A stretch of DNA of 64,000 bases. It comes from Treponema sp. GTDB taxonomy: Bacteria; Spirochaetota; Spirochaetia; Treponematales; Treponemataceae. Where the stretch lies: assembly GCA_016281495.1 (NCBI GenBank), contig JAEEIU010000012.1:186001-250000 (forward strand), read 5' to 3'. Below are positions 1 to 64,000 of this stretch, piece by piece (the first letter of the stretch is position 1; each line of letters starts with the position of its first letter). The position numbers and the translations under genes were made by a program. The notes beneath the pieces are model-generated. The model was not told where the DNA came from. It saw only the letters and a list, made by a program, of their open reading frames with translations, and ran no database searches.

Positions 1-1040
1 AGCGAACTCCATATATTCATCGTTTAATGGAAATAACTCGCAGCCAGCTTGGAAGCCAGTACAGCTATGAAGTTCTTGTTGAATATCCAGATGAAGATTC
101 CCTTAAGAATCCGGACGTTCTTAAAAACATGGATGAACTTGCATCAAGAATCGGAACTTTAAGTTCAACAAAGGTTTCCAACGGCAAGCCACGCGTTTCT
201 TCGGTAACAAAGATTGTCAAGGAAATGAACCGTACCTTAAACAGTGATGACCCGGATGCTTATGTAATTCCAGATGACCAGGATCTTGTAAGCCAGGAAA
301 TGTTCCTTTACGAAATCTCCGGTGGTTCTGACCTGTATAACTATGTAAGCGAAGACTTTAGGGCCGGTTACCTCCACATTGAGCTTAACGGTTATGATGG
401 GGAGGAAATCGTAAGGAACCTTGAGGATGTGAAAAAATGGTGTGCCGAGCTTTTCCCTGATGCATCCAATGCCGGTGTAGTTGGAGAGGTCGTTCAGTAT
501 GCCCAGATGAATGGAAAGCTTGTGCGCGGTTCAATCCGCTCAATTGGAACTTCACTCCTTGTAATCCTTGTCCTGCTCATCCTTGCCTTTACATCTCTAC
601 GCACAGGCTTTATAGCGATGATACCGAATGTTGCGCCAATTGCGATTATCGGTGGAATCATGGGATATGCTGGTGTGAACCTTGACATGATTACCGCAAT
701 GATCATGCCTATGATTCTTGGTATTGCGGTTGACGACACAATTCACTTTACGAATCACATCAAATATCACTTTGAGCTTTGTGGAAATTACCGTCAGGCA
801 GTTCTGAACTCTTATCGTGAAATCGGAAAAACCATGATAATGACGACAATAATTCTTTGCGCCATGTTCGGAATCTTCCTTACGAGTACAATGACGGTTC
901 TTGTAAACATCGGATGGCTTTCAATCGTAGGTCTTGGCAGCGCCTTGATTGCCGACTACACGTTGACTCCGGTCCTGCTGTTTATGACCAAGCCATTTGG
1001 AAAAGAACGTTCAGTATCGGATGGATCCCAGAAAGCATAA
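1..1040 (+). CDS. RND/MMPL-family exporter, C-terminal part
   Basis: This is the end of an RND-superfamily (MMPL/SSD-like) inner-membrane permease. The reading frame is open to the left edge of the window, so the Met at base 27 is probably internal and the gene starts outside. About 175 periplasmic residues are followed by six hydrophobic helices. The family-typical motif GIAVDDTIHF, with its paired Asp residues, is at about bases 718-750. The LolA-like protein and outer-membrane barrel that follow on the same strand suggest one envelope export operon, perhaps for lipid or lipoprotein. The substrate cannot be told from sequence. Confidence 0.85.
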   Translation, partial: RTPYIHRLMEITRSQLGSQYSYEVLVEYPDEDSLKNPDVLKNMDELASRIGTLSSTKVSNGKPRVSSVTKIVKEMNRTLNSDDPDAYVIPDDQDLVSQEMFLYEISGGSDLYNYVSEDFRAGYLHIELNGYDGEEIVRNLEDVKKWCAELFPDASNAGVVGEVVQYAQMNGKLVRGSIRSIGTSLLVILVLLILAFTSLRTGFIAMIPNVAPIAIIGGIMGYAGVNLDMITAMIMPMILGIAVDDTIHFTNHIKYHFELCGNYRQAVLNSYREIGKTMIMTTIILCAMFGIFLTSTMTVLVNIGWLSIVGLGSALIADYTLTPVLLFMTKPFGKERSVSDGSQKA

Positions 1041-1058
1041 ACAATTTTTAAGTTAAGA

Positions 1059-1134
1059 GATTACCCGATCAAGTCGGGTAATGACAAAATATTAAGTTAA
1101 GATTACCCGATCAAGTCGGGTAATGACAAAATAT
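1059..1134. repeat. Two tandem copies of a palindromic intergenic repeat
   Basis: A 34-base unit occurs twice, at 1059-1092 and 1101-1134, with no difference between copies. Its core is the palindrome TTACCCGATCAAGTCGGGTA followed by ATGACA. The second copy ends one base before the AAGGAG ribosome site of the next gene. The core resembles the CCGGATCAAGTCCGG repeats found elsewhere in the window, so it belongs to a dispersed family. Transcribed, each copy could fold into a short hairpin between the permease and the LolA-like gene. Confidence 0.85.
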
Positions 1135-1146
1135 AAGGAGATTTAT

Positions 1147-1944
1147 ATGAAGAAATTGATTCTTACACTTTCAAGCGTAGTTTTGGCTATGGGCCTGAGC
1201 GCACAGTCACTCACAGGCTATGACATCATGAAAAAGGCGGATGAAGTTCCGGAACCAAAGACTTCATCTTCAACAGCAACACTCACAATCCATTCAAAGA
1301 AAGGTTCGGACAGGATTCGTGAAGTAATTATGATGAGCAAGGATTACGGAGATGTTTCCAAGGAAGTAATCGTGTTCACCACACCAAAAGATGTTGCCGG
1401 TACAGGTTACCTGATGTTCGAGTACAAGGAAGATGCAAAGGGAAACAAAAAGGATGCCGACAACTGGCTCTATATGCCTGCAATGAAGAAGACCCGCCGC
1501 ATTGCATCAAGTGGTTCAGAAAGCGAGGGAAGCTTTATGGGAACCGACTTTACATATCAGGACATGGGAGACCGCAGCCTGAACAAGTACGATTACAAGC
1601 TGCTTGGCGAAGCAAACGTAGACGGTGTTGCATGCTACAAGGTTGAATGCATCAGCAAGGCACACACAGAAAAAGACCCGCGCTACATAACCTACATTTC
1701 CAAGAATGACTATATCATGCGCAAGTGCGAATTCTACGACAGGCAGAATCAGCTTCATCGTGTCCTGACATGCAGCAACTTTACCACAATCAAGGGTTAC
1801 ACCACGGCACAAAAGATGAAGATGGAAAACGTTCAGACTGGAACATGGTCACTCATCGAAACAAAAAACATCACCTACGATGCGAATGACATTGATGATT
1901 CCCTGTTCACTGTTGCCGCTCTGGAAAAGGGAAGGATTAAATAA
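1147..1944 (+). CDS. LolA-like outer membrane lipoprotein-sorting protein
   Basis: A periplasmic protein of 265 residues with a signal peptide (residues 1 to about 18, ending LSAQ). The rest resembles the LolA-like family annotated as outer membrane lipoprotein-sorting proteins: a beta-rich fold with the stretches WLYMPAMKKTRRI and GTDFTYQDM that typify the version encoded next to RND permeases. The start at 1147 is chosen because AAGGAG ends six bases upstream and the signal peptide begins there; an in-frame ATG at 1123 lies inside the upstream repeat-rich region. It probably carries a lipid-like cargo from the permease towards the outer membrane. The cargo is unknown. Confidence 0.8.
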   Translation: MKKLILTLSSVVLAMGLSAQSLTGYDIMKKADEVPEPKTSSSTATLTIHSKKGSDRIREVIMMSKDYGDVSKEVIVFTTPKDVAGTGYLMFEYKEDAKGNKKDADNWLYMPAMKKTRRIASSGSESEGSFMGTDFTYQDMGDRSLNKYDYKLLGEANVDGVACYKVECISKAHTEKDPRYITYISKNDYIMRKCEFYDRQNQLHRVLTCSNFTTIKGYTTAQKMKMENVQTGTWSLIETKNITYDANDIDDSLFTVAALEKGRIK

Positions 1945-1955
1945 ACTGTCATGCT

Positions 1956-1981
1956 GGATTCCGGATCAAGTCCGGAATGAC
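1956..1981. repeat. Dispersed palindromic intergenic repeat
   Basis: The short palindrome TTCCGGATCAAGTCCGGAA followed by TGAC lies between the LolA-like gene and the barrel gene. It is the same family as the copies near 1.06, 27.9, 39.4 and 40.8 kb. A degenerate half copy (TTCGGAATGACA) follows at about 1990-2002. Confidence 0.8.
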
Positions 1982-2031
1982 TGATTGGGTTCGGAATGAC
2001 AGTCTACGTCATGCTGAACCTTGGAGTTTTT

Positions 2032-3381
2032 ATGAAAAAAATAATTTTGATGACAATGATAGGTGTTCTTGCCACAGCCTGCATCACGGCTGACGGTGGA
2101 ATAGATTTTTCCGGAACTGTTGAAAGCACCTGGGGAATTGCAGCTCCATGGACAGATTCAGATACGGCTGGAAGATTTACCCTCGGCACCACAAGCTTTA
2201 CCGGTGAACTGGAAGCATTTTACGGAAACAGTTCTGCTTATGCACAGGCAGATTTTTCCTACGATGCAAGCGGAGCACTGAATGGAGAAGGTGGAAGCGG
2301 AAACATCGGAAACGGATTCAACCTTTCGCTTGGAGAACTTTGGATAGATTACACTGAATCGTTCTGGGGGATTCGAATCGGAAGGCAAAAGGCGGCATGG
2401 GGAAAGGCAGACGGCATAGACATTACAAACGTAATCTGCCCGAGTGACATGTCAAGCTTTTCTGCAATGACCGGTGATGATTCAAAACTTGCGGTAGATG
2501 CCCTAAGGGTTTCGCTGTCAGGAGATCAGTTCACGGCAGATGCATGGTGGATTCCATTCTTTACGCCTGCTTCACTTCCGCTTGATGAAGGAAATACACT
2601 TAGGAAATTTGTTGTACCCTCCGTTGTGGATTTCCCTGGCCTTGGGATTTTACCTGTGGACATAGCCGGTCTTGAAGCTCCATCCAGAGCGATCTGGAAC
2701 GGTGAATATGGCCTTAAGGTTTCAGGATATTTTTCTGCATTCGATGTCTCACTCTACGGATTCTACAGTTGGGATGACATGCCACTGTTGGATTATGAAC
2801 TGACAGGTACATATCCGTCATATACAGGCATTGTCATAAACGGCGATTACAGGCACATGGGAATGGTCGGTGTTGATGCGGCAGTTCCAATTGGAGCAAC
2901 AGTCTTGCGTGCGGAGGCAGCCTTCTTCCCGATGAGGAGCCTTCAGAAATCAGCTGGAACAATCATCTCAGAAAAAATGACTTTGACCGATGTTGAAACA
3001 AGCGAAAAACATAACGAGCTTTCGGGCCTTGTCGGAATTGACTGGATGCCAAGCGGATGGACAATAACCGCCCAATATCATTGTGATGCTGTCTTTGGAA
3101 ACCTTGATTCACTGGAAAGAGAAGATGCATTCACACATGGTGCAAGCTTAAGCATCTCAAAATCCCTTGTGAATGAAACTCTGGAACTGAGCTTAAACGG
3201 ACTCGTTAACTTCAATGACTTTGACAGCCTTATAAACCCTTCCGCCAGTTACAGCATTTCTGATCAAATCAAAGCTGAAGCTGGAGCATATATCTTCCTG
3301 CCGGGCCCTGACAATGATGGAGAATATGGCAAATACAAAGACTTGAGCACAATCTATATCAAAGCAAAATTCAGTTTTTAG
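2032..3381 (+). CDS. Outer-membrane beta-barrel protein of the RND/LolA cluster
   Basis: A 449-residue exported protein: signal peptide about 1-20, then alternating polar/aromatic strands typical of a beta-barrel, ending in Phe (KFSF), as outer-membrane proteins usually do. The segment LGELWIDYTESFWGIRIGRQ resembles barrels that travel with MMPL permeases and LolA-like proteins. The start at 2032 is supported by GGAG at 2023-2026 and by the signal peptide; the in-frame upstream Met at 1996 lies in repeat-derived sequence. A terminator follows. Role inferred: outer-membrane component of the same export system. Confidence 0.7.
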   Translation: MKKIILMTMIGVLATACITADGGIDFSGTVESTWGIAAPWTDSDTAGRFTLGTTSFTGELEAFYGNSSAYAQADFSYDASGALNGEGGSGNIGNGFNLSLGELWIDYTESFWGIRIGRQKAAWGKADGIDITNVICPSDMSSFSAMTGDDSKLAVDALRVSLSGDQFTADAWWIPFFTPASLPLDEGNTLRKFVVPSVVDFPGLGILPVDIAGLEAPSRAIWNGEYGLKVSGYFSAFDVSLYGFYSWDDMPLLDYELTGTYPSYTGIVINGDYRHMGMVGVDAAVPIGATVLRAEAAFFPMRSLQKSAGTIISEKMTLTDVETSEKHNELSGLVGIDWMPSGWTITAQYHCDAVFGNLDSLEREDAFTHGASLSISKSLVNETLELSLNGLVNFNDFDSLINPSASYSISDQIKAEAGAYIFLPGPDNDGEYGKYKDLSTIYIKAKFSF

Positions 3382-3418
3382 AACTGCATGTTGAGCACAA
3401 GGCTTTAGAATGACAGCT

Positions 3419-3466
3419 GGGCTTCTGTTTCTATTCAATTTTGGAGACAGGAGCCCTTATTTTTTT
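3419..3466 (+). terminator. Rho-independent terminator after the export operon
   Basis: The arms GGGCTTCTGT (3419-3428) and ACAGGAGCCC (3447-3456) pair over ten bases with one G-U pair. They are followed by TTATTTTTTT. The U-tract is on the plus strand only, so it ends the permease/LolA/barrel operon just before the convergent diguanylate cyclase gene. Confidence 0.8.
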
Positions 3467-5489
3467 AACGAAGATTTTTGTCGCCCTTCTTTAGTTTCTG
3501 CTTGTTCTTGTACATTTCCTTGTCCGCACGGTCAAATATTTCAGAAACCAAAGTGTCTGAGCCTGGAATAAACTCTGCCATTCCGGATGCAAGGATTGGG
3601 CCTGATCCCGATTTTAAATTGGCCTGAACCTGGGAACGTAAACTTTTCATCAGTTTTTCGCGGTTTGAAAAATCACTGCCCCGTAAGAATACAACGAACT
3701 CGTCGCCTCCAACCCTAAAGACAGGACTATGAACGAAAGTGGCACACAAAAGCATCGCCGTTTTTTTGATATACTCATCACCTGCCACATGGCCTTCCGT
3801 ATCGTTTATCTTCTTAAGGTTATTGGAATCGCACACAACAAGAGCAAAAAGCAGATAATCCATTCCGTTGTTTATATTTGACTGAACGGATTTTTCCAGC
3901 TCAGTATATGCGATTTTATTTTTTACACCCGTAAGTTCATCACGTCTTGCAAGATCCCTCTCTACGTTCAAGGCCTTAAGATGCTGTTTTTCCTTTTTGA
4001 TTTCATTATCTATGTTTTCAATTCCAATGATGTAATGTGAGCCATTCGCTGTCTTTTGTACGGTCAATCGGACATAATGCATTTGTTCAAATGCCACAAC
4101 CCTGTAATCGATGCTGCAGCTTTTTTGATTCATGAGGGTACTGATTATATGATCCTTATTGATAAAGGCGAGCACAAGGTCTCGGTCACTTTCTTCAACA
4201 ATATTGGAAATGTCATTTTGTGAGTCTGCAAAAAAATCATCTCCCGATTTCTGCATTTCCAGCTGACCGTAAATATTCCGGCATTCGTAGCTGATATAGC
4301 TTGAATCTTTAGCATCAATATAATAAATCACGTCATAATTTACAGCAAGGATTTCTGCAATCTGAGTAAATGAGACATGCTTCTTTTGATTTTCTAGCCG
4401 CATATTTTCAGCTGTTATGGCATCTTCTATATCTTTTTCATACAGAACAAAATGCTTGTCGTCATTAGCGCGCATCACCGTAAATTCATAATGCCGGGGC
4501 TGGTCTTCAACCATTATCCTATAGTTATAGGAATATGACTTCCTGCCTTCAAGATTCTTTAACATTGTCTCTTTACGGTACAGAGTATGGGCAAATTCCC
4601 TGTCATCCGGATGCACGTATTTTTCAATGTTCACCCGAACCTCAGCATAAAAATCCTGACCTTCTACAGGAATATTCATGGTTGAATATTGTTTGCTTGA
4701 TGAAAATTCCAGAAATTCGCCAGTCTCTATATCGATGTAATACATTGCTTCATAATCTTCCGCCAGACTTGTTGCAATGTTATCATAAATCTCTTTTTCC
4801 TTTCTTTCGCCGGCCTCTACAAAAGAATGAATTACGCAGATTCCGGTTATGAGCCCGATGGCATAAGAAGGATACATCGGATTGACTACCTGAAGCATCA
4901 AAAACAGAACCATCACTAAACCTGTAAATCCTACGGCTATGTAACGGACTTTACGCATGCTGGTAGATTTATGGGCTAAATAAAACATATAGATCGTAGT
5001 TACCAAATACACAGCAATCTGTATGATGAACGCTATATGCCTTCCTGATTCCGATACGTATTCATGTTCTGCATTAAAAGAAAAGATAAAGGGATGGAAA
5101 CGGTTGATCATCAGATACACAATCCCAAGGAAGAACATGGCCCACACAACACCCAGGAAAATCTTGCTCTCATGTCCTTTTATGTCCAGATAAGGAACGA
5201 TGTAACGCATCCATGTAAGCATTGTCGTAAACATGAGCAGAAAATACATCAGACAATCAATATACAGGAAGGGAAAGAGGGAATCTATCTCGTGATGATC
5301 GTACAAAAGTCCCCATCCTATGTCCGTAAGGAAGTAAATGTTCGCTGCTACAAGAAATTGGCTGTAGCGTATAACTGCATGTTGTTTAGACTCCTGATTT
5401 CTGGAGCAGAACTTAAAATGCCTAAGAGACTCATGGTTCAATATGAGATTAAGTATCAGTGCAAGTATCCCTATTATTGAGTAAGACAT
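3465..5489 (-). CDS. Membrane diguanylate cyclase with two PAS-like repeats
   Basis: Makes c-di-GMP from two GTP (family knowledge). About seven membrane helices fill residues 1-225. Two similar PAS-like modules of about 125 residues follow (each contains a YYID motif), then a GGDEF domain ending at residue 674. The active-site motif is intact (RVGGDEFVVF, about residue 595). No RxxD inhibitory site is seen just before it, so product feedback may be absent. ATG at 5489 is used; an in-frame TTG at 5501 sits only two bases after AGGAGG, whereas the ATG is 14 bases from it, so the start is uncertain. The gene stands alone. Confidence 0.88.
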   Translation of the reverse strand: MSYSIIGILALILNLILNHESLRHFKFCSRNQESKQHAVIRYSQFLVAANIYFLTDIGWGLLYDHHEIDSLFPFLYIDCLMYFLLMFTTMLTWMRYIVPYLDIKGHESKIFLGVVWAMFFLGIVYLMINRFHPFIFSFNAEHEYVSESGRHIAFIIQIAVYLVTTIYMFYLAHKSTSMRKVRYIAVGFTGLVMVLFLMLQVVNPMYPSYAIGLITGICVIHSFVEAGERKEKEIYDNIATSLAEDYEAMYYIDIETGEFLEFSSSKQYSTMNIPVEGQDFYAEVRVNIEKYVHPDDREFAHTLYRKETMLKNLEGRKSYSYNYRIMVEDQPRHYEFTVMRANDDKHFVLYEKDIEDAITAENMRLENQKKHVSFTQIAEILAVNYDVIYYIDAKDSSYISYECRNIYGQLEMQKSGDDFFADSQNDISNIVEESDRDLVLAFINKDHIISTLMNQKSCSIDYRVVAFEQMHYVRLTVQKTANGSHYIIGIENIDNEIKKEKQHLKALNVERDLARRDELTGVKNKIAYTELEKSVQSNINNGMDYLLFALVVCDSNNLKKINDTEGHVAGDEYIKKTAMLLCATFVHSPVFRVGGDEFVVFLRGSDFSNREKLMKSLRSQVQANLKSGSGPILASGMAEFIPGSDTLVSEIFDRADKEMYKNKQKLKKGDKNLR

Positions 5490-5684
5490 TTTGCTGTCCA
5501 AATCCTCCTGGTTTTATCCATCAAGCCACTCCCAGTTACTTTTTTAATTCCTGTGGTTTTCACACTTGGCTTATATGTGTCTTCAATTCTACAGTATTTA
5601 TGCCTTTTTTTCAATTGTTGATACAGCCTTTACCTTCCTTTTCTACAGAAACTTTTGAGTCTTGCAGTGTTTTTTTCCTTCTGA

Positions 5685-5713
5685 TTGAATGATATAAACA
5701 AAGGGGATATAAT
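5685..5713 (+). promoter_or_regulatory. Sigma70-type promoter of tcdA
   Basis: TTGAAT at 5685-5690 and a perfect TATAAT at 5708-5713 are separated by 17 bases. Transcription would begin near 5720, giving a leader of about 14 bases to the ATG at 5734. Confidence 0.7.
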
Positions 5714-5733
5714 GAAAAGAGGAAGTGAAAAAG

Positions 5734-6516
5734 ATGGATTACAAGCAAAAGGCAATATTTGCACGAACCAGGCTTATTTTCGGAAAAGATAACATGGAAA
5801 AACTCTACAATGCCCGCGTTATGGTTTTTGGCATCGGTGGAGTTGGCAGCTATGCCGTTGAGGCCCTTGTTCGATCCGGAATCGGTGCAATTGATATTGT
5901 TGATGACGACAAGATTTGCCTTTCAAATTTGAACCGCCAGCTTTACGCTCTCCATTCCACAATCGGAAAAGACAAGGTTGATGTTGCCGAAGAACGCATT
6001 CACGACATTAATCCGGACTGCAGGGTTACAAAATGGAAGACTTTCTTCATGCCCGACACAGCCGACCAGTTTGATTTTTCACAGTATGATTATATTGTAG
6101 ACTGCATCGACACTGTTACCGGCAAGCTTGAAATCATAACACGGGCAAAGGCACTGAAAAAACCGGTCATCAGCTGCATGGGAGCAGGAAACAAAGTTGA
6201 TCCGACCAAGCTCAAGGTTGCAGACATTACCCGCACTTCAGTTTGTCCGCTTGCACGCGTCATGAGGAATGAATTAAAGAAACGCCGCATCAAAAGGCTA
6301 AAGGTTGTGTTTTCCACCGAAACCGCAATTCCACCCAAAACCGATGGAGAGGCCACCGAGTTTGAGGATACCCCGGGAGCAGAACGCAAGGGAACTCCCA
6401 AAAAACAGACTCCCGGAAGCAATGCATTTGTTCCCTCTGTTGCAGGAATGATTATAGCCGCAGAAGTCATAAAAGATTTAACCCAGTTCCGTGTCACGGA
6501 TTTGTTCAAGGAATAG
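5734..6516 (+). CDS. tcdA: tRNA threonylcarbamoyladenosine dehydratase TcdA
   Basis: ThiF/E1-like enzyme (260 residues) that uses ATP to cyclise threonylcarbamoyladenosine at position 37 of tRNA to the hydantoin form. The nucleotide-binding glycine loop GIGGVGSY is near residue 32, and the conserved DDDKICLSNLNRQ segment of the CsdL/TcdA family follows; the usual catalytic Cys region (TSVCPLARVMR) and the KVVFSTE block are present. ATG at 5734 is preferred; an in-frame GTG at 5725 lies too close to the AGAGG site. Its end overlaps the convergent MFS gene by 11 bases. Confidence 0.92.
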   Translation: MDYKQKAIFARTRLIFGKDNMEKLYNARVMVFGIGGVGSYAVEALVRSGIGAIDIVDDDKICLSNLNRQLYALHSTIGKDKVDVAEERIHDINPDCRVTKWKTFFMPDTADQFDFSQYDYIVDCIDTVTGKLEIITRAKALKKPVISCMGAGNKVDPTKLKVADITRTSVCPLARVMRNELKKRRIKRLKVVFSTETAIPPKTDGEATEFEDTPGAERKGTPKKQTPGSNAFVPSVAGMIIAAEVIKDLTQFRVTDLFKE

Positions 6517-7717
6517 AGTTTTCCCCTGAACTCTTCCGGCTGGCAATTGGAATCAAGATAATCATCACAATCAAGACAAGCGGGAAAAAGCTTCCTGCAA
6601 GAAGACCGGTTTTTAAGTTATTGTCAAAGATTTGGGAAACGTTACCTACAAGAGCGGGACCTGCTGCTCCTCCCAAATCTCCGGCCATCGCAAGCATTGC
6701 AAAAAAAGCTGTTCCTCCTTTGGGAATTTTGGGCGAGCAAATGCTTATTGTTCCAGGCCACATGATTGCAACCGAAAAACCACAGAGGACACACCCCACA
6801 AGTCCGACCACCGGTGCTTTGGAAAGAGAAGCAAGCATGTAAGTGATAAAGCAGAGGATTCCCGAAACAATCATAAAATGCGGAAGGTTCATCTTGTGCC
6901 CGAATTTTCCAAAGATTGCACGGCATGTTCCCATTGTAACTGCAAACATACACGGTCCTGCCAGGTCACCGATATTTTTAGGAAGCCCCAGCGCCGACTC
7001 CACAAATGCAGATGCCCATTGTGCCATGGAAAGTTCCGAGGCTCCCGCACAAACCATCAGGACTACCGCTATCCAGAAAAGTGGAAGCTTAAAGAGGGCC
7101 AAAAGACCCATTCCTTTTTCACCATGATTCGGATGCTCAATAGGACAAGTTGCAAAATTCCATATGTTAAAAAGAGGTATTATTGCCCAAATGCAAGAAA
7201 GTATTTTCCAGTTGTCCATGCCAAAGAATTTAAAGAAAAGAGTTGAAATGACAATTACTCCGACAGAACCCCAGCAATAAAACGAATGCAACAGGCTCAT
7301 CACGGCTTCCTTGTGATCAAATGGGCATGCCTCCACGATGGGACTACCCAGCACTTCAACAAGTCCGCTTCCGATGGCATAAACGACAACACTCAGGATT
7401 ATTCCGACAAACGGATCCGGAAAAACTTCAGGCAAAAATGCAAGCAAAACAAGCCCCACAGCGGAACACAGGCATGAGGTTATTATGCATTTTCTGTAAC
7501 CGATTTTGTCCACCACTTGGGCGCAGATTATATCAACAATCAATTGGGTAATAAAAAACACGGCGGGGATAACGGCAAGCTTTCCAAGTGATATGTCATA
7601 ATTTCTGTTGAACATCAAAAAAAGGAGCGGCGTAAAATTAGCGGTTATTGCCTGCGTTATAAAACCAAGATAACAGGCTGCCAAAGTTTTATTATATTTG
7701 TTTCTTCTCTTTCCCAT
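6506..7717 (-). CDS. MFS transporter, sugar-permease-like
   Basis: A 403-residue major facilitator with about twelve hydrophobic segments. The loop between helices 2 and 3 has the MFS pattern DKIGYRK, and the overall layout resembles the fucose permease (FucP) branch, so a sugar or other small solute is possible. The substrate is not determinable. The start has AGGAG six bases upstream. It is convergent with tcdA and divergent from the methyltransferase fusion gene. Confidence 0.82.
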   Translation of the reverse strand: MGKRRNKYNKTLAACYLGFITQAITANFTPLLFLMFNRNYDISLGKLAVIPAVFFITQLIVDIICAQVVDKIGYRKCIITSCLCSAVGLVLLAFLPEVFPDPFVGIILSVVVYAIGSGLVEVLGSPIVEACPFDHKEAVMSLLHSFYCWGSVGVIVISTLFFKFFGMDNWKILSCIWAIIPLFNIWNFATCPIEHPNHGEKGMGLLALFKLPLFWIAVVLMVCAGASELSMAQWASAFVESALGLPKNIGDLAGPCMFAVTMGTCRAIFGKFGHKMNLPHFMIVSGILCFITYMLASLSKAPVVGLVGCVLCGFSVAIMWPGTISICSPKIPKGGTAFFAMLAMAGDLGGAAGPALVGNVSQIFDNNLKTGLLAGSFFPLVLIVMIILIPIASRKSSGENSIP

Positions 7718-7841
7718 TCTATTCTCCTAAACGGTTTTATAATATCACATAATTGAGTAAAATGGAAACATCCGGCTTATAATGACCGGGATTTTACGTT
7801 ATAATATCTGTTGATTCATGCAGATGCAAGGGGATTGGAAA

Positions 7842-9221
7842 ATGGGAACACCAATAGAAAACTATCGTGAAATGGTAGAACAGCCTTGGGGCAAAATATT
7901 CTATGACATAATTTTCAGGCAGCTTACTTTTAAAAATGACAGGCGGCTTAAGATTCTTGATTTTGGAGCAGGCTTTTGCATTACATCAAGGCACTATGCT
8001 AAAGACCATGATGTAACCGCCGTTGAACCAAACGAAGAAATGTATAGGCTTCGTTTTAAAAGTGATGACTATACCTTGATTACACAGGGAATTGATTATG
8101 TAAAAACTTTGGAAGACAACAGTTATGATGTTGTTCTCTGTCACAATGTCCTTGAATATGCAGATGATAAAAATGAAATATTAACACAGCTAAAACGTGT
8201 CCTAAAACCAGACGGCATCCTATCCATCATAAAGCACAACCTCTATGGCAGAGTCTTTGGTAGCGCCGTATTAACAGACAATCCCAAAGCAGCACTGGAC
8301 CTTCTGGACGAAAAACCGGAAGACAGCATGTTCGGAAACAGAAGCGTATACACAAATGAATTCCTCATGGATTTTTTTGGCAATGAAATGACACTTGCAG
8401 AACTTTACGGAATCAGGGCTTTCTACGGACTTTCTTCCAACAATGAAATCAAGTACAGCGACGAGTGGTACAATTCAATGCTTGAGCTGGAAGTAAAAAC
8501 AGGAACTCTTGAAGAATTCAAAAAGGTATCGTTCTTTAACCATTTGATATTTAAAAAGATGAATTTACAGGACACTAAAAATCCAGCAGAACAAAGAGCG
8601 GCAGAGGGCCTTCCAAAAACCATCATCACAGTTCAGCATACCCAATCCGTACATCACACCAACGGACATGCGGGTGCTTGGGGAGACTGGGACCTTACGG
8701 AGCTTGGACACAAACAGGCGGCAGAGATAGGAAGATATTTAAAAGAAGAAGGTTGCGGCAACAGCTATGTCATGTATGCCTCAGATTTAAAACGTGCCTC
8801 ACAGACTGCACAGGAAATTGCTCATGTACTTGATTTGACTCCTGTTTACAACAAACTTATCCGCGAAGTAAATGCCGGAGCAGGTAATGGAAAGCCATGG
8901 GATTGGTTCAATGCCAATAAGATTCCTGAGCCGGAAAAAAACGACCTTGACTACAAGCCGTTTGATGATGCAGAATCCGACAGGGAACTTTGGAACAGGC
9001 TTTATCCATTTTACAAGGAAATAATTTCAAGCAGCCACAGCAAAATCCTCATCGTCTCTCATGGTACGGCCTTGAGTTTCTTACAGTCCATGCTGATGGG
9101 CCAAACTTTAGAGGATCGTTCACGCAGCAGGTTTAACGGTTCATCCGGTTCCATCTCTCGTTTTGAAATTGACGTGAATGGAAAGGTGACGGCAAAATAT
9201 ATTAACCGTTCAACACGATGA
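7842..9221 (+). CDS. SAM methyltransferase fused to a histidine phosphatase-like domain
   Basis: 459 residues in two parts. Residues 1 to about 245 form a class I SAM-dependent methyltransferase: motif I LDFGAGFC, acidic VEPNEEM, and YDVVLCHNVLEY, with no visible substrate signature. Residues about 260-455 resemble the phosphoglycerate-mutase/histidine-phosphatase fold, with the second-half motif VSHGTAL intact. The normal RHG(E/Q)T active-site motif reads QHTQS, so the phosphate-binding Arg is gone. The start at 7842 is set by AAGGGGA seven bases upstream; an in-frame ATG at 7818 lacks a site. The joint role is unknown. Confidence 0.8.
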   Translation: MGTPIENYREMVEQPWGKIFYDIIFRQLTFKNDRRLKILDFGAGFCITSRHYAKDHDVTAVEPNEEMYRLRFKSDDYTLITQGIDYVKTLEDNSYDVVLCHNVLEYADDKNEILTQLKRVLKPDGILSIIKHNLYGRVFGSAVLTDNPKAALDLLDEKPEDSMFGNRSVYTNEFLMDFFGNEMTLAELYGIRAFYGLSSNNEIKYSDEWYNSMLELEVKTGTLEEFKKVSFFNHLIFKKMNLQDTKNPAEQRAAEGLPKTIITVQHTQSVHHTNGHAGAWGDWDLTELGHKQAAEIGRYLKEEGCGNSYVMYASDLKRASQTAQEIAHVLDLTPVYNKLIREVNAGAGNGKPWDWFNANKIPEPEKNDLDYKPFDDAESDRELWNRLYPFYKEIISSSHSKILIVSHGTALSFLQSMLMGQTLEDRSRSRFNGSSGSISRFEIDVNGKVTAKYINRSTR

Positions 9222-9296
9222 ATCTTTAAGTTACCATATCATAAGCTTGATTTTTGCTCCAAAGATTATAAAACAAACGATGTGGGTTCATCGCTA

Positions 9297-9325
9297 TTGA
9301 ATAATTTCCTTAAAAAGACAATAAT
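9297..9325 (+). promoter_or_regulatory. Possible promoter of the LRR lipoprotein gene
   Basis: TTGAAT (9297-9302), a 17-base spacer and AATAAT (9320-9325). The -10 box is imperfect, so this is a moderate-quality call. It would give a leader of about 35 bases. Confidence 0.4.
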
Positions 9326-9366
9326 ATGATTAAGTTTATGATAAAAAAGGAAGGTTTTGAAAAAAA

Positions 9367-11055
9367 ATGAAATGTTTTAGGACTTTTGTTTCCGCTTTTT
9401 TGACTACATTATTATTTACATCCTGTATCGACATCAATAGTGCGGGCGCAAACGAAAGGGTCCCTATAAATTCCAGCAATTTCCCGGACAATAATTTTAG
9501 AGAATACGTCAAGACTTTTGACCTGGACAGAAACGGTTATTTAAGCGACTATGAGCTTTCACATGTAAGGAACATACACTGCGAAAACATGCACATCAGG
9601 TCCGTTAAGGGAATTGAATACTTTACCGAAATCCAGGGCCTCTGGTGTTTGAACAATCAGATTTTCAACTGGGACCTTTCCGGCAATCCCCACCTCAAGG
9701 GCATCTGGTGTTCCCACAATAATTTTACATCCCTTGATTTTTCCGCATGTCCTGAACTTGAATGGGTATATTGCTTTAACTGCAAGCTTGAATCACTGAA
9801 CATCCGCAACAATCCCGAGCTTGCCTATCTTGAATGCAATGCAAATCCTAACCTAAAGGAACTTGATTTAAGCGGAAACCCAAAACTCGAAAACCTGTTT
9901 GCAAGTGAATGTGGCCTTACATCTTTGGATTTATCCAATAATGATATGCTCTGTGAGCTTGCTGCATTTAAGAACAACCTTTCTTCAATTGATCTTTCCA
10001 ATAACCCGAAGCTTAAAAGACTTGACATCTGGTATAACGAAAGGCTTGGTGATGTTGATATCAGCAATCTTAGTGACCTTCAATATTACAATTGTGCAAA
10101 AAATAATGTAACAAGTCTGGACATGTCAAGCAACACCGAGCTTACGATGCTTGTGTGCAGTTATAACCCGAACCTTACTTCTTTGGATATTACACAAAAT
10201 CCCAAGCTAGCATTCCTTAATCTTGAATGTGACACCAGCCTTCCATCACTTAATATCCAAAACAATCCCAGACTCTACCATCTTTATGCATTCGGCCTTA
10301 GTTCAATAAATACAATTGACATCAGATATAATAACCGCCTTTTAAAAACCTACAATACTGGTGTTGAAAAATATGAATACCATCTTGGTCAAGTAACATC
10401 ATGGACTCTTGATTTTGGAGGAAGCGGAGATCCATTTGATAACCTGATGCATGAATTCGTCGTAGATAACAGAGTGACCATCGTCTATTCTCCAGCAGTT
10501 TCAAATCATAATTATGACAGTACAATTAATTCATATTCAGGTCATTCTAGCTCAGAACAGTTTGCAACAAGGGGACAGGCCATTCAACTTCTGTATGAAT
10601 TGGCAGGAGAACCCTATATAAGCCACGGTTATCCTAATTTTATCGATATTTCTTCAACGAATCCTTATGCGGATGCAATCAGATGGGGAAAAAAGAATAA
10701 TATTTGTTTCGGCTACCCCAATATCTGCGATGATAATTTCCAGCCGAATGAACCAATAAGCAGGCAGGATTTTACACTCATGGCACACAGGTTTGCAGGC
10801 TATCTGGGATTTGGAACCGCTTTCGATTACGGAAGGACAGACTGGTATGAAGACTTTTTTGACATAGATTTCTATGCATGGGGCCCCTTTACCTGGGCAA
10901 TGCAATGGGAAGTACTGCATCCTAGCCAAGATGAAACTCATTGCTACCCACGCGGGACAATGACCACAGCCGAACTTACGGAAAGCGCAAACAAAATATT
11001 CAATTTAAGCGATTCTGCCTCTTATTCCGCAAGAGTCAACGGCAATGGAGTTTGA
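9367..11055 (+). CDS. Surface lipoprotein with EF-hand, leucine-rich repeats and SLH-like C terminus
   Basis: 562 residues. A lipoprotein signal ends at Cys20 (LLFTSC). Residues 52-63 read DLDRNGYLSDYE, an EF-hand/dockerin-type calcium loop. Residues about 65-345 are leucine-rich repeats of about 20-22 residues (L..LDLS.N..L pattern, many Asn and Cys), of the kind common in treponeme surface proteins. From about 395 the sequence has S-layer-homology features (TRGQAIQLLYELAG; YADAIRWGKKNNI; PISRQDFTLMAHRFAG). Likely displayed at the cell surface to bind protein or glycan partners. No enzyme motif. GGAAGG lies about 12 bases before the ATG. Confidence 0.8.
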   Translation: MKCFRTFVSAFLTTLLFTSCIDINSAGANERVPINSSNFPDNNFREYVKTFDLDRNGYLSDYELSHVRNIHCENMHIRSVKGIEYFTEIQGLWCLNNQIFNWDLSGNPHLKGIWCSHNNFTSLDFSACPELEWVYCFNCKLESLNIRNNPELAYLECNANPNLKELDLSGNPKLENLFASECGLTSLDLSNNDMLCELAAFKNNLSSIDLSNNPKLKRLDIWYNERLGDVDISNLSDLQYYNCAKNNVTSLDMSSNTELTMLVCSYNPNLTSLDITQNPKLAFLNLECDTSLPSLNIQNNPRLYHLYAFGLSSINTIDIRYNNRLLKTYNTGVEKYEYHLGQVTSWTLDFGGSGDPFDNLMHEFVVDNRVTIVYSPAVSNHNYDSTINSYSGHSSSEQFATRGQAIQLLYELAGEPYISHGYPNFIDISSTNPYADAIRWGKKNNICFGYPNICDDNFQPNEPISRQDFTLMAHRFAGYLGFGTAFDYGRTDWYEDFFDIDFYAWGPFTWAMQWEVLHPSQDETHCYPRGTMTTAELTESANKIFNLSDSASYSARVNGNGV

Positions 11056-11085
11056 TCCCGGCTGCCTAAAACAACAAAAAAATAA

Positions 11086-11114
11086 TTGACGAATCCTCTT
11101 TTGTACGCTAAACT
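11086..11114 (+). promoter_or_regulatory. Promoter of the diguanylate cyclase/MEMO-AMMECR1 operon
   Basis: TTGACG (11086-11091), a 17-base spacer and TAAACT (11109-11114). The predicted leader is about 55 bases to the ATG at 11176. Confidence 0.55.
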
Positions 11115-11175
11115 ATTCCTTTCTGATAGTTATATTTATAAAGTTGTACTACTGAGATAGGACGAGGGTATATAA

Positions 11176-12270
11176 ATGAGGAAACTTAGGAAACTGTGCA
11201 ATTATTTTTGCTACTGCGGAATCGGAAAGGATGAATACAGTGTAGTAAAAAAGGATGCATACGTCTCTAATTTTGTCATATGGAGGATCCTTCATTTTTT
11301 AATGGCGGCCGCTTTTGGCTCTTTGTTTTTGGCATCCATTTTCAACGGAATGTTAAGGAAAAATGAAATTTTCTATTTATTCAGTTTTATCTATTCTGTG
11401 GTTTCCATTTTCCTGTTTTTCATCCTAAAGAAAGATTCCCTTATCGCACAGTTTTTGATTTATTTGTCAATCTCCCTGCTTTTTGTCTTTGCCTGCTTTA
11501 TTTCACAGAACAATTCAAATATACCCGCCACGACGTTCATCGTATTTCTTGTAATCACACCAATGCTCATGATTGACAAACCATTTTTCATGGCAATAGA
11601 ATTGTGTGCAGCTTCCGGCATGTTTTTATTCTGGATGCATTGCATCAAGCCGTATGATGTCTGGCGAATCGATTTTATCAATGTCATTCCGTTTACAATA
11701 ATAGGCATCTTCCTTAACATAATTTCCAATTCCGTACGAATCAGGGAATTTGTTTTGACAAGAAAAATCAACATTCAAAAAGACACGGATGAATTAACAG
11801 GCCTAAAGAACAAAGGTGCCCTGACCAGACACATTAACGAATTCCTTTCAAGCGAAAACAGCGACAGGGGCATAATCTTCATGATGGACGTTGACCGCTT
11901 TAAATCCATAAACGACACATATGGGCATGACATTGGAGACAGTGTGATTTGTCAGCTTGGTACTTTTCTTGCAGGTAAATTTACTAACGGAGAAATTCTT
12001 GGACGCTTTGGCGGTGATGAATTCATTGTCTTCATAAAAGATACGGATGACCTTGATGCAGCAAAAAAAATTGCGGACGAAATCATTCAGGGTGTTTCAG
12101 AAAACGTAAGCCTTCCTGATTCAAACGAAAAAGTAAAGGTGAGCATTGGAGCCGCAGTTTACAAGGGTCTGGAAAATAATTATTCAGAGATATTCAAGAA
12201 GGCCGACGTTGCCCTGTACAAGGCAAAAGCGGATGCAAACAACAGACTTTGTGTTTATGGAGGATCATAA
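11176..12270 (+). CDS. Membrane diguanylate cyclase
   Basis: 364 residues: five or six hydrophobic helices (about 34-190), then a GGDEF domain with DELTGLKN at its start, DVDRFKSINDTYGH for metal and substrate, and the active-site GRFGGDEFIVF near residue 277. No RxxD inhibitory site precedes it. It should make c-di-GMP in response to a membrane signal. Its TAA stop shares a base with the ATG of the MEMO-AMMECR1 gene, so the two are translationally coupled. Confidence 0.9.
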   Translation: MRKLRKLCNYFCYCGIGKDEYSVVKKDAYVSNFVIWRILHFLMAAAFGSLFLASIFNGMLRKNEIFYLFSFIYSVVSIFLFFILKKDSLIAQFLIYLSISLLFVFACFISQNNSNIPATTFIVFLVITPMLMIDKPFFMAIELCAASGMFLFWMHCIKPYDVWRIDFINVIPFTIIGIFLNIISNSVRIREFVLTRKINIQKDTDELTGLKNKGALTRHINEFLSSENSDRGIIFMMDVDRFKSINDTYGHDIGDSVICQLGTFLAGKFTNGEILGRFGGDEFIVFIKDTDDLDAAKKIADEIIQGVSENVSLPDSNEKVKVSIGAAVYKGLENNYSEIFKKADVALYKAKADANNRLCVYGGS

Positions 12271-13655
12271 TGGCAATAATTGCGGCTTATATGGTTCCAC
12301 ATCCACCGATGATAGTTCCTGCTGTCGGTCGTGGAAGTGAAGATCAAGTAGAAAAAACAATCCGGGCATATGAAAAAGTTGCAGATGAAATTGCATCATT
12401 AAAGCCAGAGACCATCATCATCTCAAGTCCCCACAGTGTAATGTATGCCGATTATTTCCATATTTCTCCAGGCCTCAAGGCGCAAGGTTCATTTGCAGAA
12501 TTCAGGGCACCCGAGGTAAAATTCGATTTGGAATATGACGAAGAACTTGTTAACCTCGTGTCTGACAAGGCAAGTGACACTGGTTTCCCGGCAGGAAAGC
12601 TTGGCGAAAAAAATGCGCAACTTGACCACGGGACCATGGTTCCCCTCTGGTTCATCCTAAAAAAATACCGTGATTTTAAGCTTGTAAGAATCGGACTGTC
12701 GGGCTTTGATCTTTTAAAGCATTATAAACTGGGCATGATGATAAATGATGCTGTAAATGAACTTGGCAGAAAAACAGTTTATGTTGCAAGCGGCGACCTT
12801 TCCCACAAACTTCAAACTTATGGTCCATACGGTTTTGCAGAAGAAGGTCCTGAGTATGACAAAAGAATCATGGATGTGTGTTCCAATGCAAGGTTCGGTG
12901 AGCTCTTTGACTTTGACGAAACTTTTTGCGAAAAGGCAGCTGAATGCGGTCATAAATCTTTTGTGATGATGGCAGGCGCACTCGATGGCCTAAAGATTGA
13001 TGCAGTCCAATATTCTCACGAGGATGTTACCGGCGTAGGATATGGAATATGTTCTTTTATTCCCAAGGGTCCTGATGAAAACAGACACTTCCTTGACCAA
13101 AGGCTTAAGACAGAAGAAAATGCCCTGGAAGAAAAAAAGGAAAAATCAGATGCCTATGTAAAGCTTGCACGTGCATCTGCTGAATATTTTGTAAAGAACA
13201 GAAAAATCATGGAAGTACCGGATTGGGTTCCCGAAGAACTGTTGAATGCAAAAGCCGGTGCGTTCGTTTCAATTCATAAATTCGGAGCCTTGCGTGGTTG
13301 CATTGGAACGATTCTTTCAACAAAAAACAACCTTGCACAGGAAATAATCCACAATGCAGTAAGTGCGGTTTCGGAGGATTATCGTTTTGATCCAGTGGAA
13401 GAAAGCGAGCTTAAATGGCTTGATATAAATGTTGATGTATTGGGCGAGCCGGAAAAAATAAAATCGCAGGATCAGCTTGACGTAAAAAAATATGGTGTAA
13501 TTGTCCAAAGCGGTTCAAAGAGGGGGCTCCTTCTTCCTGATCTTGATGGAGTGGATACTGTTGAACAGCAGGTTTCAATTGCGATGAGGAAGGGTGGAAT
13601 AAATCCTGGAAGTAAAATCGAATTATTCCGTTTCCAAGTTGTGCGTCATGTATAA
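12270..13655 (+). CDS. MEMO-like/AMMECR1 fusion (AmmeMemoRadiSam system A+B)
   Basis: 461 residues. Residues 1 to about 265 match the MEMO/class III extradiol dioxygenase fold (YMVPHPPMIVPAVG at the start, SGDLSHKL later). Residues about 290-461 match AMMECR1 (FVSIHKFGALRGCIGTI is the diagnostic motif). These are normally the A and B parts of the AmmeMemoRadiSam set, whose third part is a radical SAM enzyme; no intact copy lies nearby. The biochemical role of the set is not settled. The start is fixed by GGAGG at 12259-12263 and by the TAATG overlap with the preceding gene. Confidence 0.88.
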   Translation: MAIIAAYMVPHPPMIVPAVGRGSEDQVEKTIRAYEKVADEIASLKPETIIISSPHSVMYADYFHISPGLKAQGSFAEFRAPEVKFDLEYDEELVNLVSDKASDTGFPAGKLGEKNAQLDHGTMVPLWFILKKYRDFKLVRIGLSGFDLLKHYKLGMMINDAVNELGRKTVYVASGDLSHKLQTYGPYGFAEEGPEYDKRIMDVCSNARFGELFDFDETFCEKAAECGHKSFVMMAGALDGLKIDAVQYSHEDVTGVGYGICSFIPKGPDENRHFLDQRLKTEENALEEKKEKSDAYVKLARASAEYFVKNRKIMEVPDWVPEELLNAKAGAFVSIHKFGALRGCIGTILSTKNNLAQEIIHNAVSAVSEDYRFDPVEESELKWLDINVDVLGEPEKIKSQDQLDVKKYGVIVQSGSKRGLLLPDLDGVDTVEQQVSIAMRKGGINPGSKIELFRFQVVRHV

Positions 13656-13657
13656 AC

Positions 13658-13786
13658 GGACAGATTTCGGATACAATTCTTGAATTTGAACACAATGCGG
13701 AATATTTTTCACCTCAGGAAATTGCAGACAAGGCTGTGGAAGTTGCAAAAGAAAATCTTGAATACGTTTTCCCGGGGAATGTTTGA
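13658..13786 (+). pseudogene. Possible fragment of a radical SAM gene (AmrS type)
   Basis: Just after the AMMECR1 stop, an open stretch in another frame ends at TGA 13784-13786. It reads INGQIS, then EYFSPQEIADKAVE 12 residues later. AmrS radical SAM proteins have CxFCQN-x-x-IS followed, at about this distance, by SPEEIV..A. Even the two Cys before IN (CASC) fit, though those bases also code for the AMMECR1 end. Neither the rest of the radical SAM domain nor a start codon is present. I infer a deletion remnant, or a chance match; the evidence is short. Confidence 0.3.
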
Positions 13787-13820
13787 CCAGAGCCCTCCCC
13801 TGCTGCCCTACCCTCATGAT

Positions 13821-13849
13821 GGCACAAAATCGAAAAAATATGATATAAT
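13821..13849 (+). promoter_or_regulatory. -10 box placed for a leaderless transcript of the 2H gene
   Basis: TATAAT at 13844-13849 lies seven bases before the ATG at 13857, with a poor -35 (GGCACA at 13821-13826, 17-base spacer). There is no Shine-Dalgarno sequence, so the mRNA would start at or next to the ATG. Confidence 0.5.
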
Positions 13850-13856
13850 TGATTCC

Positions 13857-14423
13857 ATGAAACAGAATGGAAACTTTCCGCAGCAAACTCATTTTATAGG
13901 GGTTCTTGTTCCGGATGACATTACACTCACGCTGGAAGACTGCCGCCGTTACATGAGGGAAGCTTATGGATGCAAGTCGGGGCACAAGACACCGATTCAC
14001 GTTACCTTGATTCCTCCGTTCAGATTGCAGGATGAATATTCAACAAAAGATTTAAGCAACGCAATTGAAGGAAATGTCCTTGCAAAAGGTTTGGGCTTTA
14101 CCGCCAAAGTGAATAATTTTGATGCCTTTGGAGACAGGACCATTTTTGCAAAAGTTGAACATGACACAAAATGGACTGCATTGCGTGACGCCGTTTATTT
14201 TGCAATAATCAAGGCAATACCGGGATGCACTAAAAAAGATCAAAGGCCGTTTACGCCACATCTGACTGTAAGCAACCGGGACATTCCTGCAGGTGTTACA
14301 AAAGATGCCCTTGAAGTCATGAACGAAATGGATCTTGTAGAAGAATTCCCTGTGGACAACATTACGATTTTTGAACGCAAAGGCGGGTGTTGGGAAGCGG
14401 CTGTTTCAATGAAGATAGAGTAA
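13857..14423 (+). CDS. 2'-5' RNA ligase / 2H phosphoesterase family protein
   Basis: 188 residues with two H-x-T/S motifs, HVTLIPPF (about residue 48) and HLTVSNRD (about 136). This pair is the active site of 2H phosphoesterases such as ThpR, which open 2',3'-cyclic phosphates. The spacing and length fit the family. ATG at 13857 is chosen because family similarity starts there; no ribosome site is seen, but a TATAAT lies seven bases upstream. The next gene follows after 12 bases with its ribosome site over this stop codon, so they are probably co-transcribed. Confidence 0.82.
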   Translation: MKQNGNFPQQTHFIGVLVPDDITLTLEDCRRYMREAYGCKSGHKTPIHVTLIPPFRLQDEYSTKDLSNAIEGNVLAKGLGFTAKVNNFDAFGDRTIFAKVEHDTKWTALRDAVYFAIIKAIPGCTKKDQRPFTPHLTVSNRDIPAGVTKDALEVMNEMDLVEEFPVDNITIFERKGGCWEAAVSMKIE

Positions 14424-14435
14424 AGGAGTCTTACT

Positions 14436-16388
14436 ATGAAAAAGATTTTTATTTTCTTTTTTATCATTTTAAGTACCCAGGTGGCTTTTGCAAAAACTCA
14501 ATATGATTTTTTCGGATATAAAGTTACGGTATCAAAAACACACCAGGAAGACGGTAAGACAATCATAGACAAGGCAGACCTGTATATCGACAAGGGCCTG
14601 AGCAAAAAGAAAATTCCGCTTTACGATTTTACCGTTGAAGATCAATCCGTCAGCGAGTATATTTCGGTGGATAATCCAAAAGACAAAATATGGTGCAGCA
14701 TCGGAACATGGAAGTTTTACGTGTACGGCGTTAAACCTACACAGGAAGGCCTGCTTTTAGCCGGTACATTCAACTCAGAGGGCAAAAAAACAAAAAAGAC
14801 AGGCCGGGAAATGTATCTTTCAGATGATATGGTTACCTACCTTTCCGGAAATGTAAATTATATAGTCGAAGCCGGTGACATACTCGTCCGCAAAGATGGA
14901 TCGATTGATTTGACAGACATGAAAAAGGGAGACTGTCATGTCGTTTCCCGAGGATCGATTCAATCGTTTTGTTTTTATTCGGAAAAATGGGATTTTATAA
15001 AGACTACTAATAATGGAAAAGATGATTATGAGATTTTCAGCAATGATGTAATGGTCCTTTCCACAAACGGCCTTAATTCCATTCAATATCAAACTGATTC
15101 GGTTAAATTCGGCTCTAATATTTCTACGCTGCAATACAATCTTTCTACAAAAAATGATTTTACAACCGCAAATAATTTTACTATTCATGCAGAAAAAATC
15201 AAAGTGGCAGACCGTGGCTTTACAATCGAGGGAACTTTCTATAAAAACGGATTTAAAAAACCTGTCCGTGCAAAAAGCCCTATGTTTTACGACATTAAAT
15301 CAGGATGCATAATCATTGATGACCCGGATGTTGAATTTGACATTAACATGGATGGATTTGCGGCACACATAAAAGGCATCAAGGCACAGGAAGAAAAATT
15401 CTACATAGTACGCAATGCCATCTGCCAGACTTGGGACGGACCTGTTTTATTCAAGGATGTTAAGCTAAAGAAATACAGTGACGGCGACAAGGAAGAAATC
15501 ATATATCCGAACGGAAATAGCGGTTATTACACAGAACAGGATGAATCCACCATTGTTCCAGATTCACCATATTACATCTCCAGCGCACGTTTATCCCGAG
15601 AAAACCCATTCTTTTCCTATTCAAGCTATACGGTCATCTCTTACACTCTGAACTTCAAGGAAATAAATTTTCTTGGCGAAAAAATTACCGGTGCTGAATA
15701 TGCCGACATAAAAATGTACGACAACGAGGACGGCAACGCAGAGTCAAGACATAAAACCACAACAATCCGTAAAGGCAAAACCGAATTCATCCTAAGTGAT
15801 TTTTCTCGCTGGGAAACAGACGAAGACGGAACCACATATCTGACATGTACATGCAAGCTGAATCTTCCAACGGGCAGTATAGTACCGCAGACATCAGATG
15901 AAACATTTTACCCGACGGTAACTGAGGACGGTCATGTTATAATGTCCATGCAGTCTATGTCAAAATTCATGGATCAAAAATGGACCGATTTTAGATTCTA
16001 CGGAGACGAAAAGGATTTCCATATAAGAGCCAGATTCTGGAAAAGCCGCACCTATCAATCCAAACTTGATGACTTCTTGATCAAGGACTTGAACATGAAC
16101 TATGACGGCACAGTATTGAGCGAGGAATATAATTTCTCACCATCAGCTTCTTTGGGCATGGAAAACCATCCAGACGTCCTGACTTTTGAGCAAAAACCCA
16201 GGATCTGTTTTACGGGTAAGGATTTTGTTTTTTATTTTGACGAGGCATATTATGATCCGTATTACAAAAGTGAATCAGACAAATATGTTTCAAATCCTGT
16301 CAAATACAAAGGAATAAGATACTATCTCTTTAGCGATGAATACGATTTCTCCAATGCAAAACCTTTGGTTTCAGAGAATGCAAAATAG
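14436..16388 (+). CDS. Secreted protein of unknown function
   Basis: 650 residues with a clear signal peptide (residues 1 to about 19, ending VAFAK). The mature part is rich in Tyr, Asp, Lys and short beta-like segments; no catalytic motif or named domain is recognised. Repeated themes such as (F/L)YDFTVED and DGTVLSEEYNF suggest a repetitive beta-structure in the periplasm or outer membrane. AAAGGAG overlaps the preceding stop, so it is translated from the same mRNA as the 2H protein. No function can be assigned. Confidence 0.7.
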   Translation: MKKIFIFFFIILSTQVAFAKTQYDFFGYKVTVSKTHQEDGKTIIDKADLYIDKGLSKKKIPLYDFTVEDQSVSEYISVDNPKDKIWCSIGTWKFYVYGVKPTQEGLLLAGTFNSEGKKTKKTGREMYLSDDMVTYLSGNVNYIVEAGDILVRKDGSIDLTDMKKGDCHVVSRGSIQSFCFYSEKWDFIKTTNNGKDDYEIFSNDVMVLSTNGLNSIQYQTDSVKFGSNISTLQYNLSTKNDFTTANNFTIHAEKIKVADRGFTIEGTFYKNGFKKPVRAKSPMFYDIKSGCIIIDDPDVEFDINMDGFAAHIKGIKAQEEKFYIVRNAICQTWDGPVLFKDVKLKKYSDGDKEEIIYPNGNSGYYTEQDESTIVPDSPYYISSARLSRENPFFSYSSYTVISYTLNFKEINFLGEKITGAEYADIKMYDNEDGNAESRHKTTTIRKGKTEFILSDFSRWETDEDGTTYLTCTCKLNLPTGSIVPQTSDETFYPTVTEDGHVIMSMQSMSKFMDQKWTDFRFYGDEKDFHIRARFWKSRTYQSKLDDFLIKDLNMNYDGTVLSEEYNFSPSASLGMENHPDVLTFEQKPRICFTGKDFVFYFDEAYYDPYYKSESDKYVSNPVKYKGIRYYLFSDEYDFSNAKPLVSENAK

Positions 16389-16416
16389 CCGTCTTTTTCC
16401 AGGGCATCTTTTTAGC

Positions 16417-16446
16417 TTGATTTTTTATAAATTTCTATGCTATGCT
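16417..16446 (+). promoter_or_regulatory. Possible promoter of the PNPOx-like gene
   Basis: TTGATT (16417-16422), an 18-base spacer and TATGCT (16441-16446). This leaves a leader of about 25 bases with AAAGGAG. Confidence 0.35.
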
Positions 16447-16477
16447 TTATGACATAAGATGAAAAGGAGTAAAAGGC

Positions 16478-16906
16478 ATGGATTTTAAGAAGCTTGAAAA
16501 ATTTATTTGCAGACAAAAAGTCAGTTTCATTTGTTCCATCGACAATGAGCAGTTCCCCAACGTAAAGGCGATGTTAAAACCAAGGAAACATGTCGGACTC
16601 AAAGAGTTTTATTTTTCCACCAATACATCTTCAATGAGGGTAAAGCAGTTTCAGGAAAACCCAAAGGCCAGCATATACTTTTATCACAAAGGCATTGTCA
16701 AATACGAAGGATTGATGCTGGTTGGAAAGATGGAAGTTTTGACAGACCAGAAAATCAAATCTGAGTTATGGAAGCCTGGTGACAAGATTTTTTACAAGCA
16801 GGGTGTTACCGATCCGGACTATTGCATCTTAAAATTCACGGCGGCAAAAGGAAGGTATTACTGCGACCTGAGCACAGAAAACCTTGATTCAAATTATTTT
16901 TGTTAA
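16478..16906 (+). CDS. Pyridoxamine 5'-phosphate oxidase-like (split-barrel) protein
   Basis: 142 residues in the flavin-binding split-barrel fold: an N-terminal strand (VSFICSIDNEQFPNVKAM), a KEFYFSTNTSS block and NPKASIYFY, as in the general-stress-protein 26 type of PNPOx-like proteins. These usually bind FMN or F420-like cofactors and act in redox chemistry; the substrate here is unknown. AAAGGAG lies upstream of the start. It is a single gene facing the S41/MBL pair. Confidence 0.8.
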   Translation: MDFKKLEKFICRQKVSFICSIDNEQFPNVKAMLKPRKHVGLKEFYFSTNTSSMRVKQFQENPKASIYFYHKGIVKYEGLMLVGKMEVLTDQKIKSELWKPGDKIFYKQGVTDPDYCILKFTAAKGRYYCDLSTENLDSNYFC

Positions 16907-17011
16907 GGTGCCACGGTAAATTAGTGTAATACCTGAGCATTCAAATCATAGTCGGAAATTTGGGAAATAGGAATTGCAAGCTTTAAGCCGTTCCACGTCA
17001 ATCTCCTTGAT

Positions 17012-18718
17012 TTAATCCTCTGCATGCATGTCACGCAGCCAGTTCATGGCATATTCAAGTTCGTAATCTGTTTTGTCATCCGAGAAAAGATTTAATGCAA
17101 ATTCTTTTGTCATCGGGATTGTTACATCAAGGGGAATTCTATTTTCCCGTGTAGAATCGGTATCAATCAAAGGTATGCCGTCAGACGAGAGGCTCAGGAA
17201 AATGGGATACACCACACATATGTTTTTTGTAAGGTAGATGTTTCCTCCGTTGTTTTGATTTACGCCGCTGGAAGATGTAATTCCCATAAGCGTGACATTG
17301 GGACAGTCGCTCATGAATTTTGCCATACCGTCGCCTGCACTCATACAAGATGCATTTGTCAAAACCACAACAGGAAGCTTGGTGTAACGTGCATCAGGGA
17401 AAACATATTGTGTTTCGTCTATGTGATAGCCTTTTGAATCCTCATAACCGAATGAAACCATTGGTGTCTTTTCATCTGTAAAAAGGGAAGCCAATGCACC
17501 TGCAACAGAATCGTATCCTCCCACATTATTCCGAATGTCAACAATCAGATATTTCATTCCATGGTCCAAAAGGTCCTGTATTTTCTCCGCATATAATTCT
17601 GTAAGTTTTGGATAAAATCCATGCCTAAGAGCCGAAACATTATCCGAAAACTCTCCATAGCTTTCTGCAACAACCTGAAGATAACCGCATTCATCATCGA
17701 GCATCGTGGAATAGAAATTCCTTCTTTCCATATCCCAATTCAATGCTTTTGTCATCGCTATCACAAAACGGTTGTATTCACTTTGCCATTTTCCTATTGT
17801 TATATTTTTTTCGGACCCATCATCTAGAACAAAGGTCAGGTTGACTTGATCATCATTTTTTGCTGCAAGATAAATCGGCTTAAAAAAGTCCTCGTTGTTT
17901 TTTACAGGGAACTGAATGTCCGGAGAAATGCATTCAACTTTATCTATCGCATCCTGAATTTTCTGATTGTTCCACGAAAGGATTATTGTTCCATCATGGA
18001 TTCCCTGCTTATACGCTTCACTTTCTGCATCCACAAGAACCGCCATGACACTGCCGTCATCCAGCTTTATCATTGAAAATCCAAAATCATTTCCTGCAAA
18101 AACATCTCTTGTGTCATAATAAAGCGAAGAACTTAGATTTGCAGAAACATGTGAATCATAGAACCTGTAAAGCACTTCCGTAACTACCGCAGCATAGACA
18201 GTTTCATCGTTTTGTTCTTCTGCCATTTGAACTTGAGGCAAATACCTTGAACGCAGAAAATCGTAGTCAATTTGTTTCCAGCTGTTCAGGACATATTCTT
18301 TTTCCAAAGTATCCAGCATTTTCTGAAAACTTTTTGTATAACTTTTTCTTGAATAATTGTGAACCTTGGAACCTGCAATCAAATTAAGCAAACATACAAA
18401 GCAAACAATAAAAGCAAGGATTGAGGATGAAATGGATTTTGCAGCAAAAGCCTTCTTGTTTTTACCGGGGAGGAAATTAATCAGGGGCACAAGAGATTCA
18501 AGATAAAGATATTTGAATGCCCAGAACGTGATTGTCCCATTAACAAGAAAATGAACCAATGCAACTGCAACAGGAAGCAAACATAAAATCCACAGGGCAA
18601 GTTTTTTGTCGTTTCGCTTCAGGCGTGGACTTACAATTGCAAGGATTACGGAGTATAAAAAAATTCCCAGCGAAAGAAGACCGTTTGGTGTCTTTAAAAT
18701 CAAATATAAAAAGTACAC
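17012..18718 (-). CDS. Membrane-anchored S41 family peptidase
   Basis: 568 residues: about five hydrophobic segments in residues 1-125, then a tail-specific (S41) protease domain. The catalytic Ser is in NASCMSAGDG (about residue 462). A PDZ-like portion (VLVDAESEAYKQGIHDG) precedes it, and the VDIRNNVGGY motif marks the fold. It starts with GTG; the G is shared with the TAG stop of the MBL gene, and AAGGA lies nine bases upstream, so the pair is translationally coupled. The active domain is probably outside the cytoplasm. The substrate is unknown. Confidence 0.85.
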   Translation of the reverse strand: MYFLYLILKTPNGLLSLGIFLYSVILAIVSPRLKRNDKKLALWILCLLPVAVALVHFLVNGTITFWAFKYLYLESLVPLINFLPGKNKKAFAAKSISSSILAFIVCFVCLLNLIAGSKVHNYSRKSYTKSFQKMLDTLEKEYVLNSWKQIDYDFLRSRYLPQVQMAEEQNDETVYAAVVTEVLYRFYDSHVSANLSSSLYYDTRDVFAGNDFGFSMIKLDDGSVMAVLVDAESEAYKQGIHDGTIILSWNNQKIQDAIDKVECISPDIQFPVKNNEDFFKPIYLAAKNDDQVNLTFVLDDGSEKNITIGKWQSEYNRFVIAMTKALNWDMERRNFYSTMLDDECGYLQVVAESYGEFSDNVSALRHGFYPKLTELYAEKIQDLLDHGMKYLIVDIRNNVGGYDSVAGALASLFTDEKTPMVSFGYEDSKGYHIDETQYVFPDARYTKLPVVVLTNASCMSAGDGMAKFMSDCPNVTLMGITSSSGVNQNNGGNIYLTKNICVVYPIFLSLSSDGIPLIDTDSTRENRIPLDVTIPMTKEFALNLFSDDKTDYELEYAMNWLRDMHAED

Positions 18719-19353
18719 TAAATCTTTTCCTTAAAACCCGTTGTCGGTTTTCCGTGGCCGTAATATAAGGTGCGATTTCCAAGTGCCTTTATTTTTTTTG
18801 CAGTTTTCCTTATGTCATCTATGTTAAAATACAAATGGCCGGTGGCGGGACTAATCCAGTTGTCCAGTGCATCTCCGACAAACAAATGCTTTTCTTCAAC
18901 ATCAACACCGATGGAACCGTTTGTGTGACCCGGAAGTTCCACGATTTTTGCGTTCAGGCCATATTCGCCCAAACTGTCGCCTTCTTTTACGTGAATGATT
19001 TTCTCAGGACGTTCAACAGTTGTTTCCCTAAGGACCTTGAGTGACAGCCCAAGAACAACACGGCCTACAAGGCCATAGGATTTTAACGGCTGCCTGTCAA
19101 AGCTTTCAAACAATTCCTCGTCGGCTTCATGCAGGGCAACGGGGACATTATAGCGTCTGGAAAGTTCTGCGGCATTTTCTGCATGATCAAAATGAACATG
19201 AGTCAACACAATCAGCTGCAGTTCATACTTGTCACACTCGGCAATAACCTGATTCAAACATTGCTTGCTTGCAGTATCAACCAAAACCGCTTTTTTACCA
19301 TCTGCAATCAAATAGCAATTGTCCGTTCCACCTTTTATGTGCTTTATTTCCAT
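18718..19353 (-). CDS. MBL-fold metallo-hydrolase
   Basis: 211 residues with the zinc signature HVHFDH (about 53-58), the later metal ligands in LPGHTNGSIG and VGDALDNW, and a C-terminal YYGHGKP. This is the glyoxalase-II-like branch. The likely substrate is a thioester or other small ester, not further defined. AAAGGAG precedes the ATG. It is the first gene of a two-gene operon with the S41 peptidase. Confidence 0.88.
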   Translation of the reverse strand: MEIKHIKGGTDNCYLIADGKKAVLVDTASKQCLNQVIAECDKYELQLIVLTHVHFDHAENAAELSRRYNVPVALHEADEELFESFDRQPLKSYGLVGRVVLGLSLKVLRETTVERPEKIIHVKEGDSLGEYGLNAKIVELPGHTNGSIGVDVEEKHLFVGDALDNWISPATGHLYFNIDDIRKTAKKIKALGNRTLYYGHGKPTTGFKEKI

Positions 19354-19424
19354 TTTATTTCTCCTTTCAGCCCTGAGACAAATTATATCACATTATCAAA
19401 TGATGTACTATTGGCCATGCTTAC

Positions 19425-19453
19425 TTGTCAATAATCAAATCAAATAGTATTAT
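19425..19453 (+). promoter_or_regulatory. Promoter of the DUF3592-like gene
   Basis: TTGTCA (19425-19430) and TATTAT (19448-19453) with a 17-base spacer. This leaves a leader of about 25 bases with GGAAGGAG. Confidence 0.6.
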
Positions 19454-19483
19454 GAATATGACAAAACACAGGAAGGAGTAATC

Positions 19484-19993
19484 ATGGAGATTTACAGGAA
19501 AAATATCAATATTTATTCAAAAACAACAAACTCACCAAAGGCATTCGGTTTCTTTTTCGTATTGTTTGGAGCCGCATTCATTATTGTTGCGTCGGCAATT
19601 TTGATAAGGCGGGAAGTGTTCAAGAATAATGCAATCAGGACAACAGGCGTTGTGGTTGCAAACGTAACAAGCGAAGGCAGTTCAGGATACAAAACCAGGT
19701 ATTCATATTTTGACGAGGAAGGCAACGAGTATATTAACACAGGAAACTCAAGCTCCAATCCACCGGAATTTACCGTTGGAGCATCGATTCCCGTTTATTA
19801 TTCCATAAGCAATCATGAAAAATCAATTTACATCGGATCTACGGACAAATTCATCTTCATAGTGTTTTTTGCGCTTGGAGGAATTTCTTTTATAGCAGGC
19901 CTGATTGTTTTCATCCTTAACCGCGACAAAGAAGTCGTTTGGGAAGAATCAGGCTTGCTTGCACGTAAAAAGAAAGATGAGGAAGAGGAATAG
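19484..19993 (+). CDS. DUF3592-like membrane protein
   Basis: 169 residues: a membrane helix near 20-45, an extracytoplasmic beta-rich domain (TTGVVVANVTSEG, YSYFDEEGNEY, VGASIPVYYSISN) and a second helix near 122-145, ending in a charged KKKDEEEE tail. This arrangement is that of DUF3592 proteins, whose function is unknown. GGAAGGAG precedes the start. It is upstream of the MATE gene with a 65-base gap. Confidence 0.7.
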   Translation: MEIYRKNINIYSKTTNSPKAFGFFFVLFGAAFIIVASAILIRREVFKNNAIRTTGVVVANVTSEGSSGYKTRYSYFDEEGNEYINTGNSSSNPPEFTVGASIPVYYSISNHEKSIYIGSTDKFIFIVFFALGGISFIAGLIVFILNRDKEVVWEESGLLARKKKDEEEE

Positions 19994-20058
19994 CATGCGG
20001 GTAATTTTTGCCCAAAAAAATCTGAATTGAACATGATGACGGAGCATTGAATCAGAAA

Positions 20059-21405
20059 ATGACCAAAAACAATCAGCTTGACATGACAAATGGTCCCATA
20101 CTCGGAAAGCTCCTTAAATTCAGCATTCCGATCATTTGCTCTAACTTTCTTCAGCTTATGTTCAATGCGGCAGATATTGCTGTTGTCGGTAAATTTGCAG
20201 GCGATGCTTCTCTTGCGGCTGTAGGTTCAAGTACCTCCCTGATCAATCTCCTTATAAATCTTTTTATAGGCCTTTCGATAGGAACAAACGTAATTGCGGC
20301 AAAGCATTTTGGGGCTCAGAACAACGACAAGATTCAAAAGACAGTCCACACTTCAATCGTAATCTCCTTGATATGCGGAATCTGCATCACGATTATGGGG
20401 CTTCTTCTTTCCAGACAGATTCTTATACGCATGAATACCATAGACGAGGTGCTGCCGCTTTCCACGATTTATCTTCGCATTTATTTCTCCGGTATAACCG
20501 CGACGATGGTATATAATTTTGGAAGTGCATTGCTTCGGGCAAAGGGAGACACACAGAGGCCGCTTTATGTCCTTTTTTCTGCCGGTATCCTGAACCTTGT
20601 GATGAACCTGCTCTTTGTGATTGTCTTTAAGATGAATGTTGCGGGAGTTGCATGGGCTACGGTTATCTCGCAGACATATTCCGCTGTTTTTGTGATTGTA
20701 CTTTTGGTACGGGAGAAAGATGCTTTTCATCTTGACATCAAGAAACTGTCGCTTAACCGAGAAAGCTTTTTTGAGATACTCAAGATTGGTCTTCCGGCTG
20801 GATTACAGGGTGTAATGTTCTCCATATCAAATGTGCAGATTCAATCTTCAATCAATTTATTCGGGAAGGAGCTTATCGCAGGAAATTCCGCCACATGCAG
20901 TCTTGAGGATTTCCTGTATCAGATGATGAACGGCTTTGCCATGGGAACACTCACATTTTGCTCACAGAATATCGGTGCAGGTAAAATCGACAGGATCAAG
21001 AAGGAAGTTCCTGTTGCTCTCTTTTGCACGGCTTTTACAGGCTTGTTCTTTGGAGGTCTTTTCTTTGTTTTTGGCCGCCAGCTGCTTTCAATATACACGA
21101 CAAATCCGGATGTCATCGAGGCCGGCAGGAGCAGGATGATTGTTACGATGCTGACTATTTTTATATGCGGTATGATGCATTGCCTTGGAAACTCCATACG
21201 CGGAATTGGTCATTCAATAATGCCGGTGGTTTCCATAATGCTGGGCTGCTGCGTTTTCCGTGTTTTCTGGATAGCAGTTATATTTAAAATTGAACAGTTC
21301 CACACCCCGTTTACAATTTTTGTAAGCTATCCAATAAGCTGGACAATTACAGCAATTGCAAACGTGATATTCTTCTGTTATTACCAGAAAAAACTTGAAA
21401 AATAA
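20059..21405 (+). CDS. MATE family efflux transporter
   Basis: 448 residues with about twelve helices. The N terminus (DMTNGPILGKLLKFSIPII) and the TDIAVVGKFAGD-like segment AADIAVVGKFAGD are diagnostic of MATE/DinF-type exporters, which use H+ or Na+ to expel drugs or metabolites. ATG at 20059 is used; an in-frame TTG at 20047 lies only two bases after GGAG, while the ATG is 14 bases after it, so the start is ambiguous. It converges with the tautomerase gene. Confidence 0.9.
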   Translation: MTKNNQLDMTNGPILGKLLKFSIPIICSNFLQLMFNAADIAVVGKFAGDASLAAVGSSTSLINLLINLFIGLSIGTNVIAAKHFGAQNNDKIQKTVHTSIVISLICGICITIMGLLLSRQILIRMNTIDEVLPLSTIYLRIYFSGITATMVYNFGSALLRAKGDTQRPLYVLFSAGILNLVMNLLFVIVFKMNVAGVAWATVISQTYSAVFVIVLLVREKDAFHLDIKKLSLNRESFFEILKIGLPAGLQGVMFSISNVQIQSSINLFGKELIAGNSATCSLEDFLYQMMNGFAMGTLTFCSQNIGAGKIDRIKKEVPVALFCTAFTGLFFGGLFFVFGRQLLSIYTTNPDVIEAGRSRMIVTMLTIFICGMMHCLGNSIRGIGHSIMPVVSIMLGCCVFRVFWIAVIFKIEQFHTPFTIFVSYPISWTITAIANVIFFCYYQKKLEK

Positions 21406-21410
21406 GATTT

Positions 21411-21752
21411 CTAGAAGTTTCCGCCGTCGTAACCCCAGTCAGAGGTTCCCCAATATGATATGTAAATCGAATCCCCCGGAATGTCCAGCACAGATTTGAA
21501 TATCTCGCAGATTTTTGCGGTCATGCGGTTGCTTGAGGCAGAGTTGACTGAACCAAGAATCTTTACCTCGACATAGGCGCCTTTATCCAGCTTGCGGCCT
21601 CCAAAATACAAATCCTGATTGTCCTCGATGCTGAGCATAAGATAGCTTTCCGGTTTGTTCAGGATGCTGATTGCTTTTCCGAGCTCTGTTTTTAATGCAT
21701 CACGTTTTTCCTGGCTTACTGTTCCTGTTATTTTTGATTGAATCATTGGCAT
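21411..21752 (-). CDS. MIF-like tautomerase family protein
   Basis: 113 residues of the macrophage-migration-inhibitory-factor/phenylpyruvate-tautomerase fold. Pro2, the usual catalytic base, directly follows the start Met (MPMIQSK). The length and the C-terminal pattern (ISYWGTSDWGYDGGNF) fit the MIF branch. It is a cytosolic enzyme of unknown natural substrate. It ends five bases from the convergent MATE gene. Confidence 0.8.
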   Translation of the reverse strand: MPMIQSKITGTVSQEKRDALKTELGKAISILNKPESYLMLSIEDNQDLYFGGRKLDKGAYVEVKILGSVNSASSNRMTAKICEIFKSVLDIPGDSIYISYWGTSDWGYDGGNF

Positions 21753-21815
21753 AAGGCGACTCCTTGTTTGTTGTTTTCATCTATAATTTTATTTTAAACC
21801 ATGGCCATCGTCAAG

Positions 21816-22478
21816 TTACAGAATCTTTTTTAAGGGCTTGCCTACAAGACTTATTACAGGACCCAAAAGAAGCGACATTATGATAGAACCGAGGGCTGAA
21901 CCCTGCACACCCAGGGGATTCAGGTGGCCTGCGATTACTCCAACAAGAACAGCCGCAAGATCAAACAATATCCTGATGACAAAGAACGGAATCTTCGGGA
22001 TCCATCCGCTTATTATCTGAGGCATTGCATCATAAGGTGCAACACCCATCTGGGCATTTATGTAAATCGAGGCAACAAGCACAAACAGTATTATCGTAAG
22101 GGCAAAGATAAAAATCCGGATGCCAAGGCCGCTTTCCGCGATGAACTGGGCAAATCCGATGTTCCTCCAAATCCAGCGGCACAAATCAACGACATAACCG
22201 ATTAAAATCATGTTTGCCAGGGTTCCAAAGCCGATCATCTGTGCCCCGAAAATTATCGTAAACACAAGCATAAGTCCATAAACCAGGACCTCGGTATTTC
22301 CAAGCCCCCAGCCAAGCGCACTTGCTATGTTCAAATTCATGAAACTGGCAGGATCAGTTCCCCATCCGACTTCCACCAGAATCGAAACGAACACACCCAT
22401 CAAAATGACGGCCGGAAGCATGAATGCCAGACGCTTTCCAAAATTTGGAACGATGAACTGCTTGAAAGAAAATTTCAT
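21816..22478 (-). CDS. YitT/YczE-like integral membrane protein
   Basis: 220 residues with about six helices. The segments VEVGWGTDPASFMN, FGTLANMILIGYVVD and NAQMGVAPYDAMP match the YczE/YyaS/YitT membrane family, whose transport role is not established. The start at 22478 is chosen because GGAG lies seven bases upstream; an in-frame ATG at 22511 would add 11 polar residues without a ribosome site. Possibly co-transcribed with the MIF-like gene downstream (63-base gap). Confidence 0.75.
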   Translation of the reverse strand: MKFSFKQFIVPNFGKRLAFMLPAVILMGVFVSILVEVGWGTDPASFMNLNIASALGWGLGNTEVLVYGLMLVFTIIFGAQMIGFGTLANMILIGYVVDLCRWIWRNIGFAQFIAESGLGIRIFIFALTIILFVLVASIYINAQMGVAPYDAMPQIISGWIPKIPFFVIRILFDLAAVLVGVIAGHLNPLGVQGSALGSIIMSLLLGPVISLVGKPLKKIL

Positions 22479-22592
22479 TTTAATCTCCAACAGGGAGTAT
22501 TCCCCCCGCAATGCCCACGATTATATCATATTTTCCATAATATGGAATAGGGACGCAAAAAATAAAGATTTGCCATATTCAGCACAATTACA

Positions 22593-22621
22593 TTGCAAAA
22601 CACAATAAGCTGTGTTAAAAT
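22593..22621 (+). promoter_or_regulatory. Possible promoter of the 22.7-kb secreted protein gene
   Basis: TTGCAA (22593-22598), a 17-base spacer and TAAAAT (22616-22621). It is about 65 bases upstream of the ATG. Confidence 0.45.
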
Positions 22622-22685
22622 TATAGTAGTGCTTAAAGTTTGGTCCGCTGAGTTTCAATTCTTTGTATTTTTTTAGGAGAAAAAC

Positions 22686-23378
22686 ATGAACAAAAAGAAA
22701 ATGACTATTTTTTTGACCATTGCCGTTTTTCTGGCGTTTTTTGCAAATACTCTTTATGCACAGGAATCCTCTGAACTTACCATTAACGATTTGATGCAGA
22801 TGGATGAACCAAAGCAGGAAAAGATTCAGGAAAAGGAAGTTGAAAAGGTTCCGGAAGATAAAACAATCCAAGAGCCAAAGCTTGAGCAGGAGGATAAAAC
22901 TACTGAAGGGGAAAAGACAGAGAACAAAGATGAAAATGAAGAAATGGTCTTCTTCCCTGTCTTTTCCGTATCATGGGGTACCCCGGAAAATTGGTCAATG
23001 GATCTTGGCGGAGATTTCGTGTGGAATAAGACCGCAGATATCTCTACAGGCTTCTATGGCATGTTCGAATATTCAAAGTCCGACTCCCCGGACAATATGT
23101 TTTTCCGTTTGTCGGCGGGAAGTTCCACCATTTGTACTAAATTCTGGTTGTTATGGCTTAGAGTGGGCGGTGGCCTTGGAATCATGCCGGAGAATAACCA
23201 GCTTCTTTTGACTGCATTTGCCGAAGCCTCCTTAAGCGGTATGATAGTGGAGGTTAAAGTCATTTATGAATTCCCCCTGGGGCCGGAAGAACTAAAAAAT
23301 TATTATAACGACAATTATTCACCATTTAAAGTAAAGGTGGGTCTGGCAAACTTGTTCCACTTGCTTTTCATAGTTTAG
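22686..23378 (+). CDS. Exported protein with charged linker and barrel-like C terminus
   Basis: 230 residues: signal peptide 1 to about 25 (ending LYAQ), then a Glu/Lys-rich, probably disordered linker of about 60 residues, then a beta-rich domain (VFSVSWGTPENWSMDLGGDF; LRVGGGLGIMP). The C-terminal part looks like a small outer-membrane barrel or beta-sandwich. No known family is recognised. AGGAG precedes the start. It leads a run of three plus-strand genes with the two membrane paralogues. Confidence 0.6.
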   Translation: MNKKKMTIFLTIAVFLAFFANTLYAQESSELTINDLMQMDEPKQEKIQEKEVEKVPEDKTIQEPKLEQEDKTTEGEKTENKDENEEMVFFPVFSVSWGTPENWSMDLGGDFVWNKTADISTGFYGMFEYSKSDSPDNMFFRLSAGSSTICTKFWLLWLRVGGGLGIMPENNQLLLTAFAEASLSGMIVEVKVIYEFPLGPEELKNYYNDNYSPFKVKVGLANLFHLLFIV

Positions 23379-23422
23379 TTTTACCAGAAACCTTGATGAA
23401 AAAAATATGAAAGGAGTATTTT

Positions 23423-24145
23423 ATGGAAAACGAATTAATCAACACGGAAAACAAGCCGCAGCCTGAATCAAAGGCCAAGTATGCCGACATGGCAAGGAAA
23501 TTCATGTACTTGTTCATAATCCAGCTTTTATTGACTGTCAGCAGTGTTTTATCAATTATACTGGCTGTGGTAAATCTTGAACCTATGATAGTAATTTATT
23601 TTGGCATCGGAGCTTTTGTAATCACCATCTTATATGCCGTAATACTGTTTTTACTTGGCAAATATGATTATGAATTTAGTTTGGCAGGCCTCTTTTGTAT
23701 TTTTGCACAATTGTTCACCCTTATAAGACTGTTTGTCCCTGATGCCGCCATGAATATACTGATAAACCTCATAGGTTCAGTTTTCAGCATCTTATATTTA
23801 CTGAAATTTGCCAATGCCATGAGCTCACGGTTTTTACCTGTTGATTTAACCCTGTCTGACTCATGGGAATCTTACCGCAAGGCATACATTTATCTGATTT
23901 CAATTACATGTGCTTGCGTTGTTCTTGCGCTTATACCATATATAAACATTCTTGCCGGAATTGTTTCAATCATTTGTGCATTAACAGCCATTGGCTTTTT
24001 ATTCTGGATGCTGGTCCTCTTGTACAAATCCTCCGTATCCATGAAGGCCTTTGCCGCCAAGCCGGACGAACCAAATTCTGACAATGCCCCTGTTACTCCG
24101 ATAGAGCCCATACCAATAGTTGCCCCCGAAAATCAGGACATTTAA
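23423..24145 (+). CDS. Four/five-helix membrane protein, paralogue 1
   Basis: 240 residues. After a short polar N terminus comes KYADMARKFMYLFI and then five hydrophobic segments, with a Pro-rich cytosolic tail (TPIEPIPIVAPE). The next gene encodes a protein with the same plan and the matching motif RCADMAVKFKFLFI, so the two arose by tandem duplication. No known domain is recognised. AAAGGAG is upstream. Function unknown. Confidence 0.65.
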   Translation: MENELINTENKPQPESKAKYADMARKFMYLFIIQLLLTVSSVLSIILAVVNLEPMIVIYFGIGAFVITILYAVILFLLGKYDYEFSLAGLFCIFAQLFTLIRLFVPDAAMNILINLIGSVFSILYLLKFANAMSSRFLPVDLTLSDSWESYRKAYIYLISITCACVVLALIPYINILAGIVSIICALTAIGFLFWMLVLLYKSSVSMKAFAAKPDEPNSDNAPVTPIEPIPIVAPENQDI

Positions 24146-24172
24146 CAGTCTCATTGGAAAGGAAGACATATT

Positions 24173-24880
24173 TTGGATAATGATGTAACTGAAAATGAAA
24201 AGCTGACCAGAGCTGAGCTTAAGATACGTTGCGCTGACATGGCGGTGAAGTTTAAATTCTTGTTCATCGTTACCGTCGTCTCGTTTGTCATAAATTTTAT
24301 CCTCACCATACCGATGTTCATGACAATCTGGGCCTTGAATCTTGTTCTGGTCATTGTTTATGTGAGCCTCAAAATGCTGGCGGATGTGATGATAGCCATA
24401 ATATTGTTCACCCTTTCCAAGCACAATGCCGGCTATAAAGTTTCAGGCATCATTTACCTTATCTATGCCGTCTTATTTAACACGTCGCCCCTTTTTTTAG
24501 CGCTGGCCTCTGGTCAAAATGCAAAAATCATGGTTTTACTTTCTGAGGGTGGCAAACTTTCCTCTACTTTATTCAGTTTTCTTTATCATATACAACTCTC
24601 CACAACCATGATGCTGGTTTTTGAGCCTGTAAGCCTTGCGGTAAAAGTGGCATGGAGGGAATTCCGCCAGTGGAACATCTACATTTTTGTCGGAAGCTTG
24701 ATTTGTACCCCGCTTATGTTTATCCCATGGGTAAAATATGCAGCCTTAATCGGAGCCGGTATCATAACCACGGCATCGTTCATCGTCCTGATATGGAGAT
24801 TTACGATTATTTTCAAGTCTTATAAAATGATGGAAAAATTTTCAAGGCAAGAGGAATCACCAACCCCTCCGCACGAATAA
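24173..24880 (+). CDS. Four/five-helix membrane protein, paralogue 2
   Basis: 235 residues, a tandem paralogue of the preceding gene, sharing (Y/C)ADMA.KF..LFI near residue 20 and the same helix layout. It starts with TTG at 24173, supported by AAAGGAAG eight bases upstream; no ATG near the start gives the conserved N terminus. It ends at a bidirectional-looking hairpin shared with the convergent xylanase gene. Function unknown. Confidence 0.65.
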   Translation: MDNDVTENEKLTRAELKIRCADMAVKFKFLFIVTVVSFVINFILTIPMFMTIWALNLVLVIVYVSLKMLADVMIAIILFTLSKHNAGYKVSGIIYLIYAVLFNTSPLFLALASGQNAKIMVLLSEGGKLSSTLFSFLYHIQLSTTMMLVFEPVSLAVKVAWREFRQWNIYIFVGSLICTPLMFIPWVKYAALIGAGIITTASFIVLIWRFTIIFKSYKMMEKFSRQEESPTPPHE

Positions 24881-24922
24881 AAAAAACTGCCCCAAGACGC
24901 AAGATCCTGAGGCAGCTTTGTC
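24879..24922 (-). terminator. Terminator of the xylanase gene, with CAAAG box
   Basis: In the minus-strand RNA: GACAAAG, then the arms CUGCCUCAGGA and UCUUGGGGCAG (11 pairs, two of them G-U) around a 7-base loop, then eight U. The GACAAAG directly before the stem matches the box in the amt and glnN leaders, showing that the box can also sit at an ordinary 3' terminator. Confidence 0.8.
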
Positions 24923-24957
24923 TTACCGCATATGGCGGCTACTTTTTATCTTTAACT

Positions 24958-27768
24958 TTAATCACCCAAGGTCACGGTTCCGAATACAGAAGGATTCATG
25001 TATCCTGTTCCGTTTTCATCGTACCAGCTTAGTGTACCGATGCGGCTTCCTGAGTTGTCGGCGTCATTAATCTGAAGCTCAAGACCGATTTTCTGTCCAG
25101 GCACAGGCTTGATGTCCGTCCACTTGAATGCGGCAATCACTTCATAACCGTCGTCTGTAAGGCGTGCATAGCTTTCCATGTTGTCGGCGGTGCACTTTGT
25201 TCCGTTGAACGAAGTCTTGTTCTCGCAGCTTACACGGTACTGCTTGTCGTCTTCCTCATAGCTTTCGGCCTTTGCATTGTTTTCGTCGATGAACACTTCG
25301 ATTGAATCCTGCTGGTAGTCGTCTGCACTTGCGGTATTGATTACGCTGTCCTTTACCTTTGCATAGACATAGAGGGCTTCCTCATCCCAAAGCAAACGCA
25401 TTGAAGCATCTGCCTTTGCACCAAGACGTATTGTAAGGTCAACAGGATCTGCCCTGTCCCATTCGCTGCTGTCAAAGCGTGGTTCCGGAGATCCCTTCCT
25501 GATTGTGGCATACGGCTTGAGCAGTGCCTTTGCATAGAACTTGGAAGATGACTCCTGGCTGTTCTTTAGGTCGTTGAATGAATATACTTCTTCTCCCTTC
25601 TTATAGCGGAAATCAATCTTCATGTTTCCGGAAACTGTTGCGGCCTCGTTGTCAATCGTTATAACCATCGGGTCTGCCGCATAAACGGAAACCGGTGTTA
25701 TTCCCTTTCCATCGTCAATAAAGACGGACACTATTCCACCTTCTGCACCTTCTTCCGGTACAACAAGAACAAACAGCTTGCCGTCTGACCATGTGGGATA
25801 GAATTTTACAGCTGAATCTCCGGTCTGGATTGAATATTCAATTGCATTGGAGAAATCCTCTCCGTCGCCTTCTAGAATCGTTACACTCTGGATGGCAGGT
25901 TCAAGCTTGTCGGGATCTGCAAATGCGTAGAATGCCGGCTTGGCCTTGAATTTTCCGTCAAACAAAAGCGGGCACTGTGTCTGTGTTCCGTCTGATGCTC
26001 CACCCACATTATTTGATGACTGAAGCCATGAGTACTGGTCTGTTACACCCCAGAATACAATTCCCTTTACTTCGATTCCGGCTTCCTTGTCCAGTTCCAC
26101 AAGCTTGTCATAGATTGCCTTGTAGCGGTATGCCTGCTTGTTGTATTCTTCCTCTGGATTTTTCGGGTCAAAACTCGGGCTTGCCTTCATGTCGAATTCG
26201 GTGATCATTACGCTTCCGACTTCTGCACAATAGGCGCGTACTGCACTTTCTATCTGGGCGATTGTAGGACCGTTCAAATCGTAGTGTCCCTGCATTCCCA
26301 TTCCGCTGATGCGTGTTCCACCGGCGTTCTTTACATCCCTGAGCAGCTGGACGATTCCTTCCACCTTGCTTGGAGTACATTCGTTGTAATCGTTGTAGTA
26401 AAGTTCAAGTGATGCGGGGGCATATTTGTTTGCAAACTTGAATGCATTGATGATGAATTCATTGCTCTGGTAAACGTGCCACCAGCTTGATTTGCTTCCG
26501 TGTGTTGAATCAGAAAGCTTGTCTGCTCCCCCCTCTGTGTCAGTGCGGTAGGTTCCTGTTGCATCGCTTATGGCCTCGTTTACGACATCCCATCCGTAGA
26601 AGAGCGGGCCGTACTTTTTGCCTGTTGCGGTTGACTGGTCGGTGTAATATGTGAGCATGGTCTTGATGTACCATTCAAGGCGCTCGTTCATGACATCCTT
26701 TGTTACATAAGGCTTTGATGCGTCATAGTCCTCGTGGAAGAACCATTCGGGTGCCTGTGAGTGCCATACCAGTACGTGACCGCGGACTTTAAGTGCCTGA
26801 TTCGGGTTTTCCTTGTTCCATTTGGCAATCTTGTCCAAAAGGGCATCCGCACGGCTGTGATCAAGGACTGGAACGCTGATTTCCTTTCCGTTGAGCGTGT
26901 CCGTGGTGATTCCGATAGGCCTTGCGTTTCCGGCATTATATCCGTTCATGGCATCCATCTTGAGTTCATTTCCAAGGGTAACGCAGTTGAAGTGCTTGAA
27001 GAGAAGATCCATGTAAAGGCTGTCAGAGGCCTCGGCTCCTGTTACGGCTCCACCAACCCAGACTTTCCTACCGAATCCCTTGCTTGAAGTAACTGCATCC
27101 TTAAAGCTTACGATGTCCTTTTCGATTGAAGTAATTGCAGGTGTTTCAAGACCAACCCTGAAATCATCGATACAATAGCTTAATCCCTCTGATCCGTTGA
27201 ACTGGAACTGAACCTGATCATGCGGGTCTGCCAGAACAAATGAGCCTGTAACAAGCTGCCATTTGTCATTCAATGTATAATCCTTGTCAAAAGTGACCTT
27301 TGCAGAATCAACCTTTGACCAGTCAGATGCCGCTCCGTTTACCACAAGATATACTTTTCCTGTGGGAACCGCACTGTCATCGGCTGCCTTCATGTAGCAG
27401 GTAAATGAATATGTTGCCCCACCCTCTATGAGCTGTGCGATGGGTCCTGCACAAATCTGGCACTGTGCGGAATTTCCGTTCTGGGAAATGACCTTTACAT
27501 AAGATCCGCCGCAGTCAGGTCCCGGCTGTTCACCGTCCTTGTATGCCACGCGGGGGATGCAGTTTGGAGACCAGCTGTTGTCGTTCCACCACCAGAGGCT
27601 TCCGGAATCGCTGACTCCCTCAAAGTTCACGTTGTAATCGCTTAAAATGTTCTGGGTGACTTCACGGTTCTGTGTTTTGGTCTTTCCTTCCTTCTTTGGG
27701 AAAAAACTTAAGATCGCCGAAATCAACGCCGCAGAGACTCCAACAGCCATTGCTGCTTTTTTCACCAT
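24958..27768 (-). CDS. Modular GH10 endo-1,4-beta-xylanase
   Basis: 936 residues. Signal/anchor 1 to about 24; CBM22-like module about 40-210; GH10 catalytic domain about 225-625, with acid/base Glu in DVVNEAI (about 399), nucleophile Glu in ITEFDM (about 524) and the GHVLVWHSQAPEW signature; then a linker and a CBM9-like module about 760-936 (DEEALYVYAKVKD, DSIEVFIDENN). It should cut xylan backbones outside the cell. The start at 27768 is chosen because GGAGG (27777-27781) lies eight bases upstream; an in-frame ATG at 27783 sits just before that site. Confidence 0.93.
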   Translation of the reverse strand: MVKKAAMAVGVSAALISAILSFFPKKEGKTKTQNREVTQNILSDYNVNFEGVSDSGSLWWWNDNSWSPNCIPRVAYKDGEQPGPDCGGSYVKVISQNGNSAQCQICAGPIAQLIEGGATYSFTCYMKAADDSAVPTGKVYLVVNGAASDWSKVDSAKVTFDKDYTLNDKWQLVTGSFVLADPHDQVQFQFNGSEGLSYCIDDFRVGLETPAITSIEKDIVSFKDAVTSSKGFGRKVWVGGAVTGAEASDSLYMDLLFKHFNCVTLGNELKMDAMNGYNAGNARPIGITTDTLNGKEISVPVLDHSRADALLDKIAKWNKENPNQALKVRGHVLVWHSQAPEWFFHEDYDASKPYVTKDVMNERLEWYIKTMLTYYTDQSTATGKKYGPLFYGWDVVNEAISDATGTYRTDTEGGADKLSDSTHGSKSSWWHVYQSNEFIINAFKFANKYAPASLELYYNDYNECTPSKVEGIVQLLRDVKNAGGTRISGMGMQGHYDLNGPTIAQIESAVRAYCAEVGSVMITEFDMKASPSFDPKNPEEEYNKQAYRYKAIYDKLVELDKEAGIEVKGIVFWGVTDQYSWLQSSNNVGGASDGTQTQCPLLFDGKFKAKPAFYAFADPDKLEPAIQSVTILEGDGEDFSNAIEYSIQTGDSAVKFYPTWSDGKLFVLVVPEEGAEGGIVSVFIDDGKGITPVSVYAADPMVITIDNEAATVSGNMKIDFRYKKGEEVYSFNDLKNSQESSSKFYAKALLKPYATIRKGSPEPRFDSSEWDRADPVDLTIRLGAKADASMRLLWDEEALYVYAKVKDSVINTASADDYQQDSIEVFIDENNAKAESYEEDDKQYRVSCENKTSFNGTKCTADNMESYARLTDDGYEVIAAFKWTDIKPVPGQKIGLELQINDADNSGSRIGTLSWYDENGTGYMNPSVFGTVTLGD

Positions 27769-27875
27769 TTTTTTATCCTCCATATATCATTTTTACAGAA
27801 AATTCCTTTCTATATATTGTAAACCCAATTCGTAAAAAAGTGAATTGAAATTTTGGCAAAAACCCGAAGTTTCAT

Positions 27876-27942
27876 GTCATGCTGAACTTGATCCAGCATC
27901 CTAACATATAACTCTAAGATTCCGGATCAAGTCCGAAATGAC
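27876..27942. repeat. Two more copies of the palindromic intergenic repeat
   Basis: A copy with core GCTGAACTTGATCCAGC at 27876-27901 and a second, TTCCGGATCAAGTCCGAAATG, at 27917-27942, lie between the xylanase promoter region and the serine hydrolase gene. They are in opposite orientations. The rest of this 200-base gap shows only the probable xylanase 5' region. Confidence 0.75.
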
Positions 27943-27967
27943 AATGCCATGTTGAACTTGAAGGGGG

Positions 27968-29098
27968 CTACCCGAATACAATATCCCTTAATGCCGGATG
28001 GATCTCGTTGTATGCCCTGCCGAAATTCCGCACGTGCATTGTGAGCACAAAGCTTGTTTTTGATGCCGTGTCCATTTGAATGCAGCTTGCCGCCGCACCG
28101 TCCCAACCGAAAATTCCTGCAGGAGATGTTGATCCGCATTTTTCCGGGTTTATCAGGACCTGCATGCCGCAGCCATATCCGTAACCGACCCTTCCCATGC
28201 TGCATTCAAGATCCTTCATTGAATCCATGGACAAAAGGTTCTGCTTGATTTTTTCAACTGTCTCCGGATTCAGGATTCTGTTTCCGTCCTTGGAAATTCC
28301 GCCGCACGCAAGAGTGTCAGCAAGAACCGCGTAATCCTCAGTGCAGCTTACAAGACCCGCACCACCGCTTTCGTAGCTTTCCGACAGCTGATAGTTGCAT
28401 GTCTGCTCCATGGGAACAATTCCATTCTCACCTGCGATATACTGCTGTGCAAGCCTTTCCAATCCGTCGTTATCCGGTTTTGCAAAGAATGTGTCCTTAA
28501 AGCCCAGAGGCTTCCAGATGTTTTCCTTAAGATATTCACCAAAACTCATGCCTGAAACTGTTTCCACAACCGCCGCCACAACATCATGGCTCAAGCTGTA
28601 GCAGAAATGTGTTCCCGGCTGAAAATTCAAGGGGGTTTCCACAAAAGAATTTACGATATCAAGGGTGGATGCCTTTGCACCCTTTTCCTTGAGGATACGG
28701 ACTATTCCGGGACGTGCCAGATCATAATCCAGACCGGACTGCATGGAAACAAGATGCCTTAACCTCAACGGCCACTTGAGCTTTTCTTCGCCGGCATCGG
28801 TCTTAACCTTTAGATTTCTGTACGCCGGAAGGTATTCTGCAACATCGTCATTAAGGGAAACCTTTCCCTGTTCCACAAGCTGCATTATTGCCGTCATGGT
28901 TTGAACCTTTGTCATGGAAAACATAAGGTATCTCTGGTCCGCAGAAACCTTTTGCGTTTTTTCAATATTGACGGTCCCGTTCATGTGGCGGTAAACCTGC
29001 TTATGATTGTCATACACGATGCAGTCCACCGAAGGAATCCCCAGATCAAGCAGGGAATCCAAATATGCGGTCATCTTTTCCTCGTTAAATCCACTCAA
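27968..29098 (-). CDS. Serine hydrolase of the beta-lactamase/DD-peptidase (class C) fold
   Basis: 376 residues. The active-site SxxK is in MFSMTKVQTM (about residue 60), and a YxS-type second motif is in HFCYSLSHDV. There is no signal peptide, so it may be cytosolic, like several esterase-type members (EstB/LpqH-like in plan). It starts with TTG at 29098, backed by AGGAGG eight bases upstream. The xylanase follows on the same strand, 200 bases away, with palindromic repeats between them, so it is not clearly one operon. The substrate is unknown. Confidence 0.85.
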   Translation of the reverse strand: MSGFNEEKMTAYLDSLLDLGIPSVDCIVYDNHKQVYRHMNGTVNIEKTQKVSADQRYLMFSMTKVQTMTAIMQLVEQGKVSLNDDVAEYLPAYRNLKVKTDAGEEKLKWPLRLRHLVSMQSGLDYDLARPGIVRILKEKGAKASTLDIVNSFVETPLNFQPGTHFCYSLSHDVVAAVVETVSGMSFGEYLKENIWKPLGFKDTFFAKPDNDGLERLAQQYIAGENGIVPMEQTCNYQLSESYESGGAGLVSCTEDYAVLADTLACGGISKDGNRILNPETVEKIKQNLLSMDSMKDLECSMGRVGYGYGCGMQVLINPEKCGSTSPAGIFGWDGAAASCIQMDTASKTSFVLTMHVRNFGRAYNEIHPALRDIVFG

Positions 29099-29172
29099 CT
29101 CAATATCCTCCTGATTTGTTCAATTTTACCACAGGAGCATTCGATTTTCAAACCCCAACAGTGCCATAAAGC

Positions 29173-29199
29173 AAAAAAAGGGGGCCATTTCTGACCCCC
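29173..29199 (-). terminator. Terminator of the Amt-PII gene
   Basis: Minus-strand RNA: GGGGGUCA, GAAA loop, UGGCCCCC (one U-G pair), then seven U. Confidence 0.85.
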
Positions 29200-29219
29200 A
29201 AGATTGTTACGTTATTTGA

Positions 29220-30887
29220 TTAGTCCTGCAAAGCCTCATAGCCTTCTTCTCCAGTGCGGACCTTTACGACATTCTGAACATCATATACGAAAATCTTTCC
29301 GTCGCCGATGTTACCTGTGTAAAGGACTTCCTTGGCGGCCGTGATTACCAGGTCAACAGGAACTTCGCTTACAACAATGTCCACCTTGATCTTTGGCAGC
29401 AGTGTCATATCCATTTCAACACCACGATACTTCTGGACGTTGCCGTGCTGCTGACCGCAACCAAGTACGTTTGTTACAGTCATACCGGTTACGCTGATGT
29501 CGTTCATTGCGGCCTTGAGTTCATCGAACTTGCTCTGACGTGTAATGATTGTTACCATGTGGAACTTTGCATCAGGCCTTGTTGTTGCCTTTGTAACAGG
29601 AACTGCCTTTTCTACCGGGACAGTACCAGGAGCTGATGTTTCACCGCCAAGAACCTGTGGAGCCATGATGAATCCGGCATAGCTTGAATCAATACCGTGC
29701 TCAAGCTTGTCAAGACCGATGATTTCTTCCTCACGGCTAGCACGCAGACCATGAATCTTCTTGATCAGGGCAAAGGTGATTATCATGCAGATTACAGTCC
29801 ATCCGACGATGGAGAATTCACCAAGAGCCTGAACGCCAAGATGCTTTGCACCGCCACCGTAGAAAAGACCGGAATCTACGTTGAACAAACCGTCAGACAA
29901 AGTACCCCAGATACCGTTTGCAAGGTGAACTGCAACAGCACCAACCGGATCATCGATGTGGAGCTTAAGGTCAAGGAACTCTACAACCAGAACTACTATG
30001 ATACCGGCAACGATACCGATTATGCTTGCACCAAGGGCATCTACTGTAGCACAGGTCGGCGTGATGGCAACAAGACCAGCCAAAGATGCGTTCAAGGTCA
30101 TGGAAACATCTGGCTTACCGTTCTTGATCCATGTGAAGATCATTGTCGTACAGCATGCAATTGCAGGGGCAATTGTCGTTGTGGTAAATACGGCGGCAAG
30201 ACCACCAACACCTTCAAGCTGAACACAGGCGGCACCGTTGAAACCATACCAGCCGAACCACAGGATGAAAGTTCCCAATGCACCAAGAGTCAGTGAGTGA
30301 CCTGGAATAGCATGAACCTTTGTTACCTTTCCTGTCTTGTCGCGGTCATACTTACCGATACGCGGGCCAAGGAAGATTGCACCAATCAAAGCGGCTGTAC
30401 CACCAACAGAGTGGATAGCGGCACCACCGGCAAAGTCAACGAATCCCATCTGGGCAAGCCATCCCTGAGGATTCCATACCCATCCCGCCTCAATCGGATA
30501 TACCACAGCGGAAATAATCGCAGAGTAAATGCAGTAGGCGCTGAACTTTGTACGTTCTGCCATTGAACCAGATACAATAGTCGCGGCCGTCGCACAGAAC
30601 ACAAGGTTGAACACAAAGCTAGACCAGTCAAGATCTGCAAAATTAGTAAACAGCTGAAGATTTGGTTTGCCTATGAAACCAAAGAAATAATTCTCGCTCA
30701 TCATCAGACCGAAACCAAGCAACATGAACATCGGTGTTCCGATACAGAAATCCATCAGGTTTTTCATGATGATATTTCCGGCATTTTTTGCTCGTGTAAA
30801 ACCGGTTTCCACCATTGCAAATCCGCACTGCATAAAAAATACCAAAGCAGCGCCAATCAAAAACCAAACGCTCCAAACTTCACTCAT
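29220..30887 (-). CDS. Ammonium transporter fused to a C-terminal PII domain
   Basis: 555 residues. Residues 1 to about 400 are an Amt channel (GFAMVETGFTRAKN at the start; the two pore His in IHSVGG and AVHLANGIWG). After a linker, residues about 439-550 are a full PII (GlnB/GlnK) domain with GCGQQHG, YRGVE and the C-loop GDGKIFVYDV. PII normally plugs Amt when nitrogen is plentiful; here the regulator is tethered. Met492 replaces the Tyr51 that GlnD uridylylates, so control is probably by ATP/ADP/2-oxoglutarate only. GGAGG precedes the start. The long leader holds three hairpin/U-tract elements. Confidence 0.93.
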   Translation of the reverse strand: MSEVWSVWFLIGAALVFFMQCGFAMVETGFTRAKNAGNIIMKNLMDFCIGTPMFMLLGFGLMMSENYFFGFIGKPNLQLFTNFADLDWSSFVFNLVFCATAATIVSGSMAERTKFSAYCIYSAIISAVVYPIEAGWVWNPQGWLAQMGFVDFAGGAAIHSVGGTAALIGAIFLGPRIGKYDRDKTGKVTKVHAIPGHSLTLGALGTFILWFGWYGFNGAACVQLEGVGGLAAVFTTTTIAPAIACCTTMIFTWIKNGKPDVSMTLNASLAGLVAITPTCATVDALGASIIGIVAGIIVVLVVEFLDLKLHIDDPVGAVAVHLANGIWGTLSDGLFNVDSGLFYGGGAKHLGVQALGEFSIVGWTVICMIITFALIKKIHGLRASREEEIIGLDKLEHGIDSSYAGFIMAPQVLGGETSAPGTVPVEKAVPVTKATTRPDAKFHMVTIITRQSKFDELKAAMNDISVTGMTVTNVLGCGQQHGNVQKYRGVEMDMTLLPKIKVDIVVSEVPVDLVITAAKEVLYTGNIGDGKIFVYDVQNVVKVRTGEEGYEALQD

Positions 30888-30972
30888 AAGAGTACCTCCA
30901 TATTTAGTGACTTCCGGGATTTTGCGGCATAACCGCCAGCCAGCCCGAAAATGACACTTACCAAATTAATAT

Positions 30973-31029
30973 AAAAAAACACCATAGATAAAATCCCATG
31001 TTCAAGGACATACCTATGGCGTCTTTGCC
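30973..31029 (-). promoter_or_regulatory. Leader element 3 (amt, proximal)
   Basis: Minus-strand RNA: GGCAAAGA, then CGCCAUAG pairing with CUAUGGUG (one G-U), enclosing an inner AUGU/ACAU hairpin, then seven U. It ends about 85 bases before the start codon. Confidence 0.65.
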
Positions 31030-31034
31030 AAAAC

Positions 31035-31088
31035 AAAAAAAAATGCCACGTTCCATAACCCATCACCATGGAACGCAGCACCTTTGCT
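31035..31088 (-). promoter_or_regulatory. Leader element 2 (amt, middle)
   Basis: Minus-strand RNA: AGCAAAGG, then the 13-base arms UGCUGCGUUCCAU and AUGGAACGUGGCA with an 11-base loop, then nine U. The opening AGCAAAGGUGCUGCG matches glnN element 5 (GGCAAAGGCGCUGCA) at 12 of 15 positions. Confidence 0.7.
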
Positions 31089-31163
31089 AAAATGAGGCCG
31101 GCAACACCTGTCTGTCAGAGCATCTATTACCAGATATGTCTGCAAACGGCTTTTGTCCAGACC

Positions 31164-31206
31164 AAAAAAAAAGCATCGTAGAACCAAATCTACGACGCCC
31201 TTGTCA
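31164..31206 (-). promoter_or_regulatory. Leader element 1 (amt, promoter-proximal)
   Basis: Minus-strand RNA: AAAUGACAAGG, then GCGUCGUAGA and UCUACGAUGC (10 pairs, one G-U) with the six-base loop UUUGGU, then nine U. It begins within about seven bases of the predicted transcription start. Confidence 0.7.
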
Positions 31207-31218
31207 TTTGATGTTTAA

Positions 31219-31247
31219 CTTATACCATATCCATAATTTTTTGTCAA
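31219..31247 (-). promoter_or_regulatory. Promoter of the Amt-PII gene
   Basis: Minus strand: TTGACA (31242-31247), 17-base spacer, TATAAG (31219-31224). It is close to consensus, so control may lie mainly in the leader. Confidence 0.8.
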
Positions 31248-31265
31248 TAATTTTTATAAAAAAAA

Positions 31266-31294
31266 TTTCACTTTTTAAAAAAATGCATTATAAT
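31266..31294 (+). promoter_or_regulatory. Promoter of the HD-GYP gene, leaderless arrangement
   Basis: TTTCAC (31266-31271), 17-base spacer and TATAAT (31289-31294). The ATG at 31302 is seven bases after the -10 box, and there is no Shine-Dalgarno sequence. Confidence 0.65.
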
Positions 31295-31301
31295 ATAGTA
31301 T

Positions 31302-33014
31302 ATGAATTTGCGACCGGTTTATCTTGCAGCTTTCTTTTTTTCTCTTATCACGTTGGTTGTATACTATGAGATCAACTCAAATAAAGTGAACAAAAACTAT
31401 CTCATGATGTTCATGACTACGCTGATCTCCAACTTCGGGTATGCTTCGTCCGTTTATGCAAACACTCTGGAAGGAGCGATGGCCGGTAACCTTATATCTT
31501 ACGTGGGAAGCATTTTTACGATACTGTTCATGCTGGTCGTTGTAGTCGACATGTGCGGAAAAAGGTTTTTCTTTGCCCTTAGGGTAGCGCTTCTGCTATG
31601 TGCGGTTGTAATCAGCGTAGTTGTAGCTTCAACTACAGAGACGAATTTATTCTTCAAGATGTCGGAAATAGGAACACTGTATGGCCTTACGGTAATAAAC
31701 CATCAGAACGGTCCGTTCATGTTCTTCTACATCGGCTATCTTTCTGTAATCAATATCGCCGCATTTGTGGTCGTGATTCATTCAATCTTTACAAAAAAGA
31801 GGGTCTCAAGGCGCACACTTTACATGCTTTTGTCCATGCTGATTTTTGGCACCTTGGCATTCATAATACCGCTTTCCCTGGGAATCGATATCAACTTCAT
31901 GCCTTACACCTATATCGTCATGGAGGTACTCTTCATTGCATTTTCACTCAGGGTCAACACCTACGACCTTCAGATGAACCTGATAAACGTGTACAAGACT
32001 CGGGGCGGTTACGGATACATCGCATTTGACAACAAGGGGCACTTTCTTGGCTGCGATGATTTTGCAATCCAGCTTTTTCCCAAACTCGATTCAATTCCGA
32101 TTGATTTTTCCATTCCTTCATCCTGCACGGAAATAATTGAAAAGCTGCACTACAAGGACGAAAACTGGAACTGGCACGACCACTGCAACCAGGACTTCAG
32201 GATCAGCTGCAACGAAAAATCGGCCATCTGCACTATACATCAGATTGCTGCAAAAGGAAAACCACTGGGATATCTTTTTGAGCTGAGGGATGACACCGAA
32301 CAGCAGAATTACATAAACGGCATAAACCTTTACAACAAGGAGCTTGCAAAACTCATAGAGGAAAAAACCAAGCAGGTTATCGTAATGCAGGAATCCATCA
32401 TCAAGGGAATGGCAACGATGGTAGAAAGCCGCGACAACTCTACAGGAGGCCACATCCTCCGCACAAGCGACTGCATCAAGATCATTACCGAAGAACTCCT
32501 GAAGCACCCTGAGATAAAACTGTGCACGCCGGCATTCTGCAGTAATCTTGTAAAGGCCGCCCCAATGCATGACCTTGGAAAGATTGCGGTTGAAGATTCA
32601 ATTTTACGCAAGCCCGGGAAATACACGGACGAAGAATATGGCAAGATGAAAAACCATGCCGCCGAAGGTGCAATAATGGTGGAAAAAGTTCTTGCAGAAA
32701 TTGATGACGCTGACTTTAAAAACATTGCCATAAACGTAGCCCATTATCATCACGAAAAATGGGATGGCTCAGGCTATCCGGAACACCTAAAGGGAAACGA
32801 GATTCCGCTTGAGGCAAGAATCATGGCGCTGGCAGATGTTTTTGACGCCCTGGTAAGCAAGAGATGTTACAAGGAAGCTAAATCCTTTGACGAGGCATTT
32901 GAAATAATAAAGAACGACCTTGGCCACCACTTTGACCCAGAGATTGGAAAAATCTTCATACAATGCCGCCCACAGCTCATAGCCTACTACAGTTCCTCCG
33001 TGAATGAGCTGTAA
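31302..33014 (+). CDS. Membrane HD-GYP domain protein, probable c-di-GMP phosphodiesterase
   Basis: 570 residues: seven or so helices in residues 1-225 (the 7TM plan seen before histidine-kinase and cyclase outputs), a PAS-like part (about 240-340), then HD-GYP (about 360-555). The metal motif is MHDLGK (about 422), then HH at HYHHEKWDG and the GYP motif in WDGSGYP (about 490). It should hydrolyse c-di-GMP, opposing the two diguanylate cyclases in this window. It is divergent from the amt gene. No ribosome site; see the promoter entry. Confidence 0.9.
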   Translation: MNLRPVYLAAFFFSLITLVVYYEINSNKVNKNYLMMFMTTLISNFGYASSVYANTLEGAMAGNLISYVGSIFTILFMLVVVVDMCGKRFFFALRVALLLCAVVISVVVASTTETNLFFKMSEIGTLYGLTVINHQNGPFMFFYIGYLSVINIAAFVVVIHSIFTKKRVSRRTLYMLLSMLIFGTLAFIIPLSLGIDINFMPYTYIVMEVLFIAFSLRVNTYDLQMNLINVYKTRGGYGYIAFDNKGHFLGCDDFAIQLFPKLDSIPIDFSIPSSCTEIIEKLHYKDENWNWHDHCNQDFRISCNEKSAICTIHQIAAKGKPLGYLFELRDDTEQQNYINGINLYNKELAKLIEEKTKQVIVMQESIIKGMATMVESRDNSTGGHILRTSDCIKIITEELLKHPEIKLCTPAFCSNLVKAAPMHDLGKIAVEDSILRKPGKYTDEEYGKMKNHAAEGAIMVEKVLAEIDDADFKNIAINVAHYHHEKWDGSGYPEHLKGNEIPLEARIMALADVFDALVSKRCYKEAKSFDEAFEIIKNDLGHHFDPEIGKIFIQCRPQLIAYYSSSVNEL

Positions 33015-33050
33015 CAATCAATTCCTTTTGTAAAAACCATACCGCATGAC

Positions 33051-33089
33051 AAAAAAATACCCCGCAGACATCCAGGACATCCACGGGGT
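33051..33089 (-). terminator. Terminator of the glutamine synthetase gene
   Basis: Minus-strand RNA: ACCCCG ... CGGGGU (33059-33089) around a long loop, then AUUUUUUUG. It is convergent with the HD-GYP gene. Confidence 0.75.
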
Positions 33090-33113
33090 GAAGATGGAGG
33101 AGAAATTTTTACT

Positions 33114-35222
33114 TTATCTTACGCTGAACAACAGATCTCCGTAGCTTGGGAATGGCCACAGTTCCTTTGGTGTGATTACCTCAAGCTCGTCTGCGCATGC
33201 CCTAAGCTCGTTCATTGCGGCGAACACTTTCTCGCGGTAGAACAATGCAATCTTGCCGGATTCTGTACCGTCGGAAGAAATCTTCTTTGCCTCAAGCACA
33301 CTCTTTTCCAGCACTTCTGTCTTCTTGTAGATGCATGAAGTGAGTGTTGAAACTTTCTTGAGCATTTCGCTTTCGTATGTCGTGTCACATTCACCGCATG
33401 CGGCTTTTTTCAGGCCGATTGTCTCTGCCAGCTTGTTTGCATATTTGCTTGCTGCCGGAAGGATATCCTTCTTTGACATTTCAAGCATTGTCTCTGCCTC
33501 GATATTGATGATCTTTGAATAATTTTCGTTGTGAATCTCGTAGCGGCTTGTAAGCTCGACCTTGCTGTATACTCCGAATTTTTCAAAGAGCTTGACGTTC
33601 TTTTCATCAAGAATATGCGGCAATGCCTCCGGTGTTGAACGCAGGTTAAGGAGTCCGCGTTTTTCTGCCTCTGCAACCCATGAATCATCGTAACCGTTTC
33701 CGTTAAAGATGATGCGCTTGTGTTCCTTGATTGTCTTAAGGATCAAGTCATGGAGCGTGCTGTTGAAGTCTGATGCCTTTTCAAGAATGTCTGCGAACTG
33801 GCTCAACTCTTCTGCAACAACGGTGTTCAGGAATACGTTTGCACATGCGATTGATTCGTTTGAACCGAGCATGCGGAACTCGAACTTGTTGCCGGTGAAT
33901 GCAAATGGTGAAGTTCGGTTGCGGTCTGTTGTATCCTTGTTGAAGTCAGGAAGAACAGTAACACCAATCTGCATTTTTTCTTTTTCGTGCTTGCCGTATG
34001 GAACGCCTTTTTCGATGCTGTCCAGGATTGCAGAAAGCTCATCACCAAGGAAGATTGAAATGATTGCTGGCGGTGCCTCGTTTGCTCCAAGACGGTGATC
34101 GTTTCCGGCAGATGCAACAGAGATGCGGAGAAGGTCCTGATATTCATCTACTGCCTTGATGATTGCACACAGGAACAAAAGGAACTGTGCGTTCTGGTCT
34201 GGTGTGGCACCCGGGTCAAGAAGGTTTTTGCCGGTGTTTGTGCTGATTGACCAGTTGTTGTGTTTGCCGCTTCCGTTTACTCCTGCAAATGGTTTTTCGT
34301 GCAACAGACATACCATACCGTGGCGGGCTGCAACTTTCCTCATCATTTCCATTGTAAGCTGGTTGTGGTCACAGGCAAGGTTTGTCGTGCTGAAGATAGG
34401 AGCAAGCTCGTGCTGAGCAGGGGCAACCTCGTTATGCTCTGTCTTGGCAAGGATACCAAGCTTCCACAGTTCCTTGTTCAAGTCCTTCATGAATTCCTGA
34501 ACGCGGGGTTTAATCATACCGAAGTAATGATCTTCAAGTTCCTGTCCCTTTGGAGCCTTTGCACCAAACAATGTGCGGCCTGTGTAGATGAGGTCCTCGC
34601 GCTTGTCGTAAACAGATTTGTCTACAAGAAAATATTCCTGTTCAGGACCTACTGTTGTCTTTACGGATGTAACTGCCTCGTTTCCTTCAAAAAGGTGAAG
34701 GACACGAACTGCCTGCTTGCTGATTGCCTGCATTGAACGAAGAAGCGGCGTCTTTTTGTCCAGAGCTTCTCCGGTGTATGAACAGAATGCAGTTGGAATG
34801 CAGAGGGTTCCGTCCTTGATGAATGCATAAGATGTAGGATCCCATGCAGTATAACCGCGGGCCTCGAATGTAGCACGGATTCCTCCGCTTGGGAAACTTG
34901 AGGCATCAGGCTCACCCTGAACAAGCTCTTTGCCGCTGAATTCCATTATGACTTTTCCATCGCTTATCGGCGTGATGAAGCTGTCGTGTTTTTCGGCAGT
35001 GATTCCTGTAAGTGGCTGGAACCAGTGTGTAAAATGTGTGGCTCCTTTTTCTACAGCCCAGTCTTTCATTGCATTTGCGACAACTGTGGCAACGGCAGGA
35101 TCAAGTTTTTCTCCACCGTCAATTGTTTTCATCAACTGCTTGAAAGTTTCTTTTGGCAGCCTGGCTTTCATAACCGTTTCATTAAAAACGTTCTCTCCAA
35201 AAATTGGTGTAACTTCGTCCAT
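33114..35222 (-). CDS. glnN: Type III glutamine synthetase (GlnN)
   Basis: 702 residues, the usual size of the GSIII class (about 700-730), larger than GSI. It makes glutamine from glutamate, ammonia and ATP in the cytoplasm. Class motifs are visible: [19 protein letters not shown] near residue 75, [10 protein letters not shown] (about 197) for metal binding, [14 protein letters not shown] (about 265) and [15 protein letters not shown] (about 315). Its leader shares two attenuator-like elements with the Amt-PII gene 4 kb away, so uptake and assimilation of ammonium appear co-regulated. AGGAG precedes the ATG. Confidence 0.93.
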
Positions 35223-35236
35223 GATAATCTCCTGTT

Positions 35237-35300
35237 AAAAACAAAAAGCGCTACACCTATCCCCGGGGCGTCCCCCAGAGAAAAATGCAGCGCCTTTGCC
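35237..35300 (-). promoter_or_regulatory. Leader element 5 (glnN, proximal)
   Basis: Minus-strand RNA: GGCAAAG, then GCGCUGCA pairing with UGUAGCGC (one G-U) around an inner GGGG/CCCC hairpin, then UUUUUGUUUUU. The AGGAG site of glnN follows at once, so a fold here could also affect translation. Confidence 0.65.
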
Positions 35301-35310
35301 ATATTCATTT

Positions 35311-35358
35311 AAAAACAAAAATGGCCGCAAGAATCCTATTTCCTGCGACCTCTTTGTC
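35311..35358 (-). promoter_or_regulatory. Leader element 4 (glnN, promoter-proximal)
   Basis: Minus-strand RNA: AAAUGACAAAGA, then GGUCGCAGGAA and UUCUUGCGGCC (11 pairs, with G-U) with the six-base loop AUAGGA, then AUUUUUG. It begins about six bases after the predicted transcription start, as amt element 1 does. Confidence 0.7.
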
Positions 35359-35370
35359 ATTTACATTTTC

Positions 35371-35399
35371 TTTATACATCTTTAGAAAAAAAATGTCAA
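35371..35399 (-). promoter_or_regulatory. Promoter of glnN
   Basis: Minus strand: TTGACA (35394-35399), 17-base spacer, TATAAA (35371-35376), near consensus and very like the amt promoter. The region between this and the lipoprotein gene stop at 35464 shows nothing else. Confidence 0.8.
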
Positions 35400-35463
35400 G
35401 TGGGAGTTAAAATTTTTTTTTAAGCAAAACTATTCCACTTCTCCTTCTTGCATTGATACATGC

Positions 35464-36891
35464 CTACTTTACCGAAAGCTCATAGGGCACAGCCTCTACC
35501 AGGGAGTTTATCATGAAGTGGATACATGTGTCATCGTATTTTGTTCCTGGATAAACTTCCTCTATCGTTATCCTTACATCCTCTGGTTCCGTTATGAAGC
35601 TTATGTCCACACTCTGCGGATGAGGCGTGTCAAGAACATCAAGCACTTTTTCGTTTCCGCTTCTTGTGCCCGTGACCCTTATCTTCTTTATGCGTCCGTT
35701 CTGCTTGTACAGGAATGGCCTTTCGTACGAAATGAAGCCGTTCATGATAAGGAGGGTTTTATATACCGTTCCCCATGTGTTTTCCAGCACGAATGATTCG
35801 CCTATACCATTTCCGGGAACACCTTCCACCCATGGCGTCTCTGAATCCATATCGCAAAGATTTGTCACCGGATATTCCTTTCCGCCTTTTTCAACAAGAT
35901 GTGATGACTCTTCTTTGTAGGTTCTCCCTGACAATTCAAGCCAGCGAGGTTCTATAATCATGTAGGAAGAATTAACTCCCTGTGTAATGGCAGCAGCCTG
36001 GATTCCCAAATCCCTAGTATTACACACAAGAAAAAGCATCTTGTCATCTGGATTCACATCCTGCCCATGATAAAGATTTGCTTCTAAAAACTCTTTGGGG
36101 AAAGGCTTTTCCATTTTAATAAAAGGCATGCCGTCTATATGCGTAAACTGATAGTTAACTTCAAATGGCATTCCATCTTCACCAGAATCTTCTCCAATTC
36201 TGTATATTATTTTCCCATCTGATATAGTAATTCCATGAAATGTACAATAAACTTCTGTCCTGTAATAATCATCAATAGAAAACCCCTTTTCCACAAGAGG
36301 CATTGGCTCAAGGTTTTCTTTTTCACTTGGAATTACATAGTCAGGATCATCTCTTGTAAAGAAAGAATCAAAGAAGGCAGAGTCCTTGTAAACATAGGCC
36401 CCTTTTCTGCCGCCATCGGCATAATCATTGTCATACTCAATAACACACGGTTCTCCTTTGGGAAAGAGATAGTCTATAACCGCCTGCTGCTTCTCTGGAG
36501 GACATTCCGATTCTACGAAATCGATCTTACCAACTTCGGGTGGATCAAGGATTATGCGGCGGTTGCTTTTTCCATCATTTCCACAAGAATAATGGCAGAC
36601 TCCGACTGCAAAGTGATTTTGGAGTCCATAAGGTGGCAAAAGATAATATTTCTTAGTATATTTTAACCCGTCCTCCAAAGCAAAACGTGTTTTTCCATCA
36701 GAACTTACCCATCGAGAAGGAAAGCCCACGGGAAAAGTCTTGTATAATGATTCATTTTCATCTGTAACAGACTCGATTTCATTTGTAACAGAGATTGATT
36801 TGGATGCCTTTATCTCCTCTGGCTTCTTTTCCTTGCATGATATAAAAAGCAAAACAGCACTAATAAGAAAACCTAGAATAATTTTTTTCAT
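35464..36891 (-). CDS. Lipoprotein with discoidin/NADase-type glycan-binding-like C terminus
   Basis: 475 residues with a lipobox ending at Cys19 (LLFISC). The C-terminal 150 residues (LCDMDSETPWVEGV, then YKTLLIMNGF and RIKKIRVTG) resemble the discoidin-like glycan-binding module frequent in treponeme lipoproteins. The middle is not recognised. It is the last of five closely spaced minus-strand genes headed by a LuxR-type regulator: the ATG is seven bases after the preceding stop, with GAGGTGAG upstream. Confidence 0.7.
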   Translation of the reverse strand: MKKIILGFLISAVLLFISCKEKKPEEIKASKSISVTNEIESVTDENESLYKTFPVGFPSRWVSSDGKTRFALEDGLKYTKKYYLLPPYGLQNHFAVGVCHYSCGNDGKSNRRIILDPPEVGKIDFVESECPPEKQQAVIDYLFPKGEPCVIEYDNDYADGGRKGAYVYKDSAFFDSFFTRDDPDYVIPSEKENLEPMPLVEKGFSIDDYYRTEVYCTFHGITISDGKIIYRIGEDSGEDGMPFEVNYQFTHIDGMPFIKMEKPFPKEFLEANLYHGQDVNPDDKMLFLVCNTRDLGIQAAAITQGVNSSYMIIEPRWLELSGRTYKEESSHLVEKGGKEYPVTNLCDMDSETPWVEGVPGNGIGESFVLENTWGTVYKTLLIMNGFISYERPFLYKQNGRIKKIRVTGTRSGNEKVLDVLDTPHPQSVDISFITEPEDVRITIEEVYPGTKYDDTCIHFMINSLVEAVPYELSVK

Positions 36892-36898
36892 TATGTAC

Positions 36899-37306
36899 TC
36901 ACCTCTTGTTGTTTGGATGAATTCTTACAGCCTTTAAATCTCTGATGAACCAGACTATAAAACACAAAAACATCGGAAAGTATAGCATTATTCCGAAAGC
37001 AGCTAAACCACTGTCACCAATATCATTTAACCCTAAATACAACAGTACAATAGTTTGGAAGGTAAAAAGCAGAAGAAACAGTATGTCAGAGAACAGCTTA
37101 ATTAACGATACTGTTTTTTCATCAAAAAAGAAGGATGTCACAATGGCAATTAGATATAAGAGTAACATAAAAGGGAAAATTACTGGATTAAAGATCACAT
37201 CCAACAAAAACAAATCCCTCCCAATCAACGAAAATTCAAAAAAATAAACAAGAGAAATAACCAAGAATCTTACCAAAAACCATACAGATACTTTTTTTGA
37301 CAACAC
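36899..37306 (-). CDS. Small four-helix membrane protein A
   Basis: 135 residues, about four hydrophobic segments, ending FIVWFIRDLKAVR. The gene upstream encodes a protein with the same plan and ending (FIVWLVKDIRNYKR), so these are tandem paralogues. It starts with GTG, with AGGAG five bases upstream; no ATG is in frame near it. No known domain. Probably an integral membrane partner of the neighbouring lipoproteins or the LuxR-type sensor. Confidence 0.6.
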   Translation of the reverse strand: MLSKKVSVWFLVRFLVISLVYFFEFSLIGRDLFLLDVIFNPVIFPFMLLLYLIAIVTSFFFDEKTVSLIKLFSDILFLLLFTFQTIVLLYLGLNDIGDSGLAAFGIMLYFPMFLCFIVWFIRDLKAVRIHPNNKR

Positions 37307-37356
37307 ATCAGCTCCTTTTTTATTTCACATTCTATTTTCTACTTACAACCCAGGTT

Positions 37357-37743
37357 TTATCTCTTTATTCTTTTATAATTTCTGATATCTTTTACGAGCC
37401 AAACAATAAAAAGAATCACCATAGGTAAATATAATATCAGTGAAAAAAATCCGAAGACAGCTTCTCCTTTGTCTGATGACTCACCAATCTCTTTAAGCAG
37501 ATTTACTATTTCCAATGGGAAAAGAACTAGGAAAATGATATTTGATGAAATTCTTAAAACAGCGCCTTTCCCTTCTGAAACTTTAGTTGATATTATTAAA
37601 AGAATAAGATAAAGTATCAAGACAGGAATAAAAACAGGATAATAGAAAAATATTGTACCCAAAGGCCAAATCATACATCTCATGAAATACCATAAAGCGA
37701 TTATCACAAACCGAAGAAATAAAAGAAAATTTTTATCCGACAT
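37357..37743 (-). CDS. Small four-helix membrane protein B
   Basis: 128 residues, about four hydrophobic segments, a tandem paralogue of the next gene in the operon. AGAGGTG lies upstream of the ATG. No known domain; function unknown. Confidence 0.6.
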   Translation of the reverse strand: MSDKNFLLFLRFVIIALWYFMRCMIWPLGTIFFYYPVFIPVLILYLILLIISTKVSEGKGAVLRISSNIIFLVLFPLEIVNLLKEIGESSDKGEAVFGFFSLILYLPMVILFIVWLVKDIRNYKRIKR

Positions 37744-37764
37744 ACTTCACCTCTTATCCTCCAG

Positions 37765-38601
37765 TTAGCTACCCTGTATTATGATTTTTGTCACAACATC
37801 ATTTTCCAATAGATAAGATATTGTCATCATTCCTTCTGCCAATGCATTCCCCTTGTTTAATGAAATACATTCATTCGATTTTGAAAGAACCATACAAGGA
37901 GGTTCTTTTTCTGATACGACTTCAAATTTATTTGTCTCATAATTTTTCACTTTAATAATACAATCACTTTCATAAGCTTCCATTATTTTCTCAGCAGAAT
38001 CTCCAACCTTTATTCCCCGTTTTGTTGAATAACGAGGATCTTCTGTTCCAATTGTAACAAGCACTCCTGTTTTATCAACCCACTGGACAGAGACCCCTTC
38101 ATTTTCAATGATACACCAGGCAAGCTCTTCAAATCCATCTTTAACATAATTGCTAAATTCATAATCGCTTATATCATACCCTTCGACATTTCTTATATTA
38201 TGATAGATACAGAAATTTCTTGTTTCATCATGCAGAGAAAATTCCAATGTAAACTTGTCATCATAAAGACTGTCATCCTCATAAATTTTCTCCTGCCTGT
38301 CTAATCTTTCTTTAACCTGCTTCATATATTCCGTTTGTTTAAGAGGATGCCAGTCCTTATATAGAAATGTTCGATCCAAGTCGGGATAGACATCTTCTTC
38401 CGTCGGATTGAGTTTTGGTTTTATTTCTTTTTCTATAACTGGTGCAGGGATTTCTATTTCTTCGTTTATAAGTGCTGATTGTGATGTCTCAGCAACTTCC
38501 GGATCATTTGGCATCTCTTTGTCAGGATTGTTCTTATTACAAGAAACAATCATAAAGAAAACCAGATAGAAGATAGAAAATATTATTTTATTTTTCCTCA
38601 T
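37765..38601 (-). CDS. Lipoprotein of unknown function
   Basis: 278 residues with a lipobox ending at Cys21 (FMIVSC) and an acidic, low-complexity stretch after it. The rest has beta-like segments (VQWVDKTGVLVTIGTED; VGDSAEKIMEAYESD). The latter motif resembles the short repeat of SmpA/BamE- or DUF4309-like small envelope proteins, but too weakly to assign. GAGGG precedes the ATG. It is the second gene of the LuxR-headed operon. Confidence 0.6.
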   Translation of the reverse strand: MRKNKIIFSIFYLVFFMIVSCNKNNPDKEMPNDPEVAETSQSALINEEIEIPAPVIEKEIKPKLNPTEEDVYPDLDRTFLYKDWHPLKQTEYMKQVKERLDRQEKIYEDDSLYDDKFTLEFSLHDETRNFCIYHNIRNVEGYDISDYEFSNYVKDGFEELAWCIIENEGVSVQWVDKTGVLVTIGTEDPRYSTKRGIKVGDSAEKIMEAYESDCIIKVKNYETNKFEVVSEKEPPCMVLSKSNECISLNKGNALAEGMMTISYLLENDVVTKIIIQGS

Positions 38602-38624
38602 ATTGCACCCTCATCTGTTTTATC

Positions 38625-39332
38625 CTAAAACTTATAGCCGATGAAGAGGGCCTTTAAATCCGCCTTACCCGTAATGCCCAGCACGGAATAGATGTGGGCC
38701 AGGTCCTTTTTAATGGCGCTTTCGCTTACGTTGTGGTTGATTGCCAGGGCCTTGATTGTGGTGTTGTTCAAGACGATTTCCTTTATGCAGTCTTTCTGGC
38801 GGTCTGAAAGCTTGTAATCGTCCAGGGAAACCGCACCCGATTCCTTTTTGTCGTAGGCATGGCGGAACAAAAGGTTAAGGCAGCCGATTGTACATACGGA
38901 AAAGAGTGTGATTCCGACATATTCAAAAAACGATTTTGCCCCGTACGGAATTACAAGGGCCAGCTTGATGATTTCGATTGCAAGGTAGATTATGACCCGA
39001 AGCCGGGATGAAATCCTGTTTTCAAAAAGAAGGATTACCATAAGGATTGAAGAGACAAACAGTGCCGTGTAGATTCTTCCGGTATAGAGGTTTGAGAAAA
39101 CAAGAACTTCAAGTCCGATGTAATAGAACAGATGGTTCCTGTGCATAAAGAAAGTGAGGATGAACATTACAAGCGCAATTCCGTATGCAAGGTATGAAAC
39201 AAGGCTTGAAAACGGCATGATGCTCTGCTCATAGGAAAAACCGGTAAAATAATTCAGGAACAGCATGGTCAGAATGTAAACGCAGCCGATTATCGCCATG
39301 AGACGGAATGGTTTGTCCAAAATCTTTTTCAC
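38625..39332 (-). CDS. Membrane-bound LuxR-type transcription regulator
   Basis: 235 residues: about six helices in residues 1-165, then a LuxR/GerE helix-turn-helix (about 170-235) with LSDRQKDCIKEIVLNN and VSESAIKKDLAHIYSVLGI. There is no receiver domain, so it probably senses a membrane or small-molecule signal directly and controls genes from the membrane. It is the first gene of a five-gene operon with two lipoproteins and two small membrane proteins, with gaps of 7-50 bases. AGGAG precedes the start. Confidence 0.82.
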   Translation of the reverse strand: MKKILDKPFRLMAIIGCVYILTMLFLNYFTGFSYEQSIMPFSSLVSYLAYGIALVMFILTFFMHRNHLFYYIGLEVLVFSNLYTGRIYTALFVSSILMVILLFENRISSRLRVIIYLAIEIIKLALVIPYGAKSFFEYVGITLFSVCTIGCLNLLFRHAYDKKESGAVSLDDYKLSDRQKDCIKEIVLNNTTIKALAINHNVSESAIKKDLAHIYSVLGITGKADLKALFIGYKF

Positions 39333-39380
39333 ATCTTTCTCCTACATCAGCAGTTACGGGATATCCAAAAAGAAGAATTG

Positions 39381-39451
39381 GTCATTGCCGGACATGATCC
39401 GGCAATCTATAAAACAACACTGTAGATTATCGGATCAAGTCCGATAATGAC
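39381..39451. repeat. Inverted pair of palindromic intergenic repeats
   Basis: Copies at 39381-39409 (GTCATTGCCGGACATGATCC and onward) and 39423-39451 (ending GGATCAAGTCCGATAATGAC) face each other, 13 bases apart. They could fold singly or as one large hairpin. They fill most of the 188-base gap between the S41 lipoprotein gene and the LuxR-type operon. Confidence 0.85.
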
Positions 39452-39520
39452 TAAATCTTACCTGATATTAACAGTTTTCCAACTTATTGGACATCACGAT
39501 ATCATATCATATTTCCTAGT

Positions 39521-40777
39521 TTAATTGAAGTAATCATAGATTGCATTGTAGATTGAATCCTCACCGTTTATCAAGTCATCGAAATTTTCCTGAACCTCAA
39601 TGTCGGGCATGGTTCCTCGATATGGGTCATCACTTCTGGTCTTGATTTGCTCAAGATTGTCCTCCCAAATGGGGAAAATGAAAATACAATTCAATTTTGT
39701 TAATTCATAATTAAATCCATTTGTATAATTGAACACAGATTCTCCGGTCTCTCCTCCAAATATCTTTACATCAGGAAACAGTTCCATACAAAGATTCAAA
39801 AACCAGCAGCCCGCAGAATAGGTTCGGCCTGTAATAATGACTGCAATATTGTATTTTAAAAGTTCATCCAGGTTTTCTTTAAAGAGCTTTCTAAACTCAT
39901 CAATGACATATCCATTTCCCCCCGGATTATAACGCACATCAAAAACTATCGTGTCATAGGAATTGGTGTGAAGCTCATTCATCATGTCGGAAACAAGCTG
40001 ACTCAACGGATAGTTTTCTTCAAACTCAGTTTTATTAAACGGAATGTAAACAGTCTTTTTCTCTGGCACGGCTTTTACAGAATAATATCCATGATCCCTC
40101 ATATAATTCCATACATTGTCCGCTTCTGGAGCCAGTCTTTCAAACTTCGTCTTTCTTGTATCAATAAGTTTAAAGGCCTTTTTTACCACAGTTCCATCCG
40201 GAGACTGCAAGGTAAAACTGATTTTATCATGATTCAAAAGACCCGCAAATTTCAGATGGTAATAATATAAAGGATATTCCAGCAAATAGTTTTTGCCACT
40301 TTCGGTTTCATAGGGCATATATTGGGAAAGTTTATCCAGTGCTTCTTTTACGGGAAGTCCGTTTATTTCTGTTATTTTCCAGCCCAAATACTTGCTGTAT
40401 TTTTTTGCGGCAGTTGAAATGTGATATCCATCCCCAAAGAGCAAGGCAGCAAATGGAGCGGCAAGGTAATCCTCTTTTTCTTCCTGCTTGGCATTCAACC
40501 CCAGATGAGCTACATGATAACCACTTTGAATTTTCTTAATCCGGTAAATTGCTTCCATTCGGTCTACTTTTCCGTCAAGAATATCCTGCTTTAATTCTTC
40601 AAACGGTGCCGGATCATATAAAAATCTCATTGAAGAATAGGAAGACATGTCAGACTGAATGCGCAAAACATCATAATACCAGTCCGGCGTGCCAACCTCT
40701 TCCTCTTGTTTTTTACAGGAGGCCGCCATGATAGACAGCACCATTGAAACAACTGCTATAATCCGTAATCTTTTCAT
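39521..40777 (-). CDS. S41-family peptidase-like lipoprotein
   Basis: 418 residues with a lipobox ending at Cys21 (IMAASC). The C-terminal half is an S41 tail-protease fold: IVFDVRYNPGGNGYV, then the nucleophile region GRTYSAGCW (about residue 320). No PDZ domain is obvious. The start at 40777 is fixed by AGGAGGTT a few bases upstream; a longer frame to 40825 runs into an intergenic repeat and is not real. It is one of three S41 proteins in this window, each of a different type. Substrate unknown. Confidence 0.82.
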   Translation of the reverse strand: MKRLRIIAVVSMVLSIMAASCKKQEEEVGTPDWYYDVLRIQSDMSSYSSMRFLYDPAPFEELKQDILDGKVDRMEAIYRIKKIQSGYHVAHLGLNAKQEEKEDYLAAPFAALLFGDGYHISTAAKKYSKYLGWKITEINGLPVKEALDKLSQYMPYETESGKNYLLEYPLYYYHLKFAGLLNHDKISFTLQSPDGTVVKKAFKLIDTRKTKFERLAPEADNVWNYMRDHGYYSVKAVPEKKTVYIPFNKTEFEENYPLSQLVSDMMNELHTNSYDTIVFDVRYNPGGNGYVIDEFRKLFKENLDELLKYNIAVIITGRTYSAGCWFLNLCMELFPDVKIFGGETGESVFNYTNGFNYELTKLNCIFIFPIWEDNLEQIKTRSDDPYRGTMPDIEVQENFDDLINGEDSIYNAIYDYFN

Positions 40778-40794
40778 AATAACCTCCTGTAGTG

Positions 40795-40823
40795 TAGATT
40801 GCCGGATCAAGTCCGGCAATGAC
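40795..40823. repeat. Palindromic intergenic repeat
   Basis: GATTGCCGGATCAAGTCCGG followed by CAATGAC lies between the SPFH gene stop (40825) and the S41 lipoprotein ribosome site. It touches the SPFH stop and may serve as its 3' hairpin. Confidence 0.85.
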
Positions 40824-40824
40824 A

Positions 40825-41712
40825 TTATTTCTTTGCGATTTCTGAGATGCTTGTTACGACACCTGCAAGATTCTGTAAGTCAGACGGAACGATAATCTTT
40901 GTTGCCTGACCGTTGGCTGCCTTTTCAAATGCTTCCAGGCTGCGGAGCTTGAGAACTGCACTGTCCATTCCGGCTTCCTTGAGCATCTTGAGACCTTCTG
41001 CCTTTGCCTGCTGAACCTCGCGGATTGCCTCTGCCTCACCTTTTGCCTTCTGGATTGCTGATTCCTTCTGTGCCTCTGCCTGAAGAATCATTGCCTGCTT
41101 TTCTCCTTCTGCCTCAAGAATTGCTGACTGCTTGTGTCCTTCTGCAATAAGAATCTGCTCACGGCGCTCACGTTCTGCCTTCATCTGCTTTTCCATTGCC
41201 TCGCGGATTGCCTGTGGCGGCTCAATGTTCTTTACTTCCACACGGTTTACCTTGATTCCCCACGGGTCGGTTGCCTCGTCAAGGATTGCGCGCATCTTTG
41301 TGTTGATTACGTCACGGCTTGTAAGGGATTCGTCAAGTTCAAGCTCACCGATGATGTTACGGAGTGTTGTGGCAGACAGGTTCTCCAGGGCGCTGATTGG
41401 TTTTTCAACACCATAGGTATAGAGTTTTGGATCTGTAATCTGGAAATAGACGACGGTATCAATCATCATGGTTACGTTGTCTTTTGTGATTACAGGCTGC
41501 GGCGGGAAATCGAAAACCTTTTCCTTGAGGGAGACCTTTTTGGCGATGCGGTCGATAAGCGGCATCTTTACATGAAGGCCTACGTTCCAGGTTGAATGAT
41601 ATGCTCCAAGACGTTCAAGTACATAAGCGTTTGACTGTGGAACAATCCTGATGTTTGTAATGATCAGAACCAAAAACAAAACAATAATGGCAATAATTAC
41701 GTAAATCATCAT
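40825..41712 (-). CDS. SPFH/Band 7 membrane protein (paraslipin/QmcA-like)
   Basis: 295 residues: one N-terminal helix (about 3-20), the SPFH domain (about 20-190: VPQSNAYVLERLGAYHSTW and DPWGIKVNRVEVKNIEPP are family hallmarks), a coiled coil rich in Glu/Ala/Lys (about 190-245) and a short tail. Such proteins form membrane-bound scaffolds linked to membrane order and protease control. The NfeD gene ends four bases upstream, the classical NfeD-SPFH pairing. GGAGA lies upstream of the ATG. Confidence 0.92.
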   Translation of the reverse strand: MMIYVIIAIIVLFLVLIITNIRIVPQSNAYVLERLGAYHSTWNVGLHVKMPLIDRIAKKVSLKEKVFDFPPQPVITKDNVTMMIDTVVYFQITDPKLYTYGVEKPISALENLSATTLRNIIGELELDESLTSRDVINTKMRAILDEATDPWGIKVNRVEVKNIEPPQAIREAMEKQMKAERERREQILIAEGHKQSAILEAEGEKQAMILQAEAQKESAIQKAKGEAEAIREVQQAKAEGLKMLKEAGMDSAVLKLRSLEAFEKAANGQATKIIVPSDLQNLAGVVTSISEIAKK

Positions 41713-41715
41713 ATA

Positions 41716-42168
41716 CTATATCTCCTTTACATAAGCCGTAACACCGGCAATTTCTTCTACAATGCACTTGCTGCCTTCTTCCAGAGACGCTTCCCCTTTT
41801 GTGGCTGCAGTCCATTCCATACCATTGATTTTTATTGAACCTTTATCCAGCGAAGTGATTTTTTTCGTCACAACCGCTACCTGTCCGATTACCCGCTCGT
41901 AGTTCGTTGCAATCTTCTTTTGGTTCAGCTTTTTCTTTACAAATGGCCTCGTAAAGATGAGCAGAACCAGCGCAAGCACAACAAAGATGAACAGCTGGAC
42001 GGAAAACGGAATTGGCGTGAATGCAAGGAAAACCATCACAAACGCACTGATTCCAAACCAAATGGTAGTAAGCGAGAGGGTAAGCGATTCAATTATCACG
42101 CAGATGATCGTGACCGCCACCCAAACCCACGGGATATTATTCTTTAGCACAGAAATAATACCATCCAT
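41716..42168 (-). CDS. NfeD-family membrane protein
   Basis: 150 residues: three hydrophobic segments (about 12-80), then a small OB-fold-like soluble domain (ERVIGQVAVVTKKIT, NGMEWTAATKG), as in short NfeD1b proteins that partner SPFH proteins. The start at 42168 is chosen for GGAGG eight bases upstream; the frame is open to 42249 but that stretch lacks a ribosome site. It forms an operon with the SPFH gene. Confidence 0.88.
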   Translation of the reverse strand: MDGIISVLKNNIPWVWVAVTIICVIIESLTLSLTTIWFGISAFVMVFLAFTPIPFSVQLFIFVVLALVLLIFTRPFVKKKLNQKKIATNYERVIGQVAVVTKKITSLDKGSIKINGMEWTAATKGEASLEEGSKCIVEEIAGVTAYVKEI

Positions 42169-42288
42169 AAGCCTTACCTCCAACTCAAACTCTAAAACGG
42201 ATTTCCTCCGCTTCAAGTCCAATATACGGCAAGATGCCCATGGGCGCAAGAGTATCTTTGGTTACTTTTGGGGTGACTTTTGTTACCG

Positions 42289-42322
42289 TGGGGGAAATGA
42301 ACCTTCCCCGCTCATTTCCCCA
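42289..42322. repeat. Intergenic inverted repeat
   Basis: The arms TGGGGAAATGA-type (42290-42300) and TCATTTCCCCA (42312-42322) pair over about 11 bases with an 11-base loop. No U-tract follows on either strand, so it is a hairpin of unknown role just after the ATPase stop. The rest of the 157-base gap shows nothing. Confidence 0.6.
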
Positions 42323-42325
42323 TCA

Positions 42326-43678
42326 TTACATCATTGTGGCCATATAAACCGGAAGATAGATTATGCCATCCGCTTCCTTTAGATCCAATGTATGCAGAAC
42401 ACAACAGGCATCTACAAATTCTGCATATTTTGCCTTAAACTTTTTCAGGGAAGAAATCGTGTACCGCTTTGCAGATTTTACTTCGATTCCCTGAATGTTG
42501 TGCCGGGACGTAATCTTGTTTTTTGTAATCAGAAAATCTATTTCCATTCTGGAAGAAGAGTCCTCGTTGTCAGCCTTTGAAAAAAAATAAAGCTTATGAC
42601 CGTTTGCAACAAGCATTTGGGCAACGATGTTTTCAAAAATCATTCCTTCGTTTAATTCAAGTTTTCCGAAAAGCAGTTTTTTGTAAATTTCCTCACTAAC
42701 AAGTCCGTTTTCATCAAACGCATGGCTTATTAAAAGTCCTGTGTCTGCCATGTAACATTTTAATGTAGTTCGCGTCATATTCAGCTTTAGGGCAACATTC
42801 GGTTCGTCTGCATTATAACAGACATTCACGATTCTTGAATCTTTTAGCCACATGAACGCATCATCATAATCGCGCATTCTGGCATTTTTTTTAAGGGAAC
42901 TAAGCTTGAACTTTTTTTCGTGCTTTGAAAGCTGGGCTGGAATCTCATCAAAGATAGCTTCGGCTTTCAGTTCAGATCCTTTTGCATGCTTTTGAATGTC
43001 GTTACGGTAAAGTTCCAGAATCTCTCGCTTAATCTGGTCAACCCTTTCAAAGTTTTTAGATGCCACATACTCCTTTACGGCCTGTGGCATTCCCCCGACA
43101 ATCAGATAAAGACGGAACAAATCCATCGCCTTTCTGTGCAAAGCCTGTCCCAGGGGAACTCTCTTTTCAAAACAATCTTTTATAAAAGGAAACAATGTGT
43201 CATTCCCGATTGCTAGAAGAAATTCCTCAAAATCCATCGGGTTCAATCTCAAATGCCGCTCTTCCGATGGGATCAGAATGTCCTGCGTGTTTTTTTTAAT
43301 GGAAAGAAGAGAACCTGTTTCAATAAAATCATAACGGCCATCCGCAATAAGATATTTTATTGCAGCCCTTGCCCTTGGAAAAAACTGGACCTCATCAAAA
43401 ATAAAAAGTGTGTTTCGCTCATGCAACGTTACCGAATAATAGGCAGAAAGTCGCATAAAAAGCGTATCTAAATCGGAAAGGTATTTTTCAAAAAGTTCTT
43501 TCACTTCATCAGGTGCCGTAAAAAAGTCTATGAGGATATATGACTCGTATTCATTTTTTGCGAATTCCTGTGCAAGGTAGCTTTTCCCAACACGGCGGGC
43601 ACCATCAATCATAATGGCACAGCTCCCTTTTTCCTCATTCTTCCACTGCAAAAGATTCTGATACGCTTTCCGGTACAT
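42326..43678 (-). CDS. AAA ATPase with DUF4143 C terminus
   Basis: 450 residues. Walker A is DGARRVGKSYLA (about 25-36), Walker B FIFDEVQ (about 93), followed by a winged-helix-like middle and the DUF4143 end, whose EIDFLITK ... GIEVKSAK resembles a PD-(D/E)XK nuclease core. The family is widespread in gut bacteria; its role is not established, and links to mobile or defence functions are speculative. It has its own promoter with three repeated 13-base boxes, one inside the promoter and one over the ribosome site, which suggests self-regulation. Confidence 0.85.
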   Translation of the reverse strand: MYRKAYQNLLQWKNEEKGSCAIMIDGARRVGKSYLAQEFAKNEYESYILIDFFTAPDEVKELFEKYLSDLDTLFMRLSAYYSVTLHERNTLFIFDEVQFFPRARAAIKYLIADGRYDFIETGSLLSIKKNTQDILIPSEERHLRLNPMDFEEFLLAIGNDTLFPFIKDCFEKRVPLGQALHRKAMDLFRLYLIVGGMPQAVKEYVASKNFERVDQIKREILELYRNDIQKHAKGSELKAEAIFDEIPAQLSKHEKKFKLSSLKKNARMRDYDDAFMWLKDSRIVNVCYNADEPNVALKLNMTRTTLKCYMADTGLLISHAFDENGLVSEEIYKKLLFGKLELNEGMIFENIVAQMLVANGHKLYFFSKADNEDSSSRMEIDFLITKNKITSRHNIQGIEVKSAKRYTISSLKKFKAKYAEFVDACCVLHTLDLKEADGIIYLPVYMATMM

Positions 43679-43682
43679 AGTT

Positions 43683-43761
43683 TACACCTTTTTGAGGTTA
43701 AAATTTGTCAAATTTTACACCTTTTTGACTTTATTATCGGTTAAAATATACACCTTTTTGA
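43683..43761. repeat. Three 13-bp direct repeats with a 33-bp period
   Basis: TACACCTTTTTGA occurs at 43683-43695, 43716-43728 and 43749-43761, each 33 bases after the last. In the direction of the ATPase gene (minus strand) the box reads TCAAAAAGGTGTA. The box nearest the gene contains the AAGG part of the ribosome site; the farthest lies between the -35 and -10 boxes. The sequences between boxes differ, so this is an operator-like array, not a simple tandem duplication. Confidence 0.85.
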
Positions 43762-43773
43762 GATTATTGACAA
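43745..43773 (-). promoter_or_regulatory. Promoter of the DUF4143 ATPase gene
   Basis: Minus strand: TTGTCA (43768-43773), 17-base spacer, TATATT (43745-43750). Repeat box 3 covers most of the spacer, so a protein bound there would block polymerase. Confidence 0.65.
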
Positions 43774-43793
43774 GAACAAAAGTTGTATTGTCC

Positions 43794-44351
43794 CTATTGT
43801 TTTTCAATCTCCGCAATCAGCTTATCAAACTCATCCTTGCCTGAAAAGGAATCTTTCTTAAAGAATATGTACCTGGCGTTTGTAAATTCCAGAATGTAGA
43901 ATTTGTCGTCTTCAATGTTACTAAGATAATCTTTTTTCAGATATCGGGTTGATGAACCCAGCTCATCTAGTTGAACATAATCATCTTCAATAACAGCAAC
44001 GCTTTCACACTTGTCTATAGAAATGTCATATTTCTTTTCTATAACCTCAAGATTATTTCTGATGCTTTTTCGAACGCGGTATTCATCTATCCTTTTTTCA
44101 AAAATCAAAAAGCCAAGATCAACAAAAACATAGATAAGACCGAAAACTATACCGGCGTGGGCTAACGCATCGTTATAACCTCGAAAAAGCAAAAGAAATG
44201 AAATGGCAGCAAGTATAATTCCCATTACAATGCGTCTGATATAAATCCTACGGATTTTACGCTGCCGGTCCTGCATTATTCCGGAAAGATACATCATTTT
44301 CAATTCGGTTTCAATCTTTTCATCTTTTGTAAGAACTTCTTTTATTGTCAT
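43794..44351 (-). CDS. Two-helix membrane protein, YcxB-like C terminus
   Basis: 185 residues: a charged N terminus, two helices (about 45-80) and a cytosolic domain ending FYILEFTNARYIFFKKDSFS, similar in shape to YcxB-like C-terminal domains. Function unknown. GGAG lies ten bases before the ATG, directly after the U-tract of the flotillin terminator, so expression would need read-through or an unseen promoter. Confidence 0.6.
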   Translation of the reverse strand: MTIKEVLTKDEKIETELKMMYLSGIMQDRQRKIRRIYIRRIVMGIILAAISFLLLFRGYNDALAHAGIVFGLIYVFVDLGFLIFEKRIDEYRVRKSIRNNLEVIEKKYDISIDKCESVAVIEDDYVQLDELGSSTRYLKKDYLSNIEDDKFYILEFTNARYIFFKKDSFSGKDEFDKLIAEIEKQ

Positions 44352-44370
44352 TTAATTACTCCACAAATCG

Positions 44371-44416
44371 AAAAAAAACGGGAACATCAGCTGCTGTTTA
44401 CTACCGACGTTCCCGT
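44371..44416 (-). terminator. Terminator of the flotillin-like gene
   Basis: Minus-strand RNA: ACGGGAACGUC and GAUGUUCCCGU (11 pairs, one G-U) around a 17-base loop, then eight U. It lies between the flotillin gene and the 185-residue membrane protein gene. Confidence 0.85.
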
Positions 44417-44446
44417 GTTGTTGTTTAAACCAAGACTAAAGCGGCT

Positions 44447-45934
44447 TTAGTTTTTGGCTCCATCTTTTCCGGTTGAATTGGCGAGCTTGGCACCGATAAA
44501 GCTGTTCAGGAGGTTCTTGGGGTCAATTCCAAGGCTCTGGCCCAGGGCTTCTGAAATCTGGGTTACGTTCTTCATGATGTCGCCCTGAAGCTGTGATGAA
44601 TCTCCTCCATACATGTAAATCTTGTCAACATTGGAATATGCGTTTCCTGCTGCCTCGGCAATTTTCGGGAGCTGTTCAAAGTAAAGCTTGAGTGCCTGGA
44701 GCTGCATGTCCTGTTTTGCGGCGTCACCGTACTTTGCCATGGCTTCTGCCTTTTTGTTAAGACCTTCTGCCTCTGCCTCAAGTTTTGCCTTGATTGCGGC
44801 GGCTTCGGCTTCTCCCTGTGCCTGGGTTGCCTCTGCAAGGGCCTTTTTACCGGCTGCCTCGTTCTCCATTGCCTGTTTTTCCGCTTCTGCCTGCCTTAGT
44901 TTTGTATATGCGTCTGCGTCGGCCTGCTTTTGAATCTCAAATGCATCTGCCTCTGCCTTCTTCTGCCTGCGGTAAAGGTCTGCGTCGGCCTGCTGCTGTG
45001 CGGCGTATTTGTCGGCTTCCGCTGTCTTCTTAACTTCCGCTTCAAGAGCCTTTTCCTTAATGGAAACGATCTTTTCCTTAAGTTCAATCTCCTTGTCCTG
45101 GCGGGCGATGTTCGCTTCGACTTCCTTTACTTCCTTGTCCTTGCGCTGTACCTCGGCTTCGATTGCCATGGCGGCATCTGCTTTTGCGGCTTCGGTGTCT
45201 GCCCTGGCCTTAAGGGAGGCCTTCTTGAGTGCAAGCTCATTCTGCTTTTGGGCAATCTCCAGTTCTGCGGCAACCCATGCGTCGTTGGCATCCTTGTCTG
45301 CCTGTGCCTGGGCGATTTTTACTTCTGCTTCTGCGGCGGCCTTTGCTTTGGCGGCATCCTTTGAAATGGAAACGGTGTTCTCAATACCAAGGTTGTTGAT
45401 TACGCCATTGTCATCTTTAAAGTTCTGGATGTTGAACGTGGTAAGTTCAAGACCAAGATCCATCAGGTTGGGCTTTACGTTTTCCGCAACCTTTTCGGCA
45501 AGAACCTTTTTGTCTCCCTGAATCAAATCCTTGAGCTTTATCTGAGAGATGATTTCGCGGATGTTACCTTCAAGAACAGGTGTTACAACTGCGGCAATAT
45601 CCTCTGTCGTGTATCCGATGAATTTGGCGGCGGCCTTCTTCATGATTTCGGGTTCCTGCGAGATTGCAATGTTGGCAACCGCATCTACCTTGATGTTGAT
45701 GGCATCCTGCGTAGGAATTGAATCCTTGGATACAAAATCCACCTGAATGTTTTCCAGCGTCATATAGTCAATGCGCTGCAGGAAAGGAATTACGAAAATT
45801 GCCTTACCAGTTACCGTCTTGTTTCCAAACGGACCTACACGAATTCCAATCCTGTTTTTGGGTACCTTGCGATAAGAACAGAAAAAGAAAATCAAAACAA
45901 ATACAGCTGCTGCAATAATCAAATATAACTGCAT
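44447..45934 (-). CDS. Flotillin-like SPFH protein
   Basis: 495 residues: an N-terminal hydrophobic anchor (about 3-20), an SPFH domain (about 25-190; YRKVPKNRIGIRVGPFG), a long Ala/Glu/Lys coiled coil (about 195-410) with repeated E-A-[EQ]-x-x patterns, and a C-terminal flotillin-like tail (YFEQLPKIAEAAGNAYSNVDKI). It should assemble on the inner face of the membrane into lipid-ordered microdomains. GGAGG precedes the ATG. It is a second, separate SPFH system 3 kb from the NfeD/SPFH pair. Confidence 0.9.
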   Translation of the reverse strand: MQLYLIIAAAVFVLIFFFCSYRKVPKNRIGIRVGPFGNKTVTGKAIFVIPFLQRIDYMTLENIQVDFVSKDSIPTQDAINIKVDAVANIAISQEPEIMKKAAAKFIGYTTEDIAAVVTPVLEGNIREIISQIKLKDLIQGDKKVLAEKVAENVKPNLMDLGLELTTFNIQNFKDDNGVINNLGIENTVSISKDAAKAKAAAEAEVKIAQAQADKDANDAWVAAELEIAQKQNELALKKASLKARADTEAAKADAAMAIEAEVQRKDKEVKEVEANIARQDKEIELKEKIVSIKEKALEAEVKKTAEADKYAAQQQADADLYRRQKKAEADAFEIQKQADADAYTKLRQAEAEKQAMENEAAGKKALAEATQAQGEAEAAAIKAKLEAEAEGLNKKAEAMAKYGDAAKQDMQLQALKLYFEQLPKIAEAAGNAYSNVDKIYMYGGDSSQLQGDIMKNVTQISEALGQSLGIDPKNLLNSFIGAKLANSTGKDGAKN

Positions 45935-46014
45935 GAGATGCCTCCACTTTTGTTATTTTAAAAACAGTATAACACCCAGATAATGATATTTCAATAGTCC
46001 TACAGGCTCCGTCA

Positions 46015-46515
46015 CTATAACCATGAAAAAAGCCTGCTGAGCAAGCGCCAGAACAACGCACGGATAAGATGACGCGCTATAAAGACGATGGCGATGCCAA
46101 GACATGCGCCCCTTACCGACTTGAGCACGAAATAACCGATTGCGGCCCCAAGAGGAAGGAAGATGAAACCCGTCCTGAATGCAACCGAACGGAAAAACAG
46201 CTGGATTACAAACAGGCCAAGGCTGATTCCCGTCAGAATGTAAAGCGCCATGTCCCAATGGAAATTGTAGGCAACAATTGCAGCAACCGAAATCGACATG
46301 AAGAAAACATAATTCAATGACATAAGGCAACCAAAGGCGTTCCCTATCGTTTCTTCCGTTTTATCCGTTGCCCTTGCCACTTCATCAAGCGCAGGATTAC
46401 GGCTGTCCTTGTCTATCCTTGAGCCGCACTCAGGGCACACAAGAGAATCCAGATCCTTCATGCTCTTTATGGTAAAATCAAAATCCTTACGGCAGTTCGT
46501 GCAATATTTTATCAA
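46015..46515 (-). CDS. Zinc-ribbon membrane protein
   Basis: 166 residues. The N terminus has two CxxC pairs (YCTNCRKDF and LVCPECGSR), forming a zinc ribbon; three or four hydrophobic segments follow (about 70-160). It starts with TTG at 46515, with AAGGGG nine bases upstream. It is the last gene of the ctpA-rsmE operon, 44 bases after the sigma54-type activator. Function unknown. Confidence 0.65.
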   Translation of the reverse strand: MIKYCTNCRKDFDFTIKSMKDLDSLVCPECGSRIDKDSRNPALDEVARATDKTEETIGNAFGCLMSLNYVFFMSISVAAIVAYNFHWDMALYILTGISLGLFVIQLFFRSVAFRTGFIFLPLGAAIGYFVLKSVRGACLGIAIVFIARHLIRALFWRLLSRLFSWL

Positions 46516-46559
46516 CTCTTCCAGCCCCTTGTTAAAGATAAGGAAAGTTTACCACAATA

Positions 46560-47675
46560 TCAGCTAAAAGGCAAATCTCCCGTGTTTCCGAATTGAATCA
46601 AATCCTCGGTGATTGTGGAGCCTGATGCAAAAACCGATGCCCTTGTGATTACGTTCTTAAGTTCCCTGATGTTGCCCGGCCAGTTGTAGGAGCACAGCTT
46701 GTCCACCGCAAGCGAGTCGATTTTCTTGTTGCATGCTCCGGCAAACAGGACGGCCAGCCCCGGAATGTCCTGCTTGTGTGCGCGTAATGGAGGCACTTCT
46801 ATCGTGAACATGTTTATCCTGTAAAAAAGGTCCTGACGGAATTTACCTTTCCTGACCAGATCTGTGAGCTTTGCGTTTGTTGCGAAAATAAGCCTTGTGT
46901 TGAATTTCTGATCCTGAATTGAACCGACACGCCTGCAGTTTCCCGTCTCTATCACACGGAGCAGCTTTGCCTGAAGGCTCACGTCCAGATCCGCTATCTC
47001 GTCCAGAAAAAGGGTTCCGTTATTTGCCTGCTCAAACAAACCGGAATTATCTGTTGCACCGGTAAACGCACCCTTATTCGTTCCAAATAAAGTGCTTTCA
47101 AGGAATTCCTTATGAATCTCCGCCATGTTCAGATGTATCAGGGGAGATTTTTTGCGCTGTGACATTTGATGAATATAATTCGCCGCCCAGGATTTTCCTA
47201 CACCCGACTCACCCAAGAGCAAAACCGGCACATCACACGAAGCCGCCTTTGCAATCTCCGCAAGGAACTCGCACGTTTCCCGGAACCTTTCGTCTGCCCT
47301 GCGCAAATCCGACGGGACATCCAGCGAAACATGAGTCGAAATCAACAGCGACAAGAGGTTCTTTCCGTCACAGACAGAAATGAACTTTGCCTTTGGACAA
47401 TTTAATTTTACAAAACAAGAAGGATTTTTTCCGGCATAAACAAATATCAGCCGTGTTCCATACTTTTCCTGAACAAGAGAATACAGACCCAAACGAGTAA
47501 TATCGTCGAAATCATCAAGCCCAGCAAGAACAGCAACAACATTTTGATTTTCAAGTTCAGTCTGAATTGTATGCAAATCCACCTTGCCCAATTCAAATTC
47601 AAATCCTAACTGACTGTGGCACCAGGACTCCAGTTCCACAGACGAGAATAGAGTTAAAATTTTATTGACCTTCAC
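46560..47675 (-). CDS. Sigma-54-interacting AAA+ protein without DNA-binding domain
   Basis: 371 residues. An N-terminal 130-residue part (receiver-like in size but without the phospho-Asp pattern) is followed by a sigma54 activator AAA+ domain: Walker A GESGVGKS (about 157), the GAFTGA sigma-contact loop (about 203), FLDEI, and the R-finger region DLFYRINMF. It stops after the AAA+ lid (WPGNIRELKNVI), with no Fis-type helix-turn-helix, so it probably acts from solution or through a partner. GTG at 47675 has no good ribosome site; it lies 16 bases after the previous stop. Confidence 0.85.
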   Translation of the reverse strand: MKVNKILTLFSSVELESWCHSQLGFEFELGKVDLHTIQTELENQNVVAVLAGLDDFDDITRLGLYSLVQEKYGTRLIFVYAGKNPSCFVKLNCPKAKFISVCDGKNLLSLLISTHVSLDVPSDLRRADERFRETCEFLAEIAKAASCDVPVLLLGESGVGKSWAANYIHQMSQRKKSPLIHLNMAEIHKEFLESTLFGTNKGAFTGATDNSGLFEQANNGTLFLDEIADLDVSLQAKLLRVIETGNCRRVGSIQDQKFNTRLIFATNAKLTDLVRKGKFRQDLFYRINMFTIEVPPLRAHKQDIPGLAVLFAGACNKKIDSLAVDKLCSYNWPGNIRELKNVITRASVFASGSTITEDLIQFGNTGDLPFS

Positions 47676-47691
47676 TTAAAACTTTATGAAC

Positions 47692-48432
47692 TTAATCCTT
47701 TTTAAACAGCCTGTACCAAAGCAAAAGAATCTTATACTTAATATACGGAAATACTAGGAAAACCTTTAACGGATTATGTGATATTTCAGTCCAGATTTCT
47801 TTTCCCTTGTCGAATGTTTTTTCGGGAACACGGGTCTTGCGGTCACCAAAGATGCCGATTACATCACGTGAATACAGGAATATGCTTGATGAAAATGAAT
47901 TGCGCCTGTTGTATGCCCAGCAGTCCTTTTCCCTTATGCCCTCGCTTACAAGAACAAGGGAAGGTGAAGCCTTGTAGATTGCCTGAACGATGTCGCCTTC
48001 AACAGACTTTGGATAATAGCCCACATAACGTCCCACTATCTGCAGTGTCTTGAACGTGCTGCGGACATTTTTTTCTGCGGCCATGAGCGTCTTTTTCCTT
48101 CCGCCCAAAAGGTAAAGTGACTTAAGGTGAGACTCAAGTATGCTGAGTATGTTGATTATCGCCGTGAACGGATTGTAGCGTACGGGAACCTGTGTCTTAA
48201 GGAATCTGGCTCCCTTAAGGATGCTCTTTGATATCGGTAAAATCAAGTCGGCATTCTGGATGCACTGATAATAATCCTTCTTTCTTCTTGCACGGAGCAA
48301 ATCCCATACAGACAAAAATACAATCTGCTTGGTACCCGGTTTTGCAATCAAGTCAAGGATTACTTCTTCCAGATTCTGTTCCTCTACTAAATCAACAGGA
48401 ATATCAAGCACTTTTATTCTTTGAACTTCCAT
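47692..48432 (-). CDS. WecG/TagA/CpsF family glycosyltransferase
   Basis: 246 residues matching the TagA/WecG fold, which adds N-acetylmannosamine-type sugars to lipid-linked carriers. Seen: FLSVWDLLRARRKKDY (the usual TxN segment is altered), NADLILPISKSILKGA, LYLLGGRKKTL and IVGRYVGYYP. The sugar and acceptor are unknown. The gene overlaps the end of rsmE by 19 bases, with GGAG upstream, so it is translated from the same mRNA. Confidence 0.82.
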   Translation of the reverse strand: MEVQRIKVLDIPVDLVEEQNLEEVILDLIAKPGTKQIVFLSVWDLLRARRKKDYYQCIQNADLILPISKSILKGARFLKTQVPVRYNPFTAIINILSILESHLKSLYLLGGRKKTLMAAEKNVRSTFKTLQIVGRYVGYYPKSVEGDIVQAIYKASPSLVLVSEGIREKDCWAYNRRNSFSSSIFLYSRDVIGIFGDRKTRVPEKTFDKGKEIWTEISHNPLKVFLVFPYIKYKILLLWYRLFKKD

Positions 48433-49208
48433 AATTCTTTCTCCACAAGAGCGTTCTGTAAAACCGCCGTTCCGTAAACAGCCGCCGTCTCACAACGCAG
48501 TATATTTGTAGCAAAGTGAACGGGAACTATCCCCCTACCCTGCATGTATTCAATTTCGTCCGATGCAATGCCGCCTTCCGCACCGACAAACAAGGCCGCC
48601 TTATCTTTTCCTTCCATGGCACCTACCGCATCGCCAAGAGTTTTTGTTCCCCCGGTCTGCTCATACAGCACGATGCCATAAAGGTTTTCTTCCGCCATCA
48701 TGTCCACGGCAGCCTTTAGGTCAACACAGGGGAGCACTTTGGTTTGCACCGCGGATCCGCTTTGTTCCCTGGCCTCGCTTATGATTCTGGACCAACGGTC
48801 ATCTGCCTTTTTCCTGGCGGACTCTACTGCCCCCCGCTGACAGAATTTTCCTTCCACCGGCACAATGAACGACACGCCGCACTCGGTTGCCTGACGAATT
48901 ATTATATCCATCTTAGGAGGCTTGGCCACAAACTGAAAAAGCCAAATCTCCGGAAGCTGAACCGTATTTTTTTTGCCATCAGGATCAGAAGAGACGATAT
49001 CCCCCGCCACCTGAAGCAGGACAGTTTTCTTTGAGCCGTCCACCCGGGCAACAGTCATCGGCTGAAGGACTCCGCTTTGTGGAAGCCTTGCATAAACCAT
49101 GTCGCCCGCCTTTACACGCAGAACTTCCGCAAGGTGATGTGCCTTATTTCCCTTGACAAGAATGCAGCCGTCACCATCCGGTTCAAGCTCCGAAAGAAAC
49201 TGCCTCAT
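48414..49208 (-). CDS. rsmE: 16S rRNA (uracil-1498-N3)-methyltransferase RsmE
   Basis: 264 residues of the SPOUT class: an N-terminal PUA-like part (AHHLAEVLRVKAGD) and the C-terminal knot with VGAEGGI and the signature NILRCETAAVYG (usually LG.RILR.ETA). It methylates N3 of U1498 in 16S rRNA using SAM. It starts three bases after the ctpA stop, within the operon; the following glycosyltransferase gene overlaps its end. Confidence 0.92.
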   Translation of the reverse strand: MRQFLSELEPDGDGCILVKGNKAHHLAEVLRVKAGDMVYARLPQSGVLQPMTVARVDGSKKTVLLQVAGDIVSSDPDGKKNTVQLPEIWLFQFVAKPPKMDIIIRQATECGVSFIVPVEGKFCQRGAVESARKKADDRWSRIISEAREQSGSAVQTKVLPCVDLKAAVDMMAEENLYGIVLYEQTGGTKTLGDAVGAMEGKDKAALFVGAEGGIASDEIEYMQGRGIVPVHFATNILRCETAAVYGTAVLQNALVEKELWKFKE

Positions 49209-49211
49209 AGA

Positions 49212-50717
49212 CTATTTGCCGCTTTCCTTTGCAGCCTTTTCATTTGACGCCTTTTCTTTTTCAGCCTCTGCCTCAAGTTCCTTAAGGGTCTTGGTATTCT
49301 TCATCAGTTTTGAAAAATCTTCTTCCTTAAGAATCCTGAGCGCCTCGTTCAGCTGAATGTCATAGTCAAGATCATAAAGGCGTGCCGGTTGGGTGCGGTC
49401 ATACTCATTGCGGATGAGTTTGCGGATTACACGCTTGTCAAACGGATACTTCTTGTAAAGTTCCTCCGCATAAGAGCTTATGTCTTTTTCGGTCATGTTC
49501 GGATGGTTTTCCACGTAAGGGGCAATGACGTCAGCCTTCATCAATTCCGCATAGGCCTTTTCCTCATCTTCCGTGAACTCCTCGTATGAAACCTGTTTGT
49601 CCGGCTTAATTCCAACCTTGTCGATATTCGTGTCGCTTGGTGAATAGTACCTTGCAACCGTAATCTTAAATCCGTCTTCGCTTACAAGATTGCTCGGAAT
49701 CTGAACGCTTCCCTTTCCGTAAGTCTTCTCACCCACGAGGTATGCTTTCTTCGTGTCCTTTAACGCACCGCTCAAAATCTCTGAGGCAGATGCAGTGGCA
49801 CCGTTGATCAGCACTATGGTCGGTATGTCCTTGACCGTGGTCTTGCTCTTTTTTGCAAAGTAAACCGCATTCTCATATGAAAGCCGGCTCTTTGTGGAAA
49901 CGATGACTCCCTTGTCTATGAACTTGTCCGCTATGTCAACTGCCGCTGTCAAAAGGCCTCCGCCGTTGTTGCGCAGGTCTATTACAAGGGCCTTGTATCC
50001 TGACTTTGTTAAGCTGTCGATTGCTTCCTGGAAACGTTTTGCCGTAGTGCTTGAAAATTCCGTTACCCTTATGTATCCGGTTGTTCCGATCATGCCGTAT
50101 TTTACCGTTGGATTTTCGATTATGGCACGAACCAGCTCCACCTCAAATTCCATGGTTTTTCCACGGCGGATCTTTACCTTTACCTTGGTTCCCACAACAC
50201 CCCTAAGGCGGTCAAGAACTTCGTTCATGGTAATGGAAGCGGTATCAACTCCGTCTATCTCGACGATAAGGTCACCCGCACGGATTCCTGCCATCGCTCC
50301 CGGAGAATTGTCTATAGGCTGGGACACCTCCACATAGGCCGGTTTTTCCGGAGTACTTTCCGTAGGCTTGGTTATAGAAAGTCCGACTCCACCAAACGAA
50401 CCGACTGTTGTATCCTGCAGGCTTCTCCATTCATCCTTGGGCATATAGACTGAATACGGATCATTCAATGCCTGGAGCATACCCTTTATCGCGCCCTGAT
50501 ACAAAACCTCCGGATCAACTTCCTCGACATAGTTATCCTGAATGTAATAGAACAGGGAATTGATTATGTCAGAGTACAGCTTTTCCTTCTCTGCATTAGG
50601 CCGGGCTGTTGCAGACGGTGACTGAGCAAAACACTGAGACGTTGCTATCGTCAAAAGAAAAATCAAGATCTCAGAGACAACAGTATGTTTTAGTGACTTA
50701 GAAAAAATTTTATTCAT
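49212..50717 (-). CDS. ctpA: C-terminal processing protease (S41, CtpA type)
   Basis: 501 residues: signal peptide 1 to about 31 (ending CFAQ), PDZ domain (about 95-190: GGVGLSITK, GIRAGDLIVEIDG) and S41 domain. The catalytic Ser is in NGATASASEI and the general-base Lys in GEKTYGKG, both in their normal places, so it should be active in the periplasm, trimming C-terminal tails of exported proteins. It is the first gene of a five-gene operon. No ribosome site; a promoter -10 box lies six bases before the ATG. Confidence 0.92.
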   Translation of the reverse strand: MNKIFSKSLKHTVVSEILIFLLTIATSQCFAQSPSATARPNAEKEKLYSDIINSLFYYIQDNYVEEVDPEVLYQGAIKGMLQALNDPYSVYMPKDEWRSLQDTTVGSFGGVGLSITKPTESTPEKPAYVEVSQPIDNSPGAMAGIRAGDLIVEIDGVDTASITMNEVLDRLRGVVGTKVKVKIRRGKTMEFEVELVRAIIENPTVKYGMIGTTGYIRVTEFSSTTAKRFQEAIDSLTKSGYKALVIDLRNNGGGLLTAAVDIADKFIDKGVIVSTKSRLSYENAVYFAKKSKTTVKDIPTIVLINGATASASEILSGALKDTKKAYLVGEKTYGKGSVQIPSNLVSEDGFKITVARYYSPSDTNIDKVGIKPDKQVSYEEFTEDEEKAYAELMKADVIAPYVENHPNMTEKDISSYAEELYKKYPFDKRVIRKLIRNEYDRTQPARLYDLDYDIQLNEALRILKEEDFSKLMKNTKTLKELEAEAEKEKASNEKAAKESGK

Positions 50718-50723
50718 TCTTTT

Positions 50724-50752
50724 ATTTTACGTTGTTTTTTATCTCTATGCAA
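50724..50752 (-). promoter_or_regulatory. Promoter of ctpA, leaderless arrangement
   Basis: Minus strand: TTGCAT (50747-50752), 17-base spacer, TAAAAT (50724-50729), six bases before the ATG at 50717. Confidence 0.6.
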
Positions 50753-50768
50753 GGGTTGGTTTTAGTTG

Positions 50769-50774
50769 TATAAT
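50769..50774 (+). promoter_or_regulatory. -10 box of the MinD/FlhG-like gene
   Basis: TATAAT at 50769-50774 is seven bases before the ATG at 50782; a -35 is not clear. The box overlaps an earlier in-frame ATG (50773), which argues that 50782 is the real start. Confidence 0.5.
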
Positions 50775-50781
50775 GAAAAAT

Positions 50782-51927
50782 ATGCAGATTATACCAATTG
50801 CCAGCGGAAAAGGTGGCGTGGGAAAAAGTCTTCTCAGTGCGAACCTTGCTATCGCTTTAGGACAAGCAGGAAAGAAAGTTCTTCTTGCAGATTTAGATTT
50901 AGGTGCCTCTAATTTACATCTGGTCATCGGTCAGACTGCCCCCAAAACCGGCATTGGCACATATTTAACGGGTCAGACACCTTTTCAGGACACAATCCAG
51001 CCCACAGACTACGAGAACGTATGGTTCATAGCCGGCGATTCCGAGATTCCAGGGCTGACCTCACTGCGTGCAAGCAAGAAAAACGAACTTATACGTCAGT
51101 TTCTGGCCCAAGACTATGATTACCTCATCCTTGACCTTGGAGCGGGCTCCCACCTGACGATTCTTGACATGTTCCTGCTTTCTCCACAGGGAATCATCGT
51201 AAGCGCCCCAACCGTAACTGCAACACTCAACGGATACCTTTTCCTCAAGAACCTTGTCTTCCGCATGATGTACAATACCTTCAAGAACGGTACTCCGGCC
51301 CACAGCTATCTGGAAACCCTCAAAAAGGACTCATCATCCCTGCAGAGGCTCTACATCCCAAGGCTGGTGGATGCGCTGGAGAAGGTTGACCCGGAAAACA
51401 CGGCACTTTTCCGCTCCAGAATGGCAGAATTCCACCCGCGTCTTGTGCTGAACATGATAGATGACCCGAAAGACGCCGACAGGGCAAACAAAATACGCCG
51501 CTCATGTGCGGAATTCCTTGGCCTTAACCTTGAGCATCTTGGCGTAATGTACCGCGACACCCTTCAGGACAAGGCACTGGCCTCAAGGCTGCCCATAATC
51601 ATCTACAAGCCCCAATCCCTCGTATCCCAGGGAATATACCGCATAGCCGAGAAAATCCTTCATTCAGAGACAATCACCTTTGACAAGGATTATGACATCA
51701 CCCAGGCCAGCGAAACCTCGTTCCAGATTGCAACAGAAGAGGCGGGAGAGGATTTTACCCAAAAGATGGCCTATGTTCAGGAGCTTATGGGAAGCGGAAC
51801 CTTTACCCCGGGAGAACTTGCAGAGACAATCAAGCAGCAGCAGTATGAGATTACCCAGCTTAAAACCGAAAACCTTTTCTTAAAGAAAAAGCTGGTGGAA
51901 GCCGCAAGACAGGGTTTCAAGATTTGA
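50782..51927 (+). CDS. MinD/ParA-family ATPase, FlhG-like
   Basis: 381 residues. The deviant Walker A SGKGGVGKSL begins near residue 9, followed by VLLADLDLGASNLHL and DYLILDLGAGS, as in MinD/FlhG-type ATPases that place division or flagellar machinery. About 60 extra residues form a C-terminal coiled coil (QQYEITQLKTENLFLKKKL). In spirochaetes it could act in flagellar number or in envelope positioning; no flagellar gene is nearby. It is immediately upstream of lgt (30-base gap). Confidence 0.85.
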   Translation: MQIIPIASGKGGVGKSLLSANLAIALGQAGKKVLLADLDLGASNLHLVIGQTAPKTGIGTYLTGQTPFQDTIQPTDYENVWFIAGDSEIPGLTSLRASKKNELIRQFLAQDYDYLILDLGAGSHLTILDMFLLSPQGIIVSAPTVTATLNGYLFLKNLVFRMMYNTFKNGTPAHSYLETLKKDSSSLQRLYIPRLVDALEKVDPENTALFRSRMAEFHPRLVLNMIDDPKDADRANKIRRSCAEFLGLNLEHLGVMYRDTLQDKALASRLPIIIYKPQSLVSQGIYRIAEKILHSETITFDKDYDITQASETSFQIATEEAGEDFTQKMAYVQELMGSGTFTPGELAETIKQQQYEITQLKTENLFLKKKLVEAARQGFKI

Positions 51928-51956
51928 ATTGAGATAAAAAAATAGAAGGAATAAAA

Positions 51957-52961
51957 ATGAACGGTTTACTTTATATTGAATATCCCAAATGGATTCATCC
52001 GGAGCTGTTTCCTGGTGTTCCAGTGCTGGGACTTATACGCTGGTACGGGCTCATGTACATCTTTGCATTTGCCACGGCCTTCTTAATCCTGAAAAAACAA
52101 TATAAAAACGGCGAGCTGGACACTCCTGACAGGAAAACCTCAGAGGACGATGTCTTCAGCTTTATAGCATGGGGCATAGTAGGACTCATACTTGGCGCAA
52201 GGATTTTCTCCACACTGGTCTACGACACAAGCGGACTTTACTGGAAAAAACCCTGGCTCATCTTCTGGCCATTTGACCCGAATACAAAGCAGTTTACGGG
52301 CCTTGCAGGCATGAGTTACCACGGAGGCTTCATAGGAGGCCTTCTTGCCATGATAATCTGGTGCCGTGTCCACAAGAGGCCCATGTGGAAATGGATAGAT
52401 GCCATGGGTGTCGCAATTCCCCTGGGATTCACATTCGGACGCATAGGAAACTTCATGAACGGCGAGCTCTACGGACGCATCACGACAATGCCTTGGGGCA
52501 TGATTTTCCCGAATTCAGAAAGATTCTCCTCAAGTTTGGACTGGGTTCAGGAGATTATGACAAAGGTCGGCATGGACATTTCATCCGCTGAGCCACTTGT
52601 ATACCTTCCGCGACATCCAAGCCAGCTTTATGAGGCCCTGTTTGAGGGAATAGTCCTGTGGGTCATCCTCTGGAACCTGCGCAAGATCAAGCCTTTTGAC
52701 GGATTTATCGCCTCCTGCTATTCCATCGGCTACGGCATTTTCCGCTTTGTAATCGAATATTTCCGCGAACCAGATGCAGACTTGGGCTTCAGGATCTCCA
52801 TGGGTGGCGGCAACGAGCAGATTGCACTCAACACCTCCCTCCTGAACATAAGCACCGGACAGATTTTCTGCTTTGTAATGATACTCGCCGGCCTTGTGAT
52901 GATGTTCCTGACCTGGAGGCTAAGCAAAAAACAAAAGAACGGCCAGATTCAAAAACAATGA
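51957..52961 (+). CDS. lgt: Prolipoprotein diacylglyceryl transferase Lgt
   Basis: 334 residues with about seven helices. It adds diacylglycerol from phosphatidylglycerol to the lipobox Cys of prolipoproteins. The family signature GRIGNFMNGELYG is near residue 161, and the YHGG motif (MSYHGGFIGG) near 120. The several lipoproteins in this window are its expected substrates. AAGGAA precedes the ATG. A terminator follows. Confidence 0.95.
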   Translation: MNGLLYIEYPKWIHPELFPGVPVLGLIRWYGLMYIFAFATAFLILKKQYKNGELDTPDRKTSEDDVFSFIAWGIVGLILGARIFSTLVYDTSGLYWKKPWLIFWPFDPNTKQFTGLAGMSYHGGFIGGLLAMIIWCRVHKRPMWKWIDAMGVAIPLGFTFGRIGNFMNGELYGRITTMPWGMIFPNSERFSSSLDWVQEIMTKVGMDISSAEPLVYLPRHPSQLYEALFEGIVLWVILWNLRKIKPFDGFIASCYSIGYGIFRFVIEYFREPDADLGFRISMGGGNEQIALNTSLLNISTGQIFCFVMILAGLVMMFLTWRLSKKQKNGQIQKQ

Positions 52962-52968
52962 TGTCAAT

Positions 52969-53010
52969 GTCCCGTAAGCAATGCGGGCATGAATCGGGAC
53001 TTTATTTTTT
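52969..53010 (+). terminator. Terminator after lgt
   Basis: Arms GTCCCG (52969-52974) and CGGGAC (52995-53000), then TTTATTTTTT. The loop contains a second small CCCG/CGGG pairing. Confidence 0.75.
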
Positions 53011-53046
53011 GAATTACTTGATATATAATTATTTATGGAGGATTTT

Positions 53047-53898
53047 ATGAAGAAACTATTGATTGCCGCTGCAATGGTCGCACTTACCGGCCTAGCCTTT
53101 GCATTTGACACCGAGGATTTTACCCTTTCCGGTTCTCTTTCTAAATACACCCGCACAGATTACACAATCGTAAGCAAATTCGGCACCACATACCGCTCTG
53201 CATCCGTAAAATACGTGCATAACTTTGACACCCTTGGGCGTGAAACCGAATGCTTGGGATATAACTCCAAAGACGCATTGGTCGACAAAATCACATACAG
53301 CTATAATTCAGCAGGAAAACTTGAGGGATCTTTATTCGCAAACGCCGAGGGAAAGAAACTCTGGAGCACAAAAGTTGAATACGACGCATCAGGCCGCATA
53401 AGCTCAGAATCTGAATTTGACCAGGAAGACAAGCTTGCCGGAAAAACCATATTTGAGTACAACGACAAGGATGTTGCCAAGGGAAAAGACACCAAGGTAA
53501 CGGAATCCTACTACGACGGCGACGGAAAACTCCTGACACGCACCATCTCCACCAGGGACAAGCAGGGAAAGGTCACGGAATCATGCCGCTATTACGGTGA
53601 CGGAAGCCTGGATCAAAAGGATCTCTACACCTACCAGGACAACAAGCTCACCCAGATTGAATATGTGGAAAGCGACGGAAAAACCCATTCACGCCATGTT
53701 TACCGCTATGATACCAAGGGGTTCCTCTCAGAAATTCAGGTTTACAACTCTAACAATGTATTGTATCAGAGGGAAATCTACAAGCCAGACGCTCAGGGAA
53801 ACCCGACTACAATCAGCGTTTACGCAGTTTCCGAGAAATTCGGCGGCACAGTATCTGAATTGCAGACTCAGTCCGGATTTACATACACATACCGCTAA
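53047..53898 (+). CDS. Secreted protein with YD-like repeats
   Basis: 283 residues: signal peptide 1 to about 20 (ending LAFAF). The mature part has about eight imperfect repeats of 22-25 residues built on Y(E/R)YD..G(R/K)..E....D (for example VEYDASGRISSESEF), like single RHS/YD repeats that form beta-strands. It has no toxin or enzyme domain. The start at 53047 is fixed by GGAGG (53037-53041). Role inferred: surface or periplasmic binding scaffold. Confidence 0.7.
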   Translation: MKKLLIAAAMVALTGLAFAFDTEDFTLSGSLSKYTRTDYTIVSKFGTTYRSASVKYVHNFDTLGRETECLGYNSKDALVDKITYSYNSAGKLEGSLFANAEGKKLWSTKVEYDASGRISSESEFDQEDKLAGKTIFEYNDKDVAKGKDTKVTESYYDGDGKLLTRTISTRDKQGKVTESCRYYGDGSLDQKDLYTYQDNKLTQIEYVESDGKTHSRHVYRYDTKGFLSEIQVYNSNNVLYQREIYKPDAQGNPTTISVYAVSEKFGGTVSELQTQSGFTYTYR

Positions 53899-53928
53899 AA
53901 AACAGCAGTTTCAGCCTTGAACAAGCAT

Positions 53929-53974
53929 GGGCATCCCTGAAAATTCACTGTAAAAAGAGATTTTGGGGATGCCC
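53929..53974 (+). terminator. Probable terminator after the YD-repeat gene
   Basis: Perfect arms GGGCATCCC (53929-53937) and GGGATGCCC (53966-53974) followed by TATTTAGATTC and, a little later, a T-rich stretch. The U-tract is weak. Confidence 0.55.
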
Positions 53975-54021
53975 TATTTAGATTCAACTTTTTTTCTCCG
54001 ATATAAGAAAACGAGGTAGAT

Positions 54022-56343
54022 ATGAAATCAATAGGAATTAAGCTTGCAGATGGTTCCTTTTATCCTATTATCAGGGAAGGCAGCGAAGAAACTAAAACTC
54101 TGGATGTAACAACCGTAAAAGACAACCAGACCACCGTACAGATTGATTTATACAGCTCGGAATCCGACAGCATGGCTGATGCCCAGTATGTAGACAGCCT
54201 TGAAATCACACATTTAAATCCTCACCCCAACGGAGAGCCCAACCTTCATCTTGAGGTAAGCCTGGACAAGGACAACAAGCTGCGTGCAAACGTCATTGAC
54301 CCGGAAACAGGCCTTTCAAGCACCACAAAAGTAACGCTTGTCTCACGCACAGAGGCAGAACGCAATAATCCCGCCAATTTTTCCATTGGAGACCAGGACA
54401 CCGTCTCTCAGATGGCGGACACCACAAATAAAGAAGACTTTAATTTTGACAACCTTTCAAGCTCCGACAATCCGCTTGAGGCACAGGTTTCAGATGAATT
54501 TGTAAGCGACGACCAGGTTTTTGCCCCGGACAACATGATGGCAGACAAACCCGTAACCGACGACGACCTCTTCATCTCACCGACATTCCCGGAAGCCGAT
54601 GAACCCAAGGCCAACATCAGCGGAGATGAAATCAAGGACATAGATGACATTATCGTGGACAACGACGGAACAAAATTCTCGTTTACCGAAGAACCAGCTC
54701 CGGAAAACACGGATGACATTGAGGTAGAGGAACCGTTTGAGGGAATCACCGCAGACAATTTCGTAACGATAGAGGGAACAACCGGAGAAAACGGATTTGA
54801 ACTCCCGGAAGACATAGACACAATCATGCCGCCGGATACGTCAGCTCAGGAGGCCCCAACAGAGGAAACAGTTTCCGATGATGACATTGCCCCCACCTCA
54901 ATTACAGATGATTTCCCGGAAGATGAGGAAAGCGAGGGTGCATTCGACCTTGATGCAGACAATTTCCTTACCATCGACGGCAGCGAGCACACAGGCGAAA
55001 ACGGATTTGAAGTTCCCCCTGAACTGATAAGCTCAGACCTTTATGATGACCCGGCAAACCCACCAAAAGAAGACATCTCTGAAGCACTTTCTGATGTAGA
55101 CAGCGATATCAAAACCGAGGAAAGCAAGGATGAGACAAACTACGACCTTCCTGATTTTGACGACATAGAGACGGACACCTCAAACGTTACCATAGAGGCC
55201 GCAGTTCCACCTGTAGACGTTGACATCCAGGAGGAAACACCGGAAGACAACGAGCAGACAATAGCAGAAGAGGCGGCAGCGTTTGACATTGATGCCCCGC
55301 GAGAAACCATAGAACCGACAGTTCATCAGACCAACCTTACAGAAGATCTCCCGGACTTTGGGGAAGTTGACCTGACCACATCCGATGATGATATAGATCT
55401 TCCTGATTTTGATGATTTGCCGGAAACCCCACAGAGTACAAGGGATGCCATAAGGAGTGAGCTTCCTGATTTTGAAAGCCCATGGCAGACATCGACGGAG
55501 CCTGTAACCAGATCTTCTTCAATTCCTAACTTTGAGCTTCCCGATTTTGACGATTCACCGGCATTAAATGATGATTCATTCCCGATTTCATCCAGCACAA
55601 ACGATGACAGTGCATTTGGTGATGACTTCTTTGATGATGCCGACACGGATTACAAGAAGGCAAAGGACCGCGAGAAATTTGAAGAGGAAACAGAACAGGG
55701 CAAGGGAAAGAACAAGCGCTATGCCCTCATCTGCCTGATCTGCACGATTATCTGCCTTATCATTGTCGGACTCATTCTATTTATCTTCCCGACAAAGCTC
55801 AATCTGTTTAAGAAGAATAACCAGACACAAATCGCAACATACAGCAGCACTGTAAGCTCAAGCACAGAAAACAATTCGGTAACCAGCTCTGACACGACAG
55901 CCAGCAGCTCAACAGACACAACAAGCTCTGATACCCAGACAGAAAAAGTTGTCCCGAATACAACCGCAGACAAGAACAGCTCAACAGACAGCACCGAAAC
56001 AAAGCCTGCGGAAACCGGAACAAGCGTACAAAAGACCGAACAGGCTGTATCCAAGGACGAAAGCCAAAGCAAGAACAACGTTCAGCCGGAAGCCATAAAG
56101 GGAAAAGAGGACACCATCGTCATTGCCACAACACCATCTGCTGTGGTCCCGACACGCCCGGAAAAAAGCGGAAATGTCCCTGCGGATATCCGTTACCAGG
56201 TTGTATGGGGTGACACTCTCTGGGACATCTCAAACGCATATTACAAGAACCCATGGCGTTATCCTCGAATCGCTGAATACAACAGCATAAAAAATCCGGA
56301 CTTCATCCGCTCTGGCCAGATTCTCTTGATACCTGCGGAGTAA
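54022..56343 (+). CDS. Hsp70 substrate-binding-like domain, acidic linker, membrane helix and LysM
   Basis: 773 residues. Residues 1 to about 110 match the beta-sandwich substrate-binding domain of DnaK/Hsp70 (SIGIKLADGSFYPII; DNQTTVQIDLY; LNPHPNGEPNLHLEV; DKDNKL), but there is no ATPase domain. Residues about 110-560 are acidic and probably disordered, with repeated LPDFDD and TGENGFE(L/V)P motifs. One helix (about 566-590), a Ser/Thr-rich stretch and a C-terminal LysM (about 723-773) follow. With the helix inward-to-outward, LysM would bind wall while the Hsp70-like part stays cytosolic. It heads a wall-gene run with the lytic transglycosylase. Confidence 0.82.
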   Translation: MKSIGIKLADGSFYPIIREGSEETKTLDVTTVKDNQTTVQIDLYSSESDSMADAQYVDSLEITHLNPHPNGEPNLHLEVSLDKDNKLRANVIDPETGLSSTTKVTLVSRTEAERNNPANFSIGDQDTVSQMADTTNKEDFNFDNLSSSDNPLEAQVSDEFVSDDQVFAPDNMMADKPVTDDDLFISPTFPEADEPKANISGDEIKDIDDIIVDNDGTKFSFTEEPAPENTDDIEVEEPFEGITADNFVTIEGTTGENGFELPEDIDTIMPPDTSAQEAPTEETVSDDDIAPTSITDDFPEDEESEGAFDLDADNFLTIDGSEHTGENGFEVPPELISSDLYDDPANPPKEDISEALSDVDSDIKTEESKDETNYDLPDFDDIETDTSNVTIEAAVPPVDVDIQEETPEDNEQTIAEEAAAFDIDAPRETIEPTVHQTNLTEDLPDFGEVDLTTSDDDIDLPDFDDLPETPQSTRDAIRSELPDFESPWQTSTEPVTRSSSIPNFELPDFDDSPALNDDSFPISSSTNDDSAFGDDFFDDADTDYKKAKDREKFEEETEQGKGKNKRYALICLICTIICLIIVGLILFIFPTKLNLFKKNNQTQIATYSSTVSSSTENNSVTSSDTTASSSTDTTSSDTQTEKVVPNTTADKNSSTDSTETKPAETGTSVQKTEQAVSKDESQSKNNVQPEAIKGKEDTIVIATTPSAVVPTRPEKSGNVPADIRYQVVWGDTLWDISNAYYKNPWRYPRIAEYNSIKNPDFIRSGQILLIPAE

Positions 56344-56345
56344 CA

Positions 56346-58433
56346 TTGATCAGATCAATTATCAACGGACCGCTGTATTCTATTGCCCTCATCGTTCTGC
56401 TTGCATTACCAGTGTCTTCATGTGCACGTACTGCAAAGACAGACAGCAAATATGGCCCGGATGCCCTGTATTTTGAGGCACTCCAAAAGATTCAGACAGA
56501 TGAATACAACGATGCCGTTACGCTCCTGAAAAAATCCGTCAAGAATTCCAATCCATTTGTCGCAAAACTGTCCGCACAGACTCTTGTAGAGATAAGCAAG
56601 GATTCCCTTGGAGCCGCAAAGGACCTGTACGAAAAATTTCCCGACGAGGACTCACTGGAGATATACCTTGAGGAACTGATCAGGGAGGAAAAATACGACG
56701 ACATACTCAAGCTCACAGAGGAAACAGACAAAGAGGAAGCTTCCGACAATGTGATTTATTGCAGGATCAGCGCGCTTCAAAACAAAAAGGACCCTTCTTT
56801 CGCCACGGAATATGATGAATGGTGCCTGTTAAAGCCATTTGGTGCAAAGCATTATGCAATCTACCAGAACATACTTGAATCATCCAAAACCAGCACGGTA
56901 AAACCAAGCGAGATTCAGATATTCCGCGCCCTTGTCTATGAAAGGGATTGGTCACCGGCAGAGATAAAGGCAAAGGAACTCGTCAAGCAAAAGAAAAACC
57001 TTACCCCCGCACTTATGAGCGACATCGGAAAGGCACTGGTCAACGGCTCAAAGAATTATGGCACGAATGCGGCACTGCTTGATGACGTAAAGGATGGTCT
57101 TGATCCGGACATTCTTTTTTACAATTATTTTTATCAGGGACGGCTCTACGACAAACAGGAAAAGGACAATAGCCTGGCCATGGACCGTTTCCTTAGCGCC
57201 ATGAATACCGCACCTACCCCGGAGCTTTTTGACAACGCACTCTGGTATTATCTTAACAGCGCACTCAAGGATTCCATTGCACGTGCCATTTTTGAACTTA
57301 GCGTTTACCGCTCACGATGGGCAGACCCCGAATATTTTGACGATTTTCTGGACACGCTTTCCTTAAGGCTTTTGACCAAGCATCTCTGGCAGGACTATTA
57401 TGATGTTGCCAAACTGATTGACGGTTATGCCACAAACGAGACAGCCGCAAAATACGCCTATGTCGCAGGTTCCCTGATTGAAAACCGTTTCCTGAATCCA
57501 AAGACCACATCCACGGAACAGGCAAGCAGGACGCTTTACGAGAGGGCACTCCACAGCGACACGAACATCTACCACAAGTTCGCCGCCGCAAGCAAACTGG
57601 GCCTTTCAACCGAAAAAATAGAAAAAGAACTTGAGACATTCTGCCCCAACCGTGATTTTACCGCCAATGCCGACGTAGAGCTGGTTTTAAACGGCTATGT
57701 TGACTACGAGCTTCCCGAATACATTTATCCCTTGTGGGAGAAAAATATCGATTCAATTGGATTTGAATGCAGCAAGAATATCGCAACTTATCTAAGGGAC
57801 TATGCGCAAAAGGAAGACAGCTCATATTATACGTTAAGCCTGCGAATCGCCGCAAAAAAGGCAAACAAATGCGAGTGCCCCCTGGACAAGGAAATACTAA
57901 AGCTTACATTCCCCAGGGACTTTACCTCACTCGTAAACAAATACACAGAGGAATTCAAGCTGGACGAATCCCTTGTATATGCCATAATCCGAAGTGAAAG
58001 CTATTTCGCACCCGAAGTAAGTTCATGGGCTGGAGCAGTCGGACTCATGCAGCTGATGAAGCCTACCGCAACCGACATTTCAAAAAAATTCAAGACGGAT
58101 GATTTTGACCTGCTTGATGAAGAAACCAACGTAAAGTTCGGCACCTATTACATTTCAGAATTGAACGAGCGACTTAACGGTGACATGATTCTTGCAATTT
58201 TCTCCTACAATGCCGGCATCGGAAGGGTCAGGACACTTGTAAAAAACGCCAAAATCGAATTTGAAAGGGAAAAGCTTCCCAACGACATTTTCCTTGAGGC
58301 ACTTCCCATAGAGGAAACCAGGGATTACGGAAGGAAAGTAGTAGGCTGCACGGCGATGTATTCCTATCTGTACCATGACAAGAACCCTGGAGAAGTCTTC
58401 CACGATCTGATGGGCTGGGAAAACAAAAACTAA
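56346..58433 (+). CDS. Lytic transglycosylase lipoprotein (SLT domain)
   Basis: 695 residues: lipobox ending at Cys26 (LPVSSC), a long helical-repeat region (about 35-520) like the superhelix of Slt70, and a C-terminal SLT domain (about 538-640). The catalytic Glu is in AIIRSESYF, followed by GAVGLMQLM and SYNAGIGR. It cleaves peptidoglycan with formation of 1,6-anhydro ends. It starts with TTG (56346), five bases after GGAG, two bases after the previous stop. Confidence 0.9.
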   Translation: MIRSIINGPLYSIALIVLLALPVSSCARTAKTDSKYGPDALYFEALQKIQTDEYNDAVTLLKKSVKNSNPFVAKLSAQTLVEISKDSLGAAKDLYEKFPDEDSLEIYLEELIREEKYDDILKLTEETDKEEASDNVIYCRISALQNKKDPSFATEYDEWCLLKPFGAKHYAIYQNILESSKTSTVKPSEIQIFRALVYERDWSPAEIKAKELVKQKKNLTPALMSDIGKALVNGSKNYGTNAALLDDVKDGLDPDILFYNYFYQGRLYDKQEKDNSLAMDRFLSAMNTAPTPELFDNALWYYLNSALKDSIARAIFELSVYRSRWADPEYFDDFLDTLSLRLLTKHLWQDYYDVAKLIDGYATNETAAKYAYVAGSLIENRFLNPKTTSTEQASRTLYERALHSDTNIYHKFAAASKLGLSTEKIEKELETFCPNRDFTANADVELVLNGYVDYELPEYIYPLWEKNIDSIGFECSKNIATYLRDYAQKEDSSYYTLSLRIAAKKANKCECPLDKEILKLTFPRDFTSLVNKYTEEFKLDESLVYAIIRSESYFAPEVSSWAGAVGLMQLMKPTATDISKKFKTDDFDLLDEETNVKFGTYYISELNERLNGDMILAIFSYNAGIGRVRTLVKNAKIEFEREKLPNDIFLEALPIEETRDYGRKVVGCTAMYSYLYHDKNPGEVFHDLMGWENKN

Positions 58434-58477
58434 AGTCCATCCCTAAGATTTCTTTTTGCAATTCCGATAATTTAAAC

Positions 58478-59221
58478 ATGAAAATGAGAAAACTTTTATT
58501 GGCTGCCCTGATGGCGGCAACAACCTTTGCATTTGCACAGGATTATTACAAGACAAATGTACTCGCATCGTATTATGGCGCTGAACTGCAGGGAGCAAAA
58601 ACTGCCAGCGGTGAAACCTTCAACATGTATGACTATACTGCGGCCCACAATACCATGCCTTTCAACACTCTGGTCAAAGTCACAAATATTTCCAACTCAA
58701 AATCAGTAATCGTACGCATAAACGACCGTGGGCCATATTCACTTGGCCGCGAGATTGACCTGTCCCAGACAGCCGCAGATGCATTGGACATGACAAGGAC
58801 CGGAACCGCCCGCGTGAACCTGGAAGTAATCCAATGGGGAACAACCAACGGTCCCACAACTGACGTTTCAGGCGTAACCGAGACACCGTTTGTAGTAACC
58901 GAAACCCCAATTGATCTTGAAGAAAAGCATTACGACGTGCAGCTTGGTGCATACACCGAATTTGCAAATGCCCAGATCATGGCAAACCGTCTTTACAAGG
59001 CAGGATTCTCCAACATCGCATACCAGAGCGAAAACAACATAACCCGTGTTGTAATCCGTGATGTAAGCGCATCAGATTTGGACTTTACTGTGGCATCACT
59101 GAAGCAGAACGGTTTCTCTGATTATCTTGTACGCCAGAGAAAGCTTGACGCACCCGGAACAAGAGAGACAATTACCACAACTACAACAAGAACAACAACT
59201 TCAATAGGTGCAGAAAAATAA
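58478..59221 (+). CDS. RlpA-like protein with SPOR domain, paralogue 1
   Basis: 247 residues: signal peptide 1 to about 21, an RlpA double-psi beta-barrel (about 27-120; [33 protein letters not shown] with the catalytic-type Asp) and a SPOR domain (about 147-220; [17 protein letters not shown]) that binds denuded septal glycan. The end is Thr-rich. RlpA family members cut or bind stem-less glycan strands at division sites. No ribosome site; GATAAT lies six bases before the ATG. The next gene is a tandem paralogue. Confidence 0.88.
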
Positions 59222-59223
59222 GC

Positions 59224-59883
59224 ATGAAGAAATTCCTCCTGATTACGGCATTCGTACTTACACTCATCACACCGGCCTTTGCCGACTATGTGTATAAGTC
59301 CAGTGCCGTAGCGTCTTATTATGCGGACAAATTCCACGGACGCAAGACGAGCAACGGAGAAATATTCAACATGTATGCACTCACCGCCGCACACAAAACC
59401 CTTCCGTTCAACACAAAGGTAAAGGTCACGAACCTAAGCAACGGCAAATCCGTAATCGTAAGGATAAATGACCGCGGACCGTTTGTTAAGGGACGTGAAA
59501 TAGACCTGTCAAAAGCGGCGGCGAGCAAACTGGACATGATAAAATCCGGAACCGCAAAAGTAAAGCTCACGATAATATCCTCAGACAGTTCAGGTTCAAC
59601 AAAGCAGGTGGAAAAATGGAAAACCGCCGACAAGACAAAAACCTGGGACATTCAGCTGGGGGCATTCTCAAAACGTAGCAATGCGGAGGCCATGGTAAAG
59701 AGGCTTCAGGATGCGGGATTCAAAAAATATCTTGCGTATCAGAAAGTCGGCAACCTTACCCGTGTTGTAATCCGTGACATCGCAACAGATGACGTGCAGG
59801 GTTATCTGGACAGGCTGGAGAAAAAAGGCTTTACCGATTACTTTGTGCGTGAAAGGGCAAAAGTCAAAAACTCAACAAAATAA
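59224..59883 (+). CDS. RlpA-like protein with SPOR domain, paralogue 2
   Basis: 219 residues, the same plan as the preceding gene: signal peptide 1 to about 20, double-psi barrel (about 23-115; [16 protein letters not shown] intact) and SPOR (about 138-210; [17 protein letters not shown]). It starts two bases after the first copy's stop, so the pair arose by duplication and is co-translated. Both keep the active-site pattern, so neither looks like a decayed copy. Confidence 0.88.
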
Positions 59884-59905
59884 ATTCCATTCAGCTTAAA
59901 TCTTT

Positions 59906-60988
59906 TTACCGCTCAAGGCTCTTGTTGTAAAAGTCAACAAACTGAGAAGCAACCTCAGTATCAAGACGGTCTGCCCATCTTTTTCTGTCGATGTTCTCCG
60001 TAAGATAATTGAACCTGTCGGTGGCATAACGCGACTTGTTTTCCTCGCTCTTATAATCATAGTCCAAAGTCTTTAGCCACTGGTCGAACTGGGCGTTCAA
60101 TTCATCATTGTAATCCCTTTTGTTAAAGAGGTAATTGTGGCCCCTGTCGTTAAAATGCATGAAGGCAAAACGAGGATCATCCTTGAACTTGTCGTAATAA
60201 ATTGAATATCCGATTTCTTCGATAACCGTATCATCATCGGAGCTGTGTACTGCCATAAATGCGGCATTGGATTTCTTGAGGCCCTTTAATGCGCTGTTGG
60301 TTGAATACTTTCCGTATTTTACAAATTCGTGTATGTGGATGAACGGCATGAAGAACCATATTGCATTTCCTGCAATTTCCTGTCCCTGAGTCCTGAAGAT
60401 GTCCGAACCCTTGTTCCAACCGGCACATTCAATTACAGCCTTAACCTCAGGATGATAAGTTATGACATTGCTTGCACTGAATGCACCCCAGCTGTGGCCC
60501 CACAAAACAATCGGGAGTTCCGGGAATGCATCGTTGCCTTCCAAAAAAGAAATGGCATGGTCAAGATCAACCACACCCTGCAGAAGGCTTCCGACATATT
60601 TTCCTTCGCTTTCGTCATTACCGGTTGCGTCATAGGCAAAGACATAAAAATTGTTTTGTGCAAAATAATTGGCAAGATCCATGTAACTGTTGTGACCGCC
60701 ACCGCCAAAACCATGTGCCATCACGACAATGGCCTTTTTGTCTTCTGGAGCGGAATCAGAATAATACATGTAACCAACAAGAGTCTGTCCCTTGTTTGAC
60801 TTGAACTCATATCTGGTTCTTGAGAGGCCTTCAAAATCGTCTACGGAATATTTGTACGGTTCGTAGGTTTCACACCTTACGCAGAAATTCTGTTTGTAAA
60901 CTGTTACGGCTCCAATCCACAAACCGGCCACCGACAGCACCAAAAAAATGCCTATAATTGATAAAAAGATTTTCTTACCTTTTCTCAT
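59906..60988 (-). CDS. Membrane-anchored alpha/beta hydrolase
   Basis: 360 residues: an N-terminal helix (about 8-28), then an alpha/beta hydrolase fold with the oxyanion segment VVMAHGFGGGGHNSYMD and nucleophile elbow LWGHSWGAFS (Ser about 167), then a late His (FNDRGHNYLFN). It is of the serine aminopeptidase/lysophospholipase-like S33 branch. The substrate is unknown. No ribosome site; a -10 box lies six bases before the ATG. Confidence 0.85.
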   Translation of the reverse strand: MRKGKKIFLSIIGIFLVLSVAGLWIGAVTVYKQNFCVRCETYEPYKYSVDDFEGLSRTRYEFKSNKGQTLVGYMYYSDSAPEDKKAIVVMAHGFGGGGHNSYMDLANYFAQNNFYVFAYDATGNDESEGKYVGSLLQGVVDLDHAISFLEGNDAFPELPIVLWGHSWGAFSASNVITYHPEVKAVIECAGWNKGSDIFRTQGQEIAGNAIWFFMPFIHIHEFVKYGKYSTNSALKGLKKSNAAFMAVHSSDDDTVIEEIGYSIYYDKFKDDPRFAFMHFNDRGHNYLFNKRDYNDELNAQFDQWLKTLDYDYKSEENKSRYATDRFNYLTENIDRKRWADRLDTEVASQFVDFYNKSLER

Positions 60989-60994
60989 GCCTTG

Positions 60995-61023
60995 AGTATA
61001 TCGAGTTGTAGAGGAATTGACAA
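60995..61023 (-). promoter_or_regulatory. Promoter of the alpha/beta hydrolase, leaderless arrangement
   Basis: Minus strand: TTGTCA (61018-61023), 17-base spacer, TATACT (60995-61000), six bases before the ATG at 60988. Confidence 0.65.
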
Positions 61024-61035
61024 GGGATGTATCGT

Positions 61036-61785
61036 TTACCTGTATATCTGCCTGAGTATTTCAACCCTGGAGTCGGGAAGTTCAAAATGCTGGTAGTCCT
61101 TGCAGCTGGTCCATTCTCCGCCCCATTCAAATCCATGGTCTGTAAAAAGGCGGTAACACAAATCGCTTTCGTCTATCTTGTAGGGGAAGTCTGCACCACG
61201 GTTCAGGTAGGGTTTCCCTGCCAACGGTTCGATTATCTTTTTCCCGTCCACCGTTTTTGTATACGGATTGTAAAGCGGGTTGATGTCTATGGCAACACCA
61301 AGTCCGTGTTTGGAAATCTTTGTGGAATTTGAAATCGTGCGGTAATTGAAGCATGATGAATTGTTGTCGGTCATGGATTTTTCGTCATCGGCATCATATT
61401 CATCAACAAGGCATATTTTTTCTATGGGATAATTCCTAAGATACATTTCCAGAAAAATCTCAAGAAGGTCCTGGGCAATGATGTTGTGGCAGACAAGCTC
61501 ACCCTCTTTTATTCCACCGTCCAGGGTCCTGTGCAGCACATGAACATAGCGCAAATCCTCGCGTGGAATCGGGCACTCGGCCTTGTATGACTTTCCCTGC
61601 ATTTTATCGAACACTTCATCGGGAATTTCTGAGACGTAAAAATCGCTTTTGATTTTTTCAGCAAAGCAGTTAATCGGGATCAAAACAATCACCAGAATAA
61701 AAACAAGCCTGACAAAAACTTTCATTGAGTTTCCATATCTGCCCATAATACTAATATCGGTTTTTGCCGCTTTAACCGTACTCAT
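61036..61785 (-). CDS. M15-family D,D-carboxypeptidase-like metallopeptidase
   Basis: Up to 249 residues. A signal peptide begins at the internal Met (61725; VRLVFILVIVLIPINCFA). The C-terminal half is the VanY/M15 fold: ISKHGLGVAIDIN with the His and Asp zinc ligands, and the late YQHFEL. It should cut D-Ala-D-Ala-type peptide ends of peptidoglycan outside the cell. ATG 61785 overlaps the previous stop (TAATG) and may be used by coupling; ATG 61725 has only a weak GGAAA site but gives a better signal peptide. Confidence 0.8.
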   Translation of the reverse strand: MSTVKAAKTDISIMGRYGNSMKVFVRLVFILVIVLIPINCFAEKIKSDFYVSEIPDEVFDKMQGKSYKAECPIPREDLRYVHVLHRTLDGGIKEGELVCHNIIAQDLLEIFLEMYLRNYPIEKICLVDEYDADDEKSMTDNNSSCFNYRTISNSTKISKHGLGVAIDINPLYNPYTKTVDGKKIIEPLAGKPYLNRGADFPYKIDESDLCYRLFTDHGFEWGGEWTSCKDYQHFELPDSRVEILRQIYR

Positions 61786-62039
61786 TAGGCCTGCTCAAAT
61801 TTCTGGTCGATGGCTTTGGCAAACTGGTCTGCACAAGATGTTCCGCGGCCCTTGCAGTCATTTCCACGGAGTACATCAGCAATTTCCTTTGCGTCCTTTC
61901 CTTCAACAAGACGGCCTATTGCCTTGAGGTTACCGTTGCAGCCGTTTACAAATTTTACGTTGTGGAGCTTTCCGTCCTCTATGTCAAAATCAATTTGAAT
62001 TGAACATACGCCCTGGGGTTTAAATGTTACATGTTCCAT
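61785..62039 (-). CDS. TSCPD domain protein (TIGR03905-like)
   Basis: 84 residues, all one TSCPD module (GVCSIQIDFDIEDGKL, GCNGNLKAIGRLVEG, CKGRGTSCADQFAKAI), with Cys residues that could bind metal. It is related to the extra domain of B12-dependent ribonucleotide reductases, but as a free protein its role is unknown. GGAGG is upstream. It lies between the small tautomerase and the M15 peptidase genes. Confidence 0.85.
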   Translation of the reverse strand: MEHVTFKPQGVCSIQIDFDIEDGKLHNVKFVNGCNGNLKAIGRLVEGKDAKEIADVLRGNDCKGRGTSCADQFAKAIDQKFEQA

Positions 62040-62051
62040 CTTGTTCCTCCC

Positions 62052-62273
62052 TTACATGTCGTAGCCTGGTTTTATGATTGTATTTGAATCAGCCAGCACT
62101 TTGTCGTAAACCTTTTCCTTCCATTCGTCCTGTGGAACATCAACTATGCTCACTGAAAAATGCTCTTTTCCCCTTGCAAGAGATTTTGAGGCGGCATCAA
62201 GCACTGCATCGGCAAGATTCTTTTTTGTCTGCTCATCCCTTCCCGGGTACATTTGAATCGTAATGTGTGGCAT
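62052..62273 (-). CDS. 4-oxalocrotonate tautomerase-like protein
   Basis: 73 residues with Pro2 right after Met (MPHITIQMYPGR), the catalytic base of the family, and length typical for the PptA-like small tautomerases that work as oligomers. Substrate unknown. AGGAGGG precedes the ATG. First gene of a three-gene operon with the TSCPD protein and the M15 peptidase. Confidence 0.85.
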   Translation of the reverse strand: MPHITIQMYPGRDEQTKKNLADAVLDAASKSLARGKEHFSVSIVDVPQDEWKEKVYDKVLADSNTIIKPGYDM

Positions 62274-62357
62274 TTTTCCCTCCTTAGATCTGACATCCTA
62301 TATTTTTAATATACTGATAGATTCTGTTTTATTCAAGAAGAGAAAGTGATTGGGCAT

Positions 62358-62385
62358 AAAAAAACCGGGTCCAAATTGAACCCGG
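62358..62385 (-). terminator. Terminator of the STAS/zinc-ribbon gene
   Basis: Minus-strand RNA: CCGGGU, nine-base loop, ACCCGG, then seven U. Confidence 0.8.
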
Positions 62386-62408
62386 ATAATATTCAGATTG
62401 AATTGACC

Positions 62409-62957
62409 TTAGCCAAGGAAAACATGTCCCTGCTGGTCGATTGCAAGAATGCTCTTACAGTCACTGCATCGGAAACGTCCGCTCTTTGTTGCCTTGAGCC
62501 TGCGTGAACATACAGGGCAGTTGAACACCTGCGGGAAAATTGAATTCTCCACCGGGGTGCCGCGCTTAAAGAAGTCGGTTGCCTCTGCCAGTGAATCCTT
62601 GATGTTAAAGAACTGGCTGAATCCCAAAAGCTGGAATACCTCATAAACTTTTGGCTGTATGTTCAAAAGAACTATATCTCCGCCCTTTGGCTTCACCAAT
62701 TTCAGGAAGGTAGTAAACGAACCTATACCAGTTGAAGAAACATAATTCAATGAAGAACAGTTGAAGATGAGGTTAGAGAATCCGGCGCTTACAATCTTGC
62801 CTATCTGCTTTTGGAAATATACAGAATTATAAGTATCAATATATCCATTCAAAATGATCATTAGACAGCTGTTTACTTCGGGTATGTTCTCTAGAATAAT
62901 TTTCAAGCTGTCATCTTTCTCGTCATTAAAACCAGGAACTAGCTCGTTGTTGTTCAT
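62409..62957 (-). CDS. STAS domain protein with C-terminal zinc ribbon
   Basis: 183 residues. Residues about 20-130 are a STAS (anti-sigma antagonist) domain with the phospho-acceptor region NYVSSTGIGS (Ser74/75) and LGFSQFF. Residues about 143-172 hold CPVC and CSDC, a zinc ribbon, then a short tail. STAS proteins bind anti-sigma kinases in a partner-switching way; no such kinase is in the window. The start at 62957 has GGAGG three bases upstream; an in-frame Met at 62990 has none. The divergent TPR gene may share control. Confidence 0.85.
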   Translation of the reverse strand: MNNNELVPGFNDEKDDSLKIILENIPEVNSCLMIILNGYIDTYNSVYFQKQIGKIVSAGFSNLIFNCSSLNYVSSTGIGSFTTFLKLVKPKGGDIVLLNIQPKVYEVFQLLGFSQFFNIKDSLAEATDFFKRGTPVENSIFPQVFNCPVCSRRLKATKSGRFRCSDCKSILAIDQQGHVFLG

Positions 62958-63222
62958 ATTCCTCCGGCTGTTTTTCTGGGTTACCAGCAAACAGTTTTTT
63001 TACTTCGTCTACTTTATATCGGCATTTTTACCGTTTGTTTTATTCTACAATAAAAATATCAGTTAGTCAAATCGAAATCCCTAAAAACTCTAAATTTCTG
63101 CAAGAATTTTGATTTTTCTGCACTTTTTTTGTCTTTTTGTACTGAGTCCAGACACTAATATTACGACATGGAAATTCCGATAATTGACTTGTAAAACTAT
63201 TTTCAATTGAAGGATGTTTTTT

Positions 63223-64000
63223 ATGCTTTTTTCAATTTTGATTGCAGGAATTATATTTTTAGTTCTCATCGTTGTCCTGGTACTCTTTGCAGGTAAAAAG
63301 AGCAGTTCTTCGGGAAAAACCAGTTCTAATCGCAATAAATCCCAGGCACAGATCGTTAAGACGGCCAACCGTAAGCTTGACCGCAACCCGAATGATCCGG
63401 AGGCACTTGCCGAGCTGGCGGACCTGTACTTTAACAACAAAATGTGGGACAAAGCATTTACAATATATGACAAACTGTTCAGGCTGGCAGACAAGGACCC
63501 GCGCATTGACCCGTTCAAGGCCGTTTTACGCTGCGGAATCTGTTCGCTCAATCTGGATCATCTCCAGGAGGCGGTTGCATCCCTTAGTGCCGCTTACAAG
63601 CTCAATCCGCATGATTTTGACGTAAACTACAACGTGGGTGTGGCCATGTTCAAGGACAAGCAGTATGACAAGGCCATTCCATGCCTTAAAAAAGCCCTGG
63701 TCGCAAACCCCGAGGCAGAAGGCGTTTACCTGATTCTGGGACAGTGTTATTACTACGGCCATCATTACCGTGACAGTCTTCCATGTTTCAAGAAGGCCCT
63801 TACAGAAGACCCGAACAACAAGGAAGCGCTTTTTGACATGGCCGATTCCATGTCTGCGGAAGGTCATGGTGACAAGGCCATCAAGGTATTCATGCATTTG
63901 AGGCCCGATCCCGTATACGGAGCACGCTCATGTCTGGAAGCCGGTTCATACCACATGAAAACCGGAGATTATGACAGCGCCATCCAGGATTTTGAGATTG
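63223..64000 (+). CDS. Membrane-anchored TPR protein, 5' part
   Basis: 259 residues are visible; the frame is open at the right edge. One helix (about 4-22), a Ser/Lys-rich linker, then tetratricopeptide repeats from about residue 48 (DPEALAELADLYFNNKMWDKAFTIYDKL; NYNVGVAMFKDKQYDKAI; VYLILGQCYYYGHHYRDSL; GDYDSAIQDFE). It is likely a cytosolic scaffold at the membrane. AAGGA lies eight bases before the ATG. The 265-base gap to the divergent STAS gene shows no other gene. Confidence 0.85.
   Translation, partial: MLFSILIAGIIFLVLIVVLVLFAGKKSSSSGKTSSNRNKSQAQIVKTANRKLDRNPNDPEALAELADLYFNNKMWDKAFTIYDKLFRLADKDPRIDPFKAVLRCGICSLNLDHLQEAVASLSAAYKLNPHDFDVNYNVGVAMFKDKQYDKAIPCLKKALVANPEAEGVYLILGQCYYYGHHYRDSLPCFKKALTEDPNNKEALFDMADSMSAEGHGDKAIKVFMHLRPDPVYGARSCLEAGSYHMKTGDYDSAIQDFEI

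Follow-up and report, generated by a model that had tools for sequence, protein, structure and literature searches.

A 773-residue protein encoded in a 64,000-nucleotide stretch of Treponema sp. DNA (hereafter the window) begins with a homologue of the Hsp70 substrate-binding β-subdomain (SBDβ) and continues through an acidic region and a single membrane helix to a LysM domain. We found that it belongs to a family, here termed SBD-TM, whose genes are linked to that of a flagellar lytic transglycosylase (LT), and that the window's member, the SBD-LysM protein, has a short motif in common with the collar protein FlcA. In spirochaetes the SBD-TM protein probably has a part, so far unstudied, in building the flagellum. 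The domain and the LT are each already known. The literature searched has no description of the SBD part, nor of the combination, how far it has spread or its link with the flagellar LT.

An Hsp70-type substrate-binding domain and its membrane-anchored frame

The SBD-LysM gene (54022–56343, + strand) has a Shine-Dalgarno-like gaggtag before its ATG. Its first 108 codons (54022–54345, +) encode the SBDβ homologue. Residues 3–138 match positions 393–526 of the Pfam HSP70 model with 27.7 bits against a cut-off of 20.6 (E 1.1e-6), and a phmmer search of PDB sequences gave as top matches solely Hsp70 substrate-binding domains (best 6.1e-9, residues 3–105). A profile built from 15 diverse relatives, 13 of which match HSP70 individually, matches the DnaK SBD at 2.3e-15. 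The AlphaFold model of residues 1–122 (pLDDT 80) matches Hsp70 SBDs in two fold searches (Foldseek E about 3e-8, TM about 0.8; VIA-align Z 14–16). Judged by these sequence and model comparisons, the N-terminal domain is a true homologue of Hsp70 SBDβ. An earlier note, made from the sequence alone, had read the N terminus as an Hsp70 SBD and named structure prediction as a check; Pfam, the PDB sequence search, the family profile and the predicted fold all bear it out, and the model of residues 1–122 has the Hsp70 SBD fold and no different one.

Compared with the Hsp70/DnaK SBD (PF00012; PDB 1dkx, 4r5i), the family has the same β-sandwich, with homology over residues 3–105, and keeps the hydrophobic pocket and Gln433, but it is membrane-anchored and lacks the ATPase, the interdomain linker and the helical lid. 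Pfam found no actin-like nucleotide-binding domain in the 773-residue frame, as the earlier note had held, and the HSP70 match begins at model position 393 of 599. In the alignment the protein begins at the position of DnaK 398–399, so that both the ATPase and the linker VLLLDVTP are absent. The lid (SBDα) is missing too, since AlphaFold predicts the chain beyond residue 108 to be disordered, save for a helix of 4–5 residues. In a tree of the domain, in which several rows are long and the deep joins unsure, a branch with support 100/98 separates the five Hsp70s from the family, which stands apart on its own; this is consistent with a single separate family.

By its origin the domain would suit one half of a split Hsp70, in which a separate ATPase subunit, or the ATPase of DnaK, serves the SBD, and in Borreliaceae a full-length short Hsp70 gene does lie about 4 kb from the SBD-TM gene. 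We consider this highly improbable. The linker that docks an SBD to its nucleotide-binding domain (NBD) is missing, and a split partner was ruled out in the host genome, which has one complete DnaK and no orphan NBD; its second HSP70 match is MreB. The Borreliaceae Hsp70 (L065, 11292–12752) has 486 residues and is without most of the lid. As a separate observation, residues 273–383 of chain 5F in the ciliary doublet microtubule (PDB 6u42; 381 residues in the model) match the SBDβ model at rank 25, possibly another Hsp70-type SBD in a structural role.

Residues 109–545 (54346–55656, +) form an acidic, presumably cytoplasmic region that is predicted to be disordered (pLDDT <50 almost throughout). 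A motif search located five [DE]LPDF repeats in it, at residues 375, 442, 459, 480 and 505 (55144–55554, +). The single membrane helix spans about residues 567–589 (55720–55788, +), as indicated by hydropathy, K/R flank counts and an AlphaFold helix at 546–588. The LysM domain occupies residues 725–771 (56194–56334, +; PF01476, 39.5 bits against a Pfam cut-off of 20.9; pLDDT about 90). The layout given in the earlier note, an acidic LPDFDD region followed by one membrane helix and a LysM, is thus what motif search, hydropathy and Pfam recover. A full-length AlphaFold model, run for self-docking in the groove, had an overall pLDDT of 46, with the SBD poorer than in the domain model.

Spread of the family and linkage to the flagellar transglycosylase

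The LT gene (56346–58433, +) begins 2 nt after the SBD-LysM stop, and its product, which has an SLT domain, matches the BB0259-family model NF047373 with 573.9 bits against a cut-off of 234 (E 6.5e-172). Periplasmic flagella need BB0259 in order to cross the wall, and BB0259 binds FlgJ (PMC8517470). Two putative RlpA-like frames lie downstream of the LT at 58478–59883. The LT and the RlpA pair are the neighbours that the earlier note had named in proposing a role in wall remodelling. A wall-cutting enzyme does adjoin the gene, but because that enzyme is of the flagellar BB0259 type the setting is one of flagellum assembly, not of wall remodelling in general; moreover, the RlpA genes are not adjacent to the family member in the T. 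pallidum locus.

We examined the linkage in 296 genomes across the phylum, 99 of which carry an LT above the NF047373 curated cut-off. The SBD-TM gene lies directly upstream of the LT, often overlapping it, in 94 of the 97 decidable genomes, a count that includes two fragmented assemblies with only the C-terminal part of SBD-TM upstream. Contig ends cut the locus in G251 and G267; G268, G277 and G294 are not linked, and the SBD-TM gene is absent from the latter two. All 31 sampled Borreliaceae carry a diverged member that overlaps or adjoins the LT. This member matches the family HMM at E 1e-3 to 1e-10 in small ORF sets and at 5.7e-8 in a whole-genome search of G247, and a chance match was ruled out by the profile–profile comparison (probability 96.5, E 8e-10) together with the positional conservation in 31 of 31. 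The Borrelia gene upstream of bb0259 resembles the SBD-LysM gene in its profile-related N-terminal domain, acidic stretch and one membrane helix, and it overlaps the LT start, but it is much diverged, with about 65–80 residues aligning, and has no LysM. It is expected to be BB0260, which no paper in the literature searched names. Families f9 and f10, both flagellated, keep the SBD-TM gene beside ftsK or uppP, and no BB0259-type LT above threshold was found in them; the role of the protein is therefore not wholly LT-dependent, and the protein is not merely an accessory of the LT.

A genome-collection scan and a phylum-wide search turned up relatives all through the order as well as in the phylum's deeper families, so the phylogenetic spread, a point that the earlier note had left for checking, is that of a spirochaete family and not of a one-off fusion. 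(Names attached to f-groups, namely Borreliaceae for f6, Leptospira, Brachyspira and Sphaerochaeta-like, were inferred from gene order and absence of flagella.) By sequence, the conserved core is SBDβ plus the membrane helix. Members range from about 160 to 880 residues, owing to an acidic tether that can have as few as about 25 residues or as many as 600. LysM was ruled out as a core feature: it is missing in f6, f7, f8 and f11 and in the LT-linked copies of f5 and f16. The LysM end reported by the earlier note is accordingly present in the 773-residue protein and optional in the family, being absent from Borreliaceae and several other families. Families f5 and f16 carry two copies, a short one without LysM adjoining the LT and a LysM-bearing one elsewhere. 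Such a pair, a short LysM-free copy at the LT and a LysM-bearing one elsewhere, was seen in genome G006 (L053, 3830–4813; L067, 7808–8416) and in genome G292 (L134 and L086). In f10 and f13, much-diverged proteins of 160–175 residues occupy the same position; the f10 members reach E 0.02–0.04 in the family search, and the assignment of both groups rests more on position and inspection (LGFKLADGRIFPLL in f10) than on score. The Borrelia, f10 and f13 members have no Pfam match.

A T. pallidum-like genome (G056) encodes a 310-residue member. Two published primers for the tp0041-42 poly-G tract (PMC7864442) match the DNA just upstream of this gene without mismatch, which identifies it as TP0042. 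It is an orthologue of the SBD-LysM gene by gene order (mcp, SBD-TM gene, LT, mnmG) and domain layout, but unlike the 773-residue protein it has a tether of only about 35 residues and no LPDF repeats. TPASS_0042 has been listed only as a LysM protein (PMC4403809), and the literature searched names TP0042 only as such and as lying near a poly-G tract. The tract (L052, 4362–4371) falls within the end of the gene for a chemotaxis receptor and precedes the TP0042 homologue by about 140 bp. It is among those tested for length variation (PMC7864442), so that expression of TP0042 might vary.

A TPR membrane protein is divergently transcribed beside the SBD-TM gene at L065 8016–9398, L069 7154–8497, L101 754–2247 and L102 1964–3376. 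Since this gene adjoins the SBD-TM gene in Borreliaceae, f13, f17 and f30, the neighbourhood looks old.

Co-occurrence with flagella and the motif common with FlcA

FlhA is present in all sampled members of the class except 12 genomes of f12, and all 12 of these are without FlhA, the LT and the SBD-TM gene. As f12, the one non-flagellated group, is a single clade, this counts as one event. The transpeptidase set of f12 is reduced, and at least five of the 12 genomes keep a transpeptidase PBP, so that loss of peptidoglycan synthesis does not by itself account for the missing gene. The SBD-TM gene is also absent from some flagellated genomes: those of f24 and f29, assumed to be Leptospira and Brachyspira, where only DnaK was found, and G277 and G294.

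The acidic region of the SBD-LysM protein contains [DE]LPDF[DE] four times, against 0.0014 expected in residue shuffles. DNA encoding this motif occurs at five sites in the 3.2-Mb host Treponema genome, four in the SBD-LysM gene and one in flcA, and the backward-pattern control gave none. FlcA is a turbine-like part of the spirochaete collar that touches the stators (PMC8609358). Like the SBD-LysM protein, FlcA (BB0326; NF047371) has on its N-terminal side an acidic stretch containing DLPDFDD, followed by a single membrane helix and then by a domain at the C terminus, and its motif sits N-terminal to the helix, on the same side as in the SBD-LysM protein; unlike it, FlcA has no SBDβ, its C-terminal domain is TPR, and no homology was seen outside the short motif. 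No collar-protein model (FlcA, FlbB) is among the NCBIfam matches of the SBD-LysM protein; an FlbB model matched in one relative, far below the cut-off. Elsewhere among treponemes the motif again picks out FlcA and the SBD-TM protein together with a third acidic protein, besides some chance matches in unrelated proteins, and for this reason only the host genome's own count is used as evidence. The third protein (L157, L162, L167 and L173) has DLPDFD near its start and an N terminus like NELESYGVWVKN. No NCBIfam model matches it, and it may have a partner in common with FlcA and the SBD-LysM protein. The T. pallidum member and many relatives lack LPDF repeats or the acidic region, so that the repeats were ruled out as a core feature. 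The acidic LPDFDD region on which the earlier note had placed a cytosolic partner is therefore real in the window's protein but no part of the family core, and within the host genome the motif is common to FlcA only.

The same loci could be read as encoding a general cell-wall or division linker, a bitopic protein of the RodZ or FtsN kind tied to an LT–uppP–ftsK cluster and not to flagella. LysM binds the wall, and the gene heads or borders a uppP and/or ftsK cluster in Borreliaceae, Spirochaeta-like f5, f9 and f10; the general plan of cytoplasmic domain, one helix and periplasmic tail is also that of RodZ and FtsN-type linkers. We think this reading unlikely: the LT is of the flagellar type, the non-flagellated clade lost the gene even where a transpeptidase PBP was kept (at least 5 of 12 genomes), and the motif is common with FlcA. 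In place of a RodZ-type helix-turn-helix or a SPOR domain the SBD-LysM protein has SBDβ and LysM, and RodZ models align only to residues 551–692. RodZ kinship was ruled out, this overlap being limited to the membrane and a low-complexity stretch.

Topology, the cleft and a proposed role in flagellum building

LysM domains bind peptidoglycan, which lies outside the inner membrane, and the SBD should therefore be inside. The sequence GKGKNKR precedes the membrane helix. Of 82 rows, 53 have more K/R on the N side of the helix, 14 have fewer and 15 have the same number on both sides, in weak agreement with the positive-inside rule. We infer an N-in/C-out topology.

The cleft was compared in 34 aligned family members, using DnaK numbering. 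Ile is found at the I401 position in 33 of the 34 and Gln at the Q433 position in all, and the pocket positions remain hydrophobic (V436 to V/A/I, I438 to I/V/L, I472 to L/I/M/V). Several other residues differ from DnaK: F426 is replaced by L, T403 by L and M404 by A, A429 is V or kept, and R467, the lid latch of DnaK, is N, K or another residue. The L1,2 loop carries the signature GI[KR]LADG in place of the DnaK GIETMGG, with K/R at 402 in all 34 members, A at 404 in 31 and D at 405 in 33. This pattern fits an open groove with altered specificity, and it could equally mark a new docking loop; loss of the DnaK arch residue M404 may mean that peptides are no longer clasped in the groove. The earlier note's cytosolic client-binding module tied to the wall is in its architecture what the layout of SBD, one helix and LysM implies, and client binding itself appears plausible from the conservation of the cleft.

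The SBDβ fold may instead have been reused as an ordinary protein–protein adaptor. Peptide binding would then be lost, and the family-specific surface (the GIKLADG loop, the invariant K/R402 and the near-invariant D405) would dock a fixed partner in the same flagellar or wall context. The strongest family-specific conservation does fall in the L1,2 loop, unlike E402-T403-M404-G405 of DnaK, the lid and linker are absent, and the Borrelia, f10 and f13 members have diverged beyond recognition by Pfam. However, the hydrophobic character of positions 401, 436, 438 and 472 and the retention of Q433 throughout the main set are what a working groove needs, and we regard the adaptor as possible but doubtful.

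We judge the chances to be about even that the SBD-TM protein is a bitopic inner-membrane linker, with an ATP-independent Hsp70-type groove at a cytoplasmic flagellar site and its outer part on the wall or the transglycosylase. A cytoplasmic N-terminal SBDβ without ATPase, linker or lid would be followed by an acidic tether, short in some members and long in others, then by one membrane helix and in most lineages by a LysM in the periplasm. With those three elements gone, peptide binding, if there is any, would not depend on ATP and would exchange fast. The groove might recognise a segment exposed on a flagellar protein that is cytoplasmic or close to the membrane, at the motor base or collar, while the outer part would grip peptidoglycan and/or the co-encoded LT, such that the wall would be opened only where a periplasmic flagellum is being built. 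More tentatively, the protein could be a flagellum-specific receptor, derived from an Hsp70 SBD without ATPase or lid, that couples recognition of the cytoplasmic motor or collar to local peptidoglycan opening by a dedicated transglycosylase. If true, such a receptor would be an overlooked component of the periplasmic flagella of spirochaetes.

If a whole bacterial class has kept an Hsp70 client-binding module that has no ATPase, this module would show what SBDβ can do alone. Its adjacency to the flagellar LT in treponemes and Borreliaceae offers a candidate answer to how spirochaetes confine wall cutting to flagellar sites, in a family that occurs in relatives of the syphilis and Lyme bacteria. 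The collar shows unassigned density (PMC8609358), and the SBD-TM protein is a candidate for its still-unassigned parts.

Two further genes of the window lie upstream of the SBD-LysM gene. The one directly upstream (53035–53898) encodes a protein with a YD-repeat-like stretch, and three genes upstream (50773–51927) lies that of a MinD/FlhG-like P-loop ATPase with a long C-terminal extension, which could bear on flagellar placement.
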